The notes below the pieces were generated by a model, which was given only the letters and a program-made list of their open reading frames with translations, had not been told where the DNA came from and made no database searches. The position numbers were made by a program, and so were the translations under genes. Shown here one piece after another: positions 1-64,000 of a DNA stretch of 64,000 nt; position 1 is the stretch's first letter, and every line of letters starts with the position of its first letter. The DNA comes from Myxococcales bacterium (GTDB lineage: Bacteria; Myxococcota; Myxococcia; Myxococcales; Anaeromyxobacteraceae). Location of the stretch: positions 1 to 64,000 of the forward strand of contig JAJZQX010000016.1 of the NCBI GenBank assembly GCA_021806645.1, written 5' to 3'.

Positions 1-36
1 AACGTCCATTCCGACCCACATCGTTGTAGTTTTCAT
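1..36 (-). CDS. IS110-like transposase, N-terminal fragment cut by window edge
   Basis: Reading leftward from position 36 the sequence encodes MKTTTMWVGMDV and then leaves the window. IS110-family transposases typically open this way, the 'VGMDV' stretch carrying the first catalytic Asp of their RuvC-like (DEDD) domain. A good ribosome binding site, GAGGAG, lies at 45-50 eight bases before the ATG, which supports this being a genuine start. Only 12 codons are visible, so the family assignment rests on a short match and the gene could be intact or broken outside the window. Confidence 0.5.
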   Translation of the reverse strand, partial: MKTTTMWVGMDV

Positions 37-135
37 TCGATCGGCTCCTCGTTTGCGGCTCTGGCCGCGGCCTTGCCGAGGCTAACCCGCGCTCAACGAG
101 TGAGCCGGTCGTTCCATACTGTCTAGGAGCCCGCC

Positions 136-1044
136 ATGCGCCTCCCTTCATCGCTCCTGGTCTTCGCTTCCCTGCTCGCCGCGCCCTGGCCGGCCTCCGC
201 CGCGCTGCGCGTCGTCACCACCACCGAGGGGCTGGCCGCGCTGGCCCGGGAGGTGGGTGGCGACCGCGTCGTCGTGACCAGCCTTTCCCGCGGCACGCAG
301 GACCCGCACTTCGTAGACGCCAATCCCATGCTGGCGGTCAAGCTGCGCGACGCCGACCTGCTGGTGGACGTCGGCCTCGAGCTGGAGATCGGCTGGCTGC
401 CCCCACTGGTCAACCAGTCGCGCAACGCCGCCATCCAGCCGGGCGGTGCGCATCGGTTCACCGCCGCGAGCGTGATCCAGGTGCTCGACGTCCCCACCGG
501 GGTGGTGGACCGGAGCCGCGGCGACCTCCACCCGGGAGGGAACCCGCACTTCCTCTACGATCCGCGCCGCGGGCTGCAGGTGGCCCGCGGCATCGCGGCC
601 AAGCTCGGCGAGCTCGACCCGGCCGGCGCCGCGGGCTACCAGTCGCGCGCCGCGGCCTTCACCGCGCAGCTCGAGGCGGCCATGGCCCGCTGGAAGGTGC
701 AGCTGGCGCCGCTCCAGGGACGCAAGATCTTCATCCACCACCGGACGCTCACCTACTTCCTCGACTGGTCAGGCCTGCTGAGCGCGGGCGAGATGGAACC
801 GCGCCCGGGCACGCCGCCGTCGTCGCCGCACCTGGCCGACCTGGTGGCGCTGGGCCGCAAGGAGGGGATCAAGGCCTGCGTGGTGGAGAACTACCTCGAC
901 TCGAAGTCGGACGACCTGGTGGCGCGGCTCATCGGCGGGACCGTGGTGCGGATCCCCGGGGACGTGGGCGGCGACGCCACGGCCACCACCTACCAGGCCT
1001 GGATCGACGAGATGGTGCGGCGCATCACGGCGGCGGTGAAGTAG
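136..1044 (+). CDS. Metal ABC transporter substrate-binding protein (TroA/ZnuA-like)
   Basis: Periplasmic metal-binding protein that delivers zinc or manganese to the permease encoded two genes downstream. The first 22 residues form a Sec signal peptide (hydrophobic SSLLVFASLLAAPWPA, cleavage near ASA-A). The mature part has the cluster A-I layout: 'QDPHF' with His58 and 'NPHFLYDP' supply the first two histidine ligands, 'HHRTLTYFLDW' the third region, and 'PGDVGGD' near the C-terminus the acidic ligand. At 302 residues it is of normal size and lacks the long His-rich loop of many ZnuA proteins, so zinc versus manganese cannot be decided. Its TAG stop shares one base with the GTG of the ATPase gene, so the three genes form an operon. 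I saw no clear Zur-type operator upstream. Confidence 0.88.
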   Translation: MRLPSSLLVFASLLAAPWPASAALRVVTTTEGLAALAREVGGDRVVVTSLSRGTQDPHFVDANPMLAVKLRDADLLVDVGLELEIGWLPPLVNQSRNAAIQPGGAHRFTAASVIQVLDVPTGVVDRSRGDLHPGGNPHFLYDPRRGLQVARGIAAKLGELDPAGAAGYQSRAAAFTAQLEAAMARWKVQLAPLQGRKIFIHHRTLTYFLDWSGLLSAGEMEPRPGTPPSSPHLADLVALGRKEGIKACVVENYLDSKSDDLVARLIGGTVVRIPGDVGGDATATTYQAWIDEMVRRITAAVK

Positions 1045-1820
1045 TGGCCACGCCTCCGACGACCACGCTGGTCGCGCTCCGCGGCGCCGCCATCGGCTAC
1101 GGCGGGCGGCCGCTCCTCACCGGCGTCGAACTGCTCGTGTCCCCGGGCGATTTCCTCGCCATGGTCGGCCCCAACGGCGGCGGCAAGACCACCGTGCTCC
1201 GCTCGCTGCTCGGCGCCTTGCCGCTGCTGGCGGGCCAGCGCGAGCTGCCGAGGCCACTGCGCGTCGGTTACGTTCCGCAGCGCGACCACGTGGACGCCAT
1301 CTGGCCGCTCACCGCCGGCGAGGTGGTGCTGATGGGCCGGACGCCGGGGCTCGGGCCGCTGCGCCGGCCCAGGGAGGCCGACCACCGGCTCGTCGCCGCG
1401 GCGCTCCAGCGGGTCGGCATCGGCGAGCTGGCGGCGCGGCGCTACGGCGATCTCTCCGGCGGCCAGCGGCAGCGCACGCTCATCGCCCGGGCGCTGGCGG
1501 CCGAGCCGGAGCTGCTGGCCGTGGACGAGCCGACCAACGGCATGGATCCGGCGGCCGAGCTTGCCACCATGGACGTGCTGCGCGACCTGCACGCTGGAGG
1601 GGTGCTGGCGGTGGTGATGGTCTCGCACCGGCTCGACGCGGTGGCCAATTATGCCCACACGCTCGCCTTCGTCGATCACGAGCGCGGGCTCTTCCGGGTG
1701 GGGTCGCTCGACGAGATGCTCCGCCCCGAGCCGCTCTCGACCCTCTACGGCCGGGCCGTGGAGGTGCGCGAGGTGGGTGGGCGGCGCCTGGTCCAGCCGG
1801 TCTTCGGGGAGCGGCCATGA
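1044..1820 (+). CDS. Metal ABC transporter ATP-binding protein (ZnuC-like)
   Basis: Cytoplasmic ATPase of the metal importer. It shows a Walker A motif 'GPNGGGKTT' near residue 43, a signature motif 'LSGGQRQR' near residue 140 and a Walker B 'LLAVDEPTNGMD' followed by the switch His in 'VSHR'. Length (258 residues) is normal for ZnuC/TroB proteins. The start is GTG at 1044, overlapping the last base of the upstream stop, and no ATG lies nearby in frame. The 3' end overlaps the permease start by four bases (ATGA), so the genes are translationally coupled. Confidence 0.92.
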   Translation: MATPPTTTLVALRGAAIGYGGRPLLTGVELLVSPGDFLAMVGPNGGGKTTVLRSLLGALPLLAGQRELPRPLRVGYVPQRDHVDAIWPLTAGEVVLMGRTPGLGPLRRPREADHRLVAAALQRVGIGELAARRYGDLSGGQRQRTLIARALAAEPELLAVDEPTNGMDPAAELATMDVLRDLHAGGVLAVVMVSHRLDAVANYAHTLAFVDHERGLFRVGSLDEMLRPEPLSTLYGRAVEVREVGGRRLVQPVFGERP

Positions 1821-2656
1821 GCGGGCTCGGAAGCTTCCTGGCCGCGCGGGAGATCTGGCAAACCCCCCTGGTGGCGTCGGTGATGGCCGGGGCCCTGCTC
1901 GGCTTCCTCGGCGTCTACGTGGTCCTGCGCCGGACCGTCTTCGTCTCGGCGGCGCTCACCCAGCTCTCCACGGTCGGCCTGGTGGTCGGCCTCTTCCTCG
2001 AGGAGCGTCTCCACGAGGTGCCGGAGCACGTCCACCACCAGCTCGGCATGGCCATGGGCTTCGCGGTGGCCGGCGCGCTGCTGCTCGGCGCGCTGCGGCC
2101 GAGGCGGCTGCCGGCCGAGGCGACGGTGGGGGCGGCCTGGGTGGCGGCCTCGGCGGCGGTGGTGCTGGGCATCTCGCGGCTGATGCACGCCAGCCACGAT
2201 CTCGGCGGCATGGTCTTCGGCAACGCCGTGGCGGTGCCGGACGACGAGCTCTGGATGATCGGCGGCGTGGCGCTGCTCTGCGCGGCGCTCCACCTCGCCT
2301 TCGCCAAGGAGATCGCCTTCGCCTCCTTCGACCCGGAGACGGCCACCGCGCTGGGGATGCGGGTCCGGCTCTGGGACGCGGTCCTGTCGCTCACCGTCGG
2401 CCTGGCCATCCCGGCCTCCGCGAGGGCGCTGGGCGCGTTGCCGGTCTTCGCGCTGCTCACCTTGCCGGCCTCGGCGGCGCTGCTGCTGGGGCTGCGTTTC
2501 CGGACGGTCTTCGTGGTGGCCACGCTGCTCGGCGTGGTCGCTGCGGCGGGCGGTTACCTGGCCTCCTGGTTCGCCGAGACCCCCACCGGGGCCACCATGG
2601 TGCTGGTCGCGGCGCTGGCGCTGGTGCCGGGTGCGCTGCGGCGCGCCAAGGCTTGA
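1817..2656 (+). CDS. Metal ABC transporter permease (ZnuB/TroC-like)
   Basis: Inner-membrane permease of the zinc/manganese importer, 279 residues with several strongly hydrophobic helices. Recognisable family features are the early 'LLGFLGVYVVLRRTVFVSAALTQ' region (residues about 25-47) and the later 'ALGALPVFALLTLPA' helix that ABC-3 family permeases carry. It begins at an ATG overlapping the ATPase stop codon and is the last gene of the operon. The TGA stop at 2654-2656 lies inside the predicted -35 box of the tRNA gene that follows. Confidence 0.9.
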   Translation: MSGLGSFLAAREIWQTPLVASVMAGALLGFLGVYVVLRRTVFVSAALTQLSTVGLVVGLFLEERLHEVPEHVHHQLGMAMGFAVAGALLLGALRPRRLPAEATVGAAWVAASAAVVLGISRLMHASHDLGGMVFGNAVAVPDDELWMIGGVALLCAALHLAFAKEIAFASFDPETATALGMRVRLWDAVLSLTVGLAIPASARALGALPVFALLTLPASAALLLGLRFRTVFVVATLLGVVAAAGGYLASWFAETPTGATMVLVAALALVPGALRRAKA

Positions 2657-2681
2657 CCCCCCGGCCCTTTGCCGGTACAAA
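2653..2681 (+). promoter_or_regulatory. Sigma-70-type promoter of the initiator tRNA
   Basis: TTGACC at 2653-2658 and TACAAA at 2676-2681 are separated by exactly 17 bases, a near-ideal vegetative promoter. Transcription would start near 2688, about 20 bases before the mature tRNA 5' end. The -35 box includes the stop codon of the upstream permease gene, so operon read-through and tRNA transcription share this DNA. Confidence 0.75.
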
Positions 2682-2704
2682 GCGCCCTCATTCGACTTTC
2701 CACC

Positions 2705-2784
<80 letters not shown>

Positions 2785-2790
2785 GTAAAG

Positions 2791-2820
2791 ACGCCGACCT
2801 CGCTCTCGCGGGGCCGGCGT
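2791..2820 (+). terminator. Possible terminator hairpin after tRNA-fMet
   Basis: ACGCCG (2791-2796) pairs with CGGCGT (2815-2820) seven bases after the tRNA CCA end, followed by TCTCCATTTC. The stem is short, the loop is large and the T-run is poor, so this is a moderate candidate for ending tRNA transcription. Confidence 0.4.
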
Positions 2821-2885
2821 TCTCCATTTCGGGCGGTGCCGGTTCGCCGGGGAGGGCGATGGCCAGTGGCACTCTCGCCCCGGCT

Positions 2886-2929
2886 GGGGTGGGTCAAATC
2901 TTCTTCTGACGTCAGAAGTGACGCTGAGT
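2886..2929 (+). repeat. Palindrome-bearing interspersed repeat, copy 1
   Basis: GGGGTGGGTCAA (2886-2897), five bases, then a perfect 16-base palindrome CTTCTGACGTCAGAAG (2903-2918), then GTGACGCTGAGT in part. The same arrangement, including the palindrome and the trailing TGAGT, recurs at 21942-21985, and a third copy with a different palindrome lies at 22066-22101. This copy abuts the broken end of a hydrolase gene. The stretch 2785-2934 otherwise holds no gene I can support. Confidence 0.7.
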
Positions 2930-2934
2930 CCGCG

Positions 2935-3240
2935 TCAACGATCTGCGGACCTGCGGACGAACGGCGGAGGCTCGGTCAGGGTCAGGTGCTTCGGCGGGCG
3001 CGATGCGATCCGGATCGCGATGGGGCCGGAGAACGACTCAGCGAGCAGCGAAAAGGGGCGATCGGTAGGGAGGCGGGCCATCACCCAGGTCACGAGTTCG
3101 TCGTAGTCGCGCGCAGTGTCGGAGGGGAGGGCTACGAGGCGCGGGTCGAAGGGGAGCGGCGCTTCCGCCAGGCGTGGGGCGAGGAGCCGACCGCCGCCGT
3201 CGAAGCCGGGAAGCAGAACGCAGACTGGGCGGTCGGCCAT
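2935..3240 (-). pseudogene. Alpha/beta hydrolase, 3'-truncated
   Basis: The reading frame starts at ATG 3240 and looks like the N-terminal part of a small alpha/beta hydrolase: a first strand and oxyanion region 'VCVLLPGFDGGG', then a nucleophile elbow at 'LLAESFSGP' where Ser sits in an xSxSG setting. After about residue 86 ('RPPKHL', near 2982) the sequence loses family character and stops at 2935. Hydrolases of this type run beyond 200 residues and would need the later Asp and His of the triad, which are absent. The broken end lies 17 bases from the palindromic repeat, so the loss may be linked to that element. A short functional protein is unlikely but cannot be excluded. Confidence 0.5.
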
Positions 3241-3283
3241 GCCGGGAACATCGTAGCTGCTTTGCTTCCATCTCAGCGTGGTA

Positions 3284-3299
3284 TTACTCCTACAAGTAA
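3284..3299. promoter_or_regulatory. Inverted repeat, candidate VapB operator
   Basis: TTACT (3284-3288) and AGTAA (3295-3299) flank six bases just upstream of the ribosome binding site of the vapB-like gene. Type II antitoxins usually repress their own operon by binding such a repeat over the promoter. Assignment is by position and symmetry only. Confidence 0.4.
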
Positions 3300-3317
3300 G
3301 AGATGAAGGAGGCACGA

Positions 3318-3551
3318 ATGCGTGTGACGACCAAGGGCCAGGTGACCATCCCCGTGGAGATCAGGGAGAAGGCCGGTCTCCTGCCCCACACCGAGGTGGA
3401 GTTCGAGCTGGACGCCAAGGGAGTGCACCTCCGGCGGGCCAAGGCGACGCGCGCCTCGGGACGGGGCGCCGCCGCGGTGGGACGGCTGCGCGGCCAGGCC
3501 ACGGTTCGCATGAGCACGGACGAGATCATGGCGCTGACCCGGCAGCGCTGA
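3318..3551 (+). CDS. vapB: AbrB/MazE-fold antitoxin (VapB-like)
   Basis: Antitoxin that should bind and neutralise the PIN-domain toxin encoded next and repress the operon. The N-terminal 'MRVTTKGQVTIPVEIREKAG' is the swapped-hairpin AbrB DNA-binding motif. The C-terminal half (about residues 45-77) is Arg/Ala-rich and ends in 'STDEIMALTRQR', the type of short helix that inserts into VapC. I chose ATG 3318 rather than the in-frame ATG 3303 because AAGGAGG at 3307-3313 is a strong ribosome binding site for the later codon and would lie inside the gene otherwise. The stop overlaps the toxin ATG by one base. Length is 77 residues. Confidence 0.85.
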   Translation: MRVTTKGQVTIPVEIREKAGLLPHTEVEFELDAKGVHLRRAKATRASGRGAAAVGRLRGQATVRMSTDEIMALTRQR

Positions 3552-3952
3552 TGGCCGTCCTCGTCGACAGCAACGTCATCCTCGACGTGGCCACGGAGGA
3601 CCCCACCTGGGGCGAGTGGTCGGCGGGCGCGCTGTCTCGCGCCGCCGACCGGTCGGTCCTCGTCATCAACCCGATCGTCTTCGCCGAGGTCTCGGTCGGC
3701 TTCGTCCGCGTCGAGGACCTCGAGGAGGCGCTGCCCCCGGAGATCTATCGGCGGGACCCGCTCCCCTACGAAGCCGCGTTCCTGGCGGGGAAGAGCTTCC
3801 TGGCCTATCGGAGACGGGGAGGGCGGCGGCCGGTGCCACTGCCTGACTTCTACATCGGCGCCCACGCCGCGGTGGCGGGTCACCAGTTGCTCACCAGGGA
3901 CGCCGCTCGGTACCGGACCTACTTCCCGCGGCTGACGCTCATCGCGCCCTGA
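3551..3952 (+). CDS. vapC: PIN-domain ribonuclease toxin (VapC-like)
   Basis: Predicted magnesium-dependent endoribonuclease of a type II toxin-antitoxin pair, 133 residues. It starts with the classic 'MAVLVDSNVILDV' (first catalytic Asp at residue 6), carries the conserved acidic 'NPIVFAEVS' (Glu) in the middle and 'PLPDFYIGAHAAV' with the third Asp near residue 98, then 'LLTRDAARYRTYFP', which holds the fourth acidic position. All four PIN acidic residues are present, so the toxin looks active. Its ATG overlaps the antitoxin TGA, giving coupled translation. The pair lies in a small accessory patch next to a decayed second module. Confidence 0.88.
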   Translation: MAVLVDSNVILDVATEDPTWGEWSAGALSRAADRSVLVINPIVFAEVSVGFVRVEDLEEALPPEIYRRDPLPYEAAFLAGKSFLAYRRRGGRRPVPLPDFYIGAHAAVAGHQLLTRDAARYRTYFPRLTLIAP

Positions 3953-3999
3953 CGTGCCACAGATGGCCGAGGGTGGGCTGACCCCGTATACTCGTGTCC

Positions 4000-4293
4000 A
4001 TGCGGCGCGATGTGGCCATCTCGACCCTGCGGGGCTACCTGCCGGCCATTCTGCGGCACTTCGGCGTGCGCCGCATCGCCCTGTTCGGATCCACGGCCCG
4101 TGACGAAGCGCGCGACGACAGCGACCTCGATATCCTGGTCGACTTCTAGACCGGGCCGACGTTCCTCTCGTTCATGGGTCTCCGGGCGTTTCTCCAGGAC
4201 CACACGGGCCGGAGGACCGATCTCGTCACGTCGGACGCCCTGAAGCCGCGAATGCGCCCCGTCGTCGAGCGCGAGGCGGTGGATGTCGCCTGA
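4000..4293 (+). pseudogene. MntA-type nucleotidyltransferase antitoxin, interrupted by an in-frame stop
   Basis: From ATG 4000 the frame encodes a minimal nucleotidyltransferase with 'IALFGSTARDEARDDSDLDI' (the GSxAR...DSDxD active site). A TAG at 4147-4149 follows 'LVDF', after which the same frame continues with family sequence ('FLSFMGLRAFLQDHTGRRTDLV') to TGA 4291-4293. Intact homologues read through this point, so the gene has a nonsense mutation, probably from a CAG or GAG codon. In intact MntA/HepT modules this enzyme AMPylates and silences the HEPN ribonuclease encoded next. The partner here is also reduced to a remnant, which fits decay of the whole pair. Confidence 0.75.
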
Positions 4294-4330
4294 CACCGAG
4301 CGCGACTGGCGCCGCTACGCGGACGACGCC
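4283..4330 (+). pseudogene. Remnant of a HepT-like HEPN toxin start
   Basis: An ATG overlapping the end of the nucleotidyltransferase frame begins 'MSPDTERDWRRYADDA', which resembles the first 16 codons of HEPN/DUF86 toxins (typically ...DWRLYLDDILEA...). After position about 4330 the similarity ends and the frame runs into the glycine-rich gene. The RNase motif (RxxxxH) of HEPN proteins is absent. The reading frame stays open into the downstream gene by chance or after a deletion. The match is short, so this is tentative, but the position directly after an MntA-like gene is exactly where HepT would be. Confidence 0.45.
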
Positions 4331-4369
4331 TCTTCCCGCCGGGGGCCGTTGCGTTGTATGGCTGCGCCC

Positions 4370-5074
4370 ATGAAGACCCTCACCGAGCTCAGCGGCATCA
4401 CCCTGCGGAAGGCGGCGGCGGCCATCGCCGAGGCGAAGCGGTCACTCCCACGGGAGGAGACGCCCGTCGTCGCGGAGGCCGCCGCTCCGGTCGTGTCGCC
4501 CGAGGTCGCCCCGACCGAGCCGGCCGAGCCGGCCGCGCCGCTGGCCGAGGGCGAGGTGGCTCCGGCCGCTGCCGCCGTCGAGGCCGCCCCGCCGACTCCG
4601 GCGGCCCGTCCGGCCGCGCGCCCGGCCGAGGAGATCGAGAGCGAGGCCGCCAGGGCCGCCTTCGACGAGGCGGTGGCGGCCGCGACCGGCCTGTCGGGCG
4701 ATCGGCTGGCCCGCCTGCGCGACGCCGTCAAGGTGGTCGGCCGCCAGATCGAGGACGTGCGCCTGGTCCGCGTCTTCGGACCCGAGGAGCCGGTCCCCGG
4801 CGCCAAGACCGCCAACGGCTTCCAGTACCTGGTGGACGTCGCTCCAGCCTCGATGCGGCAGGCCCCGTCGGCGCACAAGAAGGAGCGCGGCGGTCGCGGC
4901 GGCCCCGGCGGTGGCGGTGGTGGCGGCGGGGGAGGGCGCGGCGGTGGCGGCGGCGGCAAGGGCGCGCCGACCAGCGGCGGCTTCTCGATGGACTCGCTCC
5001 GCGACGATCGGAAGGGGCAGAAGAGCGGCGCCGGCGGCGGGCGCGGCAAGCCGGGCGGCGCCAAGCCCCGGTAG
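4370..5074 (+). CDS. Hypothetical protein with Ala/Pro linker and Gly-rich tail
   Basis: No known function recognised. The protein (234 residues from ATG 4370; ATG 4358 would add four) has three parts: an N-terminal 'MKTLTELSGITLRKAAAAIA' helix, an Ala/Pro/Glu-rich linker (about residues 30-90), a compact charged segment (about 95-165: 'FDEAVAAATGLSGDRLARLRD', 'VGRQIEDVRLVRVFG') that could fold, and a tail of Gly runs with Arg/Lys. The tail resembles nucleic-acid-binding RGG-type regions, which is only a resemblance. The frame extends upstream into the HepT remnant, but the N-terminal sequence of that extension does not fit. Codon use is that of the neighbours. Confidence 0.6.
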   Translation: MKTLTELSGITLRKAAAAIAEAKRSLPREETPVVAEAAAPVVSPEVAPTEPAEPAAPLAEGEVAPAAAAVEAAPPTPAARPAARPAEEIESEAARAAFDEAVAAATGLSGDRLARLRDAVKVVGRQIEDVRLVRVFGPEEPVPGAKTANGFQYLVDVAPASMRQAPSAHKKERGGRGGPGGGGGGGGGGRGGGGGGKGAPTSGGFSMDSLRDDRKGQKSGAGGGRGKPGGAKPR

Positions 5075-5274
5075 GTGGCTCCGAGCACCCCGGAGCACTC
5101 CCCGGCGGCTGCTCGCGAGATGGTCCCTGTCGCACCCTCCATCGGGGTGCCCCGTCAGTGGGTGCGGCATGGAGTGCGCCGCGAGTATAGTTTTGCCTTC
5201 GACTTGCCACCGCTGCTCGGGGGAGTTGCGAGGGCCCATTGGGCGACCACGCCGGCCTCATCCCGCCGCACTCG

Positions 5275-7212
5275 ATGCCGCTCCAGCGGCGGCAGTTCCT
5301 CGATCGCGCCTGGCTCCACTTCGTCGAGGAGGGTGAGGCGGCGGTCGGCCTTCCGCCCGAGATTGCCCGCTCCTGGCGCCGCGCCCGCGAGGCCTACGGG
5401 GTCGATCCAACGCTGCGCCGCCCGCTCCGCACGCTGCGCCCGGGAGAACTGGAGGAGCGGTGCCGGCGGGATCCGGCCTTCCGGCTCGCCCAGCCCATCC
5501 TCGAGGAGTTCGCGCGCCGGCTCGGCTCGATCCAGCACGTGCTGGCCTACTTCGACGCGGCCGGCTGGATGCTCTCCATCCAGGGGCACCGGCCCGCGGT
5601 CGACGGCGTGGCCGAGATCAACTTCGCCCCGGGCGCCTGCTGGTCGGAGGAGTCGGCCGGCACCAACGGCCCCGGCACCGCCATCGCCGAGGGGAAGCCG
5701 GTGGAGGTCTTCGCCTCCGAGCACTTCGTGGAGGCCTGGCAGCCCTGGTCGTGCGCCGGCGCGCCCGTCTTCCGTCCGGGCGAGGCGGCGCCGGTCGGCC
5801 TGGTGGACATCACCGGTCCGTGGGAGGCCCACCACCCGCAGGCGCTGGTCATCGCCAAGGCCATCGCCCGCGCCATCGAGGAGCGGCTGGCGGTCGCGGC
5901 CAGCGTGCGCGACGAGGTGATCCGCTTCGCCTTCCGCGCCGCGCGCGGCCGGGACGAACCCCTCCTGGCGGTGGACGAGGCCGGGCGCATCCTGGCGGCC
6001 AACGGCTCGGCGGCGTCGCGCATCGGCCTCGCCGCGGGCCGCTTGCCTCCCGACCTGCGGCGGGAGGTGGAGCGGCTGGTGGCGGCCGACGGCGCCGCCG
6101 ACGGCGAGATCGCCTGGCGCGACCTCCGGCTGGTCGCCCAGCCCGTGCTCCACCAGGGCTGTCCGGTGGGGGCGGTGCTGCGCGCGCTTCCGGAGGCTCC
6201 AGCCGGCGCACATCGGCCTCGGATCGCCGGCCGCTCCGCCGCTGCAGCCTCCTCCACGCTGCGCTGGGGCTTCGACCAGCTCCTCTTCGAGTCGGAGGCC
6301 ATGCGCGGAGCGGTCGAGCTGGCCCGGGTGGCGGCGCGCAACGCCCTGCCGGTGGTCCTCTTCGGCGAGTCGGGCACCGGCAAGGAACTCTACGCGCAGG
6401 CCATCCACGGCGGCGGACAGCGCGCCGGGGGACCCTTCGTGGCGGTCAACTGCGGCTCCATCCCCGCGCCGCTGCTCGAGGCGGAGCTGTTCGGTTACGA
6501 GGCGGGCACCTTCACCGGCGGCCGGCGCGACGGCAACGCCGGCAAGTTCGAGGAGGCCAACGGCGGCACCATCTTCCTCGACGAGGTGAGCGAGCTCTCT
6601 CCGCCGGGGCAGACCGCGCTGCTGCGCGTCCTGCAGGAGAGCGAGGTGGTGCGGCTCGGCGGCAGCGCACGGCGCCGCATCGACGTCCGGGTGGTGGCCG
6701 CCACCAACAAGGAGCTCAAGGCGGAGGTGGCGGAGGGCCGCTTCCGCCAGGACCTCTTCTACCGGCTCGACGTCCTCTCCATCGCCATCCCACCGCTGCG
6801 CCAGCGCGTCGAGGACATCCCCGGGCTGGCGCAGGCCTTCCTGGGGCAGGCTGAGGCCGAGGTGGGGCGCAGCGGGCTCACCTTCTCCGACGAGGCCATC
6901 GCCGCGCTGCAGGCCTTCGCCTGGCCGGGCAACGTCAGGCAGCTGCGCAACGTGGTGCTGCGCGCCGCCGCCACCGCGCCGCGACCGGAGATCGGCGCGC
7001 CCGACCTTCCCGCCGAACTCCTCTCCCTGCCGGGCTCGCCGCCAGCGCCGCCAAGGGCCGACCTCTCCCGCGACACCGACAAGCTGGCGCTCTCCCTCCT
7101 GCTGGGCCGGTGCGAGTGGAACGTCGCCAGGGCGGCCGCCGAGCTCGGCGTCTCGCGCATGACGCTCTACCGGCGCATGCAGCGCCATGGCCTGGAGCGC
7201 CCCCCGCGCTGA
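5275..7212 (+). CDS. AcoR-like sigma-54-dependent transcriptional activator
   Basis: Enhancer-binding protein of 645 residues that should activate sigma-54 RNA polymerase. Order: N-terminal helices and a GAF-like sensor (about residues 70-190, with '[20 protein letters not shown]' typical of AcoR proteins), a PAS-like region (about 235-305), an AAA+ domain (Walker A 'GESGTGKE' at 364, Walker B 'GGTIFLDE' with Asp436) and a C-terminal Fis-type helix-turn-helix ('[20 protein letters not shown]'). The sigma-54-contacting loop reads GTFTGG (411-416) where GAFTGA is canonical; Phe and Thr are kept. I chose ATG 5275; a TTG at 5239 would add 12 residues. The gene converges on the aldehyde dehydrogenase pair, which has a sigma-54 promoter, its likely target. 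AcoR relatives sense acetoin or aldehydes. Confidence 0.88.
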
Positions 7213-7222
7213 GCACGGCCTC

Positions 7223-7615
7223 TCAGGATCGCAGGAGCTGCTCCGGCCCCTCCACGGCGGCCAGCGCGGCGTGCTCCTCGTCGGTGAAGAGGCGCGAGCG
7301 GGTCAGGAACCTGACCCCCTCCACGCCCTCCAGCGAGAACATGCCGCCGCGCCCGGGTACCACGTCGATGATGAGCTGGGTGTGGCGCCAGTAAGAGAAC
7401 TGCGCGGCGCCCATGTAGAAGGGCTGGCCGCCGATCTCGCCCAGCAAGCGGTCGGCGTCGCCGATCAGCAGGTCACCGCGCGGGTAGCACATGGGGGCGC
7501 TGCCGTCACAGCAGCCACCCGACTGGTGGAAGAGCAGCGGCCCGTGCTTGGCCGCCAGGCGCTCGATGAGCGCCAGGGCGGCCTCGGTGGCGACGACTCT
7601 CGAAGGGAGCGGCAT
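7223..7615 (-). CDS. DUF779 protein linked to aldehyde dehydrogenase
   Basis: A 130-residue soluble protein of the DUF779 family, which commonly sits beside acetaldehyde-type aldehyde dehydrogenase genes. The N-terminal half has a Cys-rich stretch 'LLFHQSGGCCDGSAPMCYP', suggestive of metal binding, followed by 'QFSYWRHTQLIIDVVPGRG'. The biochemical role is not established. It lies 70 bases downstream of the dehydrogenase on the same strand, with a GC-rich hairpin between them, and is probably cotranscribed. The ATG at 7615 is preceded by GAGGA eight bases upstream on the coding strand. Confidence 0.85.
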   Translation of the reverse strand: MPLPSRVVATEAALALIERLAAKHGPLLFHQSGGCCDGSAPMCYPRGDLLIGDADRLLGEIGGQPFYMGAAQFSYWRHTQLIIDVVPGRGGMFSLEGVEGVRFLTRSRLFTDEEHAALAAVEGPEQLLRS

Positions 7616-7636
7616 GGCGGGTCCTCGTGGTGAAAC

Positions 7637-7674
7637 GGCCGCCCCGGCACGTGCTCGACGAGCCGGGGGCGGCC
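7637..7674 (-). terminator. GC-rich hairpin between aldehyde dehydrogenase and DUF779 genes
   Basis: GGCCGCCCCGG (7637-7647) pairs with CCGGGGGCGGCC (7663-7674), an 11-pair stem with one bulge. On the transcribed strand it is followed by GTTTCACC, a weak U-tract. It could be a partial terminator or an RNA-stability element that makes less DUF779 than dehydrogenase. Confidence 0.4.
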
Positions 7675-7685
7675 TACCCGCGCGG

Positions 7686-9206
<1,521 letters not shown>

Positions 9207-9260
9207 GGTGAACTCCGGGTGAGGCGCCGTCGTCCGGCGCGGGGTGTCCACGCCAGGGGA

Positions 9261-9275
9261 GCAACGGCCGGGCCA
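9261..9275 (-). promoter_or_regulatory. Sigma-54 promoter of the aldehyde dehydrogenase operon
   Basis: On the minus strand the sequence reads TGGCCCGGCCGTTGC. The invariant GG and GC are separated by exactly ten bases, as required for -24/-12 promoters, and the flanks fit TGGCACG-N4-TTGC closely. Transcription would start near 9249, about 43 bases before the ATG. Confidence 0.75.
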
Positions 9276-9341
9276 CCATGGGCGGGGCGCGCTCAACCCT
9301 GCATTCTCGTTGGGCCGGCCTGCGAGCGGGCCATCGCCGAC

Positions 9342-9389
9342 TGTCACTGGCCCGTGACATGTCACGCCGGTTGGACGTGCGACGTGACA
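9342..9389. promoter_or_regulatory. Candidate enhancer sites for the AcoR-like activator
   Basis: Four copies of one hexamer occur in 48 bases: TGTCAC at 9342-9347, GTGACA at 9354-9359, TGTCAC at 9360-9365 and GTGACA at 9384-9389. The first two form an inverted repeat with a 6-base gap and the middle two abut as the palindrome GTGACATGTCAC. They lie roughly 70-115 bases upstream of the -24 element, the usual place for sigma-54 activator binding. Binding by the neighbouring regulator is inferred. Confidence 0.6.
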
Positions 9390-9461
9390 TCGCCGGGCAC
9401 CGCGAAGGGGTGGGAGGGGCCGCCGCGTCTGCCCTGCGGTAACCTCCGGCCTGGAGGCGCC

Positions 9462-10316
9462 ATGGCGCTGGCTTACCGGATCCTCAACGTCTTCACCGTC
9501 GGCGGCGACCGCTTGTCCGGCAACCCGCTCTGCGTCTTCGAGGACGGCCGTGGCCTCGATGACGCCACCATGCAGGCGCTGGCCCGCCAGCTCAACCTCT
9601 CCGAGACGGCCTTCCTCCTGCCGGCCGGAGCGCCGGGCGCCACCGCACGTGTCCGCATCTTCACGCCCAGCTACGAGATGCCGTTCGCCGGCCACCCCAC
9701 GCTGGGGGCCGCCCACGTGGTCCGCTCGCTCCAGGACACCGGCGACCGGGTGACGCTGGAGCTGAAGGCCGGTCCGGTGGAGGTGCGAGCGGCGCGCGAC
9801 CGCTGGACGCTGCGGGCGGCCAAGGTCCCGGTGGCGCGCCAGCCGGAGGCCAGCGGCGACGAGCTGGCCTGCATGCTGGGGTTGCCGGCGGGGAGCGTGG
9901 GGCGGGCGCTCTGGATCGACACCGGCGTCGAGCAGCTGGTGGTGCCAGTGGGGTCGCCCGAGCTGGTCCGCGCCGCCCGGCCCGACCCGGCCCGGCTCGA
10001 CCGGCATGGGCGGCCGCCCGCTGGCGGAGAGGCGATGGTCCTGGCCTGGGCCGCCGTGGCGCCGCGCCAGGCGCTGGCCCGCTTCTTCTCGCTGGAGCAC
10101 GGCGCGGTGCTGGAGGACCCGGCCACCGGCTCGGCTTGCGCCAACCTGGGCGGCTGGTTCGTGGCCACCGGGGCGCCGCGCCCGGTGCTCTTCTCCGTCT
10201 CCCAGGGCGACGCGGTGGGGCGCCCTTCGAGGCTCGGGCTGGCCGTCGGGGACGGTGAGGGGATCTTCGTCTCGGGGGAGGTGGTCGAGCTGGGGCGAGG
10301 GAGCTTCGAGCTGTAG
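9462..10316 (+). CDS. PhzF-family isomerase/epimerase-like protein
   Basis: A 284-residue member of the PhzF family (diaminopimelate-epimerase fold). The N-terminal lobe has '[19 protein letters not shown]' and '[11 protein letters not shown]' with the catalytic Glu, then '[15 protein letters not shown]'. The C-terminal lobe has '[18 protein letters not shown]', the conserved Gly-Ser loop. Members act on small acids such as DHHA in phenazine synthesis, but most are uncharacterised and no phenazine genes are near, so the substrate is unknown. ATG 9462 has GGAGG four bases upstream. It stands alone, divergent from the dehydrogenase. Confidence 0.88.
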
Positions 10317-10425
10317 CGACCTCGCCTTGAACGCCCCCACCGTGGGTATGCGGGGAGGGAAGATTGGTTGCCGCGCCGCCCGGTTCGGCCGAGACTCCTT
10401 CACCGGCCCGTCGCGGGAGGACGCC

Positions 10426-11625
10426 ATGAAGGTGCTCGTCGCGGATGCATTCCCCAGTGAACGGATGGCTGAGATCGAGGCGCTCGGCCTGACGGTCGAG
10501 CACCGGCCCGGGCTGACGCCCAAGGAACTCCCCGGTGCCATGGCCGGCGTCTCGGCGCTGGTGGTCCGGGGCAAGCAGGTGACCGCCGAGGTCTTCGAGG
10601 CGGCCGACGCCCTCTCGCTGGTCATCCGCGCCGGCGCCGGCGTCAACACCATCGACGTGGCGGCCGCCTCGAAGGTGGGCGTCTACGTGGCCAACTGCCC
10701 CGGGCAGAACGCCATCGCCGTGGCCGAGCTGGCCATCGGCCTGATGGTGGCGCTCGACCGGCGCATCCCCGACAACGTCACCAGGCTGCGCGCCGGCCAG
10801 TGGGACAAGAAGGCCTTCTCCGAGGCCGACGGCCTCTTCGGCCGGAAGCTGGGCGTCGCCGGCGTCGGCCCCATCGGACAGGAGACCATCAAGCGCGCAA
10901 GCGGCTTCGGCCTCGAGGTGCACGCCTGGTCCCGCTCGCTCGACGCCGACCGGGCCTCCGCGCTGGGCGTGACGCGGGCCGGGACGCTCCAGGAGCTGGC
11001 CTCGCAGGTGGACATCCTCTCGCTCCACCTGCCCCTCAACAAGGAGACCCGCGGCCTGGTCACCCGCCAGGTGCTCGAGGCGCTCCGCCCAGGGGCCATG
11101 CTCATCAACACCGCCCGCGCCGAGCTGGTCGACCAGCCGGCGCTGCTGGAGCTGGCCAGGGCGGGCCGGCTGCGCCTGGGTACCGACGTCTTCGCGGGCG
11201 AGCCCGAGAAGGGGCAGGCCGCCTTCGACAGCGAGCTGGGCAAGCTGCCCAACGTGTACGGCACGCACCACATCGGCGCCTCGACGGCGCAGGCCCAGGA
11301 CGCCATCGCCGCCGAGACGGTCCGCATCCTCGCCTGCTTCGTGCGTGATGGCTCCGTCCGCAACTGCGTCAACCTGGCCCGGAAGTCGCCGGCCCGGGCC
11401 CGGCTCCTGGTGCGGCACCACGACAAGGTCGGCGTGCTGGCCAACGTGCTTGGCGCCATCCGCGAGGCCGGGATCAACGTCGAGGAGGTGCAGAACACCG
11501 TCTTCGACGGCGCCGCGGCAGCCTGCTGCGCCATCCAGCTGGACGAGCGGCCCAGCGAGGCCCTGCTCGGCAAGATCCGCTCCCGCCGCAACGAGATCAT
11601 CTTCGTCGAGAGCTTTGACCTGTGA
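10426..11625 (+). CDS. serA: D-3-phosphoglycerate dehydrogenase with C-terminal ACT domain
   Basis: Predicted first enzyme of serine synthesis, oxidising 3-phosphoglycerate with NAD. The 399 residues comprise substrate-binding segments around a Rossmann domain ('[11 protein letters not shown]', residues about 143-153). The catalytic Arg is in '[10 protein letters not shown]', Glu in 'DVFAGEPE' and His in 'THHIGAST'. The last 80 or so residues, from '[21 protein letters not shown]', are an ACT domain that may bind serine. Related 2-hydroxyacid dehydrogenases share this fold; the ACT domain favours SerA. GGGAGG sits seven bases before ATG 10426. No serC or serB is adjacent. Confidence 0.85.
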
Positions 11626-11641
11626 TGTGCGGGGGGCGGGG

Positions 11642-12535
11642 ATGAAGGAAGACATGTCCGGCCCGGTGCTGCTGGCGTGGCGGGTCCTCAAGTTCGGGCG
11701 GCGAGTGGTCGCCGCCTTCCTCCGCAACCGCGGCATCCTGCTGGCCGGCGGCGTCGGCTACAACGCGCTGCTCTCCATCGTCCCTTTCCTCACGCTCACG
11801 CTGGCGGTCCTCTCGGCCTTCGTCGACGAGGAGCGGATCCTCCGCGCGCTCCGCCGCGAGCTTGCCTTCCTGCTGCCGCAACGCGCCGATGCCGTGATCG
11901 ACGCGGCCCAGACCTTCCTGGCCAACCACACCGCCAACTCGGCGGTCTCGGTGGTGGCGCTCCTGGTGTTCAGCTCGCTCGCCTTCCGGATGCTGGAGGA
12001 GGCGGTGGCCACCATCTTCCACGCCTCCGGGCAGACCAGGCGCCGCCGCGCCCTGATCTCGGCGCTGCTCCCCTACCTGTTCATGTTCCTGATGATGGTG
12101 GCCATCCTGGCGCTGACGCTCCTCTCGTCGGTGGCGGACTGGCTGGTCGGGATGTCGGTGACGCTCTTCGGGACGGAGCTACCGGCCGGGCTCTGGGCCA
12201 GGATGGCGCTGCGCGTGACCGGGTTCGCCGGGCTGGTGCTCCTCTTCGCCGGCGTCTACAGGGTCATGCCGGTGGGGCGCGTCCCGCGCCGGCTCGCCCT
12301 CATCGGCGGGCTCAGCGCAGCCATCCTCTGGAAGGTGGTGGGGGTGCTGCTCTCCTACTACTTCGCCACGCTCTCGATGGTGAACCTGCTCTACGGCTCG
12401 CTCGCCACCGTGGTGGTGGTCCTCCTCCTGCTCGAGGGGGCCTTCATCATCGTGCTGCTCGGCGCTCAGGTGATCGCGGAGCTGGAGGCGAGCGCCGCGG
12501 CCGGGGTCCACTGGTACGAGCCGCCGCACCCGTGA
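11642..12535 (+). CDS. YihY/UPF0761-family inner membrane protein
   Basis: Integral membrane protein of 297 residues with about six transmembrane helices, in the YihY (formerly 'ribonuclease BN') family whose molecular role is unsettled. The family region 'GVGYNALLSIVPFLTLTLAVLS' near residue 37 and 'VYRVMPVGRVPRRLALIGG' in the second half are evident, and the C-terminal helices carry 'SYYFATLSMVNLLYGSLA'. Older annotations as a ribonuclease are wrong for this family. The start could be ATG 11642 or 11654. It follows serA by 16 bases and may be cotranscribed. Confidence 0.85.
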   Translation: MKEDMSGPVLLAWRVLKFGRRVVAAFLRNRGILLAGGVGYNALLSIVPFLTLTLAVLSAFVDEERILRALRRELAFLLPQRADAVIDAAQTFLANHTANSAVSVVALLVFSSLAFRMLEEAVATIFHASGQTRRRRALISALLPYLFMFLMMVAILALTLLSSVADWLVGMSVTLFGTELPAGLWARMALRVTGFAGLVLLFAGVYRVMPVGRVPRRLALIGGLSAAILWKVVGVLLSYYFATLSMVNLLYGSLATVVVVLLLLEGAFIIVLLGAQVIAELEASAAAGVHWYEPPHP

Positions 12536-12583
12536 CTGCCACCGACCCGGAGGGCGGCCGCGTCGCGGAGGCGCCGCGCCGGC

Positions 12584-13306
12584 TCAGGCCAGGTTGTGGA
12601 AGACCCGCTGGACGTCCTCGTCCTGCTCGAGCGCGTCGATCAGCTCGAGCACCTCCTTGGCCTGCTCCTCGGGCAGCTCCACCGGCGTCTGGGCCACGTA
12701 CTCGAGGTCGGCCGAGACGATCGGCAGCTTGCGCTCCTCGAGCGCGGCCTGCAGGTTCCCGAAGCTCTCGTAGGCGCCGCGGATCACCAGCAGCTTCTCC
12801 CCCTTCTCCCCGGTCCCCTCGCCCATCTCCTCCAGCCCGTGGTCGATCAGCTCCAGCTCGAGCGCGTCCTGGTCGACGCCCTCGGGCGAGAGCCGGAAGG
12901 CCCCCATCCGCTTGAACTGGAAGGCGACGCTGCCGCTGGCGCCCATGTTGCCGCCGTGGTTCTTGAAGCCGACCCGCACGTTGGCCACGGTCCGGACCAC
13001 GTTGTCGGTGGCGGTCTCGACCACCACGGCCACGCCGTGCGGCGCGTAGCCCTCGTAGAGCACCACGTCGTAGGCCTTCTGGTCCTGGCCGCTGGCGCGC
13101 TTTATGGCCGCCTCGACCTTGTCCTTCGGCATGTTGAGGCTGCGGGCGTTCTGCACGGCGCGGCGCAGCGCCGCGTTCATGTGCGGATCTGGGCCGCCGG
13201 TCTTCACCGCGATGGCGATGTCCTTGGCGACGCGCGTGAAGGCCTTCGCCATCTTGTTCCAGCGGGCGAACATGGTGGCCTTGCGGGTCTCGAAGATGCG
13301 TCCCAT
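12584..13306 (-). CDS. YebC/PmpR-family regulator, YeeN-type
   Basis: A 240-residue cytoplasmic protein of the YebC family, linked in different bacteria to transcription control and to relieving ribosome stalling. The N-terminus '[20 protein letters not shown]' differs from the usual 'MAGHSKWANIKHRK' and matches the YeeN branch. The core '[20 protein letters not shown]', '[14 protein letters not shown]' and '[19 protein letters not shown]' is well conserved. AGAGGAA lies just before ATG 13306. It is convergent with the YihY gene and is not next to ruvC, its common neighbour for canonical YebC. Confidence 0.88.
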
Positions 13307-13435
13307 GCGTTCCTCTCGGCAGTGCGGCTAGAAGGCCACCATCGGCCAGTCAGGGCGGATACCTCACCGCTCACCCGGGCGCAAGCGCCTCGGGGCGGGC
13401 CAGGAGCGGCGGAGTCCTGGCGCGGTCCAGGCGAC

Positions 13436-13822
13436 TCAGGGCGGGCGGGGCGAGGCCTCGCTGGGCGGCGGCGGCACGGTGCCGGTGGCGGGCGAGATGC
13501 CCAGGCTGGCGGGCAGCGAACCGGGTCCGGTCGTGCCCGGCTGCGCGGTGGAGAGGTCGTCCGGTCGGTTGGCGCAGAGCCCGCTGTTCAGGTTTCCCCC
13601 GACGCACTTGAACTCCGGCGGCGCCTCGCAGAGGCCGGTCCTGGGGTTGCAGACCCAGCCTTGCGTGCACATGGCCACGCAGCCGCCGTTGGACACCGAG
13701 GCGCCCGCCACCGCGGCGGCCAGCGCGGTGTTGATGGCGGCGCTCTGCACGGCGTAGGGGGCCGACGTCCTGCAGCCCCCGAGAACGAGCAGGAGCAGCG
13801 CGGCGTGGCGGAGGCGAAGCAT
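13436..13822 (-). CDS. Small Cys-rich lipoprotein, unknown function
   Basis: From ATG 13822 the product (128 residues) starts 'MLRLRHAALLLLVLGGCRTS', a lipoprotein signal with Cys17 as the lipidation site. After it comes an alanine-rich helix, then 'NGGCVAMCTQGWVCNPRTGL' and 'CEAPPEFKCVGGN...GLCAN', giving seven further cysteines in about 40 residues, probably disulfide-bonded and reminiscent of small EGF-like knots. The last third is Pro/Ser/Thr-rich and disordered. An upstream in-frame start at 13858 would bury the signal. Function not recognised. Confidence 0.65.
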   Translation of the reverse strand: MLRLRHAALLLLVLGGCRTSAPYAVQSAAINTALAAAVAGASVSNGGCVAMCTQGWVCNPRTGLCEAPPEFKCVGGNLNSGLCANRPDDLSTAQPGTTGPGSLPASLGISPATGTVPPPPSEASPRPP

Positions 13823-13883
13823 CACGAACAGCGTAGCGCGGTGGCGCCTCGCGGTCACCCTGGGGGCGCCCCGGGGCGGGGGA

Positions 13884-15497
13884 CTAATCGGGTGGGCCCG
13901 GTGCCGGCCTACCCGGCCCGGCCGGGTTGACCGGGATGCCGGCCATGACGTGCTCCGCCAGGGCGGTGATGGTGAGCGACGGGTTCACGCCGAGGTTGGC
14001 CGGGACCAGGCTGCCATCGGCGATGTAGAGCCCCTGGTAGCCGAAGACGCGCCCCTGCGCATCGCAGACGCCATCCTCGGGCGCGCGCCCCATGGTGGCG
14101 CCGCCGAGGATGTGGGCGGTCGAGGAGGTGTCGAGGAGCACCTCCGGCAGAAGGCTCTGGGCCGTGCCGTTCATCTTCTCGGCCAGCCTGGCGGCCAGCA
14201 GGTTGGCGAGCGGCAGGTAGGTGGGCGGCCGCGCGCCGGCCTGCAACTGGCTCGCGAGCCCCCAGCCCCAGGGGCGCCGCCTCAGCGTCAGGCGCATGAA
14301 GTTGTCGAGCGGCTGCATGACCAGCAGGATGGCCGAGCGGCGCGCCCAGTCGAAGGGCGAGTGGGCGCGGAGCGCCTGGATGGGGTGGCGCACCATGTTG
14401 CCGAGCCAGCGCAGCCAGCGCGGCCAGGGCGGGCCGCCGCCGGTCAAGACGGTGGTGAGCAGCGACATGAAGTCCTGCCCGGCGCCGTAGCGGACCACCT
14501 CCACGTGGGTGTCGTCGTCCGGGTAGATGCCCGAGGTGATGGCGATCCCCTCGCTGTAGGCCACGTCGCCCCCCTTGGCCTTGGCCCCGAGCAGCGCCTC
14601 GCTGTTGGTGCGGACGTAGTTGCCGAGCTGGCCGGAGAGGTGGGGCAGGCTGCCGCGCCGCTGGCAGTCGAGCAGCAGCTTCACGGTGCCGAGCACGCTG
14701 GCCGCCACCACCACGTTGCGCGCCGTGAAGGTGCGGCGCCGCTTGAAGAGCCGGTCGGTGGAGCGGACGGTCCGCACCTCGTAGCCGCCACCCGCGCGTG
14801 GCCGCAGATCCTCCACCATCGTCTCGGCGTGGATCACCGCGCCGCGCCGCTCGGCCAGCCAGAGGTAGTTCTTGTCGAGCGTGTTCTTGGCGCCGTGCCG
14901 GCAGCCGGTCATGCACTCGCCGCAGTGGAGGCAACCGGTGCGCGGCGGCCCCTCGCCACCGAAGAACGGGTCCGGCTCCGTCTGGTTGGGCTGGCCGAAG
15001 TAGACCCCCACCGGATGCCTGGCGAAGGTCTGCCCGCGGCCGGTGGTCTCCTGCACCACCTGGCGCAGCAGCTCGTCGGCGGCGAAGACCTTCTGGGCCT
15101 CGGTGACACCGAGCATGAAGCGCGCGGTCCGGTAGTGGGGTGCCAGCACCGTCTTCCAGTCCAGGCCGGCCGGCCAGCGGGCGTCGGCGAAGACGCGATC
15201 GGGTGGGGCCAGCAGGATGTTTGCGTAGACCAGGCTGCCGCCGCCGACGCCGGCGCCGTGGAAGACGAGCACGTCGCGCAGGAGCGTGATCTGCTGGATG
15301 CCGTAGAGCGCCAGCCTCGGCATCCAGAGGTACTTGCGGACGTTCCAGTTGGTGCGGGCGAAGTCCTCCCCGCGCCACCGCCTCCCCATCTCCAGCACCC
15401 CGACGCGATACCCCTTCTCGCCGAGCCGGAGCGCCGACACCGCGCCGCCGAAGCCGGAGCCGATGACCAGGTAGTCGTAGTCGAACGGCAATTCCAC
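13884..15497 (-). CDS. GMC oxidoreductase, cholesterol-oxidase-like, with Cys cluster
   Basis: FAD-dependent oxidoreductase of 537 residues. The N-terminal 'DYLVIGSGFGGAVSALRLGE' is the FAD-binding Rossmann motif, 'VFHGAGVGGGSLVYANILL' the GMC signature region, and the C-terminal 'TAHILGGATMGRAPEDGVCD' with 'GLYIADGSLVPANLGVNPSL' carries the FAD-ring and active-site segment. A striking 'CLHCGECMTGCRHGAKNTLD' (near residue 180) is a CxxCxxCxxxC cluster seen in the ChoD-like branch. Substrate is unknown; a sterol or other alcohol is plausible. I chose GTG 15497 because GGAG sits five bases upstream and the FAD motif follows directly. The open frame extends to 15626, without homology. Confidence 0.87.
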   Translation of the reverse strand: MELPFDYDYLVIGSGFGGAVSALRLGEKGYRVGVLEMGRRWRGEDFARTNWNVRKYLWMPRLALYGIQQITLLRDVLVFHGAGVGGGSLVYANILLAPPDRVFADARWPAGLDWKTVLAPHYRTARFMLGVTEAQKVFAADELLRQVVQETTGRGQTFARHPVGVYFGQPNQTEPDPFFGGEGPPRTGCLHCGECMTGCRHGAKNTLDKNYLWLAERRGAVIHAETMVEDLRPRAGGGYEVRTVRSTDRLFKRRRTFTARNVVVAASVLGTVKLLLDCQRRGSLPHLSGQLGNYVRTNSEALLGAKAKGGDVAYSEGIAITSGIYPDDDTHVEVVRYGAGQDFMSLLTTVLTGGGPPWPRWLRWLGNMVRHPIQALRAHSPFDWARRSAILLVMQPLDNFMRLTLRRRPWGWGLASQLQAGARPPTYLPLANLLAARLAEKMNGTAQSLLPEVLLDTSSTAHILGGATMGRAPEDGVCDAQGRVFGYQGLYIADGSLVPANLGVNPSLTITALAEHVMAGIPVNPAGPGRPAPGPPD

Positions 15498-15720
15498 AGG
15501 GTCTCCGCGGCCTTGGCCCCCAGCACCCCGCAGTGGACGCGCTCGCCGACCCGCGGTCAAGCGAATCGTACCCCCGGGCGGGGTCGGGTGAGTGCCCGAG
15601 GGGGCTCGGGTGACCACCCGAGCCACTCCCCGGAATCAAAGGCGTCCGAACCGGGCACCCGCCCAATGGTGAGAGACGCCGCGAAGGGTCAATGTCTGAT
15701 CACGAAAGGGGACGACAACC

Positions 15721-16128
15721 ATGACGACCTACAACGGCAATTCGAAGGTGAAGAGCGGCTACTACTTCTCGACCAGCACGCTCGGGATCGAGGTCGTCGG
15801 CGAGGACGGCGGCACGCTGCCCGGTCCGGCCACCCGCCGCTATGTCGGCGTCCCGTTCCCGGTGCTCTTCGTCATCGTCCCGGTGGTCGGGCTGGCCTTC
15901 CTGATGTTCCTGCCCTTCATCGGCTTCGCCCTCCTCGGCTCCGCCGTCGTCCAGCGCGTCACCGGCCACGTCTCCAGGGGCGCCGACGCCCTGGCGGCCA
16001 CGGTGGCCCCGCCGCACGCCACCGGCGCAGCCTACCTGGGCGGGCACGAGGGCGAGGAGAAGAACGAGGAGGTCTCACCCGAGATCGAGAAGCTGGAGAG
16101 GGAGGTCGCCGACAGGCGGAAGAGCTGA
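15721..16128 (+). CDS. Small membrane protein, unknown function
   Basis: A 135-residue protein with a soluble N-terminus of about 45 residues, a long hydrophobic stretch (about residues 47-78, 'FPVLFVIVPVVGLAFLMFLP' and 'FIGFALLGSAVV') that could be one or two membrane helices, and a charged C-terminal tail ending in a short Glu/Lys helix. No family recognised. GAAAGGGGA lies ten bases before the ATG. It stands alone between the divergent GMC gene and the phosphoribosyltransferase. Confidence 0.65.
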   Translation: MTTYNGNSKVKSGYYFSTSTLGIEVVGEDGGTLPGPATRRYVGVPFPVLFVIVPVVGLAFLMFLPFIGFALLGSAVVQRVTGHVSRGADALAATVAPPHATGAAYLGGHEGEEKNEEVSPEIEKLEREVADRRKS

Positions 16129-16270
16129 AGCTCCGGGCCGTCCACCTTCACCCGCCTCCGAGCCCACGGCGTCACCGGGGAACCACCCGGTGGCGCCGCT
16201 CACCTCTCCGGCGCCGTGGGCCACAAGATCTGGTCGCGGCGCGCCCCGGGAACGCCTAGTCTACCGCTCC

Positions 16271-16813
16271 ATGGCGAACCAGCCTGTGGCTCCCCCGGCC
16301 GGCCCCAGCCCGGTCCCTCCATACCGCGACGAGATCATCATCTCCTGGCCCGAGCTGCACCGGGATGCCCGCTACCTCTCGCGCGTGCTCCACGAGCTGG
16401 GGGACTGGAAGGGGATCATCGCCATCACCCGCGGCGGGCTGGTGCCGGCGGCGCTGGTGGCGCGCGAGCTCGACCTGCGGCTCATCGACACCGTCTGCGT
16501 GGTCAGCTACGGGCAGGGGGCGCCGGGAGCGGCCGAGCAGTCGCAAGGCGAGCTGCGCTGGCTCAAGGGGGTCGAGGGCGACGGCTCGGGCTGGCTGCTC
16601 ATCGACGACCTGGTCGACACCGGCCGCACCGCGCGCGCGGTTCGCGAGCGGCTTCCCCGGGCCCACTTCGCCACCCTCTACGCCAAGCCGGCCGGGCGGC
16701 CGCTGGTCGACACCTTCGTGAAGGAATTCCGGCAGGAGAAGTGGATCTACTTCCCATGGGACATCGACTACAAGTTCGTCTCACCCATCCGCCAGCAGCG
16801 CGGCGAACCCTAG
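16271..16813 (+). CDS. gpt: Xanthine-guanine phosphoribosyltransferase
   Basis: Purine salvage enzyme, 180 residues, converting xanthine, guanine and possibly hypoxanthine plus PRPP to nucleotides. The PRPP loop reads 'WLLIDDLVDTGRTARAV' (about residues 107-123), 'IAITRGGLVPAAL' is the pyrophosphate loop, and 'KWIYFPWDIDY' near the C-terminus provides the base-stacking Trp/Phe of Gpt. Start is ATG 16271 at the end of a Pro-rich leader. It lies 24 bases ahead of a nucleoside-type ABC importer, so uptake and salvage appear linked. I found no purine riboswitch in front. Confidence 0.85.
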   Translation: MANQPVAPPAGPSPVPPYRDEIIISWPELHRDARYLSRVLHELGDWKGIIAITRGGLVPAALVARELDLRLIDTVCVVSYGQGAPGAAEQSQGELRWLKGVEGDGSGWLLIDDLVDTGRTARAVRERLPRAHFATLYAKPAGRPLVDTFVKEFRQEKWIYFPWDIDYKFVSPIRQQRGEP

Positions 16814-16837
16814 CCCGTCAAGCCCCTCCGGCCGCGC

Positions 16838-18379
16838 GTGACCGTCCCCAGGCTCCAGCTCGAGCAGATCACCAAGCGCTTCGCGTCGGTGGTGGCCAAC
16901 GACGCGGTGGCGCTCACCGTCCTGCCGGGCGAGATCCACTCGATCCTCGGGGAGAACGGCGCCGGCAAGTCCACGCTGGTGAAGATCATCTACGGAGCGC
17001 TCCGCCCCGACGCCGGCCGCATCCTCTGGAACGGCCAGCCGGTGCAGATCCGCAGCCCGCAGGAGGCGCGGGCGCTCGGGATCGCCATGGTGTTCCAGCA
17101 CTTCTCGCTCTTCGAGACGCTCACCGTGGCGGAGAACGTCTGGCTCGGGATGAGCGGGAAGATCCCGCTGCGGCAGGTGGTGGCGGGGATCCGGTCCAAG
17201 GCGGCCGAGTACGGCCTGGAGCTGGAGCCCGAGCGGGAGGTCCACACCCTCTCGGTCGGCGAGCGGCAGCGCGTCGAGATCGTGCGGGCGCTGCTGGCCG
17301 ACCCGCGGCTGCTCATCCTCGACGAGCCCACCTCGGTGCTGACGCCGCAGGCGGTGGAGAAGCTCTTCGTCACGCTGCGGCAGCTGGCGGCCACCGGCTG
17401 CTCGATCCTCTACATCAGCCACAAGCTCGACGAGATCCGCGCCCTCTGCCACCAGTGCACGGTGCTGCGGGGCGGCCGGGTCACCGGCACCTGCGATCCG
17501 ACCCTGGAGAGCAACGCCAGCCTCTCGCGGCTCATGATCGGCGCCGAGCCGCCGCGGCTGGTCCACCGCCAGGCCACGCCGGGGCAGGTGGCGCTGCGGG
17601 TGAGGGACCTCACGCTGGAGAAGCTGGACCGCTTCGGCACCGACCTGCACGGCGTGTCGCTCGAGCTGCGCGAGGGCGAGGTGGTCGGCGTCGCCGGCGT
17701 CTCCGGCAACGGCCAGCAGCAGCTGCTGGCCGCCATCTCCGGCGAGGATCCGCGCGCCGAGGAGGGGGCGGTGGAGCTCTTCGGCCAGCCCATCGGCCGG
17801 CTGGGGGTCGCGGCGCGGCGCAAGCTGGGGCTCCACTTCATCCCCGAGGAGCGGCTCGGGCGCGGGGCCGTGCCGACGCTCTCGCTCGCCCACAACATGC
17901 TGTTGACGCGCGACGAGTCGCTGCGCGCGCTCGGCTGGATCGATCGCCGGGCGCTCAAGTACCAGACGGCCAAGATCATCGAGCGGTTCAAGGTGAAGTC
18001 GGGCGGCCCGGCGGCGGTGGCGCGCAGCCTCTCGGGCGGCAACCTGCAGAAGTACATCGTGGGGCGCGAGATCGACGCCGTGCCCAGGGTGCTGGTGGTG
18101 GCGCAGCCGACCTGGGGCGTGGACGTCGGGGCCGCCGCGCAGATCCGGGCCGAGCTGCTGGCCCTGCGCGACGCCGGGACGGCGCTGCTGGTGGTGTCGG
18201 AGGAGTTGGAGGAGCTGTTCGAGATGACCGATCGGCTGCACGTGATGGCGCGGGGGCGGCTCTCACCCTCCATCGGCACCAGCGCGGCCACGGTCGAGCT
18301 GATCGGCGAGTGGATGAGCGGGCTCTGGCCCACCGGGCCAGAGGACGGCCCGGGCGTCTCGATCGGGGAGTTCCCGTGA
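16838..18379 (+). CDS. Purine nucleoside-type ABC importer, double ATP-binding protein
   Basis: ATPase subunit (513 residues) of a BMP-linked importer like Bacillus NupO/YufO, with two tandem nucleotide-binding domains. Domain 1 has Walker A 'GENGAGKST' (about residue 38), signature 'LSVGERQR' and Walker B 'LLILDEPTSVLTP'. Domain 2 has a degenerate Walker A region 'GVSGNGQQQ', signature 'LSGGNLQK' and 'VLVVAQPTWGVDVGA', where Gln replaces the usual catalytic Glu, as is common in this family. GTG start at 16838. It overlaps the first permease by four bases (GTGA). Confidence 0.92.
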   Translation: MTVPRLQLEQITKRFASVVANDAVALTVLPGEIHSILGENGAGKSTLVKIIYGALRPDAGRILWNGQPVQIRSPQEARALGIAMVFQHFSLFETLTVAENVWLGMSGKIPLRQVVAGIRSKAAEYGLELEPEREVHTLSVGERQRVEIVRALLADPRLLILDEPTSVLTPQAVEKLFVTLRQLAATGCSILYISHKLDEIRALCHQCTVLRGGRVTGTCDPTLESNASLSRLMIGAEPPRLVHRQATPGQVALRVRDLTLEKLDRFGTDLHGVSLELREGEVVGVAGVSGNGQQQLLAAISGEDPRAEEGAVELFGQPIGRLGVAARRKLGLHFIPEERLGRGAVPTLSLAHNMLLTRDESLRALGWIDRRALKYQTAKIIERFKVKSGGPAAVARSLSGGNLQKYIVGREIDAVPRVLVVAQPTWGVDVGAAAQIRAELLALRDAGTALLVVSEELEELFEMTDRLHVMARGRLSPSIGTSAATVELIGEWMSGLWPTGPEDGPGVSIGEFP

Positions 18380-19449
18380 TCCGGCTAGAGCCGCGGGCCA
18401 CGCCCTCGATGGCCATGAGCATCCTCTCGCCGGTGATCGCCCTCGCCATCACCGCGGCGGCCGGCGCCGCGCTCTTCACGGCGCTGGGCAAGGATCCAGG
18501 GCAGGCGCTCTCGGTCTTCTTCCTCGAGCCGTTCAACGGGGTGCGCGCCATCTCCGAGCTGGCGCTCAAGTCCACGCCGCTCGTCCTCATCGCCCTCGGG
18601 CTGGCCCTCTGCTACCGCTCCAACGTCTGGAACATCGGCGCCGAGGGGCAGTTCCTCATGGGCGCCATCGGCGGGGGCGGGCTGGCGCTCTGGGTGACCA
18701 CCGCCGAGATCGGGATGAGCCGCTGGCTCTTCTTCCCGCTGGTGATCCTGGCCGGCGCCATGGCCGGCGCGGCCTGGGCCGGGGTGGTGGCGCTGCTGCG
18801 CGACCGGTTCAACGCCAACGAGATCCTGGTCAGCCTGATGCTGGTCTACGTGGCCAACCTCTTCCTCTCCTGGCTGGTCTTCGGGCCCTGGAAGGACCCC
18901 CAGGGCTACAACTTCCCGCAGACGGTCAGCTTCGCCGCCAACACCGAGCTGCCGCGGGTCATCCGGGGCATGCGGCTCCACTGGGGCACGGCGGTGGCGC
19001 TGGTGGCCGCGGTGGTCATGTGGCTCTTCATGTTCCGCACCTTCACCGGCATCCAGCTCCAGGTGGGCGGCCCGGCGCCGGCGGCCGCCCGCTACGCCGG
19101 CTTCTCCTCGCGCGCCGCCATCTGGACCACGCTGCTCGTCTCGGGCGGGCTCTCCGGTGTGGCCGGCGCCTTCGAGGTGGCCGGGCCCATGGGGCAGCTG
19201 ACGCCGCACGTCTCGGCCGGCTACGGCTTCACCGCCATCATCGTGGCCTTCGTGGGTCGGCTCCACCCGCTCGGCTGCATCCTCGGCAGCGTGGTGCTCT
19301 CCATGTTCCTCATCGGAGGCGAGCTGGCCCAGTCGCGCATCGGGCTCCCCTCGGCGCTGGCCGGGGTCTTCCAGGGCGTGCTGCTGCTCTCGCTGCTGGC
19401 CTGCGACACGCTCATCCACTACCGCCCGCGCTGGAGCCGCGGATCGTGA
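18376..19449 (+). CDS. Nucleoside-type ABC importer permease 1
   Basis: Inner-membrane permease of 357 residues in the BPD_transp_2 (NupP/YufP-like) group. It has eight to ten hydrophobic helices and the conserved 'CYRSNVWNIGAEGQFLMGAI' region near residue 75, which marks this permease pair, plus 'GGLSGVAGAFEVAG' and 'GYGFTAIIVAFVG' later. The start is the GTG at 18376, which overlaps the ATPase stop; its end overlaps the second permease by four bases. This coupling implies equal synthesis of the heterodimer. Confidence 0.9.
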   Translation: MIRLEPRATPSMAMSILSPVIALAITAAAGAALFTALGKDPGQALSVFFLEPFNGVRAISELALKSTPLVLIALGLALCYRSNVWNIGAEGQFLMGAIGGGGLALWVTTAEIGMSRWLFFPLVILAGAMAGAAWAGVVALLRDRFNANEILVSLMLVYVANLFLSWLVFGPWKDPQGYNFPQTVSFAANTELPRVIRGMRLHWGTAVALVAAVVMWLFMFRTFTGIQLQVGGPAPAAARYAGFSSRAAIWTTLLVSGGLSGVAGAFEVAGPMGQLTPHVSAGYGFTAIIVAFVGRLHPLGCILGSVVLSMFLIGGELAQSRIGLPSALAGVFQGVLLLSLLACDTLIHYRPRWSRGS

Positions 19450-20366
19450 ACGAGTTCGCGCTGCTGGTCGCCGCCACGCTCGCCGCCGGCACGCCGCTGG
19501 CGATCGCCGGCATCGGCCTGCTCGTCAACGAGCGGGCCGGCGTGCTCAACCTCGGCGCCGAGGGGATGATGCTGGTGGCCGCGGTGGCCGGCTTCGCCAC
19601 GGGGTACGCGACCGGGAGCGAGGTGGCGGCGCTGGCCGCCGGCGCCCTGGCCGGGGCCGTCATCGCCGCGATCTACGGCTGGCTGGTCATCTGGCTCAAC
19701 ACCAACCAGTACGCCACCGGGCTGGCGGTCAGCCTCTTCGGCTCCGGCTTCTCGGCCTTCGTCGGTCTCGGCCTCGTCGGCAAGAAGCTGGAGGAGACCG
19801 AGGTGGCCGGCGTGCCGCTGCTGCGCGACCTGCCGGTGCTGGGGGTGGCGCTCTTCCGCCAGCACCCGGTGGTCTACCTGGCCATGGCGCTCACCGGCGG
19901 CGTGGCCTTCTTCCTCCACCGGACCCGGAGCGGCCTCGTCCTCCGCGCCATCGGCGAGTCGCCGGTCTCGGCCCACGCCCTCGGCTACCCGGTGCGGCGC
20001 ATCCGGCTGGCGGCCGTGGTGGTGGGCGGGACCCTCTGCGGCGTGGCCGGGGCCTACCTGTCGGTCGTCTACACGCCGCTGTGGGTGGAGGGGATGGTGG
20101 CGGGGCGCGGCTGGATCGCGCTGGCGCTCACCACCTTCGCCACCTGGCGCCCCACCCGGCTCCTGCTCGGCGCCTACCTGTTCGGCGGCGTCACCATGCT
20201 GCAGCTCGACCTGCAGGCGTCCGGGGTGCAGGTGGCGCCGCAGTTCATGAGCATGCTGCCGTACCTCGCCACCGTGGTGGTCCTGGTCCTCATCTCGCGC
20301 AACCCGCTCTGGATCCGGCTCAACATGCCGGCCTCCCTCGGAAAGACCTTCTTCCCCGGAAGCTGA
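19446..20366 (+). CDS. Nucleoside-type ABC importer permease 2
   Basis: Second, shorter permease (306 residues, NupQ/YufQ-like). The diagnostic region is 'NERAGVLNLGAEGMMLVAAV' near residue 28, matching that of permease 1, followed by 'YATGLAVSLFGSG' and 'RAIGESPVSAHALGYPV'. GTG start 19446 overlaps the preceding TGA. It ends 62 bases before the binding-protein gene, whose own ribosome binding site suggests higher output of the binding protein. Confidence 0.9.
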   Translation: MNEFALLVAATLAAGTPLAIAGIGLLVNERAGVLNLGAEGMMLVAAVAGFATGYATGSEVAALAAGALAGAVIAAIYGWLVIWLNTNQYATGLAVSLFGSGFSAFVGLGLVGKKLEETEVAGVPLLRDLPVLGVALFRQHPVVYLAMALTGGVAFFLHRTRSGLVLRAIGESPVSAHALGYPVRRIRLAAVVVGGTLCGVAGAYLSVVYTPLWVEGMVAGRGWIALALTTFATWRPTRLLLGAYLFGGVTMLQLDLQASGVQVAPQFMSMLPYLATVVVLVLISRNPLWIRLNMPASLGKTFFPGS

Positions 20367-20428
20367 GCTTCGGGGTAGAGACCGCAGCACCGGCTGTCTT
20401 CCACGCAACCAGAAGGAGCACCGCAGTC

Positions 20429-21568
20429 ATGACCGAACGTCTCCCGCTGAAGCATCTCGCGCTGGCCGCCCTGGTGGTGGCCACCGGGCTGACCGCCTGC
20501 AGCAAGAAGGCCGAGCCCGCCCCCGCCACCGTGGCCGCGCCGGCCGCCCCGGCCAAGCCCGCTCCGCTCAAGGCCGCCTTCGTCTACGTCGGCCCGGTCG
20601 GCGACGCCGGCTACACCTACGCCCACGACCTGGGGCGCAAGGAGGCCGCCGCCAAGCTGGGTGACAAGGTGGAGACCACGTTCGTGGAGAAGGTGGCCGA
20701 GGGCCCGGACGCCGAGCGCGTCATCCGCGATCTCGCCACCCAGGGGAACAAGATCATCTTCGCCACCTCGTTCGGCTTCGGCGACTCGATGGTCAAGGTG
20801 GCCAAGGACTTCCCGGACGTCCACTTCGAGCACGCCACCGGCTTCAAGACCAGCGAGAACATGCGGGTCTACGAGCCGCGGATCCACGAGGTGGCCTACT
20901 TCGCCGGCATCGTGGCCGGGCGGATGACCAAGACCAACACCCTCGGCTTCGTGGGGTCGTTCCCCATCCCCGAGGTGCTGCGCAACATCGACGCCTTCAC
21001 CCTGGGCGCGCAGTCGGTCAACCCGAAGGTCAAGACCAGGGTGGTCTGGGTCGGCAGCTGGTTCGATCCGCCCAAGGAGACCGAGGCGGCCCAGGCGCTG
21101 CTCAACAAGGGGGCCGACGTGCTGCTGCAGAACACCGACTCGACCGCGGTGCTGCAGGCGGCCGAGAAGGCCGGCAAGTACGCCTTCGGCTGGGACAGCG
21201 ACATGAGCGCCTTCGCGCCCAAGGCGCACCTCGGCTCCTGCGTGCTGCTCTGGGGCGTCTACTACGAGAAGGCCCTCAACGACGTGCTCGACAAGACCTG
21301 GAAGACCGGCGCGACCAAGTGGGGCTACCGGGAGGGGATGACCGACTTCATCAAGATCCCCGACTTCGTCCCGGCCGACGCGAAGAAGAAGGTCGAGGAG
21401 GTCAAGGCCGGCCTCAAGGCCGGCACCTTCGAGATCTTCAAGGCGCCGGTGGTCGACAACACCGGCAAGGTGCGCCTGCGGAAGGGCGAGGTCGCCAGCG
21501 ACAAGTGGCTCGGCGACGTCAACTTCTACGTCAAGGGCGTCGAGGGCAAGGTCCCGAGCGGCAAGTAG
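20429..21568 (+). CDS. BMP-family nucleoside-binding lipoprotein
   Basis: Substrate-binding protein of the importer, 379 residues, anchored as a lipoprotein: the signal ends 'VVATGLTACSKKAEP' with Cys24 lipidated, followed by an Ala/Pro tether to about residue 46. The rest is a basic-membrane-protein (PF02608-type) fold with 'YVGPVGDAGYTYAHDLGRKE' at the start and 'IIFATSFGFGDSMVKVAKDF' after it. Such proteins usually bind purine nucleosides, which fits the upstream salvage gene. GAAGGAG lies ten bases before ATG 20429. A strong hairpin follows. Confidence 0.9.
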   Translation: MTERLPLKHLALAALVVATGLTACSKKAEPAPATVAAPAAPAKPAPLKAAFVYVGPVGDAGYTYAHDLGRKEAAAKLGDKVETTFVEKVAEGPDAERVIRDLATQGNKIIFATSFGFGDSMVKVAKDFPDVHFEHATGFKTSENMRVYEPRIHEVAYFAGIVAGRMTKTNTLGFVGSFPIPEVLRNIDAFTLGAQSVNPKVKTRVVWVGSWFDPPKETEAAQALLNKGADVLLQNTDSTAVLQAAEKAGKYAFGWDSDMSAFAPKAHLGSCVLLWGVYYEKALNDVLDKTWKTGATKWGYREGMTDFIKIPDFVPADAKKKVEEVKAGLKAGTFEIFKAPVVDNTGKVRLRKGEVASDKWLGDVNFYVKGVEGKVPSGK

Positions 21569-21591
21569 GCGCGACGTCCAGGGCAGATCGG

Positions 21592-21620
21592 GGAGGGCCG
21601 CTCGAAGAGGGCGGCCCTCC
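21592..21620 (+). terminator. Hairpin closing the nucleoside importer operon
   Basis: GGAGGGCCGC (21592-21601) and GCGGCCCTCC (21611-21620) form a perfect 10-pair stem with a 9-base loop, 23 bases after the stop codon. The following GTTCGTGTG is only weakly T-rich, but stem strength and position support a terminator. Confidence 0.65.
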
Positions 21621-21687
21621 GTTCGTGTGAGGGGGGGGCCGCAGAACGGTGGCGGTCTGGGTCATGGTCGGGTCGGTCCCGTCTGGC

Positions 21688-21827
21688 GATCGAGAGGCGC
21701 GGCGAAGGGAGAGAGCTGGCGGACGGATCCGTTGGGGGATCGAGAGGCGCAGCGAAGGAAAGTGCGGGGCGGACGGATCCGTTGGGGGATCGAAAGGCGC
21801 AGCGAAGGAAAGTGCGGGGGCGGACGG
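21688..21827 (+). repeat. 50-bp tandem repeat, nearly three copies
   Basis: Units begin at 21688, 21738 and 21788 with GATCGAGAGGCGC or a one-base variant, giving an exact 50-base period. Units 2 and 3 are almost identical up to GGACGG at 21827; unit 1 is more diverged in its middle. Fifty is not a multiple of three, so the repeat is not coding in one frame, and the open frames over it are repeat artefacts. A related inverted piece lies at 22198-22216. Confidence 0.85.
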
Positions 21828-21928
21828 CCTCGCGTGGATGGGGTGGCGCGTTGTCGCGGGCGGCGGAGCTGGCGGCCTGGAGTGGCTGCCTGGACCTGTG
21901 CTGAGCGGCACCTCCGGATCACAACGAG

Positions 21929-21985
21929 CGTGCACCCGCGCGGGGTGGGTCAACTCTACTTCTGACGTCAGAAGTAACCGTGAGT
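21929..21985 (+). repeat. Palindrome-bearing repeat, copy 2
   Basis: A 24-base block (21929-21952, ending GCGGGGTGGGTCA) is followed by a perfect 18-base palindrome ACTTCTGACGTCAGAAGT (21958-21975) and AACCGTGAGTACG. The block is identical to 22053-22076 and the GGGGTGGGTCAA-to-palindrome part matches 2886-2929 some 19 kb away. No gene overlaps it. Confidence 0.8.
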
Positions 21986-22052
21986 ACGTTCCGCGCGTGG
22001 TGCGGGTGGCGGGGTAGACGGACGGTGAGCGACACCGCACGGTCGTACCGAA

Positions 22053-22101
22053 CGTGCACCCGCGCGGGGTGGGTCAGCGGCGGTTCAGTTGACTGAACCG
22101 C
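22053..22101 (+). repeat. Palindrome-bearing repeat, copy 3 with a different palindrome
   Basis: The same 24-base block as at 21929-21952 occupies 22053-22076, exactly 124 bases later. It is followed by GCGGTTCAGT (22080-22089), TG, and ACTGAACCGC (22092-22101): 10-base arms with a new sequence but the same placement of dyad symmetry. Sequence 35 bases upstream of the block is also partly shared with copy 2 (TGAGCG, CACC, CGTGCACC), so copies 2 and 3 look like a diverged tandem duplication. Confidence 0.8.
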
Positions 22102-22259
22102 ACCATCGGTGGAATCCGATGTCCCGGCGCCGCCGCCCAACCGCCGCCGCCCGGATTCGCCTGCGCCACCGCGGCGCCGCCCGTCAGCTCCATCCCGTCG
22201 CTACGCTTCTCGATCGCCAGGTGCAGCCGCCCGCCGGCGGCCCGCCCCTGGTTCCCGCC
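22102..22259. other. Gene-free GC-rich spacer downstream of phosphofructokinase
   Basis: CCG-rich sequence with no supportable gene. One point of interest: TCGCTACGCTTCTCGATCG at 22198-22216 closely matches the reverse complement of the 50-bp repeat's start, so it is likely an inverted, degraded fragment of that repeat. Together with the two repeat blocks upstream, the interval 21621-22259 is a roughly 640-base repeat-rich zone without genes. Confidence 0.6.
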
Positions 22260-23456
22260 TCAGCCCTTCTTCGCCCCGTCGAGCTGGCAGAGGAAGATGG
22301 GCAGCCCGAGCTTGTTGCCGTAGAGCGGCCGGTACCGGTCGGTGTTGTACATCGAGGCCACGTCCACCTTGCGCGGCCCCAGCCTCGGATCGGGGATGGA
22401 CACCAGCTGGTAGGTCCCTCCCACCAGCGCCGCCATCACGCCGCTCTTGCCGGCCAGGATGGCGTCGAGCGCCATGGTGCCGTAGGTGGAGGCCACCAGC
22501 TTGTCGATGAAGTCGGGCTCGCCGGAGCGCAGGTCGTAGGTCAGGTCGGAGACTATGGTCTCCTCGCCGGTCCGGCGGTGGAACTCCTCGGCCAGCACCT
22601 CGGCCACGCTGGCCTTGCGCCGGCGCCCGAAGGCGTCGGGCTGGCCATACTCCACCACCTGGTAGCCGTTCCAGGTCGCACCCTCGGAGAGGACGACGAT
22701 GGCGTAGTTGCTCGGGTTCCCGCGTTTCTCGGTCACCAGCAGGTCGATGAGCTTCTCGAGGTCAACCTTGAACTCGGGGATGACGCAGCGGTTGGAGGTG
22801 ACGTGGGCGGTGTAGAGGGCGGTGAAGCCGGCGTCGCGCCCGAAGACCCTGAAGATCCCGATCCGCTCGTGGGAGCCGACCGTGGTCCGCTGCCGCTCGA
22901 TGGCGTCGGTGGCGCGGGTGATGGCGGTGGAGAAGCCGATGCAGTACTCGGTGCCCTGCACGTCGTTGTCCATGGTCTTGGGGATGCCGATCACCTTGAC
23001 GCCGAGCGAGTTGAGCTGGGCCGCCGAGGTGAGCGTCCCGTCGCCGCCGATGCAGATCAGGTACTCGATGCCGAGCCGCTGGACGTTCTCGAGCACCTGC
23101 GGGGTGAGGTCCCAGGACGGGCCGTTCGGACCGGGCCTGGAGGGGATGCCGGCGTTGACCAGGTGCGGCGGGAGCTTCGTCACCTTGGACGGTCCGACGC
23201 GGCTGGTGTGCAGCATGGTGCCGCCCGACCGGTCGATGGTGCGGCAGTTCTCGCGGTCGAGCGGTACGATGTAGCGGGACGCGCTGGAGGGATCGTCGAG
23301 GTCCACATGGGTGAGCCCCTGGAAGCCCCGGCGAATGCCGACCACCTCGAGGCCGTTCTCCCAGCCGCGGTAGACGACGCTCTTTATCACCGAGTTGAGG
23401 CCGGGGACGTCGCCCCCGCCGGTGAGGATCCCTATGCGCTTGCGCTTCGCGTTCAT
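22260..23456 (-). CDS. pfkA: 6-phosphofructokinase
   Basis: Glycolytic kinase phosphorylating fructose 6-phosphate, 398 residues. The N-terminal 'IGILTGGGDVPGLNSVIKSV' is the nucleotide-binding start, 'YLICIGGDGTLTSA' the phosphate loop and 'IGIPKTMDNDVQGTEYCIGF' the catalytic Asp loop. The Gly in GGDGT (E. coli position 104) argues for ATP, whereas the Lys in PKTMDND (position 124) is seen in pyrophosphate enzymes and also in plant-type ATP enzymes, so ATP use is favoured but not certain. ATG 23456. It is divergent from the unknown 588-residue gene, with 173 bases between. Confidence 0.9.
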   Translation of the reverse strand: MNAKRKRIGILTGGGDVPGLNSVIKSVVYRGWENGLEVVGIRRGFQGLTHVDLDDPSSASRYIVPLDRENCRTIDRSGGTMLHTSRVGPSKVTKLPPHLVNAGIPSRPGPNGPSWDLTPQVLENVQRLGIEYLICIGGDGTLTSAAQLNSLGVKVIGIPKTMDNDVQGTEYCIGFSTAITRATDAIERQRTTVGSHERIGIFRVFGRDAGFTALYTAHVTSNRCVIPEFKVDLEKLIDLLVTEKRGNPSNYAIVVLSEGATWNGYQVVEYGQPDAFGRRRKASVAEVLAEEFHRRTGEETIVSDLTYDLRSGEPDFIDKLVASTYGTMALDAILAGKSGVMAALVGGTYQLVSIPDPRLGPRKVDVASMYNTDRYRPLYGNKLGLPIFLCQLDGAKKG

Positions 23457-23584
23457 GTGCCGAACTTAGCGCGAGTCTCGCCGGCCCGCTCCGAATCGGT
23501 GGCCTGGAGGCGTTCGCGCCTGCGCGCCGCGCTGCGCGGGGCCGGTGCCCGTGAATCGCGCACCCCTTCCGCGGTGGGGGCGGC

Positions 23585-23590
23585 TACAAT
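23585..23590 (+). promoter_or_regulatory. Possible -10 box for the 588-residue protein gene
   Basis: TACAAT stands out in otherwise GC-rich sequence, 40 bases before the ATG at 23630. No good -35 hexamer lies 16-18 bases upstream, so this is a weak promoter call. Confidence 0.3.
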
Positions 23591-23629
23591 GCCGCCTCCA
23601 ACGCAGTCCAGGCACCGGGACGACCCTCC

Positions 23630-25396
23630 ATGACCGACTTCGAGAAGCGCAACGTCATCGCGCAGTGGGCCTTCGACACCCGGCCCGTGCTGCTCCGCTT
23701 CCACCTCTGGCTGGAGGACGTCGAGGTGGAGCGGGCGCAGGCCGATCCGGTCAGTTCGCACAGCTTCACGCCGCGTGGCATCACCCGATGCCTGGCCGTG
23801 ACGGCCGCGGCCACCGCCCTCGGCACCAAGCTGTTCGGCGGCCACGGCGAGGGGAAGGGGAAGGACAAGCAGGGCTACAACCAGGCCAAGAAGGCGGCCG
23901 ACGCCATCAGCGCCTACGTGATGAGCGAGGGGCTCTGGCACCTGACGCGCACGCTGCCGGAGAACCACGCCATCATGGTCTCGCTGGGCGAGGGGCTGAT
24001 GCCCAAGGCCGGGGAGACGCCGGAGATGGGGGCCAACCCACTGCTCGGCTTCGGCCGCGTCTACGCCCGGCCCGAGGTGGCGCGCACCGTGGACCGCCGG
24101 GTGCGGCGGCTGCTCAACGAGCCAGGCCACACCTTCGCCCACTTCCACGGCTGGCTGAAGGAACGCGGCATCACCATCTGGGGCGCCGCCGTGGACACGC
24201 TGGAGTGCACCTCGCGCTTCGCCGAGGGGCAGGCCACCGGTCCGATGACCGTCTTCCACCTCTTCGACTCGCCGCTGCGGGTGGCCAGGCCCTACGAGTC
24301 GTACATGGGCTGCCTCACGGTGCCCCGCCGCGTGTGCGAGGCGGCCGAGCGGTCGGCCGTCCTGCTCGACTACCGGACGCCTCGGGCGCAGGTCGCGGAG
24401 GCCATCGAGGCCACCTACCCGGGCGTCGAGCGCAAGAACATCCACGTCTGGACGCTGGCCGGGAAGAGCCGCGTGAAGCGGCTCGGACAGCTATGGGAGG
24501 AGTGGAAGGCCACCGGGTGCCACCTGGTCGAGGACGGCTGGAAGGCCCCTTCCGGACACGCCGTCTTCACCGACTCGGGCACCTACGCCCCCACCTTCCT
24601 GGTCGGCAGCTGGAAGGACGCCGGCGGCGCCACCCACGTCTTCCTCTGCGACGGCTACGCCGCCACCGCCGAGGCCATGCAGGCCTCCAGCCTCTCCGAG
24701 GTGCTCGACGTCGACGCCAGCATGGCGATGTTCTCGCCCAGCTTCGAGCTGCCGTGCGCGCAGGAGGCCAAGCTGATGCAGCTCGACCCGAAGGCCCCCG
24801 ACTTCGGCGCCCAGGTGAAGGCGCTGCACGGCGGGAAGGAGCTCTCGCCCGCGCAGGTCGCCTCCTACGTCGAGGCCATCGAGGAGGCGCGCGCCTCCAA
24901 CATGCCCACGGGGCGCCACGTGCTCCACGCCGACGACTTCCTGCCGGAGAAGGACTGGCGCGTGCTCTCCTGCGTCGGCTACATGAGCGACGACCCGTAC
25001 ACCGGCGCGCCCGGGATCGAGAAGGTGGGGGAGGGCGTCTACAAGGTGACCACGCTGCTGGCCACTCGCGAGGCCTCGGCCCGCATCACCTTCACCTTCC
25101 GTTTCATGGAGCCGCTGGCGCAGGCCCGCCACGTCTTCAGCCCGCTGCTGGTCCGCTTCCTCTCAGGCGTCGATCACCGGACCCGGCCGGTGAAGATCTC
25201 GGACTCGGGGCGCATACGCAACGAGCTGCAGACCATGCTCTCGCAGGCGCTGGAGCACGACGGCGAGAACATCATCGTCCACTGGGACCGGATCGACGAG
25301 CGGGTCATGCCTCGCGACAAGCAGCTGGCCATCCGCGACGTGCTCGAGTGGTACAAGGCCAACCACCCGGTCTGGTTCGAGTGGCTCAAGCTCTAG
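23630..25396 (+). CDS. Large soluble protein of unknown function (588 residues)
   Basis: I do not recognise this protein. It has no signal peptide and no membrane helix, so it should be cytoplasmic. Composition and codon use are those of a normal expressed gene. It begins 'MTDFEKRNVIAQWAFDTRPV'. Notable stretches are an early Lys/Gly segment 'GGHGEGKGKDKQGYNQAKKA' (about residues 73-92), 'GHTFAHFHGWLKERGITIWG' (about 165-184), 'YESYMGCLTVPRRVCEAAER' (about 222-241), 'VGSWKDAGGATHVFLCDGYA' (about 323-342) and a polar C-terminal third ending 'NHPVWFEWLKL'. No P-loop, HExxH or Rossmann signature is evident. It may be multidomain. Divergent from phosphofructokinase and convergent with the PrpR-like regulator, so context gives little. 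Confidence 0.75.
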   Translation: MTDFEKRNVIAQWAFDTRPVLLRFHLWLEDVEVERAQADPVSSHSFTPRGITRCLAVTAAATALGTKLFGGHGEGKGKDKQGYNQAKKAADAISAYVMSEGLWHLTRTLPENHAIMVSLGEGLMPKAGETPEMGANPLLGFGRVYARPEVARTVDRRVRRLLNEPGHTFAHFHGWLKERGITIWGAAVDTLECTSRFAEGQATGPMTVFHLFDSPLRVARPYESYMGCLTVPRRVCEAAERSAVLLDYRTPRAQVAEAIEATYPGVERKNIHVWTLAGKSRVKRLGQLWEEWKATGCHLVEDGWKAPSGHAVFTDSGTYAPTFLVGSWKDAGGATHVFLCDGYAATAEAMQASSLSEVLDVDASMAMFSPSFELPCAQEAKLMQLDPKAPDFGAQVKALHGGKELSPAQVASYVEAIEEARASNMPTGRHVLHADDFLPEKDWRVLSCVGYMSDDPYTGAPGIEKVGEGVYKVTTLLATREASARITFTFRFMEPLAQARHVFSPLLVRFLSGVDHRTRPVKISDSGRIRNELQTMLSQALEHDGENIIVHWDRIDERVMPRDKQLAIRDVLEWYKANHPVWFEWLKL

Positions 25397-25417
25397 GGCG
25401 CGTCCGGTCGCCCCGCC

Positions 25418-27346
25418 TCAGCGCTTCGCCGCCAGCTTCCGGTAGAGCGTCGAGCGCCCCACCCCCAGCTTCCGGGCCGCCTCGCTCAGGTTGCCGCCGC
25501 ACTCCGCCACCACCCGCTCGACGTGGGCCTGCTCGCTGGCCTGCCGGGTGGCCCGCAGGTCGGGCTGCCGCACCGGCGCCACCCCGCCGTCGAGGAGCTC
25601 GGGGAGGGCGGCCCGCAGCTCGACGTCGAGCTGGTCGTCCGAGATGGCCCCGTCGGCGAAGAGCACCGCCACCCGCTCCAGCACGTTCTCCAGCTCGCGG
25701 ACGTTGCCGGGCCAGCCATAGGGCTCGAGCGCCGGCAGCACCCGGGCCAGGGCCCGGGCGTGGGCACCGGGAACGCCGTGGCGCGCCAGCACCCGCCGCA
25801 ACAGGTCGCTGGCGATGGCGGCCACGTCGCCGTGCCGATCCCGCAGCGGCGGCAGGTGGATGGGGAGGATGTGGAGCCGGAAGTAGAGGTCGTCGCGGAA
25901 CTGGCCGCCCGCCACCGCGGCGCGCAGGTCGCGGTGGGTGGCGGCGATGACGCGCACGTCGATGGGGGTCGGGTCGTTGCTGCCGAGCCGGAGCACCTGG
26001 CGCTCCTGCAGCACCCGCAGCAGCCGTGACTGGAGCGTGAGCGGCACGTCGCCCACCTCGTCGAGGAAGATGGTGCCGAGGTGGGCCGCCTCGAACAGGC
26101 CGGGCCGGCCGCCCCGCCGGGAGCCGGTGAAGGCCCCTTCCTCGTAGCCGAACAGCTCCGACTCGAGCAGCGTCTCCGGGAAGGCGGCGCAGTTGATGGC
26201 CACGAAGGGGCGGTCGCGCCGCCGGCCGGCCGCGTGGATCCCCTGCGCCACCATCTCCTTGCCGGTGCCGCTCTCTCCGGTGATGAGCACGGTGGCGTCG
26301 GTGCGGGCGTACCGCTCCGCCATGGCGCGCACCCCGCGGATGGCCGCCGAGTCGCCCACGATGGCGCCCAGGGTGTAGCGGGCCTCGAAGCGCGACGGCC
26401 GGTGCTGCGAGCGTAGCCGCCGCTCCAGCCGCTGGATGGTGGCGGCGTCCTGGCAGATGGTCATGGCTCCGCGCAGCGTGCCGTGATCGCGCAGCGGCGT
26501 CCGGCTCACCAGCAGCGAACGCCCGCCCAGCCGCTCCAGCGTGTCGGTTTCGGCGATCCCGGCCTCGAGCACCCGGGCCAGGCCGAGCGACGGGGCCACC
26601 GAGGAGAGCGTCCGCCCCAGCACCTCGACGGCCGGGAGCGAGAGGAGCCGCAGCAGGGCGCCGTTGGCGGAGAGCACGCGCTCGTCGAGGTCGACCACCG
26701 CGACGCCAGGCTCGAGCTGCTCTACGGCGAGCCGCAGGTGGTCGTGGCGGGCCGTGGCGGCGCGGGTGACGCGGGCGATCTCGATGGCCTGGCGGATGGC
26801 CTGGGCCAGGGAGTCCTGGCCGTAGAGCAGCACCGCCTTCAGGCCGGCCTGCTCGGCCAGGTCGCAGACCGGGCCAGGGCCGACGATCACCTCGACGCCG
26901 CGAGAGGCCAGGTCGAGCACCTGGGTCCGCGCCTCCTCGGGCGTCAGGTAGGGGCGCTGCTCCACCTTGGCGCCCGCCATGAGGAACCCTTCCCGGTCGA
27001 TGCCGGTCACCACCCGGGAGAAGTTGACGACGCCGATGCGGGAGGAGAACTGGCGCGCCCGCAGCAGCGCGCCGATGGTGTCGACGGTGGAGGCGCCCAC
27101 CACCACCACCGGCACGTCGGCGTGATCGCGCAGGTAGGCGCCGTTGGCGCCGGCCGCCACCAGGGCGTCCACGTGCTCGCCGGCGGCGCGCCGCGTCCGC
27201 AGCGTGGCCAGCGCCTCCTCGAAGCCTCCGTCGAAGACATGGACCTCGGCCTCCTCGGCCATGATCGGGGCCACGCTCTCGAAGGCGGAGCGGAGCCGGC
27301 TGGTGCTGAAGGCCCAGATGACGGGGCGGCGTTCGGAGGTCGGCAT
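25418..27346 (-). CDS. PrpR-like sigma-54-dependent regulator
   Basis: Enhancer-binding protein of 642 residues. The N-terminal 195 residues form a PrpR_N-type sensor domain ('RSAFESVAPIMAEEAEVHVF', 'DVPVVVVGASTVDTIGALL', 'GVEVIVGPGPVCDLAEQAG'), which in PrpR binds 2-methylcitrate and related ligands. A PAS-like segment follows (about 205-305). The AAA+ domain has Walker A 'GESGTGKEM' at Gly357, 'GAFTGS' for sigma-54 contact and '[11 protein letters not shown]' as Walker B. The C-terminal Fis-type HTH is 'LSEAARKLGVGRSTLYRKLA'. No prp genes are nearby; instead it diverges from a beta-oxidation operon with a sigma-54 promoter, its likely target. ATG 27346. Confidence 0.88.
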   Translation of the reverse strand: MPTSERRPVIWAFSTSRLRSAFESVAPIMAEEAEVHVFDGGFEEALATLRTRRAAGEHVDALVAAGANGAYLRDHADVPVVVVGASTVDTIGALLRARQFSSRIGVVNFSRVVTGIDREGFLMAGAKVEQRPYLTPEEARTQVLDLASRGVEVIVGPGPVCDLAEQAGLKAVLLYGQDSLAQAIRQAIEIARVTRAATARHDHLRLAVEQLEPGVAVVDLDERVLSANGALLRLLSLPAVEVLGRTLSSVAPSLGLARVLEAGIAETDTLERLGGRSLLVSRTPLRDHGTLRGAMTICQDAATIQRLERRLRSQHRPSRFEARYTLGAIVGDSAAIRGVRAMAERYARTDATVLITGESGTGKEMVAQGIHAAGRRRDRPFVAINCAAFPETLLESELFGYEEGAFTGSRRGGRPGLFEAAHLGTIFLDEVGDVPLTLQSRLLRVLQERQVLRLGSNDPTPIDVRVIAATHRDLRAAVAGGQFRDDLYFRLHILPIHLPPLRDRHGDVAAIASDLLRRVLARHGVPGAHARALARVLPALEPYGWPGNVRELENVLERVAVLFADGAISDDQLDVELRAALPELLDGGVAPVRQPDLRATRQASEQAHVERVVAECGGNLSEAARKLGVGRSTLYRKLAAKR

Positions 27347-27405
27347 TCGGGCTCCAGGCTTTCAACGACTCGGTCCAGCGTCCGTTTGACTCCTGAATCA
27401 AGATC

Positions 27406-27432
27406 GGGACAAAGATGTCCCAATAACGGGAC
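27406..27432. promoter_or_regulatory. Candidate enhancer site for the PrpR-like regulator
   Basis: GGGACA (27406-27411), four bases, TGTCCC (27416-27421) form a perfect inverted repeat, and a further GGGAC half-site begins at 27428. The site lies about 110 bases upstream of the sigma-54 promoter and between the divergent regulator and fadN-like genes, the expected place for an activator site that could also control the regulator itself. Confidence 0.6.
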
Positions 27433-27530
27433 GTCTGATGAGACACCGACTGCCACAATCAAGTCAAGACAGCCCCTGAAACGCTGTGACAATCAACAGA
27501 TGAGCGACTGACTCCATCATGCGAATCAAC

Positions 27531-27546
27531 TGGCCGACTCGTTGCA
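27531..27546 (+). promoter_or_regulatory. Sigma-54 promoter of the beta-oxidation operon
   Basis: TGGCCGACTCGTTGCA: GG and GC are ten bases apart and the TTGCA end is consensus. Transcription would begin near 27558, leaving a leader of about 66 bases before ATG 27624. Together with the divergent AAA+ regulator this makes activator-dependent control likely. Confidence 0.72.
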
Positions 27547-27623
27547 CATACTGGCTGGCTCAGGAATCCGCGCCCGGCGGCGCCGGTACAGCGACGTGGT
27601 CCGACATCACTGAAGGAGGCGAG

Positions 27624-30047
27624 ATGAGCGCGACGGTTGGCGGTTCGATCCCCCGGATCGACAAGGTGGCGGTGCTTGGCGCGGGCGTGATGGGTGGCAC
27701 CATCGCAGCCCATCTGGTGAACGCGGGCCTCAAGGTGCTGCTGCTCGACATCGTCCCCAAGGCGCCGACCCCCGAGGAGACCGCCGCCGGGCTGTCGCTG
27801 AAGGACGCCGTGGTCCGAAACCGGATCCCGGCCGCCGGCCTGGCCGCGCTCGAGAAGCTGAAGCCGTCGCCGGTCTTCCTGGCCGCCGACCTGGCCCGCA
27901 TCGAGGTGGGCAACCTGGAGGACGATCTCAACCGGCTGCGCGAGTGCGACTGGGTCATCGAGGTGGTGATCGAGAACATGGCCATCAAGAAGGCCCTCTT
28001 CTCCGAGAAGATCGCCCCCAACCTGAAGCCGGGGGCCATCCTCTCCAGCAACACCTCCGGCCTCTCGGTCAACGAGCTGGCCGACGCGCTGCCCGAGGCG
28101 CTGCGGCCGCGCTTCCTGGTCACCCACTTCTTCAACCCGCCCCGCTACATGAAGCTGCTCGAGATCGTCCCGAGCCGCTTCACCGACCCGGGCGTGGCCG
28201 AGGGGATGGCCGGCTTCATCCGCCGCCGGCTCGGCAAGGGGATCGTCTTCGGCAAGGACACGCCCAACTTCGTGGCCAACCGGATCGGCGTCTTCGCCAT
28301 CTGCAGCGCGGTGAAGCAGATGCAGGAGCTCGGGATGGACGTCGAGGAGGTAGACGCCGTGGCCGGCCCGGCCACCGCCCGCCCCAAGAGCGCCTGCTTC
28401 CGCACCGCCGACCTGGTCGGCATCGACACCCTCATGCACGTGGCGAAGAACTCCTACGACCTGCTGCCCAAGGACGAGCAGCGCGAGGTCTTCAAGCTGC
28501 CCGAGTTCATGACGCGGATGGTGCAGAAGGGGCTGCTCGGCAACAAGTCGAGGCAGGGCTTCTTCAAGAAGACATTCAGTAAAGAGACAAGGGGGGAGAA
28601 GCCCGAGACCTTCTTCTACGACTACCTGAAGGGGGAGTACGCGCCGGCGCGCCGGCCCAGGTTCGCCTCGGTGGAGGCCGGCAAGGGGATCGACGACCCG
28701 GCCAAGCGGCTGCGCACCGTGCTGGGGGGGAGCGACAAGGGGGCCCAGCTGGCCTGGCGCAACCTGCGCGACACGCTCATCTACGCCTTCAACCGGCTCC
28801 CCGAGATCGCCGACGACGTGGTCAACGTCGACAACGCCATGCGCTGGGGCTTCAACTGGGAGCTCGGGCCGTTCGAGATGTTCGACGCCATCGGCGTGGC
28901 CGAGTTCGTCAAGCGGGCCGAGGCCGACGGGGTGGCCGTGCCGGCCGCGCTGAAGAAGGTGGAGAGGTTCTACGCCTTCGAGAACGGCCTGAAGCGCCAC
29001 TTCGACGTGCTGGGAGGCGGCTGGAAGAACGTGCCGGTGCCGCCCGGGCAGGTCGACCTGGTGCTGCTGGAGAAGGCCGGCAAGGTGGTCGAGAAGAACT
29101 CGGGCGCCTCGCTCCACGACCTCGGCGACGGCGTCTTCTGCCTCGAGTTCCACACCAAGATGAACGCCATCGGTAACGACGTCCTCGCCATGGTCCACAA
29201 GGCGGTGCGGCGCGCCGAGACCGAGGGGCAGGGGCTGGTCATCGCCAACCAGGGGACCAACTTCTCCGTCGGCGCCAACCTGGCGCTGCTGGTGATGGCC
29301 ATCGCCGAGGGGGCCTACGACGAGGTCGGCCTGACGGTGAGCGCCTTCCAGAAGGCCATGATGGCGGTGAAGTACGCCCGCGTGCCGGTGGTGGCCGCGC
29401 CGCACGGCATGGCGCTGGGCGGCGGCTGCGAGGTCTGCCTCCACTCCGACGCCATCGTGGCCGACGCCGAGACCTACATGGGGCTGGTCGAGATCGGCGT
29501 GGGGTTGCTGCCGGCCGGCGGCGGCACCAAGGAGCTGGCGCTGCGCGCCATCCGGCTCGCCGACCAGTGGGAGACCGACGTCTCGCCCTTCCTCATCAAG
29601 AACTTCACCAACATCGCCATGGCCAAGGTGAGCAGCTCGGCCGCCGAGCTCTTCGGCATGGGGCTGCTGCGCCAAGGCGACACCATCACCCTCGGCGCCG
29701 ACCAGCTGATCCACGACGCCAAGCAGCGGGTGGTGGCGCTGGCGGCCAACTACCGCCCCTCGCAGCCGGCCACCGGCTTGAAGGCCCCGGGGCGCAGCGT
29801 CGCCGGCAGCCTCGGCTCCCAGCTCTGGAACATGCGCATGGGCGGCTTCATCACCGAGTACGAGGAGAAGCTCGGCAAGACCATCGCCCAGGTCATCACC
29901 GGCGGCGACGTGCCGGCCGGCACGGTGGTCACCGAGCAGTGGTTCCTCGACCTGGAGCGCGAGGCCTTCCTCAAGCTCTGCGGCGAGCGCAAGACCCTGG
30001 AGCGGATCCAGCACATGCTCAAGAAGGGGAAGCCGCTCCGCAACTGA
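27624..30047 (+). CDS. fadN: 3-hydroxyacyl-CoA dehydrogenase / enoyl-CoA hydratase fusion (FadN-like)
   Basis: Bifunctional beta-oxidation enzyme of 807 residues with the dehydrogenase first, as in Bacillus FadN and unlike E. coli FadB. The NAD-binding motif '[20 protein letters not shown]' is near residue 15, '[15 protein letters not shown]' and '[20 protein letters not shown]' (catalytic His) follow, then the second dehydrogenase domain to about residue 460. The C-terminal hydratase part includes '[13 protein letters not shown]' and '[19 protein letters not shown]' (oxyanion hole) and '[20 protein letters not shown]'. A strong site GAAGGAGG lies four bases before ATG 27624. First gene of a three-gene operon with thiolase and acyl-CoA dehydrogenase. 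Confidence 0.92.
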
Positions 30048-30100
30048 GCGTCCCGGACCACCCCCATGACCCTCTCGACTCGAACCCACGGAGACTCCCG

Positions 30101-31273
30101 ATGAGCGCTGCCTACGTCCTCGCCGCGGTCCGCACCCCCGGCGGCAAGGCCAAGAAGGGGAAGCTGAAGGACGTCCGCCCCGACGACCTCGCCGCGGTCG
30201 CCATCAAGGCGCTGCTGGAGCGGACCGGCATCGACCCCATGCTGATCGAGGACGTCATCCTCGGCTGCGCCTTCCCGGAAGGGGAGCAGGGGATGAACGT
30301 GGCCCGGGTGGCCTCGTTCAAGGCCGGGCTGCCGTACCAGGTGCCCGGGCAGACCGTGAACCGGTTCTGCGCCTCCGGCCTGCAGTCGATCGCCACCGCG
30401 GCCGAGCGGATCATGACCGGCGGCGCCGACTGCATCATCGCCGGCGGCGTCGAGAGCATGAGCCTGGTGCCCATGGGCGGGCAGAAGTTCAGCGCCAACC
30501 CCGGGCTGGTGGGCGCCTGGCCGGAGTCCTACGCCTCGATGGGCATCACCGCCGAGCTGGTGGCCGAGAAGTACGCGGTCTCCCGCGCCGACCAGGACGC
30601 CTTCGCCGCCGAGAGCCACCGGCGCGCCGCCGCGGCCCAGGACGCCGGCAAGTTCCAGGACGAGCTGGTGCCGGTCGACGTCGAGGCGGTCGGGCTGGCG
30701 AAGGGCAAGGTTCAGCGCCGCACCGAGCGGTTCACCGCCGACGAGGGGGTCAGGCGCGACACCACCGTCGAGGGGCTCGGGAAGCTCAAGCCGGCCTTCA
30801 AGCTGGGCGGCAGCGTCACCGCCGGCAACTCGTCGCAGATGACCGACGGCGCCGCCGCGGTGCTGGTGGTCTCGGAGGCCTTCCTGAAGCAGTCCGGCGC
30901 CCAGCCGCTGGCCCGCTTCGTGGCCTTCGCCGCCCGCGGCGTCCCGCCCGAACTGATGGGCATCGGCCCGGTCGAGGCCATCCCGGCCGCCCTCAAGAAG
31001 GCCGGCCTGAAGCTCGAGGACCTCGACACCATCGAGCTGAACGAGGCCTTCGCGGCCCAGTCGCTGGCCTGCGTTCGCGCGCTCGGCCTCGACCCGGCCC
31101 GCGTCAACCGCAACGGCGGCGCCATCGCGCTGGGCCACCCGCTCGGCTGCACCGGCGCCAAGCTGACGGCGACGCTGCTCAACGAGCTGAAGCGGACCGG
31201 CGGCCGCTACGGCGCCGTCTCCATGTGCATCGGCGGCGGCATGGGCGCCGCCGGCATCTTCGAGCGGGTCTGA
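30101..31273 (+). CDS. fadA: Acetyl-CoA acyltransferase (3-ketoacyl-CoA thiolase)
   Basis: Thiolase cleaving 3-ketoacyl-CoA to acetyl-CoA and a shortened acyl-CoA, 390 residues. The nucleophilic Cys is in '[19 protein letters not shown]' (about residue 90), the catalytic His in '[17 protein letters not shown]' and the second Cys in '[14 protein letters not shown]' at the C-terminus. All catalytic residues are present. It sits 53 bases after the fadN-like gene and 53 bases before the acyl-CoA dehydrogenase, the same order as Bacillus fadNAE. Confidence 0.93.
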
Positions 31274-31326
31274 CCCGCGCACCGGGTCTTCACCAGGACT
31301 TCACCAGGATCGACAGGGAGGCGGAC

Positions 31327-33105
<1,779 letters not shown>

Positions 33106-33240
33106 TCGCGACGGCTCCGGCTTCTGGTGGAGCCGTCGCAAGCTACCAGCACCGTCTCCTACCCCGGCGCCTGCCCGCCCCCCGACGCCACGCCCCGATG
33201 GCGCGGGCGGCCGGGGTGGTCGGTGCGTTACATTGACATC

Positions 33241-33606
33241 GTGCGCGCCCGCCTCAAGAGCCTCCGCTGCGACGAGATCGCCGACCTCGAGGGCTGGCGA
33301 CCGCCGGTCCCGCACGAGTTCGCCCTCCCGCTGGTGCTGGAGGTGGGCGTGCTCGGCCAGCGCGGGCGCGAGCGGTTCGAGTTGCTGGTGGCTACGCCGA
33401 GCTGGCTGGAGCGTCGCCATGGCCGCCACGGTGCCGTGCCGGGACGCGGCCTACTGCTGGTCTTCGAGTGGGACCTGCCGCGGCTGCGCGCCTTCCTCGC
33501 CCGCGAGGTGGAGCGGTGCACCGGCGAGACCTGGCCCGAGCTGGCGCGGCAGGTCGGGCGGCTGGCGGAGTGGGAGGGCGGCGACAACGTGGTCGGGTTG
33601 AGGTAG
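33241..33606 (+). CDS. Imm8-like immunity protein
   Basis: A 121-residue protein from GTG 33241 that resembles the Imm8 family: 'MRARLKSLRCDEIADLEGWR' at the start, a central 'FELLVATPSWLERR' strand-helix, 'GLLLVFEWDLPRLRAFLARE' and a C-terminal 'WPELARQVGRLAEWE'. Imm8 proteins neutralise polymorphic toxins used in contact competition. No toxin gene, Rhs/PAAR element or secretion gene lies in this window beside it, so it is an orphan here. The upstream frame reaches 33127 but lacks family sequence. Its TAG directly abuts the convergent stop of the RIO kinase. Confidence 0.65.
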   Translation: MRARLKSLRCDEIADLEGWRPPVPHEFALPLVLEVGVLGQRGRERFELLVATPSWLERRHGRHGAVPGRGLLLVFEWDLPRLRAFLAREVERCTGETWPELARQVGRLAEWEGGDNVVGLR

Positions 33607-34695
33607 CTAGCCGCCCCGGCGCCCACGCCGCCGGCGCCGCTTGTGCCCCTGACCCGGTGAGGCCGGCGAGGCGGATTGAGGAGCGGCCGGCCTCGGCACT
33701 GGCGGCGCGCCCAGCACCGGCACCCGCTGGACGATGGGCCCCTGCGGCGTCCGCCTGGCCGGGCCGGACCGCTGCGCCCCGGCCGGACGGACCTGCCCGG
33801 GCCTGGCCGGACCAGACCGTGGGGTGGCGGTCTCTGGCTGCTGCGGACGGGGCTGCGGCGGGCGTTGCTGGTGCTGCGGTGGCGGACGCTGTGGCTGAGC
33901 CGGCCGGTTCTGGGCCGGTTGCTGTGGCGGGCGTTGCGGCCGCTGGGGCGGCAGCGATTGCAGCGGCGGCACGAAGTCGGGCGTCAGCTCGCGCCGGGCG
34001 TAGGCCCGCCAGATCTCGCGTCCGTCGCCGGCGGCGGAGCGGAGCGCCGGATCGATGGCCTCGAAGAAGTGGCGCAGGTTGGCGAGGTCGCGGAAGAAGA
34101 ACCCCTCGGCCTGGCTGTTGTGGGCGGCGCCGACCACCTGCGGAAAGTCGATGATGACCGGCCCGTTCCGCCCCAGCAGCACGTTGTAGGGGGAGAGGTC
34201 GCCGTGGACCAGGTCACAGCAGAGCATCTTCACGACTTGTGAACGGAGGCCGGCGTAGAGCCCGGCGGCCTGCTCGACGGCCACCTCCGCGTCGATGAGG
34301 CGCGGCGCCGGGTGGCCGGCGGCGTCCACCACCACCTCCATCAGCAGCACCCCCTCGTAGAAGAGGACGGGTCGTGGCACCCAGACCCCGGCGGCGTGGA
34401 GCGCGTGGAGGGCGTCGGCCTCCTTGGACTTCCAGGCCTCCTCGGCGGCCGCCTGGCCGAACCGGCTGCCCCGGTCCATGGCCCGCTGCGTCCGGGTGTT
34501 GCGGACGCGCCGGCCCTCCAGGTAGGCCGAGTTGTGCTTGAAGGACCGGCCCTCGCGCGCCTTGTAGACCTTGGCGGCGAGCACCTCCTCGCCGTGGCGG
34601 ACCAACCAGAGGTCCGCCTCCTTGCCGCCCTTGAGCCGCGTGATGACCTCGTCGATGACGCCGTCGGCGAGGAGGGGTTCCAGTGCGTTGACCAT
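33607..34695 (-). CDS. RIO-family protein kinase with Pro/Gln-rich basic tail
   Basis: Atypical protein kinase of 362 residues. The kinase part spans about residues 1-245: 'RLKGGKEADLWLVRHG' is the flexible nucleotide loop, 'LAAKVYKAREGRSFKHNSAY' has the conserved Lys and Ser-binding region, 'LVHGDLSPYNVLLG' the catalytic loop and 'VIIDFPQVV' the metal-binding Asp. These identify RIO1-type kinases, found also in bacteria with unknown targets. The remaining 115 residues are low-complexity Pro/Gln/Arg ending in KRRRRRGRRGG, which may bind nucleic acid or ribosomes. AGGAGGGAGGGG precedes ATG 34695. The tail is not a frameshift artefact: its frame is continuous. Confidence 0.85.
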   Translation of the reverse strand: MVNALEPLLADGVIDEVITRLKGGKEADLWLVRHGEEVLAAKVYKAREGRSFKHNSAYLEGRRVRNTRTQRAMDRGSRFGQAAAEEAWKSKEADALHALHAAGVWVPRPVLFYEGVLLMEVVVDAAGHPAPRLIDAEVAVEQAAGLYAGLRSQVVKMLCCDLVHGDLSPYNVLLGRNGPVIIDFPQVVGAAHNSQAEGFFFRDLANLRHFFEAIDPALRSAAGDGREIWRAYARRELTPDFVPPLQSLPPQRPQRPPQQPAQNRPAQPQRPPPQHQQRPPQPRPQQPETATPRSGPARPGQVRPAGAQRSGPARRTPQGPIVQRVPVLGAPPVPRPAAPQSASPASPGQGHKRRRRRGRRGG

Positions 34696-34785
34696 GCGGG
34701 GCCCCTCCCTCCTATTGGACGGCGGGCGGGTGGTCAAGTTGCCAGGCCACCGAATCCTTGGCCGCGAGCCGGGCTCCCAGCCTGC

Positions 34786-36447
34786 ATGACGACGAGGCTG
34801 CTGATCATCGGTGGGGTGGCCGGCGGGGCCACCGCCGCGGCGCGCGCCCGCCGGATGAGCGAGACGGCCGAGATCACCGTGCTGGAGCGGGGGCCGTACG
34901 TCTCCTACGCCAACTGTGGGCTCCCATACTTCATCTCGCGCGACATCGAGAAGCGCTCCGCGCTGCTGCTCCAGACGCCCGAGGGCTTCGACGCCCGCTA
35001 CCGGGTCAAGGTCGAGGTCCGGACCGAGGCGCTGGAGATCGACCGCGCCGGGAAGCGGGTCCGCGCCGTGGGCCCCGAGGGGGAGCGCTGGTTCCCCTAC
35101 GACAAGCTGATCCTGGCGCAGGGCGGCAATCCCATCATGCCGCCGCTCCCCGGCGCCGGCGCCCCACACGTCTTCAAGCTCTGGACCGTGCCCGACATGG
35201 ACCGGCTCGACGGCTTCATCGAGACCGGGAAGCCGCGCCACGCCGTGGTGGTGGGGGGCGGCTTCATCGGTCTGGAGATGGCCGAGGCCTTCCGCCGGCG
35301 CGGCCTCGAGACCACCGTGGTCGAGCTGCTGCCCGCCGTGATGGCGGTGATGGATCGCGAGTTCGGCGTGCAGGTGGCCGGCGAGCTGGCCACCCAGGGC
35401 GTCCGGGTCCTGACCGGCGCCGGCGTCAAGGCGGTCCTGGCCGACAGGACGGTGGAGCTCACCGACGGCCGGAAGCTCCCCGCCGACCTGGTCCTCTTCT
35501 CGGTCGGTGTCCGCCCCGAGCTGACGCTGGCCCGGTCTGCCGGGCTGGCGCTCGGACCGTCCGGTGGCCTGCTGGTCGACGACCGGCTCCAGACCTCCGA
35601 CCCCGACATCTACGCCGCCGGTGACATGGTGGAGATCCTTCACCGGGTCTCCGGCAAGAAGATCCGGATCCCGCTGGCCGGGCCGGCCAACCGGCAGGGG
35701 CGGATCGCCGCCTCCAACGCCCTCGGCCAGCCGACGCCGTACGGGGGCGCCAGCGGCACCAGCGTGGTGAAGATCTTCGAGGCCACCGCGGCCTCGACCG
35801 GCCTGACCGAGCGGGCTGCCCGCGAGGCCGGCTTCGACGTGGGCGTCGCGGTGATCCACAAGGAACACCACGCCGGCTACTACCCCGGGGCGCGCGAGCT
35901 CTCGCTCAAGCTCACCTACGACCGGAGGACGGCCCGGCTGCTCGGCGCCCAGGCCTTCGGGCACGCCGGCGTCGAGAAGCGGATCGACGTGCTGGCCACG
36001 GCGCTGCACGGGAAGATGACGGTGCGTGATCTCGCCGAGCTCGACCTCGCCTACGCGCCCCCCTACTCGTCGGCCAACGATCCCGTCAACCTGGCCGGCT
36101 TCGTCGCCGAGAACGATCTCTCCGGCTTCGCGCCGCTCGTCACCGCGGCGCAGCTCAAGGCGGAGCTGGCCGGGGCGAGGCCGCCGCTGGTGGTAGACGT
36201 CCGGACGCTGGGCGAGTGGAGCCGCGGCCACCTGCGGGGGGCGCAGCACCTGCCGGTGGACGACGTCCGCTGGGAACTGGCGCAGCTGCCGCGCGACCGG
36301 CGCATCGTCCTCTACTGCCGAAACGGCTACCGCGCCCACCTGGCGCTTCGGACCTTGAAGGAGAGCGGCTACCCTGACGTCGTCAACCTGACCGGGGGCT
36401 GGGTGAGCATGGAGCTCGAGGGCGGCTTAGACGTGGAGGGTGCGTGA
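34786..36447 (+). CDS. CoA-disulfide-reductase-like flavoprotein with C-terminal rhodanese domain
   Basis: Pyridine nucleotide-disulfide oxidoreductase of 553 residues. The N-terminal FAD motif 'LLIIGGVAGGATAAARARR' is followed by 'YVSYANCGLPYFISRDI', whose single Cys (about residue 44) is the redox centre of CoA disulfide reductases. NAD binding is at 'AVVVGGGFIGLEMAEAFRRR' and FAD closes at 'DIYAAGDMVE'. The last 100 residues are a rhodanese with catalytic loop 'VLYCRNGYRAH'. Such fusions reduce CoA polysulfides or persulfides. ATG 34786. It overlaps the next rhodanese gene by four bases, indicating joint sulfur handling. Confidence 0.9.
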   Translation: MTTRLLIIGGVAGGATAAARARRMSETAEITVLERGPYVSYANCGLPYFISRDIEKRSALLLQTPEGFDARYRVKVEVRTEALEIDRAGKRVRAVGPEGERWFPYDKLILAQGGNPIMPPLPGAGAPHVFKLWTVPDMDRLDGFIETGKPRHAVVVGGGFIGLEMAEAFRRRGLETTVVELLPAVMAVMDREFGVQVAGELATQGVRVLTGAGVKAVLADRTVELTDGRKLPADLVLFSVGVRPELTLARSAGLALGPSGGLLVDDRLQTSDPDIYAAGDMVEILHRVSGKKIRIPLAGPANRQGRIAASNALGQPTPYGGASGTSVVKIFEATAASTGLTERAAREAGFDVGVAVIHKEHHAGYYPGARELSLKLTYDRRTARLLGAQAFGHAGVEKRIDVLATALHGKMTVRDLAELDLAYAPPYSSANDPVNLAGFVAENDLSGFAPLVTAAQLKAELAGARPPLVVDVRTLGEWSRGHLRGAQHLPVDDVRWELAQLPRDRRIVLYCRNGYRAHLALRTLKESGYPDVVNLTGGWVSMELEGGLDVEGA

Positions 36448-36797
36448 ACATCGATCCCGTGACCGCGGCGGTGGTTGCCGTCGCGGGGTGGCTCATCGTC
36501 AGAAGGTTTCTCAAGGGAGGCAAGGTGGCACAGAACGTGGTGGTGGAGCTGATCAAGGCCGGCGGGCAGGTGGTGGATGTCCGCTCGCCGGAGGAGTACC
36601 GCGATGGTTCCTACCCTGGGGCCGTGAACATCCCGGTGAACGAGCTGGCCCGGCGCATGGGCGAGGTCGCGAAGGACAAGGCCGTGGTGCTCTACTGCGC
36701 CTCGGGCGCACGGAGCGGCGTGGCGGCCCGCATGCTGAAGCAGGCCGGCTACACGCAGGTCGTGAACGCCGGCGGTCTCGGCGACATGCCGCGGTAG
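36444..36797 (+). CDS. Membrane-anchored rhodanese
   Basis: Sulfurtransferase of 117 residues. One N-terminal membrane helix (about residues 6-22) is followed by a rhodanese domain with 'VVDVRSPEEYRDGSYPGAVN' and the active loop 'LYCASGARSGVAA' containing the catalytic Cys. The start is GTG 36444, overlapping the flavoprotein stop (GTGA), so translation is coupled. It likely passes sulfane sulfur to or from the upstream enzyme. Confidence 0.87.
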   Translation: MNIDPVTAAVVAVAGWLIVRRFLKGGKVAQNVVVELIKAGGQVVDVRSPEEYRDGSYPGAVNIPVNELARRMGEVAKDKAVVLYCASGARSGVAARMLKQAGYTQVVNAGGLGDMPR

Positions 36798-36816
36798 TTC
36801 CCGGTGCCGCGAGGCC

Positions 36817-37860
36817 CTACAGCGTCGCGAGATCGAGGACGAACCGGTAGCGGACGTCGTTCTTCAGCATCCGGCCGTAGGCCTCGTTCACCTTCTCCAC
36901 CGGGATCACCTCGACGTCCGAGGTGATGCCGTGCGTGGCGCAGTGGTCGAGCAGCTCCTGGGTCTCGGCGATGCCGCCGATGAGCGAGCCGGCCAGGCTG
37001 CGCCGCCCGCCGATGAGGGCGTGGGCGGCCACCGGCGCCGGCTGCGGCGGGACGCCCAGCAGCACCATGGTCCCGTCCACGCGGAGCAGGCCGAGGTAGG
37101 CGTTGTAGTCGTGCGGCGCCGAGATGGTGTCGAGGATCAGGTCGAAGTGCCCCGCCAGCTTCTTGAAGGTGGCCCTGTCGGAGGTGAGCGCGAACTCATG
37201 GGCGCCGAGCCTCCGGGCGTCGGCCTCCTTGGCCCTTGAGGTGGAGAGCATGGTCACCTCGCAGCCGAGCGAGGCGGCCAGCTTGACCGCCATGTGGCCG
37301 AGCCCGCCCAGGCCGACCACGCCGACGCGCTGCCCCGGCCCCGCCTTCCAGTGGCGCAGCGGGGACCAGGTGGTGATGCCGGCGCAGAGGAGCGGCGCGG
37401 CGCCGGCCAGGTCGAGCTTGGGCGAGATCCGGAGCGCGAACCCCTCGGTCACCACCACCTGCTTCGAGTAGCCGCCGAAGGTGGGCGTCTTCCGGTCCAT
37501 CTCCGTGCCGTTGTAGGTGAAGGCCGCGCCCTTCTGGCAGAACTGCTCGAGGTCGCGCTTGCAGCTGTCGCAGGTGCGGCAGGAGTCCACCATGCAGCCA
37601 ACGCCGGCCAGGTCACCCACCGCGAACCGCTTCACCGCGCCGCCGACGCGCACCACCTTGCCGACGATCTCGTGCCCCGGGACCATGGGGAAGAGCGAGC
37701 CGCCCCACTCGTCGCGCGCCTGGTGGATGTCGGAGTGGCAGACGCCGCACCAGGCGATGTCGATGACCAGGTCAGTGGGGCCCGGCTCGCGCCGGTCGAC
37801 CTCGAACGGCACCAGCGGGGTGGTGGGAGAGAGCGCGGCGTAGGCCTTGACCTTCGACAT
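36817..37860 (-). CDS. Zinc-dependent alcohol dehydrogenase (cinnamyl/YahK type)
   Basis: Cytoplasmic NAD(P)-dependent alcohol/aldehyde oxidoreductase of 347 residues. Catalytic zinc ligands are in 'AWCGVCHSDIHQARDEWG' and 'PMVPGHEIVGKV'; the structural zinc site is 'CRTCDSCKRDLEQFC'. The nucleotide fold 'GVVGLGGLGHMAVKLAASLG' and the later 'LSTSRAKEADARRLGAHEF' fit the cinnamyl alcohol dehydrogenase group, which usually prefers NADPH and reduces varied aldehydes. It converges on the rhodanese gene with 19 bases between. Start ATG 37860. Confidence 0.9.
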   Translation of the reverse strand: MSKVKAYAALSPTTPLVPFEVDRREPGPTDLVIDIAWCGVCHSDIHQARDEWGGSLFPMVPGHEIVGKVVRVGGAVKRFAVGDLAGVGCMVDSCRTCDSCKRDLEQFCQKGAAFTYNGTEMDRKTPTFGGYSKQVVVTEGFALRISPKLDLAGAAPLLCAGITTWSPLRHWKAGPGQRVGVVGLGGLGHMAVKLAASLGCEVTMLSTSRAKEADARRLGAHEFALTSDRATFKKLAGHFDLILDTISAPHDYNAYLGLLRVDGTMVLLGVPPQPAPVAAHALIGGRRSLAGSLIGGIAETQELLDHCATHGITSDVEVIPVEKVNEAYGRMLKNDVRYRFVLDLATL

Positions 37861-37882
37861 GGGTGGTTCCTTTCGGTGGTGT

Positions 37883-38323
37883 CTACTTCAGGAGCTCGTT
37901 CACCAGGTGGGCACCGAGCATCCGCAGCCCGTCGTCTAGCAGCTGCTGGCCCCGGGCCGTCTGCAGCGTGATCCGCATCGGCTCCGCCGCCAGCCCCAGC
38001 TCGACGTTGATGCGGACCAGCACCGCCGAGATGGCCGGACCCGCGGAAGCCGCCGTCACCTTGCCCCGGCGAGTGTGGAGCGCCCTGGAGAGCTTGTCCA
38101 CCAGCTGATCCTCGGTGGTGCGGGCGCCCTGCCTGGCGGGGAGCGCCTCCGAGATCCCCCAGAGCAGGTCGTCTACCAGCTCGGGGTGGGCGAGGGCCCG
38201 CACCAGCCGGTCGTGGGCCTCGTCGTCCTCGACCGAGAGCGCCTCGGCGTAGGTGGGGGTGACGAGCCACGCCAGGTCGGCGCGGGTGACGACGGCGGGC
38301 AGGCGGCGCGAGAAGAGGGGCAC
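37883..38323 (-). CDS. Hypothetical protein
   Basis: A 146-residue soluble, helical protein from GTG 38323 ('MPLFSRRLPAVVTRADLAWL'). It has mixed charged helices and a fairly conserved-looking end 'LRMLGAHLVNELLK', but no family is recognised. The open frame continues upstream to 38737, overlapping the asparaginase gene in antisense, where composition is that of a shadow frame; the GTG is therefore preferred although its ribosome binding site is weak. It ends 22 bases upstream of the alcohol dehydrogenase start and may be cotranscribed with it. Confidence 0.6.
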   Translation of the reverse strand: MPLFSRRLPAVVTRADLAWLVTPTYAEALSVEDDEAHDRLVRALAHPELVDDLLWGISEALPARQGARTTEDQLVDKLSRALHTRRGKVTAASAGPAISAVLVRINVELGLAAEPMRITLQTARGQQLLDDGLRMLGAHLVNELLK

Positions 38324-38411
38324 GCCGGGATGATACCGCGCTTCCGGCGCGCCCCGCCGGGCCGTATCATCGGCGCCGGCCCACGACCCCTCGCGGCCAG
38401 GGAGCTTCCCC

Positions 38412-38927
38412 GTGAACCCCACCATCCGCATCCTCGTCACCGGCGGCACGTTCGACAAGGAGTACGACGAGCTGGGTGGCCGGCTCTTCTTCAAGGACAC
38501 GCACCTCCACGAGATGCTCCGGCTGGCGCGCTGCCGGATCCCGGTGGAGGTCGAGACGCTGATGATGATCGACAGCCTGGACATGACCGAGGCCGACCGG
38601 GCTCGCGTGGTGGAGCGCTGCCGGAGCAGCGCCGAGGAGCGGCTGGTGGTCACCCACGGCACCGACACCATGGTCGAGACAGCCCGCAAGCTGCAGGCGG
38701 CCGGCCTCGGCAAGACGGTGATCCTGACCGGCGCCATGATCCCCTACGCCTTCGGCAGCTCCGACGGGCTCTTCAACCTCGGCAGCGCGCTCTCCTTCGC
38801 GCAGGTGCTTCCGCCGGGCGTCTACGTCGCCATGAACGGGCGGTACTTCCCGGGCGACAAGGTGCGGAAGAACCGGCAGGGGGGCGTCTTCGAGGAGCTG
38901 CCGGGGCGCCAATCCGGGGAGGGGTGA
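38412..38927 (+). CDS. Short asparaginase-like protein (N-terminal domain only)
   Basis: Resembles the N-terminal domain of type I/II L-asparaginases: 'IRILVTGGTFDKEYDE' carries the nucleophile Thr of TGGT, and 'LVVTHGTDTMVETARKL' carries the second conserved TDT motif; 'ILTGAMIPYAFGSSDGLFNL' is also family-like. The product is 171 residues, about half the usual 330, and has no C-terminal domain. Stand-alone proteins of this size occur in several proteobacteria, so it need not be broken. GTG 38412. The TGA is two bases before the ATG of the decaheme cytochrome, so translation may be coupled. Confidence 0.75.
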   Translation: MNPTIRILVTGGTFDKEYDELGGRLFFKDTHLHEMLRLARCRIPVEVETLMMIDSLDMTEADRARVVERCRSSAEERLVVTHGTDTMVETARKLQAAGLGKTVILTGAMIPYAFGSSDGLFNLGSALSFAQVLPPGVYVAMNGRYFPGDKVRKNRQGGVFEELPGRQSGEG

Positions 38928-38929
38928 GG

Positions 38930-41437
38930 ATGCAGAGTCGTTCGGCAGGGATGGTGATGGTGGTGATCGGCGTCGCGCTGGCCGCTGCCGCCTGCACGCC
39001 GGTCAAGGTGGGCGATCAGGCGGTCACGCCAGTGGCCGGCGCCAACGTCTACGCCATCGAGATCACCGGCGCCAGCGTCGCACCGGTCAGCTCGGGCAAC
39101 GTCACCACCGGCAACGTGGTGGTCGCCTACCAGGTGACCGCCGATGGCGCGCCCGCCTCGCTCAACCAGCTCACCGCCGCCGGCGTGGCACCCAGCTGGA
39201 CGGTGGCCGCGCTCTCGACCAACCCGGTGAGCGGGCTGGCCGGCTGGAAGAGCCTGCTCCGCACCGGCAGCGGCTCGCTCACCAACAACCCCATCGAGGG
39301 GCCGGGGACGCCACCGGCGGCCAACGACAGCGGGAAGCAGCCCGGCTCGGAGCGGACCGGCACCGTCGAGGAGCTGGGCCCCGGCGCCTTCCGCTACACC
39401 TTCGCCAACGCGCTTCCGTCCCTCGGCCCCTTCGCCTACGTCCCCACCGAGACCATGAGGGTGGGGGCCTGGCTCAACGGCGCGCCGGTCTCGGACCGAT
39501 CGGTGGCGACGTGGGACTTCGTGCCGGCGGGCGGGACGCCACAGGTACGCGACACCGTGCTCGACACCAACTGCAACGCCTGTCACGGGCGGCTGGTGGC
39601 ACACGGCGTGCGCCACGGGGTGCGGCTCTGCCTGACCTGCCACACCGTCCAGAACGCCGACCCCGACACCGTGGACCCGGCGGCCATGGCCGGGGCCACG
39701 CCCGCCACCAACCCCAACCCGCTCGACCTGGGGCGGATGGTCCACCGGATCCACCGCGGCAAGAAGCTGCCGACGCTCTACCTCGCCAGCAGCAACACCA
39801 TGCCGGCGCCGCCACTCGCGGCCAACAGCCTCATGCCGCTCCCCTTCTTCCCGGGGCGCAACAAGCCGCTCCTCGGCCAGCGCTACTCGATCATCGGCTA
39901 CCGGAGCACCGAGCTGGTGATCGGCAAGGTGGTCAACCGGGCCGACAACGACCAGCCGGCCAAGCTGGTGGCGGAGGGGGTCGGCTACCCGCGGGACCTG
40001 CGCGACTGCGACGCCTGCCACGGTGGAGCCCCGCAGGCCGACGAGCAGGTCCACGCCATCTCCCGCCGCACCTGCGGCAGCTGCCACGCCGACGTCTGGT
40101 ACGGGACCGGGAGCACCGACCCGGTCCACTTCGCCCACCTGGGCGGCCCCCAGGCCGACGACACCGCCTGCGTCAACTGCCACGTCAGCCCCGGTGGTGG
40201 CGCGGCGCCATACAAGCTCTACGCCGACACCCGCGACGTCCACGTCCCATCCTACCAACACGCCAACCACGACAGGCCGCAGCTCGACGTGGTGCAGGTG
40301 CGGGACCTGACGCCGGGCAAGGCCCCCACGGTGGTCTTCAAGGCCTACGATCAGGGCGGTACCGTCTCGCCGCTCGACACCAACACCTACGCTGGCAGCA
40401 GCCCGGTGCCGCGTGCCTTCTCCCGGGTCGCCATCACCATCTCCGGGCCGACCACCGACTACGTCACCGGCAACTTCGCCTCCACCAACACGCTGCCGGC
40501 CACCGAGGCGGTGCCGCTCACCGGCGCGGCCTACGCGAGCGGCCAGTTCAGCTACACCTTCGGCAACGTGCTGCCGTCCTCAGCGTCGGGCACCTGGGCC
40601 GTCGCCATGGAGGGTCGGCGATCGCTGGCGACCGTCCACTACAACGCGCTGGCCGACACCTTCCCGTGGCCCTACACCGGGGAGACGCTGACCGAGTCGG
40701 CCGACAACCGCGTCCAGTACGTGGACACGGCGACCGGGTCGATGTGGACCGGCGCCGCGGTGCCCCGGCGCCAGGTCGTCTCCACCGATCGCTGCAACGC
40801 CTGCCACGGCCGGCTCTCCCTGCACGGCGGCCTGCGCCACGACACCGAGTACTGCGTGATGTGCCACGCGCCGGATCGGACCGACTGGGGCCGGCGGCCG
40901 AAGCGGGCCGACGGCAACGTCAACCTGGCCACGGTGGCGAGCGCCAACGTCCACGGCACCTACGACAACCGCGAGGAGCGGACCATCCACTTGAAGGTGC
41001 TGGTCCACCGGCTCCACACCGGCGAGGCCACCGGCGTGGTCGGGCTCTCCGCGGCCGCTCCCTTCGTCGTCTACGGCTACCCGGGCGGTTCCAAGGCCGC
41101 CTTGTTCTTCGACGACGTGAGCTTCCCCAACGACCTCGCCAACTGCCGGGTCTGCCACGTCGAGGAGAGCTTCTGGCTCGAGGCGATGCCGGCCAGGGCG
41201 CTTCCCACAGTGGCCAACGAGACCGGCTCGATCCTGCACTCGGGCAAGGCGACCCACGGCTCCAGCGAGCCGAAGGTGGGGCCAATCCAGTCTGCCTGCA
41301 TGAGCTGCCACGACACGGGCCCGGGGCGGATCCACGCCGCCAACCACACGGTCGGGACCGTCGAGGCCTGCGCCACCTGTCACGGCGGCTCCAGCGGCGC
41401 GCTCTCGGTCCCGGGGGCCCACGGGTTGGCCCAGTAG
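38930..41437 (+). CDS. OmcA/MtrC-family decaheme c-type cytochrome lipoprotein
   Basis: Predicted outer-membrane electron-transfer protein of 835 residues. The signal ends 'VALAAAACTPVKVGD' with a lipobox Cys22. I count exactly ten CxxCH haem motifs, starting at residues about 215, 234, 360, 385, 413, 622, 642, 739, 790 and 814, which is the OmcA/MtrC number. A beta-rich N-terminal domain (about 35-205) and a second one (about 445-600, 'VFKAYDQGGTVSPLDTNTYA') separate the haem groups, as in MtrC. In metal reducers such proteins pass electrons to Fe(III), Mn(IV) or other outside acceptors. No porin (MtrB) or periplasmic MtrA-like gene lies beside it. GGGGAGGGG precedes ATG 38930. Confidence 0.92.
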   Translation: MQSRSAGMVMVVIGVALAAAACTPVKVGDQAVTPVAGANVYAIEITGASVAPVSSGNVTTGNVVVAYQVTADGAPASLNQLTAAGVAPSWTVAALSTNPVSGLAGWKSLLRTGSGSLTNNPIEGPGTPPAANDSGKQPGSERTGTVEELGPGAFRYTFANALPSLGPFAYVPTETMRVGAWLNGAPVSDRSVATWDFVPAGGTPQVRDTVLDTNCNACHGRLVAHGVRHGVRLCLTCHTVQNADPDTVDPAAMAGATPATNPNPLDLGRMVHRIHRGKKLPTLYLASSNTMPAPPLAANSLMPLPFFPGRNKPLLGQRYSIIGYRSTELVIGKVVNRADNDQPAKLVAEGVGYPRDLRDCDACHGGAPQADEQVHAISRRTCGSCHADVWYGTGSTDPVHFAHLGGPQADDTACVNCHVSPGGGAAPYKLYADTRDVHVPSYQHANHDRPQLDVVQVRDLTPGKAPTVVFKAYDQGGTVSPLDTNTYAGSSPVPRAFSRVAITISGPTTDYVTGNFASTNTLPATEAVPLTGAAYASGQFSYTFGNVLPSSASGTWAVAMEGRRSLATVHYNALADTFPWPYTGETLTESADNRVQYVDTATGSMWTGAAVPRRQVVSTDRCNACHGRLSLHGGLRHDTEYCVMCHAPDRTDWGRRPKRADGNVNLATVASANVHGTYDNREERTIHLKVLVHRLHTGEATGVVGLSAAAPFVVYGYPGGSKAALFFDDVSFPNDLANCRVCHVEESFWLEAMPARALPTVANETGSILHSGKATHGSSEPKVGPIQSACMSCHDTGPGRIHAANHTVGTVEACATCHGGSSGALSVPGAHGLAQ

Positions 41438-41708
41438 CAAGGGCGCTCCACCGATTTCCATGGCGCCGGGCTCCAAGCAGCGACGGGCCACCGCCGGCCG
41501 GGAGCGAGCCTCGCAGCCCCATCACCGATCGTGAACTCGGAACCAGCTCTGGCGAGAGGGCGCGCCGCAGGCGGGACGAGCTCCCCGGCCGGCGGGTGGC
41601 CTGGCGCACGGGAGCCCGGCCGTGGAAGCCCGGCCGTGGGTGACGCGGCGGCGGAAGGCTGGCCGGGCCTGACACCCACCGGTGGGATGTGCTAGAGGTC
41701 CGGCCCCC

Positions 41709-43337
41709 ATGAGCGCCCAGCACGAGGTCGGCCGCCGCCGGACCTTCGCGATCATCTCGCACCCCGACGCCGGCAAGACCACGCTGACCGAGAAGCTGCT
41801 GCTCTACGGCGGCGTCATCCAGCTGGCCGGCGCGGTCAAGGCCAAGCGCGGGCGCGCCAGCGCGGTCTCCGACTGGATGGAGATGGAGCGCGAGCGCGGC
41901 ATCTCCATCACCACCTCGGTGCTGGCCTTCCCGTATCACGGTCTCAAGCTCAACCTGCTCGACACCCCCGGCCACGCCGACTTCTCCGAGGACACCTACC
42001 GGACCCTCCACGCCGTGGACGGCGCGGTCATGCTGCTCGACTGCGCCAAGGGCGTCGAGTCGCAGACCCGGAAGCTCTTCCGCGTCTGCCGGCAGCGATC
42101 CATCCCCATCTTCACCTTCGTCAACAAGCTGGACCGGCCCGGCCGCGACGCCTTCGAGCTGGTCGGCGAGGTGGAGAGCGTGCTCGGCATCGGCGTCTAC
42201 CCGATCACCTGGCCCATCTTCCGGTCCGGCACCTTCCGTGGCGTCTACCACCGGCTGCGCAAGCGCGTGTACCTGTTCGACAAGGAGCACGCCAACTCCT
42301 CCTCCGGCAGCGGCGCCGAGCGCCCGCCGGTGGAGGTGACCGGCATCGACGATCCGCTCCTGCGGGAGGCGCTCGACGACCGCGGCTACGACCAGCTCCG
42401 CCACGACGCCGACCTGCTCGACGCCGCCGGCGACGGCTTCCACCGGGAGAAGTTCCTGGCCGGCGAACTCTCCCCGATGTTCTTCGGCTCGGCGGTCAAC
42501 AACTTCGGGCTGGAGGCGTTCCTCGAGACCTTCTGCGAGCTGATGCCGCCGCCGGGCCCCCGCGAGTCGGACCAGGGGCCGATCGATCCGGCCGGCAGCG
42601 AGTTCTCCGGCTTCGTCTTCAAGATCCAGGCGAACATGGACAAGGCCCACCGGGACCGGGTGGCCTTCGTCCGGATCTGCTCGGGCAAGCTGGTGAAGGG
42701 GATGAAGGTGCACCACGTCCGCAGTGGGCGCGACCTGCGGCTGGCCAACCCGACCCAGTTCCTGGCCCGCGACCGGTCCACCGTGGAGGAGTCCTACGCC
42801 GGCGACGTGGTGGGGCTCCACGACACCGGCACCTTCGAGATCGGTGACACCCTCACCGGCGGCTCCAGCTTCGCCTTCGAGGGGATCCCCAGCTTCGCGC
42901 CCGAGCACTTCCGGCGGCTGGCGCTGGTCGATCCCATGCGGCGCAAGCAGTTCAGCACCGGCATCGAGCAGCTGGCGCAGGAGGGGACGGTGCAGCTCTA
43001 CCGGCCGCCGGCCGGCCGCGGGGGCGACCTGGTGCTCGGCGCCCTGGGCCAGCTCCAGTTCGAGGTGGTCAAGTACCGGCTCGAGGCGGAGTACGGGGTC
43101 GAGGTGCGGGTCGAGGCGGTGCCCTGGCAGCTGGCCCGCTGGGCCAGCCGGGTCGACGGCGCGCCGCTGGCGCCCGAGGAACTGGCGGGCGCCGTGGAGG
43201 GGCAGGTGGTGCTCGACGTCCGCGACCGGCTGGTGGTGCTCTTCGATCGCGAGTGGGCGCTCCGCACCGCCGAGAAGTTCCACCCCGAGCTGCTGTTCGC
43301 CGAGACCGCCAGCGGCGTGGTGGTGCGGGCCGCCTGA
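41709..43337 (+). CDS. prfC: Peptide chain release factor 3
   Basis: Translational GTPase of 542 residues that removes RF1/RF2 from the ribosome after termination. GTPase motifs are G1 'HPDAGKTT' (about residue 17), G3 'DTPGHADF' and G4 'NKLDR'; 'RERGISITTSV' is switch I. The RF3 domains II and III follow with 'FKIQANMDKAHRDRVAFVRI' and 'LGQLQFEVVKYRLEAEYGVE'. ATG 41709 is chosen over GTG/ATG-like codons up to 41682 because family sequence starts at 'HEVGRRRTFAIISHPDAGKT'. The 271-base gap before it holds no gene; a 12-base palindrome CCCACCGGTGGG (41675-41686) lies just upstream. Confidence 0.95.
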   Translation: MSAQHEVGRRRTFAIISHPDAGKTTLTEKLLLYGGVIQLAGAVKAKRGRASAVSDWMEMERERGISITTSVLAFPYHGLKLNLLDTPGHADFSEDTYRTLHAVDGAVMLLDCAKGVESQTRKLFRVCRQRSIPIFTFVNKLDRPGRDAFELVGEVESVLGIGVYPITWPIFRSGTFRGVYHRLRKRVYLFDKEHANSSSGSGAERPPVEVTGIDDPLLREALDDRGYDQLRHDADLLDAAGDGFHREKFLAGELSPMFFGSAVNNFGLEAFLETFCELMPPPGPRESDQGPIDPAGSEFSGFVFKIQANMDKAHRDRVAFVRICSGKLVKGMKVHHVRSGRDLRLANPTQFLARDRSTVEESYAGDVVGLHDTGTFEIGDTLTGGSSFAFEGIPSFAPEHFRRLALVDPMRRKQFSTGIEQLAQEGTVQLYRPPAGRGGDLVLGALGQLQFEVVKYRLEAEYGVEVRVEAVPWQLARWASRVDGAPLAPEELAGAVEGQVVLDVRDRLVVLFDREWALRTAEKFHPELLFAETASGVVVRAA

Positions 43338-43346
43338 GCCGCCTCG

Positions 43347-44420
43347 TCAGTCGAACCGCTTCCGCTTCGGCAGCACGCCCTTCAGCTCGGCGTGGGCCTC
43401 GCGCAGCATCTCCACCGTGGTGTCCCAGCCGACGCAGCCGTCGGTCACCGAGCAGCCGTAGCGGAGCTTGGAGAGGTCGGCCTGGAGGGGCTGGCTCCCG
43501 GGCTCGATGAAGCTCTCCACCATCACGCCGGTCACCGAGCGGTTGCCGTCCCGGATCTGGTTCACCACGTCGCGCAGCACCAGCGGCTGCAGCTCGGGCT
43601 TCTTGAGCGAGTTGGCGTGGGAGCAGTCGACCACCAGGTTGCGCGGCAGCCTGGCCTTGCTCAGCGCCTGCTCGGCGAGCGAGATGGCGAGCGAATCGTA
43701 GTTGGACCTGCCGCCGCCGCCGCGGAGCACCACGTGGCCGTACCGGTTGCCGCGGGTGCGGATGATGGCGGTCTTCCCCTGGCCGTTGACGCCGAGGAAG
43801 GCGTGGGCGCCGCTGGCGGAGAGGATGGCGTTGACGGCCGCGTCGACGTCGCCGTCGGTGCCGTTCTTGAAACCGACCGGGGTCGAGAGGCCGGAGGACA
43901 TCTCGCGGTGGGTCTGCGATTCCGAGGTGCGGGCGCCGATGGCGGTCCAGGAGATCAGGTCCATGTAGTACTGCGGCGCGATCGGGTCGAGTGCCTCGGT
44001 GCCGGCCGGCACGCCCAGCTCGTTGACGTCGAGCAGGAACTTGCGGGCCCTCTCCATCCCTTCGTCCACGCGGAAGGAGTCGTCGAGGCGGGGATCGTTG
44101 ATGAACCCCTTCCAGCCCAGGGCGGTGCGCGGCTTCTCGAAGTAGACCCGCATCACCAGCACCATGGTCTCGGCCAGCTCGTCGGCCAGCCCCCGGAGCC
44201 GGGTGGCGTAGTCGAGCCCGGCGATCGGGTCATGGATCGAGCAGGGGCCGACCACGGCGAAGAGCCTGTGGTCGCGGCCGTCGAGGATGGCCTCGATGGC
44301 CCGGCGCCCGGCGAGGACGGTGGTAGCGGCCTTCTCGGTCAGAGGGACACGGGCGTGCACCTCATCCGGGGAGGGCATGAGGTCAAACGCCGCTACGTTC
44401 AGGTTCTCGGTCTGCTGCAT
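43347..44420 (-). CDS. aroG: 3-deoxy-7-phosphoheptulonate (DAHP) synthase, class I
   Basis: First enzyme of aromatic amino acid synthesis, joining PEP and erythrose 4-phosphate, 357 residues, AroF/G/H type. Features are 'RLFAVVGPCSIHDP' (PEP site), 'MRVYFEKPRTALGWKGFIND', 'ISWTAIGARTSESQTHREM', 'VGFKNGTDG' and 'VVDCSHANSLKK' with metal ligands. Which amino acid feeds back on it cannot be read with confidence. ATG 44420 fits the family start; the frame is open to 44585 without homology. It converges on prfC with nine bases between the stops. Confidence 0.92.
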   Translation of the reverse strand: MQQTENLNVAAFDLMPSPDEVHARVPLTEKAATTVLAGRRAIEAILDGRDHRLFAVVGPCSIHDPIAGLDYATRLRGLADELAETMVLVMRVYFEKPRTALGWKGFINDPRLDDSFRVDEGMERARKFLLDVNELGVPAGTEALDPIAPQYYMDLISWTAIGARTSESQTHREMSSGLSTPVGFKNGTDGDVDAAVNAILSASGAHAFLGVNGQGKTAIIRTRGNRYGHVVLRGGGGRSNYDSLAISLAEQALSKARLPRNLVVDCSHANSLKKPELQPLVLRDVVNQIRDGNRSVTGVMVESFIEPGSQPLQADLSKLRYGCSVTDGCVGWDTTVEMLREAHAELKGVLPKRKRFD

Positions 44421-44587
44421 CGCGAAGCGCTCCGGCGGGGTGGGGAGGTCCTGGCATAGCCGATCCCAAGTCGTATTGCACCCTTGGGCGTTGGGATTAG
44501 AACGGGGGGAGCACGGTTGATCGAGATCAGGCCCGGGCGTAATGTCCCGCCGCCCTGGAGCCGGAAGTTCCTCCCAAAGGAGCATCG

Positions 44588-45262
44588 ATGGACGTGGTTC
44601 ACCACCCTTCCCAGCCCGCCCGTGGCGTGGCCGGGACCCCCGCCCGCGGCGCGTGGCTGCTGGCCATCGCGCTGCTCCTCCTCGCGGCCGGGTGCAGGCG
44701 CGACGAGGTGACCGCCTACCGCGTCGCCAAGGACGTCACGCCGCTCGCGGAAGCCGCCGCCGGCGACCCGATGGGCGCGTCGCACCGTCCGGCCACGCCT
44801 CCGCCGGGCATGGCAGGAGACGTCCCGATCCCGCCCACGCCGAGCGGGGCCGACGCGCTCAAGTGGACGCTGCCGGCCGGCTGGGGGCAGAGCTTCCCCG
44901 GGGGCATGCGCTTCGCCAGCTTCAAGGTCCCGGGCACCGGCAGGATCGACGGCTCGGTGGTGACGCTCCCTGGCGACGCCGGCGGCGATCTGGCCAACGT
45001 GAACCGCTGGCGCGGGCAGATCGGCCTCGGCCCCACCGACGACGGCGGCCTCGCCGCGGCGCGCACCACCGTCAAGACCAGGGCCGGCGTGGTCAACGTC
45101 TACGACTTCACCAGCGAGGGGACCCGGAAGAGCCGGCTCATCGCCGCCATCCTCGTCGTCGACGGCAGCTCGTGGTTCATCAAGCTGACCGGCGACGGCG
45201 AGCCGGTCGCCGCCGCCCGCCCCGCCTTCCTCGAGCTGCTGGAGAGCCTCCACCGTGACTGA
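44588..45262 (+). CDS. Lipoprotein linked to cytochrome c assembly genes
   Basis: A 224-residue protein of unknown function. Its N-terminus has a hydrophobic core 'GAWLLAIALLLLAAGCRRDE' with lipobox Cys36, then a Pro-rich tether (about 65-85) and a compact beta-rich domain ('LKWTLPAGWGQSFPGGMRFA', 'ILVVDGSSWFIKLTGDG'). AAAGGAG precedes ATG 44588. Its last codons overlap the ResB-like gene by eight bases, so it is coupled to the cytochrome c maturation genes and may take part in, or sense, that process; this is inference from position. Confidence 0.75.
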   Translation: MDVVHHPSQPARGVAGTPARGAWLLAIALLLLAAGCRRDEVTAYRVAKDVTPLAEAAAGDPMGASHRPATPPPGMAGDVPIPPTPSGADALKWTLPAGWGQSFPGGMRFASFKVPGTGRIDGSVVTLPGDAGGDLANVNRWRGQIGLGPTDDGGLAAARTTVKTRAGVVNVYDFTSEGTRKSRLIAAILVVDGSSWFIKLTGDGEPVAAARPAFLELLESLHRD

Positions 45263-46427
45263 GACCAGATCCGTCAGCTTCGCGGCCCACAAGCTCTGGG
45301 ACGTGGTGACGTCCCTCAAGCTCACCATCGTCTGCCTGGCGCTCCTCATGCTGCTGGTGGTCGCCTGCACGCTGGCGCAGGTCCAGCTAGGCACCTTCGG
45401 CGCCGTCAACCTCTACATGCGCAGCTTCGTGGTCTGGTGGCAGGTGCCCGGCACCGGCTGGGCGCTCGCCATCTTCCCGGGCGGCGCGACGGTCGGCCTG
45501 GTGCTGATGGTCAACCTGATCGCGGCCCAGGCCCGCCGGCTGGAGCTGTCGTGGAAGAAGTCCGGGATCTGGGTCGTCCACGCCGGCCTGATCCTGCTCT
45601 TCGTCGGCGAGTTCGTCACCGGCGTCTTCCAGGAGGAGACCCAGCTGGTCATCGAGGAGGGGCAGACGGTCAACTACGTCGAGCACCCCCGCCAGCAGGA
45701 GCTGGCGCTCGTTGACACCACCGATCCGGCCTGGGACGAGGTCCACTCCATCCCCGAGAGCCTGCTGGCCGGCGGCGGGCTGGTGCCGGTCCCGGGCACG
45801 CCGGTGGTCCTGCTGGTCCGCCGCTACTGGGAGAACGCGCAGCTCTCCATGGCCGGCCCGGGCTTCCAGCCGGTGGCCAACATGGGGATCGGCGCCAACG
45901 TGGCGGTCCAGCCGCTCCGGCCGGTGGTCTCCGACGAGCGCTTCAACATGCCGGTGGCGGTGGTGGAGCCGAGGGCGGGCGGGCGCAGTTACGGCGCCTG
46001 GCTGGTCTCCAGCCAGCTCGGCGCGCCCCAGCAGTTCATCCACGAGGGGCGCACCTATTCGCTGGCGATGCGCCCCCGCCGCCAGTACCTCCCGTACTCG
46101 ATGACGCTGAAGAAGTTCAGCCACGACGTCTACCAGGGGACCAACATCCCAAAGAATTTTTCCAGCCTGGTGCGCCTCTCCAACCCCGCCAGGGGCGAGT
46201 CGCGCGAGGTGCTCATCTACATGAACCAGCCGCTGCGCTACGGCGGCAAGGCCTTTTACCAGGCCAGCTTCGGCAAGAACGACACCCTCTCGATCCTGCA
46301 GGTGGTCGAGAACCCGGGCTGGCTCCTCCCTTACATCTCCTGCGTGCTGGTCGGGCTCGGGCTGATGATCCACTTCGGCATCTCGTTGAGCAGATCGCTC
46401 AGGCGGCGGGCCGCCGCGGAGGCATGA
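45255..46427 (+). CDS. resB: ResB-like cytochrome c biogenesis protein
   Basis: Membrane component of system II cytochrome c maturation, 390 residues, which with CcsA brings haem to apocytochromes in the periplasm. It has N-terminal helices (about residues 20-45, 65-88 and 97-120), a large periplasmic region (about 125-350) and a final helix near 355-375. 'VTSLKLTIVCLALLMLLVVA' and 'KSGIWVVHAGLILLFVGEFV' are family-like. GTG 45255 overlaps the lipoprotein gene. The multihaem cytochrome nearby is a natural client. Confidence 0.85.
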   Translation: MTETRSVSFAAHKLWDVVTSLKLTIVCLALLMLLVVACTLAQVQLGTFGAVNLYMRSFVVWWQVPGTGWALAIFPGGATVGLVLMVNLIAAQARRLELSWKKSGIWVVHAGLILLFVGEFVTGVFQEETQLVIEEGQTVNYVEHPRQQELALVDTTDPAWDEVHSIPESLLAGGGLVPVPGTPVVLLVRRYWENAQLSMAGPGFQPVANMGIGANVAVQPLRPVVSDERFNMPVAVVEPRAGGRSYGAWLVSSQLGAPQQFIHEGRTYSLAMRPRRQYLPYSMTLKKFSHDVYQGTNIPKNFSSLVRLSNPARGESREVLIYMNQPLRYGGKAFYQASFGKNDTLSILQVVENPGWLLPYISCVLVGLGLMIHFGISLSRSLRRRAAAEA

Positions 46428-46428
46428 C

Positions 46429-48231
46429 GTGAAACTCGCCAAGTTCGGTCCGTGGGTGGTTGGGGCGCTGGCGCTGGCGTGGGTGGCCCTGGGGCTGCTG
46501 CCGGCCAGGCCGGTGCGCGGGATGGACCTCGACGCCTTCGGGCGGCTGCCGGTGCTGGAGGGCGGGCGCATCAAGCCCCTCGACTCGGTGGCCCGCAATT
46601 CACTGCTGATGATCCGCAGCCAGATGAGCTTCCGCTTCGAGCAGGAGGTGGGTGGACGGAAGCAGGCCCACACCGTGGGGGCCGACGAGTGGCTTCTCGA
46701 CGTCCTCTTCCGGCCTGGGGTGGCGGACGCCCAGCCGGCCTTCGTGATCAACGACCCGGACGTCCTCTCGCTGATCGGGCAGAAGCTCTCGCAGGCCAAC
46801 CGCTACTTCGCCTTCAAGGACATCCGCCCGTTCCTCCCCGAGATCCAGAACCAGGCCGCGGCGGCCGAGCCCATCGACGCGAAGCAGCGGACCCGCTTCC
46901 AGGGGGCGGTGCTCAACCTCTACCAGCGGCTCGACCTCTACCTGCGGCTCGAGAACACGGTGCAGCTGCCGGGCGGCAAGTCGCTGGCCGAGGAGCTGGC
47001 GGTGGCGGGCGAGCCGTCGGCCCGCGAGCGGCACGCGATGCTCTCCAGCGCCGCCTTCTTCCGGCCGCTGCCGCCTCAGGGCGACGCCCAGGCCAGCTGG
47101 CGCAGCGTCGGCGAGGCGCTGCGCGACGCGGCCGGTGGCGGCCCGGCGGACGCCGGGCTGGCCTCGCTGGCCAGGGTCGGCACGGCCTGGCGCAGCGGGG
47201 ACGCGGCCGGCTTCAACGCCGCCGTGGCCGAGCTGCGGGCCTTCGGGGTGGCCGCCAGGCCGGAGGCGGTGGCGCAGGGCGACCACGAGATCGTCTTCAA
47301 CCGGGCCGATCCCTTCTACGCCGGCATGGTCCTCTACGTGGCGGCGCTGCTGCTGGTCTTCGCCTCGTGGCTCTGGCAGCCCGAGCTGCTGCGCCGTTCC
47401 GCCTTCGCGCTGCTGCTGTCGGGCGCGGTGGTCCACACGGCGGGCCTGGTCTCGCGGGTCATCCTGCAGGGGCGCCCGCCGGTCACCAACCTGTACTCGT
47501 CGGCGGTCTTCGTCGGCTGGGGCGCGGTGGTGCTCGGGGTGGTCCTGGAGCAGATGTACCGCAAGGGGTTCGGCACCGCGGTGGCGGCCGCTTCCGGGTT
47601 CGCCTCGCTCATCGTGGCGCACCACCTGACCGGTGACGGCGACACCATGGAGATGATGCGGGCGGTGCTCGACTCCAACTTCTGGCTGGCGACGCACGTC
47701 ACCACCATCACCATCGGCTACTCGGGCACCTTCCTGGCCGGCGCCATCGCCATCGCCTGGGCGCTGCGCAAGCACCTGGCGCCGTCGCTCCTGCCGGCCA
47801 CCGACAAGGCGCTGGTGTCGATGGCCTACGGCGTCATCTGCTTCGCGCTCTTCTTCAGCTTCATCGGCACCGTGCTGGGCGGCATCTGGGCCGACCAGTC
47901 GTGGGGCCGGTTCTGGGGCTGGGATCCCAAGGAGAACGGCGCGCTGCTGATCGTGCTCTGGAACGCCATCATCCTGCACGCCCGCTGGGGCGGTTACGTG
48001 CGCGACCGCGGCATCATGACCATGGCCATCTTCGGCAACGTCATCACCGCGCTCAGCTGGTTCGGCGTGAACATGCTGGGGGTCGGGCTCCACTCCTACG
48101 GCTTCATGGACAAGGCCTTCTGGGCGCTCTCCATCTTCATCGGCACGCAGCTCCTGCTGATGGCGCTGGCCCTGGCGCCACGCCGGTTCTGGAAGGGGAT
48201 CACTCCGGCGCCGGTGCCCCCGTCACCTTGA
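46429..48231 (+). CDS. ccsA: CcsA-like cytochrome c biogenesis (haem-handling) protein
   Basis: Membrane haem-handling protein of 600 residues. The C-terminal half (about 290-600) has eight or so helices with the haem-binding WWD motif 'WGRFWGWDPKENGALLIVLW' near residue 492 and conserved histidines ('AHHLTGDGDTMEM', 'LATHVTTITIGYSG', 'GVGLHSYGF'). The first half is a single N-terminal helix plus a long periplasmic segment (about 30-285), an extension seen in fused or delta-proteobacterial CcsA. GTG 46429 lies one base after the ResB stop. The 3' end overlaps a convergent lipoprotein gene by 32 bases. Confidence 0.9.
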   Translation: MKLAKFGPWVVGALALAWVALGLLPARPVRGMDLDAFGRLPVLEGGRIKPLDSVARNSLLMIRSQMSFRFEQEVGGRKQAHTVGADEWLLDVLFRPGVADAQPAFVINDPDVLSLIGQKLSQANRYFAFKDIRPFLPEIQNQAAAAEPIDAKQRTRFQGAVLNLYQRLDLYLRLENTVQLPGGKSLAEELAVAGEPSARERHAMLSSAAFFRPLPPQGDAQASWRSVGEALRDAAGGGPADAGLASLARVGTAWRSGDAAGFNAAVAELRAFGVAARPEAVAQGDHEIVFNRADPFYAGMVLYVAALLLVFASWLWQPELLRRSAFALLLSGAVVHTAGLVSRVILQGRPPVTNLYSSAVFVGWGAVVLGVVLEQMYRKGFGTAVAAASGFASLIVAHHLTGDGDTMEMMRAVLDSNFWLATHVTTITIGYSGTFLAGAIAIAWALRKHLAPSLLPATDKALVSMAYGVICFALFFSFIGTVLGGIWADQSWGRFWGWDPKENGALLIVLWNAIILHARWGGYVRDRGIMTMAIFGNVITALSWFGVNMLGVGLHSYGFMDKAFWALSIFIGTQLLLMALALAPRRFWKGITPAPVPPSP

Positions 48232-48652
48232 TCGGCTGGATCACCCAGACCGCCACCGGGCGGCCGGTCGGGTCGAAGCCGGGGAGCCAGTCGCACGAGG
48301 CGAAGGCCGCCTCGATGGCCCGGGCCTGCGCCGGTGGCACCGGCTTCAGGTAGGAGAACTGGACCAGGCTGCCGTCCCGGAGCACCGCGAACTTGACCTT
48401 GTTGTCGGCGCCGGCTGCGCCGGGGGCGCGGCGCAGCGCGTCGCCCAGGCAGCCCTCGTCCTCCAGCCGCGGCCGCCGGTAGCCCTGATCGTCGGTCCCC
48501 AGCCGCAGGATCTCACCGCCGTAGGCCACCGGCGGCGGCGCCCCGCCCGGATCCTCGTCGGGCACGCCGGCCCGGGCCCGTTCGGACGGACCGGCTCCGG
48601 TGGTCGCACAGGCGGTGGCGAGGAGCAGGGCGGCGCAGGCGGTTCGGGTCAC
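48200..48652 (-). CDS. Lipoprotein with TonB-C-like domain
   Basis: A 150-residue protein starting 'MTRTACAALLLATACATTGA', a lipoprotein signal with Cys15. The C-terminal part ('VKFAVLRDGSLVQFSYLKPV' and 'PTGRPVAVWVIQPIKV') resembles the small beta-alpha-beta domain at the end of TonB-like energy transducers and of many myxobacterial lipoproteins; an intervening helix 'ARAIEAAFASCDWLPGFD' completes it. Role unknown. It overlaps the end of ccsA on the opposite strand by 32 bases. Confidence 0.72.
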   Translation of the reverse strand: MTRTACAALLLATACATTGAGPSERARAGVPDEDPGGAPPPVAYGGEILRLGTDDQGYRRPRLEDEGCLGDALRRAPGAAGADNKVKFAVLRDGSLVQFSYLKPVPPAQARAIEAAFASCDWLPGFDPTGRPVAVWVIQPIKVTGAPAPE

Positions 48653-48946
48653 GGAGGCCTCCGCCGATCATCTACCACGCCGGAAGCAGCGGTTGGGCGC
48701 GGGCCCGGCGCTGGCCAGCGCGGGGCCAGGTCGCGGCACCGACGACCACCTCTCCCCGCACGGCGACGGCTCGGGCGATGCGGGGCGCCTTGACCTGGGA
48801 AAACTCGTCACATCACCCCGAGTAATTCGTCTGTCACCGGAGTGGCATCCATGCCCGGCATGTCGATTTACGCGAAGTTTGGTGGATCGATTCACGCTGG
48901 GCCAAGTAAGCTGGGCGTCCTAGCCAGCCTTCGCCGGGGAGGGAAC

Positions 48947-51900
48947 TTGTCTGCACGGGTCAACGCCGTCGCGGGGACTTTGAAGTCTGTCGTGACACGT
49001 TCGCCTCGGCGCGCCAGTGCGGCGCGAGCGGTCTCGCTGGCCCTCGCGGCTGGCGTCCTCCTGGCCCCGGTGGCGAAGGCCAGCGCGGAGAACGTCGGCC
49101 ACGTCGCGATCCTGCACCACGACGGGAGCTCGTACGAGGGGTCGGCGACGGTTCCGAACTCGGCGCCGAGGGAGCGAGCCTCCCGCGAGTTCTTCGCGAC
49201 GCACCGGGACGCCTACGACTTCCTGATCGTCTTTCCAGCTTTTCTCTTCGACCTCACCTGGAACCAGGCGGAGCTCGGAGGACTGCACACGCCGGTCCGC
49301 AACGAAGTGACCGGGACCGGCCGGCAGGTCGGTCCGTTCGCCGGGAGCTTCGGCTCCAACACACGGCTCAAGGCCTACATCGACATCAACACCCTGGTCC
49401 CGGGCCATCCGCAGGCCTCGCTGGACCAGTCGCTCGTCTTCATCGCCCATGAGGTGGCGCACCAGTGGTCGGGCGAAGCACGCTACCGCGACGCGAGCGG
49501 CACCAGCAGCGGAGGGCTGCTCGGGCAGGACGGGGCGCATTGGAGCTACTTCCTCTCCTCCCAGGCGTCGGTGCTCTACGGCTCCGACTGGAAGGCGGCA
49601 GGGCCGGGCCAGTTCACGGCGACCGGCTCGATGCGCCGCTACTCCGACCTCGACCTCTACCTCATGGGGCTGCTCTCGCCTGTCGAGGTGCGGCCTTTCA
49701 CGCTCATTCGCCCGGCGGTGGGCACGACAGCCGTGGCAACTGATCTGCCTCCGCCGAACGGCACCATGCTGTCCGGCGCCGCCGAGACCATCATCGTCGA
49801 CCAGGTAGTCGCGGCCAATGGCCCGCGCCTGCCAGCGGCTTCGGCCTCCCAGCGGACCTTCCGCGCCGCCTTCGCCATCTTGGCCGCCCCGGGGCAGACG
49901 CCCACCGCCGAGCAGGTCGCCTTCGTGGACGGTGTTCGTCGCCAGTGGGCCAACCAGTTCTTCTTCATGACGCGAGGGCGGGCGGTCATGGAGACCGACC
50001 TCCTGGAGGCCCAGCCGTCGGCATCGGCGGTGAGCCCCTCCGTCGATCTCGGGCTTGTCTGGCTGCTCTCCTCGCAGCGCGGCGACGGCGCGTGGGCTGA
50101 CTCCCCCGACACCGCGGCTCGCGAGACCCAGCTCGCGATGGAAGCGCTCGCGCTCTTCGGTGGGTCGCCGGGGGTGCCGGCCTCCCTTGGCCAGGGCGCG
50201 GGGTTCCTCTCCGCGCTCCAACCGGTCGAGGCCGACACCAGCGCCCGCCGCTTCCTGGGCCTACGCGCCGCTAGCCCGGGCCTGGCCCCTGACGCCGTGG
50301 CACCGTACTCGCCCTCTGCCGCCAACCCGGATGGCGGACTCGGCCTGGCCAGGGGCTACGGCTCCACGATCCTGGACTCCGTGCTTGCTGGGCTGGCTGG
50401 GGAGGGTACCGGGGCCAGCCTGGATGGAATCGCCGACTACTTGCTCGCCGCCCAGCGTGGCGATGGGGGGTGGCCGTGGATCCCGGGAGGGCGCAGCGAT
50501 CTCGAAACGACCTCGCTGGTCCTTCAGTTCCTGGCCAAGGTCGGCCGCTCGTTGCCCGTCGTCACCTCGGCCACCGCCGGCATGGCCTACCTCCGCGCCC
50601 GCCGGGCCTACGACTTCTCCATTCGTGATCCCGACACGGACGACGATTTCACGGCCGAGGCGGCCCTGGCGTTCGACGCCTGGGACGCCTCGTTTGCGCC
50701 CGACGCGAAGGGCACCATGGACGCCCTGCTGGCCAGGCAGTGGTCCGATGGAAGCTGGGAGGGCTCGGCGAAGAAGACGGCGGTCACGGTGCGGGCGCTG
50801 CGAAGCCTCAACCTCCCGAACCTGGTCATTGAGACCGCGGAGATCCAGCTGGCCAGCAGCTCCGCCACCGAAGGTGAGATCGTTCCGTCGCGGTTGCTGG
50901 TCCACAACCTCGGATATACCGACGCACCCCAGGTCCAGGTACAGGCATTCGACTCACTCGGGAGACCTTTCGGCCCGCCGGTCGTGATCCCAACGGTCAA
51001 GGCCTTCTGGCACTCGGTGGTGGACCTGGCGCTCGACACTTCGGGACATGCCGGCTCGTCGCAGGTCTTCTTCGTTGCTGACCCGCAATCAACCATCGAC
51101 GAAAAGACGAAGCAGGACAACCGGGCATCGGCCCCTCTGCGCATCGACGCTCGGCCCGCCGGCGTCGACCTCTTCGCGGCGGCGGGTTCCGTGGTTGTCG
51201 CGCCGAGCGTCGTGGACCGTGCCGCCGCCACGGTGTCGGTCACGGCCACGGTCGGCAACGCGGGCCAGACTGCAGCGCTCGACGTGGAGGTCGCACTCAT
51301 GGCCGGCACCACGGTGATCGGGACCGCGCGGCTGGCCTTCCCCGCCGCCAGCACGCAGGCGGTCACACTCTCAGGGCCGCTGCCGCGGGTGCTACCAAGC
51401 AACAACCTGCAGGTCGTGGTCGATCCGTCCAATTACGTTGCCGAAGCCCGAAAGGACAACAACGTCGCCTCGGGTCACGTGAACGTGGTCCCGGCGGTGG
51501 ACCTGGCGGTTCGGGCCGTCTCGGCCACGCCCACTCCGGTCGACCTCGGCGGCGACCTCCTCGTCCGGTTAGAGGTCGTCAATGACGGCACCGTCGATTC
51601 GGCGACGGTCACGACATCGCTTGCCTTGATCGATGCCGGCGGCGCGGTGGTGGCTCGCGTGGCTGGACCGCGCCTCGCCGTGCCACGTGGCGGTAACGCC
51701 AGCGGCGCCATCACCTGGCGCGCCTCCGATTCGAAGGCCGTGCTCGCGCGCGTCGAGGTGGCCTGCCAGGGCGACGTCGACCCCTCGAATGACTCGGCCC
51801 TCACCGCCATCGCCGTGAACACGTCGACCCTCCCCAACCTCGCCTTCGGGGCCGGAGGCATGGCCTTTCAACCCGAGCCACCTGATGAGGGCGCCCCCAC

Positions 51901-54900
51901 TTCGGTCACGGTGCAGGTTCGCAACGCCGGCGCCGCTTTGGCCGGAGCGTTCGCCGTCGAGTTTTGGGCCGGTGATCCGGCCTCGGGTGGGAAGCGCCTC
52001 GCCAGCGAGGAGGTCTCGGGGCTGGCGCCGGGTGAGCAGCGTCCAGTGACGATGAGCTTCCAGGTTCCCATCGGACCCTCGCTCGTCGGGATCGCGCAGC
52101 TCGACCCCGACAACCGGGTGCTGGAATTCGACGAGACTGACAACCGGCTCGTCCAGTTACTGGAGCCGCGAAGCCGGAGTGACCTGGTGGTCTCGAGTGG
52201 CGGAATCCGGCCCTCGAACCTGCTCCCTCGCCAAGGCGAGGTCGTCCCGGTTCGTGTCACCGTGCGCAATGCGGGCGGCCAGCCCAGCGGGGTGGCCCCG
52301 GTCGCGCTGTATCGCGGGGCGCCCGAGGCGGGTGGCGTGCTGCTGGGTGCCACGACGGTGCCGGCTCTGCCGCGCGGAGGCCAGACGGACCTGGAATTCC
52401 AGTGGGACACCACCGGCCTGGAGGGCACGTTCGAGCTCGTGGCCGTCGTCAACGCGGACCGGTCCACGCTCGAGGCGCGCTACGACAACAACCGGGCCGC
52501 GAGGACGGTGGCGGTCCAGGCCGCGAACCTCTCCCTGTCCGAACCCTACTTCTCACCCGACGGAGACGGGGTCAAGGACACCACCGAGGTCCTGTTCCGC
52601 TTCGACGGGGCTACGGCACCTGGCGTCGTGATCTTCGACGCGCGAGGGCGCGCGGTACGTACCTTGGCGTGCAGCACGGCCGCTGGCTCCGGGTCGGCGA
52701 TCTGGGACGGCCGGGACGGCAACGGTCAGATCGTTCGCGATGGCCCGTACCTGGTCAGCGTTCAGCGCGGGGCGGACCGAGTGGCGGCCACGGTCGTCGT
52801 GGTCGACACGAACCGCTCTACCGTCCTTCAGTCTCCTCGCGAACTGATCATGCTCGGCGACGTGGGCGCAGGCGCCCTGGCTACGGTCCCCGCGGACGCC
52901 CACGGCCCCTACATCAACGTGGCTGGCGCTACGCCAGACGACGACGAGGTCGTCTTCGAGTTCAGCTACTACACCGGATACTGGTGGGACTCGGTGAAGC
53001 ACTGCCAACTCCTTCGCGTGCCGGTCGAAGGCGGCGTGCCTGCCACGATGACGCCGGATGGCTGGGGCTGTCCACTTGGCACCGCCGTGCAGTTGGGCCC
53101 GGACGGTCGATCCGTCTACTACCTCACTGTCGACGGGACTGGGCGGTACCTCCCCTTCCGATTCGACATGGCGGCGCGCACGGCCGCTCCCGTCGTCCCG
53201 ACAGCGCTCGACGGTGGCGGCTACGGCTATAGCCAACTCGAGATCGGCACCGACGCTGCGTCTCTCTACGCGCAAAGCGGAAGTGGAGTCGAGCGGATCG
53301 CCATCGATGGTTCGGGCGCTCGCTCCGTCACCGGTTGGCAGAGCATCCCGATGTTCTCCCCCGACGGCGCCATGGGAATGGAGACGTTCTTCGGTTCGCA
53401 CGGGACCGAGTTGCACGTACGGAACGCGGACGGACTCGGTGACCGTGCCGTCGTCGTCGAGTACCCGCAGCCACAATGCCTCGAGTGGGGACCGGGGGAA
53501 GAGTGCGCGCGGTGGGAGCAGTCGCCGGTCCCAACGCCACCGGGCGCGCTGGTGCTGCCCGACGGCACTTGGCTCAGTTACCACGCATGGGTCTCAGCGA
53601 CCGAGATCGCCTACCTGGCTGGGGGGCTCTACCTGTTCGACCTCACCACCTGGAAGGCTGAAGAACTCATGCCGGCCGAGATGGTCCCATTCGACGTTCG
53701 AGGCCTCATGGGGGACCCGTCAGGCCAACGTCTCGCAATTAACCTCGGGACCCAGGTCTGGACCTACTCCCTCGTGGACGGCTCATACTCCTACCTCCAC
53801 GACTGGACGGGCCTGGAGCCGGTCGACAACCACATCGATTCCTCCAGGACCGGCCGTACGCACGTCGCGACACTCTGGGGCTCCAGCTCGCCCTCCTACG
53901 CCTACCGCTCGGTATCCACGTTGGCCAATCTAGGCCTGCGGCTTTCCGGCGTCCGCCGGCCGGGCAGCAGCGAAATGGTCTTCAGAGGGACTGCGGCGGA
54001 CCTCAATCTGGACTTCTGGGAGTTGAGCGCGCGGCCGCGCGGGTCTTCGGCTGCGCCGTTCGTCCTCGCGAGCGGCGCGGAAACGGTACTCGACGGAGAG
54101 CTGGTCCGGTGGACGCCTCCGGCCCCTGGGGTCTGGGAGGCGAAGCTCCATGCGCGTGACCGCGCCGGCAACGTGCGTTCCATCACCACCCTGGCCAGCT
54201 GGGCGGAGGTCCCAGCCATCGCCAACGTCCGAGTGAACCCGAGACTCTTCTCCCCGAATGGCGACGGCCGCCAGGACCTCGCAACGGTGAGCTACTCGGT
54301 TCAGGAGCCGGTCTCCACGGTGCTGGAGATCTCAAACCCGTCTGGCGCGGTGGTCCGCTCGCTGCCCATGACACACGCCCAGACCGGGAACTACGTCATC
54401 GAGTGGGATGGGCGCGATGTCGGCGGCCTGTCGCTCCCAGACGGAACCTACCGGTTCGCCGTCGGGAAGGAGAGTGCGCAGGCCATCCTCGACTCGACCT
54501 ACCCGGTGGCGACGCTCGCGCTCGGAAGCGGGGGCGCCGGCATGGGACTGTTGCCGATCAGGGTTCCCTTCGAGTACAGGCCGCCCATCGGTCCCATCAG
54601 TCCCAGCGTCGACTGTCCCCCGATGACGGACCGCCAGAAGCTGCACTTCTCCATCCCAAACTCCAACGACGCGACGGTCCTCGGCGTTGCCGTTTCCTAC
54701 CGCGCCTCGGACGATCACCTGGTCGGATATGAGTTCCAGGCGGCGAGTGTAGCCGCCCCGGCGTCGTTCGCCACGTTCGATAGGCAGTCCGGTAACGTCG
54801 ACCAATTGACGACGGCCGCGCTCATCGCAAACGGCTTGCCCGGTCCCTACCTCCGGCTTCGTGCCGTTGATGGCGCAGGCAACGAGACCACCACTCTTCC

Positions 54901-57900
54901 GATCGAAGTTCCCGAGGCCCTCGCAGTCACGGCATCTGGCCCCGGGCTATACACCGAGCCGGCCTGCATGGGCTACGCCATCACGGTGGCGATGCCCTCG
55001 GTGCAATTGGCGACGGACTACTTCCTCGACAGTCTCTCTGGACTGGGCACCGCGCCAGGCGTCCCGATCCAAGGCGGCTCGTTCTATCCGCTGTTCAACC
55101 ACATGAACTCAGCGGACGGTGGATTCTGCCCGGAGCCAGCGGTCCACGGGTTCGCGGTCGAGAATACCATTCGCCTGCCCGTCCTCAGCTACTCCGTTGC
55201 GTATCAGTTGGACGGGTTCTCGGGTTGGTTCGTGGACACCGACAATGTGCGCGCCACTCGCAATCACGCGGTCATCTGGGACGCCCGCGCCCTCGATGGT
55301 CTCGCCACGGCCGTTCAGGTCCGTGCCACCGACACGGCAGGCCGGGTCTTCGCTTCCGACGTCAAGCTGGCGTGCCGGCCCGAAGACACGATCGATGCCG
55401 AAACGATCTGTGCCACGCCGGTCACGTCCTCGAGCCTTTCGATCAGAATCGCCCAGAGCGGGTCCGTGTTCGTCGACAGAACGGTCTACACTCTCAGGAA
55501 CAAGGAGACGGGCGAGACGGTCCAAGTTCCGAAGAAGACGGCATCCCAGGGCACCACCACCAACTCCTCCGGCGAGATCGTTCACTCACAAGAGGACGTC
55601 ATCACCCTCGACCTGACTTCCCTCACGGGCTGCCAGTACGAGCTCCTGGCCAACAGATCGACCATCACGGGCCCCTATCCGCCGGTCCCGCTGTCGTCCT
55701 TCAATGCTTGCGGCCTCGTGGCAACGCACAGTGAGGTTCGAGGCGACACCCTGCGCCTTTCGATGTCCGAGACTCACCGGAAGCCGATCGCATGGGTCGA
55801 TGTCTACCTCAGTGCGACAGCCTCACCATCGAGGCTGGTCGGTACGGTACCGGGCTTCGAGGGGACATCGCCGCCCGTTGAACTCTCGTTGGCAGACCTG
55901 CCCTGCCAGCAGGACCTTTCCATTTCCGCGCGAACGCACTTCCTGGATGGCTCCGCGGTCAGTGAAGAGCTCTTCCAGCCCGGGACATGTCACGGGTCCT
56001 CTCTCTCCAAGTCGTGCGCCAGCGTGATCCTTTCCGCGGTCCGCGAGTCGACGCCGATCTGCGCCGGGCGTCCCGCCGGATTCGGGTTGAGCGCGAGCGC
56101 CAGCAGCCCATCGGAACCAATTGAGGCCATCGACATCCAGGTCTCCGTGCCGGGCCTGGCGCCGATCCAACTCGGCGGGACCCCATTCACGCCGGGGAAG
56201 GTGGTGACGTCGAGCGCCATGCTCCCAGGCGGCACCCTCGCCGACGGCCGCTATCTGGCAACGGCACTCGCCACGGATCTGACCGGTCGCTTGACCATCT
56301 CGAAGGGGGTGCCCATCGTCCTCGACGCCACGCCTCCATGGATGCAGGTCACCGAGCCCAGCGCAGGCGCCACCGTATGCCCGTTCGACCGGCTCTTGCC
56401 TTCCGGGCAGAAGGTCCGCTCCATCCGCGTGCAGGGCGCCGTCTACGACGACCACCTGGAGGGCCTCAGCGTCCTCTTCAAGTGCGGCAGCGGCCAACCC
56501 CAACCGGTCGCCCTGACCCAGGCCGATGGTGCCCTGGCCGCGTTCGACGTGGGTGGACAGCGGGGTGAGTGTGAAATGGTACTCGAGGCGCACGACGCGG
56601 GTGGTTCATACTGCCTGCCGTCTATTCCGTTCCACCTGGCCGGCAACGCCGCCGTGTCAGGCGGTGCATGGCCGACGCTCTTCTCTCCCAATGCCGACGG
56701 AGTCCTCGACTTCGAGCAACTGGTCATCGGCGTGCAGGATCCTTCCTCCGTCCAGGTGGTAGGCAAGGATTCGCGCGCTCGCCAAGGCCTGGCCTGGTCC
56801 GGGTTCGTGCAGCCTGGAGCCGGCCCCATCCCGTGGGATGGTAGGCTCGACGGCGTCCCAGCGGCCGACGGCGATGTCTCACTCGAGGTGAGCGCCGTGG
56901 ACCCGTGCAACGGCACGACGGTTGCCCAGATCGCGGTGAAGGTCGACACCACCCCGCCGCTGGTGCGCCTCGATTCTCCCGTGGCCGGCGCGCGCGCGGG
57001 AGGCTTGGCCACCCTCACCGGCGAAATCTCCGACGCCAACTTCCTCGACTACGAGGTGGCTCTCGGTGCCGGAACGGCGCCAACTACCTTCCAGGTCGTC
57101 GACCACAGCTTTGCGCCAGCGCTTGGACCAATCTCCGAGGTCATCACCTCGCGCCTGGCCGCCGGCCCTCATACCCTACGGGTGACGGCGCACGATCGCG
57201 CCGGCAACCAGTCGGTCGTCATGGTGACCATCGAGGTGGCGCCCAGAGAGATCATCAACCTGTTCTCCACGGCACCGGGGCTCATCTCCCCGAATGGCGA
57301 CGGGATGCTGGACACGACCACGGCTCAGTTCCAGTTGCTGGCCGACGCCACCACTCAGCTCGACCTCGTGGACGCCACTGGGACGCTCCTTGCCGTCGTC
57401 CAGCCTCCGGCTCCTACGCTCAGCGGCGACGGCTCGATTCCGATCCCGGCATCGGTCTTGGCCACCTTGGCCAGCGGCTGGTTCGCACTGCGCTTGACTG
57501 CGACCGTCGCCTCGCTCACCGAGCAGGAGACCGTCCCCTTCACCGTCGACCTCAAGCCGCCATCGCTCTCCATCGACGCTCCCGGCCCGGGGGCATCCAT
57601 CGCCCGCGCCACCCCGGTAACCGGCGCGGTGGCCGATGAACACCTAGAGTCCTGGTCGCTCACGATCGAAGGCGGCGGTACGACCTCACTCGCGACTGGC
57701 ACCGCGCCGACGAGAGGCATCCTGGCCAGCCTCGACGGCCTGGCCGAGGGAGACCACCGCCTGCGCCTCAGCGCCCGAGACCGCGCCGGCAACCCCGCCG
57801 CGACCGAGGTCGCCTTCTCGGTCGACCGGACCCCGCCAGCGGTCGCCTTCATCAGTCCTCTCGACGGCGGCTGGCTGTCCGGCCTCGCGGCTCCCGCCCT

Positions 57901-60900
57901 TATACTGGCCGAAGTGAAGGACTCCCGCCTGGCGTCGGTGAACCTGGAGTCCACGCCGAGTGGTGGCACCGCCATGACGGTGTTTTCGGCGCCCGTCCTC
58001 TCCCTGGACGGGCGTATCGAGTGGCCTACCACGGCAGCCATGGACGGCCCGGTTCAACTCCGACTCGTGGCCATCGATCTCGCCGGAAACGCCGGTGACG
58101 CCACCATCTCCGTCACCTTGGACAGCACGCCCCCTGTGGCTCTCATCGCGGCACCGCGCGAGACGTTCCTGCGGTCCGGAGACGCCATCCTCGGCACGGC
58201 CAGCGATGTCAACCTGGCCTCATGGACGCTGGAGCTGGCCGACGGACCTCCGTTGCCCATCTCCATCTGGGCCTTGCTGGCCTCAGGACAGGGCTCGATC
58301 GACTCGGGCGCGCTGGCCACCCTCGCGACCCTGCCGCCAGACGGCGCCCACGCCCTTCGGCTCACCGTCACGGACCATGCGGGAAACTCCAGCGTCGACA
58401 CGATCGCCTTCGTGGTCGATACCACGTCGCCCCAGCCGCCGCCGGCCTTGACGGCGACGCCCAGCGGAACCGGTGTGGCCCTCGCCTGGCAGCCCAGTCC
58501 CGACGGCGACGTGGTTGGCTATATCGTGGAGCGCGCCACCGGACTTGGCGGCTTCGTGGAGGTCGGTCCGGCCGTCGCCGGTCTCTCGCTCATGGACCAG
58601 GCGGTCGGCGACGGTGCGCAGCGCTATGTGGTCGTGGCCGTTGACGCGGCTGGTCTACGAAGTGTCCCTTCGCCGGAGGCGCCGGTCAGCCTCGACCGCA
58701 CGCCGCCGCAGGTCGCCATCGACCAACCGATCGCTGGCGCGGCCGTGAGCGGCCTGGTTCAAGTGCGTGGGACCGCCTTCAGCGCAAGTGACTTCCGCGA
58801 GTATCGGCTCACCGTGGGTGCCGGCGCTGCTCCGACCGTCTGGGCCGAGTTGCGTCGATCGTCCCTGCCGGGGATCGCCACGAAGCTCGGTGAGCTCGAT
58901 ACAGGACAGTTCCCTGACGGGAGCGTGCAGACCATTCGGCTCGAGGCCGAGGACCTCACCGGCAACGTGGCCCAGGCCCGTGTGCAGGTGGTCATCGACC
59001 GGCAGCCACCGGCACCGCCGGTGCTGACTTCAGCTACCGCCGCGGGCTCCACGGCTGCAATCACCTGGACGTCTGGAGGGGAAGCCGACCTGGCCGGCTT
59101 CCTCCTGCTCAGAGATGGCTCGATCGCCAATGCGCCGATCGGTGCATTCCTCTCCGATGTTCGCCCCTTCTTGCTGTCTCCAGGTACGCTCTCCTACTCC
59201 GACGCCTCTCTGCCCGACGGCAGTTACACCTACGAGGTGCAGGCCTACGATCGGGCCGGAAACGCCAGCGGCCTGTCGAACGCCCTCACGGTCGAGGTGG
59301 AGACCCATCCACCTCACGCCTCCATCATCGTGCCGGTCAACTTCACCCGTATCCAGGGTGTGGTCGACATGGTTGCGGAGGTGCCCGATCAGGATGTTGC
59401 GACGGTCCAGTTCCAGGTTCGGCCAGGGGGCGCAGCGGACTTCCAGCCGCTTGGCGCTCCGGTGACACGGATCCCGTTCCACACCTCGCTCGATCCTGCG
59501 GCCTTCCAGGCGCCTGTTCTCGAGGTGCGCGCCATCGCCACCGACAAGCGCGGCAATGTCGACCCACGGCCGTCCTCGGTCGTCCTGTTTGCAGTGGCAC
59601 CACCGGTCGCCCCCGTCGTGACGCCCCGGGTCACGGGAGGGGACGTGGCGCTCTCGTGGAGTGATCTCAACCCGTCAGGCGTCGTCGCGGGCTACGAGGT
59701 GGCACGTGACGGCACATCGCTTGTGCCCGCGGCCGGACTTCCCGCCGGGGCTGCCACGGCCAGCGGGTCGACCGCCAGCGCCCAGCTTGCGGCGGACGGG
59801 CTCGGCTATACGGCGTGGACGACGCCCAAGGTCGGCGTGCCATGGTGGCAACTCGACTATCCCAGTGCGGTCCTGGTTCGCTCAATCTCCGTAGGGACCT
59901 ACCTGGCGGCGGAGATCGAAGTCGCGGTGTCGGTGGCCGGCGCCTGGGTCCCGCTGCGGCGGGCCATGGTCAGTGGCTACGACTCGGTTCCGCTCTCGCC
60001 GGAGCTGGCCATCCAGGGCGTGCGTGTCACCTTCCTCACTTCGAGCTTTGGGACGGTTGGCCTCTACGACGTGGCGGTCGAGCCGGTGGCGCTGGTCACC
60101 GGGCCGCCTCTTCAGGATCCGTACCTCACCGATGGCAGCCACGACTACGTGGTCACGGCGGTGTCCGCCTTTGGCCTGCGAACCGATGGTCGGGCCACGG
60201 CGCGCGTGTATGCCCCGACGATCGAGGTACCTGCGCCGGTTACGGCAAGCTCACCGATCCGCGTCGCAGGGAGTGGCGCCACCGCTGGCGCCGACGTGAG
60301 CGTGTTGCGTGGGGGGACGGCGACTACGACGGCGACGGCGGCGGCCGACGGCGCCTTCGTTCTCGATGTACCGCTCCTCGACGGGCCCAACGAATTGACG
60401 GCCATCGCCACCGACGCCGGCGGCAACGTCAGCCGGCCGTCGCTCCCGGTGGCGGTGACGCTCGATGCGCCGCCAGCGGCCATCTTGTCCCTGGCGCTCG
60501 GCGCGGTCGTCAACTCCGACGTTGCGCTCACTTTCACGGCGGCAGGCGACACCGCCCGCATTTCCGGCTTCCACGTGATGCGGAGCGGCGGCGGAGCGAG
60601 CGGCCTGGTCGCCACGCTCGCGCCCGAAGCCCGGAGCTTCACGGACCAGGGCGTGCCAAACGGTACCTACGACTACCGGGTGGTGGCGTTCAACGGCAGT
60701 GGAATCGAGGGCGCAGCGTCCAACATGGTGACGGCAGTCATCTCCATCGCTCCTCCTGATGCGCCGAAGAACCTCCTGGTGGCGGCGATTCCCGGCGGAG
60801 GCGCGCTGCGCCTCGACTGGGACTTCGCGGGAGATCCGGGGCGCGGCTTCCTGGTGGAGCGCGCGACTGCGGCTGTCGGCCCCTTCGCTCCCGTCAACGA

Positions 60901-63900
60901 AGGCGCCCTCCGGACCACGCTCGCCTACCTCGACCTCGGTCTTGCCAACGGCACGACCTACTTCTACCGAGTCCGCTACGTCGATCTCGTCGGGAACTCC
61001 GGCGCGCCATCGGCCGTGGCCTCGGGTCAGCCGCTCGACTCGTTGAACCCCGAGCGGCCCTTCTTGACCAGGCCGACCCTTCCGGGCAGTTCGATCGCGG
61101 TCTTCACGGAGTTCGTGGACGTCTCGGGGCTGGCGGAGCCCGGCAGCCTCGTCGAACTCCGCCGTGACGGGATCTGGGTTGGCGAGGACTACGCGGGTCC
61201 CATGCAACTGGAGGCCAACCAGCTCTGGACCCTGCCCGCGGGGGCCAGCTACAGCGTCTCCGCGGATCCACGGTGCTACGCCATCACCGCAGGATCCGGC
61301 GCTGCTTCCAGTCTCTCACTCTACACGCAGGTCTCCAGCGTCAGCCTGTCCGACGCGGGGCTCGCCGAATTCGGTCGGGTTACTTTCTCGCCGGATTGCG
61401 CCCGCTTCGCCTTCGAGGCCACCTCGGTGGCCGACGGCCGGCGCCGGGTCTGGTCTGGCGCCTCCTCGGATTGGAGCTACGGCCCGACCAGCACGCTGGT
61501 CGGAGAGGAGAGAGCGCCCGCCTGGTCGAACGACGGCGCGCGGCTTGCGTACGAGGCGGTGCGACCCGGCAACGCAAGCTCCGTCGTGGCCGTGCTCGAC
61601 CTGGTAGCCGCCAGCGAGCGTGTGCTGGAGCTCCCGGGCAGCCAACTCGGAAGCCCCGGCTGGCTCCCGGACGGTGCGCTGCTGGCGCTCGCGGTAGGCG
61701 GCCTCACGGGGACCACGGGACTTGTCCGTCTTCCGCTCGACGGCGCGCCGCCGGGGTCCACACTTCCGATCGGTGACGGCTTCGATCGTCTGGCGATCTC
61801 GCCCCTGGGGGACTACGCGGCCGTCTCCACCTCGGCCTCGCCGGGCAGGGTGCTTCTAATCGAGTTGGCCTCCGGCGCGATCACGCCGGTCTCGGCCTCC
61901 GGTGCCGACGGTCGGCTCCCGGTCTTCGCTGGAGCCCGGTCGCTCGCCTACCTGAGCGACGGCACGCTGAACCTCCGGAGCCTGGCGACGGGCGTGGAAT
62001 CGTCCCTCGGTGTCATCGATCCGCTCGCCTCGCTCGCCTGGACCTCGCGCGGACTCCAGGGAGCCTCAGAGGCCGGCATGGTGACCTCCTACCTGGTGGG
62101 TGGGCCCTTCACGATTGCGGGCATCCGGCTTACCGCGGGCGAAAGCCAGTTCGTGGCGACGGCCACTGACCAGGCCGGCCACCGCAGCTCGCCCTCCGAG
62201 GCCATCGCCGTCACCTTCGACGGAGTCGACTTGCCCGACCTGGCGGTCTCCGTGGTGCTGCAGCCTGAGATCCCGGTGGCGGGAGGACCGGCCAGCGCGC
62301 TCGTCACCGTTCGCAACATCGGTGGAGCGGCCGCGAGACCGGCCTCCGTGAGCGTGGTGGCGACCGCTCCGGGAGGAGCCGAGGTGGCGTCTTCCATGAC
62401 GGCCATCGACGCGCTGCAACCCGGGTCCTCGACCATCGCGATCGTGGCTGTATTGGTGCCGGTGGGCGGCACCTATCGCCTGCTTGCCACGATCGATCCG
62501 GCTGGCCTGGTCGCCGACGCCAACCGGTCGAACAACCAGGTGGTCAAGAGCTTCATCGTGGCGACCACCAGCGTGGCTGGCGTCAGCGTCTCGGTCCTCC
62601 CCAGCGCGGTCTCGGTCGATGGCACTGTCACGGCCACGGTGCAGGTGGTGAACCCAGGCCTGCCATTCGACGCTTCGGTCCAGACCCGGTTGGTCGACGG
62701 GGCTGGCGCGACCGTGGTCGCGGCGGCGCCCGCCACATACGCTCCGCTCCGAAACGGCGTCACCAACCTCAGCCGTACCTTCGCCGTCGGCACCACCTTG
62801 GCGGGGGAGTACCAGATCGTCGCCGAGGTCCGCGTCGGGGGCGCCGTGCAGGTGCAGGCTTCCTCGCCGGTCACCGTCCTCCCGGAGCGCTCGGTCAGCC
62901 TGTCTCTCGCGCCGAATCGGGCACAGCTCTTCAGCGGAGACGACGCTCGGTTCAACGCAACCATCGGTAACCTCTCGCGGAACGCGGCGCTCGAGGGTGC
63001 CGAGTATGCGGTCACGGTCGAGACCACTACCGGCACGCCGGTCTACACGGTGCCGGCGGTGCCGCTTCCGCTCCTCTGGCTCGGCCTGTCCGTGCCTGTG
63101 ACCACCGTGGTCCCTGGCCAGGCGCTCGCCTCGGGCGACTACGTGGCCCACGCTTCGGTAAGCCTGGGCAGCGCCATCCTGGCCGAGGACTCCGCGCCGT
63201 TCAGTCTGGTGGGTCGGCCGCGCGTCGTGGCGCGCCTTGACGTCCCCGGCGCCGGCCAGAGTGGTGCTCCTGCAGGCGTCACGGTCGGCTCGGTCCTTCG
63301 AGTGAGCACGCTGGTCGAAAACCAGGGCGGGGCGACCGCCCTCGGCATCGTCGAGCAGCTCAGGGTCGTATCCCCGGAGACGGGCGCTCCCTTGCTCACC
63401 CTGGAGGTCCCGATGGGCGACCTACCAGGGGGCGCCGCCGTTCCCCAGGATTTCCTGGTTCCAACAGCGGATCTTGCGAGGGGGCTATACGGCTTGTCGC
63501 TGCTGGTCACGCACGACGGGATCTCGGAGATCCTGGCCACGGCGCGGTTCCGGGTCCTCGATGGCCAGTCGCCGATGCTGGAGCTGGTCGGGCCCTCGCC
63601 TGGGGTGGTGGTCAACGGCAGAGTCCAGGTGACCGTCGTCGCGCGCGACGACGCGTCGGGTGTCGCGGCGGTGCGGGTTGTGATGGGCGGCGTCGAGGTG
63701 GCGCTGAGCCGGTTCGATGGATCTCCACTTTCGGGGACCTGGGCCGGCTCCGTGGCGCTCGCCGGCGAGGGGCTGCATGAACTGGTCGTGAGCGCGGTCG
63801 ACGCCGACGGCAATGACGGTCGGACCAGGCCAGCGGCAGGCAACCCGCTCCCGTTCCAGGTGGTGAACGACACGGTGGCTCCGGTCCTCTCCGTCCTGGG

Positions 63901-64000
63901 CATCGTGGACGGGGCCATCACCAGCGCCGTGGTGGTCCCGGTGGTGGAGGCGACCGATCTGCACCTGGCCGCGACGGGCGCGCAGTTGAACGGCATGCCG
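48947..64000 (+). CDS. Giant secreted multidomain protein (HEVAH motif, CARDB/Ig/FlgD-like repeats), 3' end outside window
   Basis: One frame stays open from 48947 to the window end, at least 5018 codons. TTG 48947 follows GGGGAGGG; GTG 48992 is an alternative and both give a Sec signal ('SLALAAGVLLAPVAKASA'). Visible order (residues): 'FIAHEVAHQW' zinc-protease-like motif at 168-172; squalene-cyclase-like repeats ('SQRGDGAW', 'AAQRGDGGWPW') about 365-610; CARDB-like domains about 625-1195; FlgD-like modules opening FSPxGDG at 1201, 1768, 2578 and 2779; a propeller-like stretch about 1300-1660; many 'D(R/T)TPP' Ig-like repeats 2665-3450; a discoidin-like segment 3605-3720; fibronectin-III-like 3935-4025; a second propeller-like stretch 4105-4365; more CARDB-like repeats to the end. 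Likely a surface or secreted adhesin/protease. Codon choice looks less GC-extreme than in neighbours. Confidence 0.85.
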   Translation, partial: MSARVNAVAGTLKSVVTRSPRRASAARAVSLALAAGVLLAPVAKASAENVGHVAILHHDGSSYEGSATVPNSAPRERASREFFATHRDAYDFLIVFPAFLFDLTWNQAELGGLHTPVRNEVTGTGRQVGPFAGSFGSNTRLKAYIDINTLVPGHPQASLDQSLVFIAHEVAHQWSGEARYRDASGTSSGGLLGQDGAHWSYFLSSQASVLYGSDWKAAGPGQFTATGSMRRYSDLDLYLMGLLSPVEVRPFTLIRPAVGTTAVATDLPPPNGTMLSGAAETIIVDQVVAANGPRLPAASASQRTFRAAFAILAAPGQTPTAEQVAFVDGVRRQWANQFFFMTRGRAVMETDLLEAQPSASAVSPSVDLGLVWLLSSQRGDGAWADSPDTAARETQLAMEALALFGGSPGVPASLGQGAGFLSALQPVEADTSARRFLGLRAASPGLAPDAVAPYSPSAANPDGGLGLARGYGSTILDSVLAGLAGEGTGASLDGIADYLLAAQRGDGGWPWIPGGRSDLETTSLVLQFLAKVGRSLPVVTSATAGMAYLRARRAYDFSIRDPDTDDDFTAEAALAFDAWDASFAPDAKGTMDALLARQWSDGSWEGSAKKTAVTVRALRSLNLPNLVIETAEIQLASSSATEGEIVPSRLLVHNLGYTDAPQVQVQAFDSLGRPFGPPVVIPTVKAFWHSVVDLALDTSGHAGSSQVFFVADPQSTIDEKTKQDNRASAPLRIDARPAGVDLFAAAGSVVVAPSVVDRAAATVSVTATVGNAGQTAALDVEVALMAGTTVIGTARLAFPAASTQAVTLSGPLPRVLPSNNLQVVVDPSNYVAEARKDNNVASGHVNVVPAVDLAVRAVSATPTPVDLGGDLLVRLEVVNDGTVDSATVTTSLALIDAGGAVVARVAGPRLAVPRGGNASGAITWRASDSKAVLARVEVACQGDVDPSNDSALTAIAVNTSTLPNLAFGAGGMAFQPEPPDEGAPTSVTVQVRNAGAALAGAFAVEFWAGDPASGGKRLASEEVSGLAPGEQRPVTMSFQVPIGPSLVGIAQLDPDNRVLEFDETDNRLVQLLEPRSRSDLVVSSGGIRPSNLLPRQGEVVPVRVTVRNAGGQPSGVAPVALYRGAPEAGGVLLGATTVPALPRGGQTDLEFQWDTTGLEGTFELVAVVNADRSTLEARYDNNRAARTVAVQAANLSLSEPYFSPDGDGVKDTTEVLFRFDGATAPGVVIFDARGRAVRTLACSTAAGSGSAIWDGRDGNGQIVRDGPYLVSVQRGADRVAATVVVVDTNRSTVLQSPRELIMLGDVGAGALATVPADAHGPYINVAGATPDDDEVVFEFSYYTGYWWDSVKHCQLLRVPVEGGVPATMTPDGWGCPLGTAVQLGPDGRSVYYLTVDGTGRYLPFRFDMAARTAAPVVPTALDGGGYGYSQLEIGTDAASLYAQSGSGVERIAIDGSGARSVTGWQSIPMFSPDGAMGMETFFGSHGTELHVRNADGLGDRAVVVEYPQPQCLEWGPGEECARWEQSPVPTPPGALVLPDGTWLSYHAWVSATEIAYLAGGLYLFDLTTWKAEELMPAEMVPFDVRGLMGDPSGQRLAINLGTQVWTYSLVDGSYSYLHDWTGLEPVDNHIDSSRTGRTHVATLWGSSSPSYAYRSVSTLANLGLRLSGVRRPGSSEMVFRGTAADLNLDFWELSARPRGSSAAPFVLASGAETVLDGELVRWTPPAPGVWEAKLHARDRAGNVRSITTLASWAEVPAIANVRVNPRLFSPNGDGRQDLATVSYSVQEPVSTVLEISNPSGAVVRSLPMTHAQTGNYVIEWDGRDVGGLSLPDGTYRFAVGKESAQAILDSTYPVATLALGSGGAGMGLLPIRVPFEYRPPIGPISPSVDCPPMTDRQKLHFSIPNSNDATVLGVAVSYRASDDHLVGYEFQAASVAAPASFATFDRQSGNVDQLTTAALIANGLPGPYLRLRAVDGAGNETTTLPIEVPEALAVTASGPGLYTEPACMGYAITVAMPSVQLATDYFLDSLSGLGTAPGVPIQGGSFYPLFNHMNSADGGFCPEPAVHGFAVENTIRLPVLSYSVAYQLDGFSGWFVDTDNVRATRNHAVIWDARALDGLATAVQVRATDTAGRVFASDVKLACRPEDTIDAETICATPVTSSSLSIRIAQSGSVFVDRTVYTLRNKETGETVQVPKKTASQGTTTNSSGEIVHSQEDVITLDLTSLTGCQYELLANRSTITGPYPPVPLSSFNACGLVATHSEVRGDTLRLSMSETHRKPIAWVDVYLSATASPSRLVGTVPGFEGTSPPVELSLADLPCQQDLSISARTHFLDGSAVSEELFQPGTCHGSSLSKSCASVILSAVRESTPICAGRPAGFGLSASASSPSEPIEAIDIQVSVPGLAPIQLGGTPFTPGKVVTSSAMLPGGTLADGRYLATALATDLTGRLTISKGVPIVLDATPPWMQVTEPSAGATVCPFDRLLPSGQKVRSIRVQGAVYDDHLEGLSVLFKCGSGQPQPVALTQADGALAAFDVGGQRGECEMVLEAHDAGGSYCLPSIPFHLAGNAAVSGGAWPTLFSPNADGVLDFEQLVIGVQDPSSVQVVGKDSRARQGLAWSGFVQPGAGPIPWDGRLDGVPAADGDVSLEVSAVDPCNGTTVAQIAVKVDTTPPLVRLDSPVAGARAGGLATLTGEISDANFLDYEVALGAGTAPTTFQVVDHSFAPALGPISEVITSRLAAGPHTLRVTAHDRAGNQSVVMVTIEVAPREIINLFSTAPGLISPNGDGMLDTTTAQFQLLADATTQLDLVDATGTLLAVVQPPAPTLSGDGSIPIPASVLATLASGWFALRLTATVASLTEQETVPFTVDLKPPSLSIDAPGPGASIARATPVTGAVADEHLESWSLTIEGGGTTSLATGTAPTRGILASLDGLAEGDHRLRLSARDRAGNPAATEVAFSVDRTPPAVAFISPLDGGWLSGLAAPALILAEVKDSRLASVNLESTPSGGTAMTVFSAPVLSLDGRIEWPTTAAMDGPVQLRLVAIDLAGNAGDATISVTLDSTPPVALIAAPRETFLRSGDAILGTASDVNLASWTLELADGPPLPISIWALLASGQGSIDSGALATLATLPPDGAHALRLTVTDHAGNSSVDTIAFVVDTTSPQPPPALTATPSGTGVALAWQPSPDGDVVGYIVERATGLGGFVEVGPAVAGLSLMDQAVGDGAQRYVVVAVDAAGLRSVPSPEAPVSLDRTPPQVAIDQPIAGAAVSGLVQVRGTAFSASDFREYRLTVGAGAAPTVWAELRRSSLPGIATKLGELDTGQFPDGSVQTIRLEAEDLTGNVAQARVQVVIDRQPPAPPVLTSATAAGSTAAITWTSGGEADLAGFLLLRDGSIANAPIGAFLSDVRPFLLSPGTLSYSDASLPDGSYTYEVQAYDRAGNASGLSNALTVEVETHPPHASIIVPVNFTRIQGVVDMVAEVPDQDVATVQFQVRPGGAADFQPLGAPVTRIPFHTSLDPAAFQAPVLEVRAIATDKRGNVDPRPSSVVLFAVAPPVAPVVTPRVTGGDVALSWSDLNPSGVVAGYEVARDGTSLVPAAGLPAGAATASGSTASAQLAADGLGYTAWTTPKVGVPWWQLDYPSAVLVRSISVGTYLAAEIEVAVSVAGAWVPLRRAMVSGYDSVPLSPELAIQGVRVTFLTSSFGTVGLYDVAVEPVALVTGPPLQDPYLTDGSHDYVVTAVSAFGLRTDGRATARVYAPTIEVPAPVTASSPIRVAGSGATAGADVSVLRGGTATTTATAAADGAFVLDVPLLDGPNELTAIATDAGGNVSRPSLPVAVTLDAPPAAILSLALGAVVNSDVALTFTAAGDTARISGFHVMRSGGGASGLVATLAPEARSFTDQGVPNGTYDYRVVAFNGSGIEGAASNMVTAVISIAPPDAPKNLLVAAIPGGGALRLDWDFAGDPGRGFLVERATAAVGPFAPVNEGALRTTLAYLDLGLANGTTYFYRVRYVDLVGNSGAPSAVASGQPLDSLNPERPFLTRPTLPGSSIAVFTEFVDVSGLAEPGSLVELRRDGIWVGEDYAGPMQLEANQLWTLPAGASYSVSADPRCYAITAGSGAASSLSLYTQVSSVSLSDAGLAEFGRVTFSPDCARFAFEATSVADGRRRVWSGASSDWSYGPTSTLVGEERAPAWSNDGARLAYEAVRPGNASSVVAVLDLVAASERVLELPGSQLGSPGWLPDGALLALAVGGLTGTTGLVRLPLDGAPPGSTLPIGDGFDRLAISPLGDYAAVSTSASPGRVLLIELASGAITPVSASGADGRLPVFAGARSLAYLSDGTLNLRSLATGVESSLGVIDPLASLAWTSRGLQGASEAGMVTSYLVGGPFTIAGIRLTAGESQFVATATDQAGHRSSPSEAIAVTFDGVDLPDLAVSVVLQPEIPVAGGPASALVTVRNIGGAAARPASVSVVATAPGGAEVASSMTAIDALQPGSSTIAIVAVLVPVGGTYRLLATIDPAGLVADANRSNNQVVKSFIVATTSVAGVSVSVLPSAVSVDGTVTATVQVVNPGLPFDASVQTRLVDGAGATVVAAAPATYAPLRNGVTNLSRTFAVGTTLAGEYQIVAEVRVGGAVQVQASSPVTVLPERSVSLSLAPNRAQLFSGDDARFNATIGNLSRNAALEGAEYAVTVETTTGTPVYTVPAVPLPLLWLGLSVPVTTVVPGQALASGDYVAHASVSLGSAILAEDSAPFSLVGRPRVVARLDVPGAGQSGAPAGVTVGSVLRVSTLVENQGGATALGIVEQLRVVSPETGAPLLTLEVPMGDLPGGAAVPQDFLVPTADLARGLYGLSLLVTHDGISEILATARFRVLDGQSPMLELVGPSPGVVVNGRVQVTVVARDDASGVAAVRVVMGGVEVALSRFDGSPLSGTWAGSVALAGEGLHELVVSAVDADGNDGRTRPAAGNPLPFQVVNDTVAPVLSVLGIVDGAITSAVVVPVVEATDLHLAATGAQLNGMP

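Follow-up and report, generated by a model that had tools for sequence, protein, structure and literature searches.

The gene at positions 23630-25396 (+) of the window, by which we mean the whole 64,000-nucleotide stretch of DNA that was analysed, encodes a 588-residue protein (hereafter P0001) whose predicted structure has the GlpX fold and which we read as a metal-dependent phosphatase of sugar bisphosphates, most probably a fructose-1,6-bisphosphatase (FBPase) of gluconeogenesis; we put the probability of this reading at about 70%. We infer its substrate, its metals, the direction of the reaction and the role of its C-terminal module. PMC4535450 distinguishes five sequence-defined FBPase classes and gives GPM2 of M. 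tuberculosis as an example of an unexpected FBPase. We also favour, with fair but limited assurance, the wider view that P0001 founds a sixth class of FBPase sequences, in which a GlpX-fold core of about 450 residues is joined to a unique C-terminal module. This class would have passed between phyla. Many Acidobacteriota, 'Rokubacteria' and Planctomycetota and some Anaeromyxobacteraceae would have no other FBPase, and in some carriers the ordinary GlpX would be decaying to an inactive partner. If true, Pfam and NCBIfam have missed a further FBPase family, which would close a gap in the central metabolism of soil bacteria in whose genomes neither a class I nor a class II FBPase is seen and would correct the metabolic models of such bacteria. 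An FBPase of this kind was not found among the literature matches listed, which does not prove that none is in print.

The gene and its sequence family

The open reading frame (ORF) of 588 codons starts with ATG and corresponds exactly to 23630-25396 (+) in the ORF listing of the window. In most aligned relatives the start differs from that of P0001 by no more than a few residues, and their ends coincide with its own. Other long ORFs overlap the gene on both strands (e.g., 23545-25950 + and 23453-24445 -) and resemble the shadow ORFs of GC-rich genes. The family alignment comprises 71 rows, 62 of them distinct, with identities to P0001 of 53-89%; of the positions occupied in at least 65 of the 71 rows, 125 show no variation. 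Because the relatives are full-length and free of internal stops, and because of this degree of identity and the number of unvarying positions, the gene is real and strongly constrained, beyond chance. A preliminary description of the DNA was therefore right to call the 588-residue protein well maintained, and equally so in denying it a membrane segment, since its highest 19-residue Kyte-Doolittle mean is 1.2 and no strongly hydrophobic, membrane-type segment is present.

Sequence searches place the protein in no named family. At E <= 10 P0001 matched nothing in Pfam, NCBIfam or PHROGs, and 37 family members compared with Pfam and NCBIfam gave nothing better than E 0.0059. The weak matches of these members concern unrelated families, most frequently PF25718 (11 members, best E 0.0059), with PF00578 in 7 of the 37 (best E 0.0075), while the class II FBPase profile PF03320 is absent among their matches at E <= 1. 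FBPases of class I (PF00316), III (PF06874) and V (PF01950) convert fructose-1,6-bisphosphate (FBP) to F6P, a reaction presumed to be common to P0001, and neither P0001 nor the 37 members match any of these three profiles. Among PDB sequences, P0001 found three chance-level matches (best E 0.64) and the family profile found none.

P0001 differs from the class II enzymes in having no PF03320 match and in its length of 588 residues as compared with 336 for E. coli GlpX. It is only 15-19% identical to GlpX chains in VIA-align structural alignments, unlike GlpX proteins among themselves, whose mutual identity, according to PMC10289334, is at least 50% in over 100 species. Judged by sequence, the P0001 family is a separate, unnamed family and not a member of class II, because of profile, length and identity. 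The preliminary description had spoken of a protein with no recognisable family, for which it proposed profile and structure searches, phylogenetic spread and gene neighbourhood as checks. As far as Pfam, NCBIfam and PHROGs are concerned its statement stands, but the fold of the predicted model is recognisable as GlpX; the kind of finding that it had said would count against it, an unambiguous match to a family already characterised, exists for the predicted model in its structural match to this class II FBPase.

Predicted fold, active site and C-terminal module

An AlphaFold2 model of P0001 built on a 13-row alignment reached a pLDDT of 81.6 and a pTM of 0.81. The mean pLDDT values of the five models were 81.6, 77.7, 69.9, 66.0 and 65.6, two of them being at or below 66. 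In a Foldseek comparison with the PDB, all 24 matches at E <= 0.001 were class II FBPases, including dual FBPase/SBPases (E 6.6e-13 to 4.8e-8, probability 1.00), and cyanobacterial GlpX-fold enzymes titled FBPase/SBPase were among the best of them. For the last of the 24, 1ni9, whose title reads simply 'glycerol metabolism protein', we assume GlpX. VIA-align found 17 class II FBPase entries at Z 21.4-25.4, headed by E. coli GlpX 2r8t (Z 25.4, rmsd 3.7, 314 residues, 18% identity, model residues 47-492). The region that superposes on GlpX (PF03320; E. coli 2r8t/3d1r, M. tuberculosis, F. tularensis) extends over residues 46-492, with insertions (23765-25105, +). The Li+-sensitive phosphatases SuhB, SAL1, Hal2p, IMPA2 and INPP1 come next and superpose only partially, over 138-198 residues at Z 6.6-9.8, a much weaker and shorter match than that of GlpX. 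The fold of P0001 is predicted to be that of class II FBPase GlpX, and it is this predicted fold that argues for homology, with the catalytic motifs as support.

That the model misleads, and that P0001 is a truly new fold or a scaffold with no relation to phosphatases, is hardly credible. The lack of any significant sequence link to a family and a model built from 13 sequences could be cited in its favour, but they have to be set against a GlpX fold reaching Z 25.4 over a background of 9.8 and below, and against a collinear sequence alignment that keeps the catalytic motifs in register.

This alignment was obtained by comparing the P0001 family with a GlpX profile made from 26 fetched GlpX sequences and that of E. 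coli; it is collinear and covers both proteins. The catalytic residues given for E. coli GlpX in PMC5892879, a study of M. tuberculosis GlpX, are D33, E57, D85, E88, T90, Y119, K164, R166, D188 and E213. Seven of these ten published residues pair with identical residues that are invariant in 71/71 rows, namely (GlpX/P0001) E57/E121, D85/D189, E88/E192, T90/T194, Y119/Y225, R166/R284 and E213/E348, and the motifs GEG, VD-x-[IL]-E-x-T, YM and [AP]E[AG] are found in both proteins. E121 lies in LGEG, which is followed by the invariant-rich loop LMPKAGETPEMG (residues 119-141; 23984-24052, +). The pLDDT is below 50 at 120-141, and the mobile loop after GEG recalls the weak GlpX density in F. tularensis, reported for Gly56-Met65 in one chain in PMC10289334. 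D189, E192 and T194 belong to AVDTLECT (residues 187-194; 24188-24211, +), equivalent to GlpX AVDPIEGT with the proline of VDPIEGT replaced by threonine. Y225 (24302-24304, +) stands in SYMGCL, aligned with GlpX MYMEKL, and E348 in DGYAATAEAMQ (residues 341-351; 24650-24682, +), aligned with GGAPEGVVSAA. R284 closes the segment KSRVKR (residues 279-284; 24464-24481, +), where the register is uncertain.

To the three remaining GlpX residues the profile alignment gives no conserved counterpart: D33 falls on D79, which is aspartate in 57/71 rows only, K164 on V282, a varying position, and D188 on W304. Inspection by eye suggests other pairings for two of them, with KNTAD/KKAAD bringing D33 onto D91, and KPR/KSR bringing K164 onto K279 and R166 onto R281. 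KKAAD (residues 87-91; 23888-23902, +) would be the counterpart of GlpX K29-D33, in a register that we infer, and its K87, K88 and D91 are invariant in 71 rows; in KSR (279-281), the alternative to K164-P-R166, R281 is invariant and K279 is present in 62/71 rows.

The score of the profile alignment is not significant, as 8/100 column shuffles, done only for the larger family alignment setting, reach the real value of 21.4 (shuffle mean 17.2); one reversed profile scores 15.6 as compared with 21.4. Local profile-profile settings gave single-comparison E values of 0.014 (one setting), 0.087 (three) and 0.096 (the larger family alignment), and in two global runs, with 11 and 27 GlpX sequences, the aligned part was limited to about 25 residues.

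P0001 probably works like a class II FBPase. On the analogy of GlpX, Mg2+/Mn2+ at the 1-phosphate would be held by E121, D189, E192 and E348, the attack would involve T194 at a helix N-terminus, and the sugar and the 6-phosphate would be bound by Y225 and the basic residues around 279-284. The preliminary description had imagined an active site made from His/Trp/Cys-containing stretches, for which there is no support: the match to a known active site is through Glu, Asp, Thr, Tyr and Arg residues. Its suggestion of a new enzyme or scaffold survives in its first half, an enzyme being probable and a scaffold less likely.

Compared with GlpX, P0001 has about 250 extra residues in total; some 45 precede the core, 96 follow it, and others are inserted after E121 and around 361-440. 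The 96 form a C-terminal module (residues 493-588; 25106-25393, +), and a separate fold prediction for residues 489-588 alone was confident (pLDDT 88.2). A fold search with this module gave no match better than Foldseek E 1.6 and VIA Z 3.5, which does not make its fold a new one. Within the module, the stretch SDSGRIRNELQT (residues 524-535; 25199-25234, +) is almost unchanging in the 71-row alignment, and 11/15 positions are invariant at 521-535, the least variable among the tallied stretches. Such near fixation suggests a regulatory or subunit-contact function. One could go further and consider P0001 a GlpX-fold protein that is regulatory or has lost its catalysis, acting as a sensor or as a subunit of a larger complex, as the large extra module with its nearly fixed stretch and the occurrence in two carriers of a GlpX that has lost catalytic residues might suggest. 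However, nothing would keep catalytic residues in place in an enzyme without activity, and with seven catalytic positions invariant in 71/71 rows we regard this as highly improbable.

Spread and gene neighbourhood

Relatives of P0001 occur in 38/195 Myxococcota genomes, in 29/297 genomes of an Acidobacteriota sample (the phylum sample around G200, a Vicinamibacteria metagenome-assembled genome, MAG) and in 5/199 genomes of a Planctomycetota sample (that around G201, a Planctomycetota MAG). Twelve loci of a species-genome collection also carry one, in records titled Anaeromyxobacter, Myxococcales, 'Rokuibacteriota', Acidobacteria, Vicinamibacteria and Planctomycetota. The carriers outside Myxococcota number 38, comprising the 29 and 5 genomes of the two samples and 4 'Rokubacteria'. 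The spread proposed as a check by the preliminary description therefore covers Myxococcota, Acidobacteriota, Planctomycetota and 'Rokubacteria'. The window's own genome has one match to P0001. All matches at E <= 0.001 are strong, the weakest being a fragment at 8.4e-89, so that no twilight group of paralogues is seen. The plasmid collection gave no match, and no relative was confirmed in viral contigs scanned with six peptide patterns.

In a tree of the 62 distinct rows, the 'Rokubacteria' form a single clade (support 100/100) nested within a group that is otherwise mostly Anaeromyxobacteraceae. The Acidobacteriota rows are scattered over several places, which amounts to 8 changes, at least 5 of them forced by well-supported branches. 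This mixing of phyla in the tree may reflect transfer between phyla or some errors of MAG binning. The copies in the 'Rokubacteria' MAGs (L004, L006, L007 and L010) are 75-77% identical to P0001.

The divergent neighbour of the P0001 gene (22260-23456, -) encodes a phosphofructokinase (PFK; PF00365, E 1.3e-68) with the motifs GGDGT and PKTMDND. The glycine at that place of GGDGT presumably points to ATP rather than PPi as the donor, and with ATP as donor the step would need a separate FBPase. A related PFK gene lies within a few kilobases in 4/40 neighbourhoods (39 places; BLAST clustering). Three of these, the window, L002 (G053) and L012 (G051), belong to one genus and the fourth, L046 (G102), whose PFK also matches PF00365, to another family; at L012 and L046 another ORF separates the PFK gene from the P0001 relative. 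All four PFK-linked genomes are without FBPases of classes I, II, III and V. G040 and G034 also lack the four classes, yet no PFK is present in their neighbourhoods. No neighbour is conserved across the family in the 40 neighbourhoods read, and gene context alone is insufficient to give a function.

On its other side, the P0001 gene is adjacent to a gene for a sigma-54 activator of the PrpR type, which carries a PrpR_N sensor domain (25418-27346, -), from which a gene for a 3-hydroxyacyl-CoA dehydrogenase/enoyl-CoA hydratase fusion diverges (27519-30047, +). The locus beside the P0001 gene is of the fatty-acid oxidation type.

Other FBPases in carriers and non-carriers

GlpX (PF03320) was detected in 147/195 Myxococcota genomes, class I FBPase (PF00316) in 13/195, class III (PF06874) in 3/195 and class V (PF01950) in 5/195 (G033, G035, G039, G155 and G156, three of which are Anaeromyxobacteraceae). 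PMC4535450 describes the class V FBP aldolase/phosphatase as associated with thermophiles. In the window's genome, which is 98.99% complete, PF03320, PF00316, PF01950 and PF06874 were all not found. The 38 Myxococcota carriers divide into 26 with GlpX, one more with class I (G008), one more with class V (G039) and ten with none of the four classes (G000, G051, G053, G034, G040, G048, G049, G050, G102 and G007). All four classes are likewise missing from 28/157 Myxococcota non-carriers, of which some are incomplete and others may use a PPi-PFK or something else.

Within Anaeromyxobacteraceae, 22/24 genomes carry the gene and the two without it have GlpX (G052) or class I (G041). All eight members of the family that lack the four classes are carriers (8/8), although absence of the four classes is not a significant predictor of the gene there (p 0.54, Fisher, kinship ignored). 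Neither does absence of GlpX predict the gene across Myxococcota, with 12/38 carriers as against 36/157 non-carriers lacking it (p 0.30, Fisher, kinship ignored).

Outside Myxococcota, where classes I and II were searched, GlpX is present in 6/38 carriers and class I in 2/38, and neither class was detected in 30/38. The non-carrier control concerned class I in the Acidobacteriota sample only: class I occurs in 2/29 carriers as against 80/268 non-carriers (Fisher one-sided p 0.004, kinship ignored), or p 0.006 if the 77 non-carriers over the family cut-off are counted instead of 80. The carrier and class I searches are taken to cover the same sample because both comprise 297 genomes and the handles shown agree. 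On these gene counts, the P0001 family is perhaps the only FBPase in many carriers.

The same distribution bears on the main competitor of an FBPase assignment, a GlpX-fold phosphatase whose principal substrate is not FBP but sedoheptulose-1,7-bisphosphate, another sugar bisphosphate or some other phosphometabolite. The retention of GlpX in those 26 Myxococcota carriers would fit such a different job, as would the FBPase/SBPase titles of the cyanobacterial enzymes mentioned above and the lack of a clear counterpart for GlpX D188, which belongs to a motif said in PMC10289334 to bind the ring hydroxyls. On the other hand, those 30 carriers outside Myxococcota in which no class I or II FBPase was found speak against it, and the one metabolic neighbour noted, PFK, is found beside the gene in two bacterial families. 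A main substrate other than FBP appears unlikely on balance, and we retain FBP as the more probable substrate.

GlpX active sites were read at 26 loci of the 153 GlpX-positive genomes, in addition to E. coli. Of the six GlpX proteins from carriers outside Myxococcota, two have lost catalytic residues and the other four are intact. One of the two, in the acidobacterial genome G644 (L141:1401-2489, -), shows D33G, E57V, D85K and T90S and is encoded divergently, 77 bases from the P0001 relative (L141:2567-4336, +); by its sequence, this degenerate GlpX is a possible inactive partner or relic. The other, in the carrier genome G415 (L132), shows D33N, D85N, E88D and T90A. In the GlpX of G033 (L103), asparagine takes the place of Tyr119 and the active site is otherwise intact.

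What the first reader, a model, noticed from the sequence alone, without database searches (positions are those of the whole stretch)
48947..64000. Giant secreted protein of more than 5000 residues with a protease-like head and an unusual domain series
A single frame without stops runs 15 kb to the window edge. The order seen (signal peptide, HEVAH motif, cyclase-like alpha/alpha repeats, CARDB-like domains, FlgD-like FSPNGDG modules, propeller-like stretches, Ig-like repeats, discoidin-like and fibronectin-like segments) is not one I can match to a characterised protein. Giant repeat proteins in gliding or predatory bacteria often act in adhesion or prey contact, but that is inference.
Basis: partly seen in the sequence, partly recalled or inferred. 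Interest (0 to 1): 0.78.

Follow-up and report, generated by a model that had tools for sequence, protein, structure and literature searches.

The report
Giant partner of secreted Rhs toxin
A soil-type myxobacterium carries a secreted protein of about 6,000 amino acids, probably part of a bacterial weapon, because across its phylum it almost always occurs with, and usually directly in front of, a second 4,000-residue exported protein whose end looks like an interchangeable toxin.

Summary
The open frame is real. It continues past the window to contig position 66931 and encodes about 5,994 residues (start TTG 48947). The head motif HExxH is kept in all 18 giant homologues found in 195 Myxococcota genomes; in the three best-compared, similarity runs end to end at about 35% identity. 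The frame overlaps by 4 bases the next gene, a 3,854-residue exported RHS/YD-repeat protein with a Cys-less transglutaminase-like domain and a unique C-terminal tip; an 87-codon ORF of immunity-gene type follows. Across the phylum, giant and this RHS subfamily co-occur (17 of 18 versus 1 of 177 genomes) and are adjacent in 11 of 15 testable loci. RHS cores are conserved while tips are replaced; giants are conserved throughout. I read the giant as the constant partner (surface scaffold, adhesin or delivery factor) of a large secreted Rhs polymorphic toxin. The partnership is well supported; the mechanism is inferred. In the literature read here, delivery of the large signal-peptide Rhs toxins of myxobacteria is unexplained, so this pair is a testable candidate. 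No sorting signal or barrel was recognised at the C-terminus.

The parts
48947..64000 (+). giant gene, part inside the window; the frame continues to contig position 66931 (5,994 residues in all). Beyond the window (same contig, numbering continued): C-terminal region 65519-66928; RHS partner gene 66928-78492; 87-codon ORF 78480-78743; orphan RHS cassette 78695-81931; 110-codon ORF 81915-82247
   Evidence: homologues
48936..48943 (+). ribosome-binding-site-like GGGGAGGG before TTG 48947
   Evidence: read from sequence
48947..49087 (+). Sec signal-peptide-like N-terminus (RR..., hydrophobic core, ASA|EN cleavage site)
   Evidence: read from sequence; no signal-peptide program available
49088..50026 (+). 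HExxH head domain (no Pfam family); motif HEVAHQW 49448-49468, then HW(S) at 49538 and (D/E)xYxMG at 49652
   Evidence: motif kept in all 18 giants
50039..50815 (+). alpha/alpha toroid, squalene-hopene-cyclase type
   Evidence: 14 of 14 homologues match PF13249; PDB cyclases E 4e-22
50816..52549 (+). series of CARDB domains
   Evidence: PF07705 1.1e-41, four stretches
52550..52822 (+). first FlgD-like Ig module (FSPDGDG)
   Evidence: PF13860
52823..54247 (+). beta-propeller-like stretch and linker
   Evidence: PD40 in homologue G141
54248..54480 (+). second FlgD-like Ig module (FSPNGDG)
   Evidence: PF13860 6.6e-22, CHU_C 2.5e-9
56681..59600 (+). further SPNxDG modules, Ig-like (Big_13, Big_3_3) and fn3 repeats
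59738..60100 (+). F5/8 type C (discoidin)-like domain (end approximate)
   Evidence: PF00754 in homologue G141, E 0.001; located by sequence
61220..62200 (+). second beta-propeller-like stretch (PD40/TolB); end approximate
62234..64000 (+). CARDB and Ig repeats, continuing to about 65518 outside the window

Best explanation
The giant is the constant partner of a large, Sec-exported RHS/YD-repeat polymorphic toxin in Myxococcota. Shown: the two genes overlap here, sit side by side in most genomes that have either, and share a patchy distribution; the giant is conserved along its whole length while the RHS tip is replaced between close relatives. Inferred: both proteins are exported by Sec. The giant, a chain of Ig-like, CARDB, propeller and discoidin/fibronectin-like domains, works outside the cell as scaffold and adhesin that anchors or presents the RHS shell and brings it to a target cell. 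The HExxH head either processes the RHS protein (release or maturation) or helps at the target surface. The shell then releases its C-terminal tip into the target; kin are protected by the small gene behind each tip.
For: Operon: 4-base overlap here. The RHS gene (in one genome first a paralogue of its N-terminal part) directly follows or overlaps the giant in 11 of 15 loci where the contig goes on, and lies one gene further in G113. Co-occurrence: RHS partner in 17 of 18 giant genomes versus 1 of 177 others, Fisher p 3e-22, not corrected for phylogeny. Correlated divergence of giant and RHS N-termini over 12 genomes, Mantel r 0.91, p 1e-4. Tips: RHS identity is about 80-93% over most of the length but about 20% in the last tenth in two close pairs, while the giant stays at 66-92% throughout. 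In G112 a lone giant coexists with two RHS genes at other loci, as expected of shared machinery serving several effectors. RHS genes of another subfamily in Myxococcus-type genomes (G138, G140) have no giant upstream. Literature: Rhs4/Rhs5 of M. xanthus (~4,000 residues, signal sequence) act in kin discrimination without T6SS, presumably from the cell surface (PMC10433427); whether recognition is required is marked unknown for the very large myxobacterial Rhs class (PMC10047993).
Against: No experiment; no physical interaction shown. Three related genomes (G110-G112) keep the giant away from RHS genes. No membrane anchor, barrel or known secretion signal was found at the giant's C-terminus, so surface location is not shown. 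Co-occurrence and distance correlation partly reflect shared ancestry. The two tips and the 110-codon ORF matched no toxin or immunity family. The structure model of the head failed (pLDDT 34).
Confidence: 0.5

Rival explanations
1. The giant is a stand-alone surface adhesin or matrix protein used in gliding, biofilm or prey contact; it lies next to the RHS gene because both belong to one mobile island.
For: Adhesin-like domain set; unlinked giants in G110-G112; island-like patchy distribution, with left-flank similarity to the sister genome G002 ending near 48632; alternative C-terminus resembles putative adhesive domains.
Against: Different genomic sites but the same pair, in the same order and usually with overlapping genes; genomes with unlinked giants still keep the RHS partner elsewhere (G111, G112; fragments in G110).
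Confidence: 0.22
2. The giant is chiefly a processing protease: its HExxH head cuts the RHS shell or target-surface proteins, the repeats only position it.
For: HExxH, H(W/Y) and D/E positions kept in all 18 giants; RHS proteins are known to need cleavage to free their tips (established knowledge for T6SS Rhs effectors).
Against: Small relatives of the head often have QExxH, so the family may not be uniformly catalytic; no known peptidase family matched beyond a weak M1 hit in 1 of 14.
Confidence: 0.15
3. The giant is analogous to the large delivery subunit of ABC (Tc) toxin complexes: a delivery body for an RHS cocoon.
For: A second very large gene in front of an RHS gene; RHS shell with variable tip.
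Against: No Tc-type domain was found in either protein; domain make-up is unrelated.
Confidence: 0.05

Closest known systems
Large signal-peptide Rhs toxins of myxobacteria (M. xanthus Rhs4/Rhs5, PMC10433427)
   Same: RHS partner of about 4,000 residues with signal-peptide-like start, variable C-terminal tip, accessory distribution
   Different: No giant partner is mentioned in the passages read; whether rhs4/rhs5 themselves have one was not tested
Bacterial teneurin-like proteins (PMC13018210)
   Same: Exported YD-shell polymorphic toxins, frequent in Myxococcota, with immunity genes and no known delivery machinery
   Different: Partner here has no detected NHL domain, only a sub-threshold YD-shell match on the orphan, and a transglutaminase-like domain instead
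CDI (CdiA/CdiB)
   Same: Two large linked genes, polymorphic toxin tip, immunity gene, contact model
   Different: No FHA-type stalk and no CdiB-type barrel identified; the toxin is RHS, the giant has no variable tip
ABC (Tc) toxins
   Same: RHS cocoon with variable tip plus a second very large protein
   Different: No Tc-type domains in giant or RHS N-terminus

Membership tests
Rhs polymorphic toxin system (RHS partner gene) | RHS/YD repeats and conserved core end | tested here: met
   PF05593 1.5e-61, DUF6531 1e-11; core end GRFISRD
Rhs polymorphic toxin system (RHS partner gene) | Variable C-terminal tip on conserved core | tested here: met
   Close pairs: core about 80-93%, last 300 columns 21-22%; tips mostly without similarity
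Rhs polymorphic toxin system (RHS partner gene) | Immunity gene directly downstream | tested here: inconclusive
   87- and 110-codon ORFs overlap the two tips' ends; the 110-codon ORF matched no family, the 87-codon ORF was not searched
Rhs polymorphic toxin system (RHS partner gene) | Tip is toxic | not testable with these tools
   no family match for either tip
T9SS-sorted protein (giant) | C-terminal T9SS sorting domain | tested here: not met
   CHU_C/TIGR04131 hits lie on an internal FlgD-like module near residue 1800, none at the C-terminus
HExxH metallopeptidase (giant head) | HExxH plus a conserved third ligand | tested here: inconclusive
   HExxH, H(W/Y) and D/E kept in 18 giants; small relatives often QExxH; structure model failed
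Bacterial teneurin-like protein (RHS partner) | FN-plug, NHL and YD-shell | tested here: not met
   Pfam scan finds no NHL and only a sub-threshold YD-shell hit on the orphan P0003
ABC (Tc) toxin | Tc-type large subunit and SpvB/TcaC-type N-terminus | tested here: not met
   no such Pfam hits in either protein, nor NCBIfam hits in the giant
CDI two-partner system | CdiB-type barrel and FHA repeats | tested here: not met
   none in the giant or RHS gene

The most novel reading that the evidence does not exclude
The giant is the missing delivery or display component of the large Sec-exported Rhs toxins of myxobacteria: a two-protein, contact-dependent system unlike T6SS, CDI, OME or Tc, in which one conserved giant can serve several RHS effectors.
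Probability: 0.3. Interest if true: 0.85.

Novelty: new variant of a known kind. Interest (0 to 1): 0.62.

Why it matters
Published work shows that large secreted Rhs proteins discriminate kin in Myxococcus without T6SS, and leaves open how they are shown to or delivered into the neighbour. A conserved, almost obligatory giant partner gives a concrete gene to delete and a protein to localise, and it would help explain why such RHS genes are accessory and patchy.

Tried and rejected
T9SS sorting: rejected (internal hits only). Viral, phage and plasmid collections: no giant; only a distant head-domain hit on a Granulicella plasmid and distant RHS hits on Methylomonas and Spartinivicinus plasmids. 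The single genome-contig scan found one relative (Myxococcus sp. RHSTA-1-4); that scan is insensitive, so presence outside Myxococcota is open. First head alignment had two rows on the wrong strand and was redone. Papers naming a giant partner of myxobacterial Rhs: none found in the library held; the primary Rhs4/Rhs5 paper is not held.

Full report
Observation. The + strand frame is open from 48842 to the window edge. On the contig (C20, 85,669 bases) it ends at 66931. TTG 48947 is preceded by GGGGAGGG and gives 5,994 residues with a signal-peptide-like start.

Domains. Pfam and NCBIfam find CARDB (1e-41), FlgD_ig (7e-22), Big_13/Big_3_3, fn3, PD40/TolB and weak squalene-cyclase hits. All 14 aligned homologues match the cyclase N-terminal domain, and a profile matches solved cyclases at E 4e-22, so the alpha/alpha toroid is sound. 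F5/8C is weak, E 0.001 in a homologue. The HExxH head has no Pfam family; one of 14 rows touches Peptidase_M1 at 0.004.

Homologues. Head searches over 195 Myxococcota genomes find 18 genomes with giant frames of 4,419-6,355 residues, two of them cut by contig ends. The giants of G021, G047 and Myxococcus sp. RHSTA-1-4 align with this one along about 5,400 residues at about 35% identity. All 18 keep HExxH, a following H(W/Y) and (D/E)xYxMG; many short proteins (420-990 residues) share only the head, several with QExxH. The C-terminal region is of one kind in 11 giants (ends near YWEARW; weak match to a beta-galactosidase domain, E 0.001, which I read as Rossmann/GATase-like) and a DUF7305/putative-adhesive beta-helix in 5 (DUF7305 detected in 4 of the 5). 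On a tree of the N-terminal 1,450 residues a group with the first kind nests, with full support, among rows with the second, so the end has been exchanged.

The neighbour (outside the window). The next gene, C20:66928-78492, overlaps by 4 bases and encodes 3,854 residues: signal-peptide-like start, transglutaminase-like domain, Big_1 (below its cut-off), DUF6531, RHS repeats and a tip of about 380 residues. The transglutaminase-like stretch (residues 281-480) holds no cysteine in 9 of 10 RHS proteins checked, this one included, so it is probably a binding or structural domain. Behind it lie an 87-codon ORF (C20:78480-78743), an orphan with a signal-peptide-like start, a duplicated RHS core (99.65% over 1,999 bases) and another tip (C20:78695-81931), a 110-codon ORF (C20:81915-82247), and a serine recombinase.

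Conservation of the pair. A profile of the RHS N-terminus finds this subfamily in 17 of the 18 giant genomes (counting fragments at contig ends in G110 and a truncated gene in G087) and in one other, G155, which has only a 113-residue head fragment in addition to short head proteins. Fisher p is 3e-22 without correction for relatedness. The eighteenth, G065, shows only an 86-position match and its giant is cut by the contig end. Of 15 giants whose contig continues, 11 have the RHS gene, or in Myxococcus sp. RHSTA-1-4 first a 2,001-residue paralogue of its N-terminal part, immediately next; G113 has it behind one aldehyde-dehydrogenase-like gene; G110-G112 have it elsewhere or in fragments. G112 has two RHS genes at two other loci without giants. 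RHS genes of another subfamily in G138 and G140 are preceded by a 730-746-residue gene, not a giant.

Evolution. Giant and RHS N-terminal distances correlate (12 pairs, Mantel r 0.91). dN/dS of the giant is 0.18, 0.35 and 0.60 in three pairs; in the two RHS pairs compared only the end is replaced. The upstream ccs genes are present in all 24 family genomes, but only G000 and G021 of them carry a giant, and similarity to sister genome G002 ends near 48632: an accessory locus.

Interpretation. The pair fits the class of very large Rhs proteins with signal peptides described for M. xanthus, active in kin discrimination without T6SS (PMC10433427) and of unknown recognition requirement (PMC10047993); teneurin-like toxins have the same open delivery question (PMC13018210). 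The giant is the invariant, adhesin-like part. That it presents, anchors, processes or delivers the RHS shell is inference; that the two function together is the strongest conclusion the sequence allows.

Noticed in passing
contig C20 78695-81931 (L004:14695-17931): The orphan's N-terminus (signal peptide, then GHLAVVH) resembles the giant's mature start (GHVAILH), as if a second giant+RHS operon had collapsed by deletion into a fusion.
   Followed up: partly
contig C20 82472-85615: IS66 TnpB-like fragments (recognised by eye) and a 703-residue serine recombinase follow the RHS cassettes at the contig end.
   Followed up: partly
L034:292-6297 (Myxococcus sp. RHSTA-1-4): A 2,001-residue paralogue of the RHS partner's N-terminal part, without RHS repeats, has a HEYGHHLGLNN metallopeptidase-like stretch near its end and sits between giant and RHS gene.
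   Followed up: no
L122:2772-4964 (-) and L123:14106-16346 (+): A conserved 730-746-residue gene lies directly upstream of the other, 3,100-residue RHS family in two Myxococcus-type genomes; possibly the partner of that family.
   Followed up: no
loci L009-L012, L054-L066: Many 420-990-residue proteins in Myxococcota share the head domain, several with QExxH for HExxH: a domain family without a Pfam match here.
   Followed up: partly
window 48203-48652 (-): 150-codon minus-strand ORF with lipoprotein-like start between ccsA and the giant; mostly within the stretch similar to sister genome G002.
   Followed up: no
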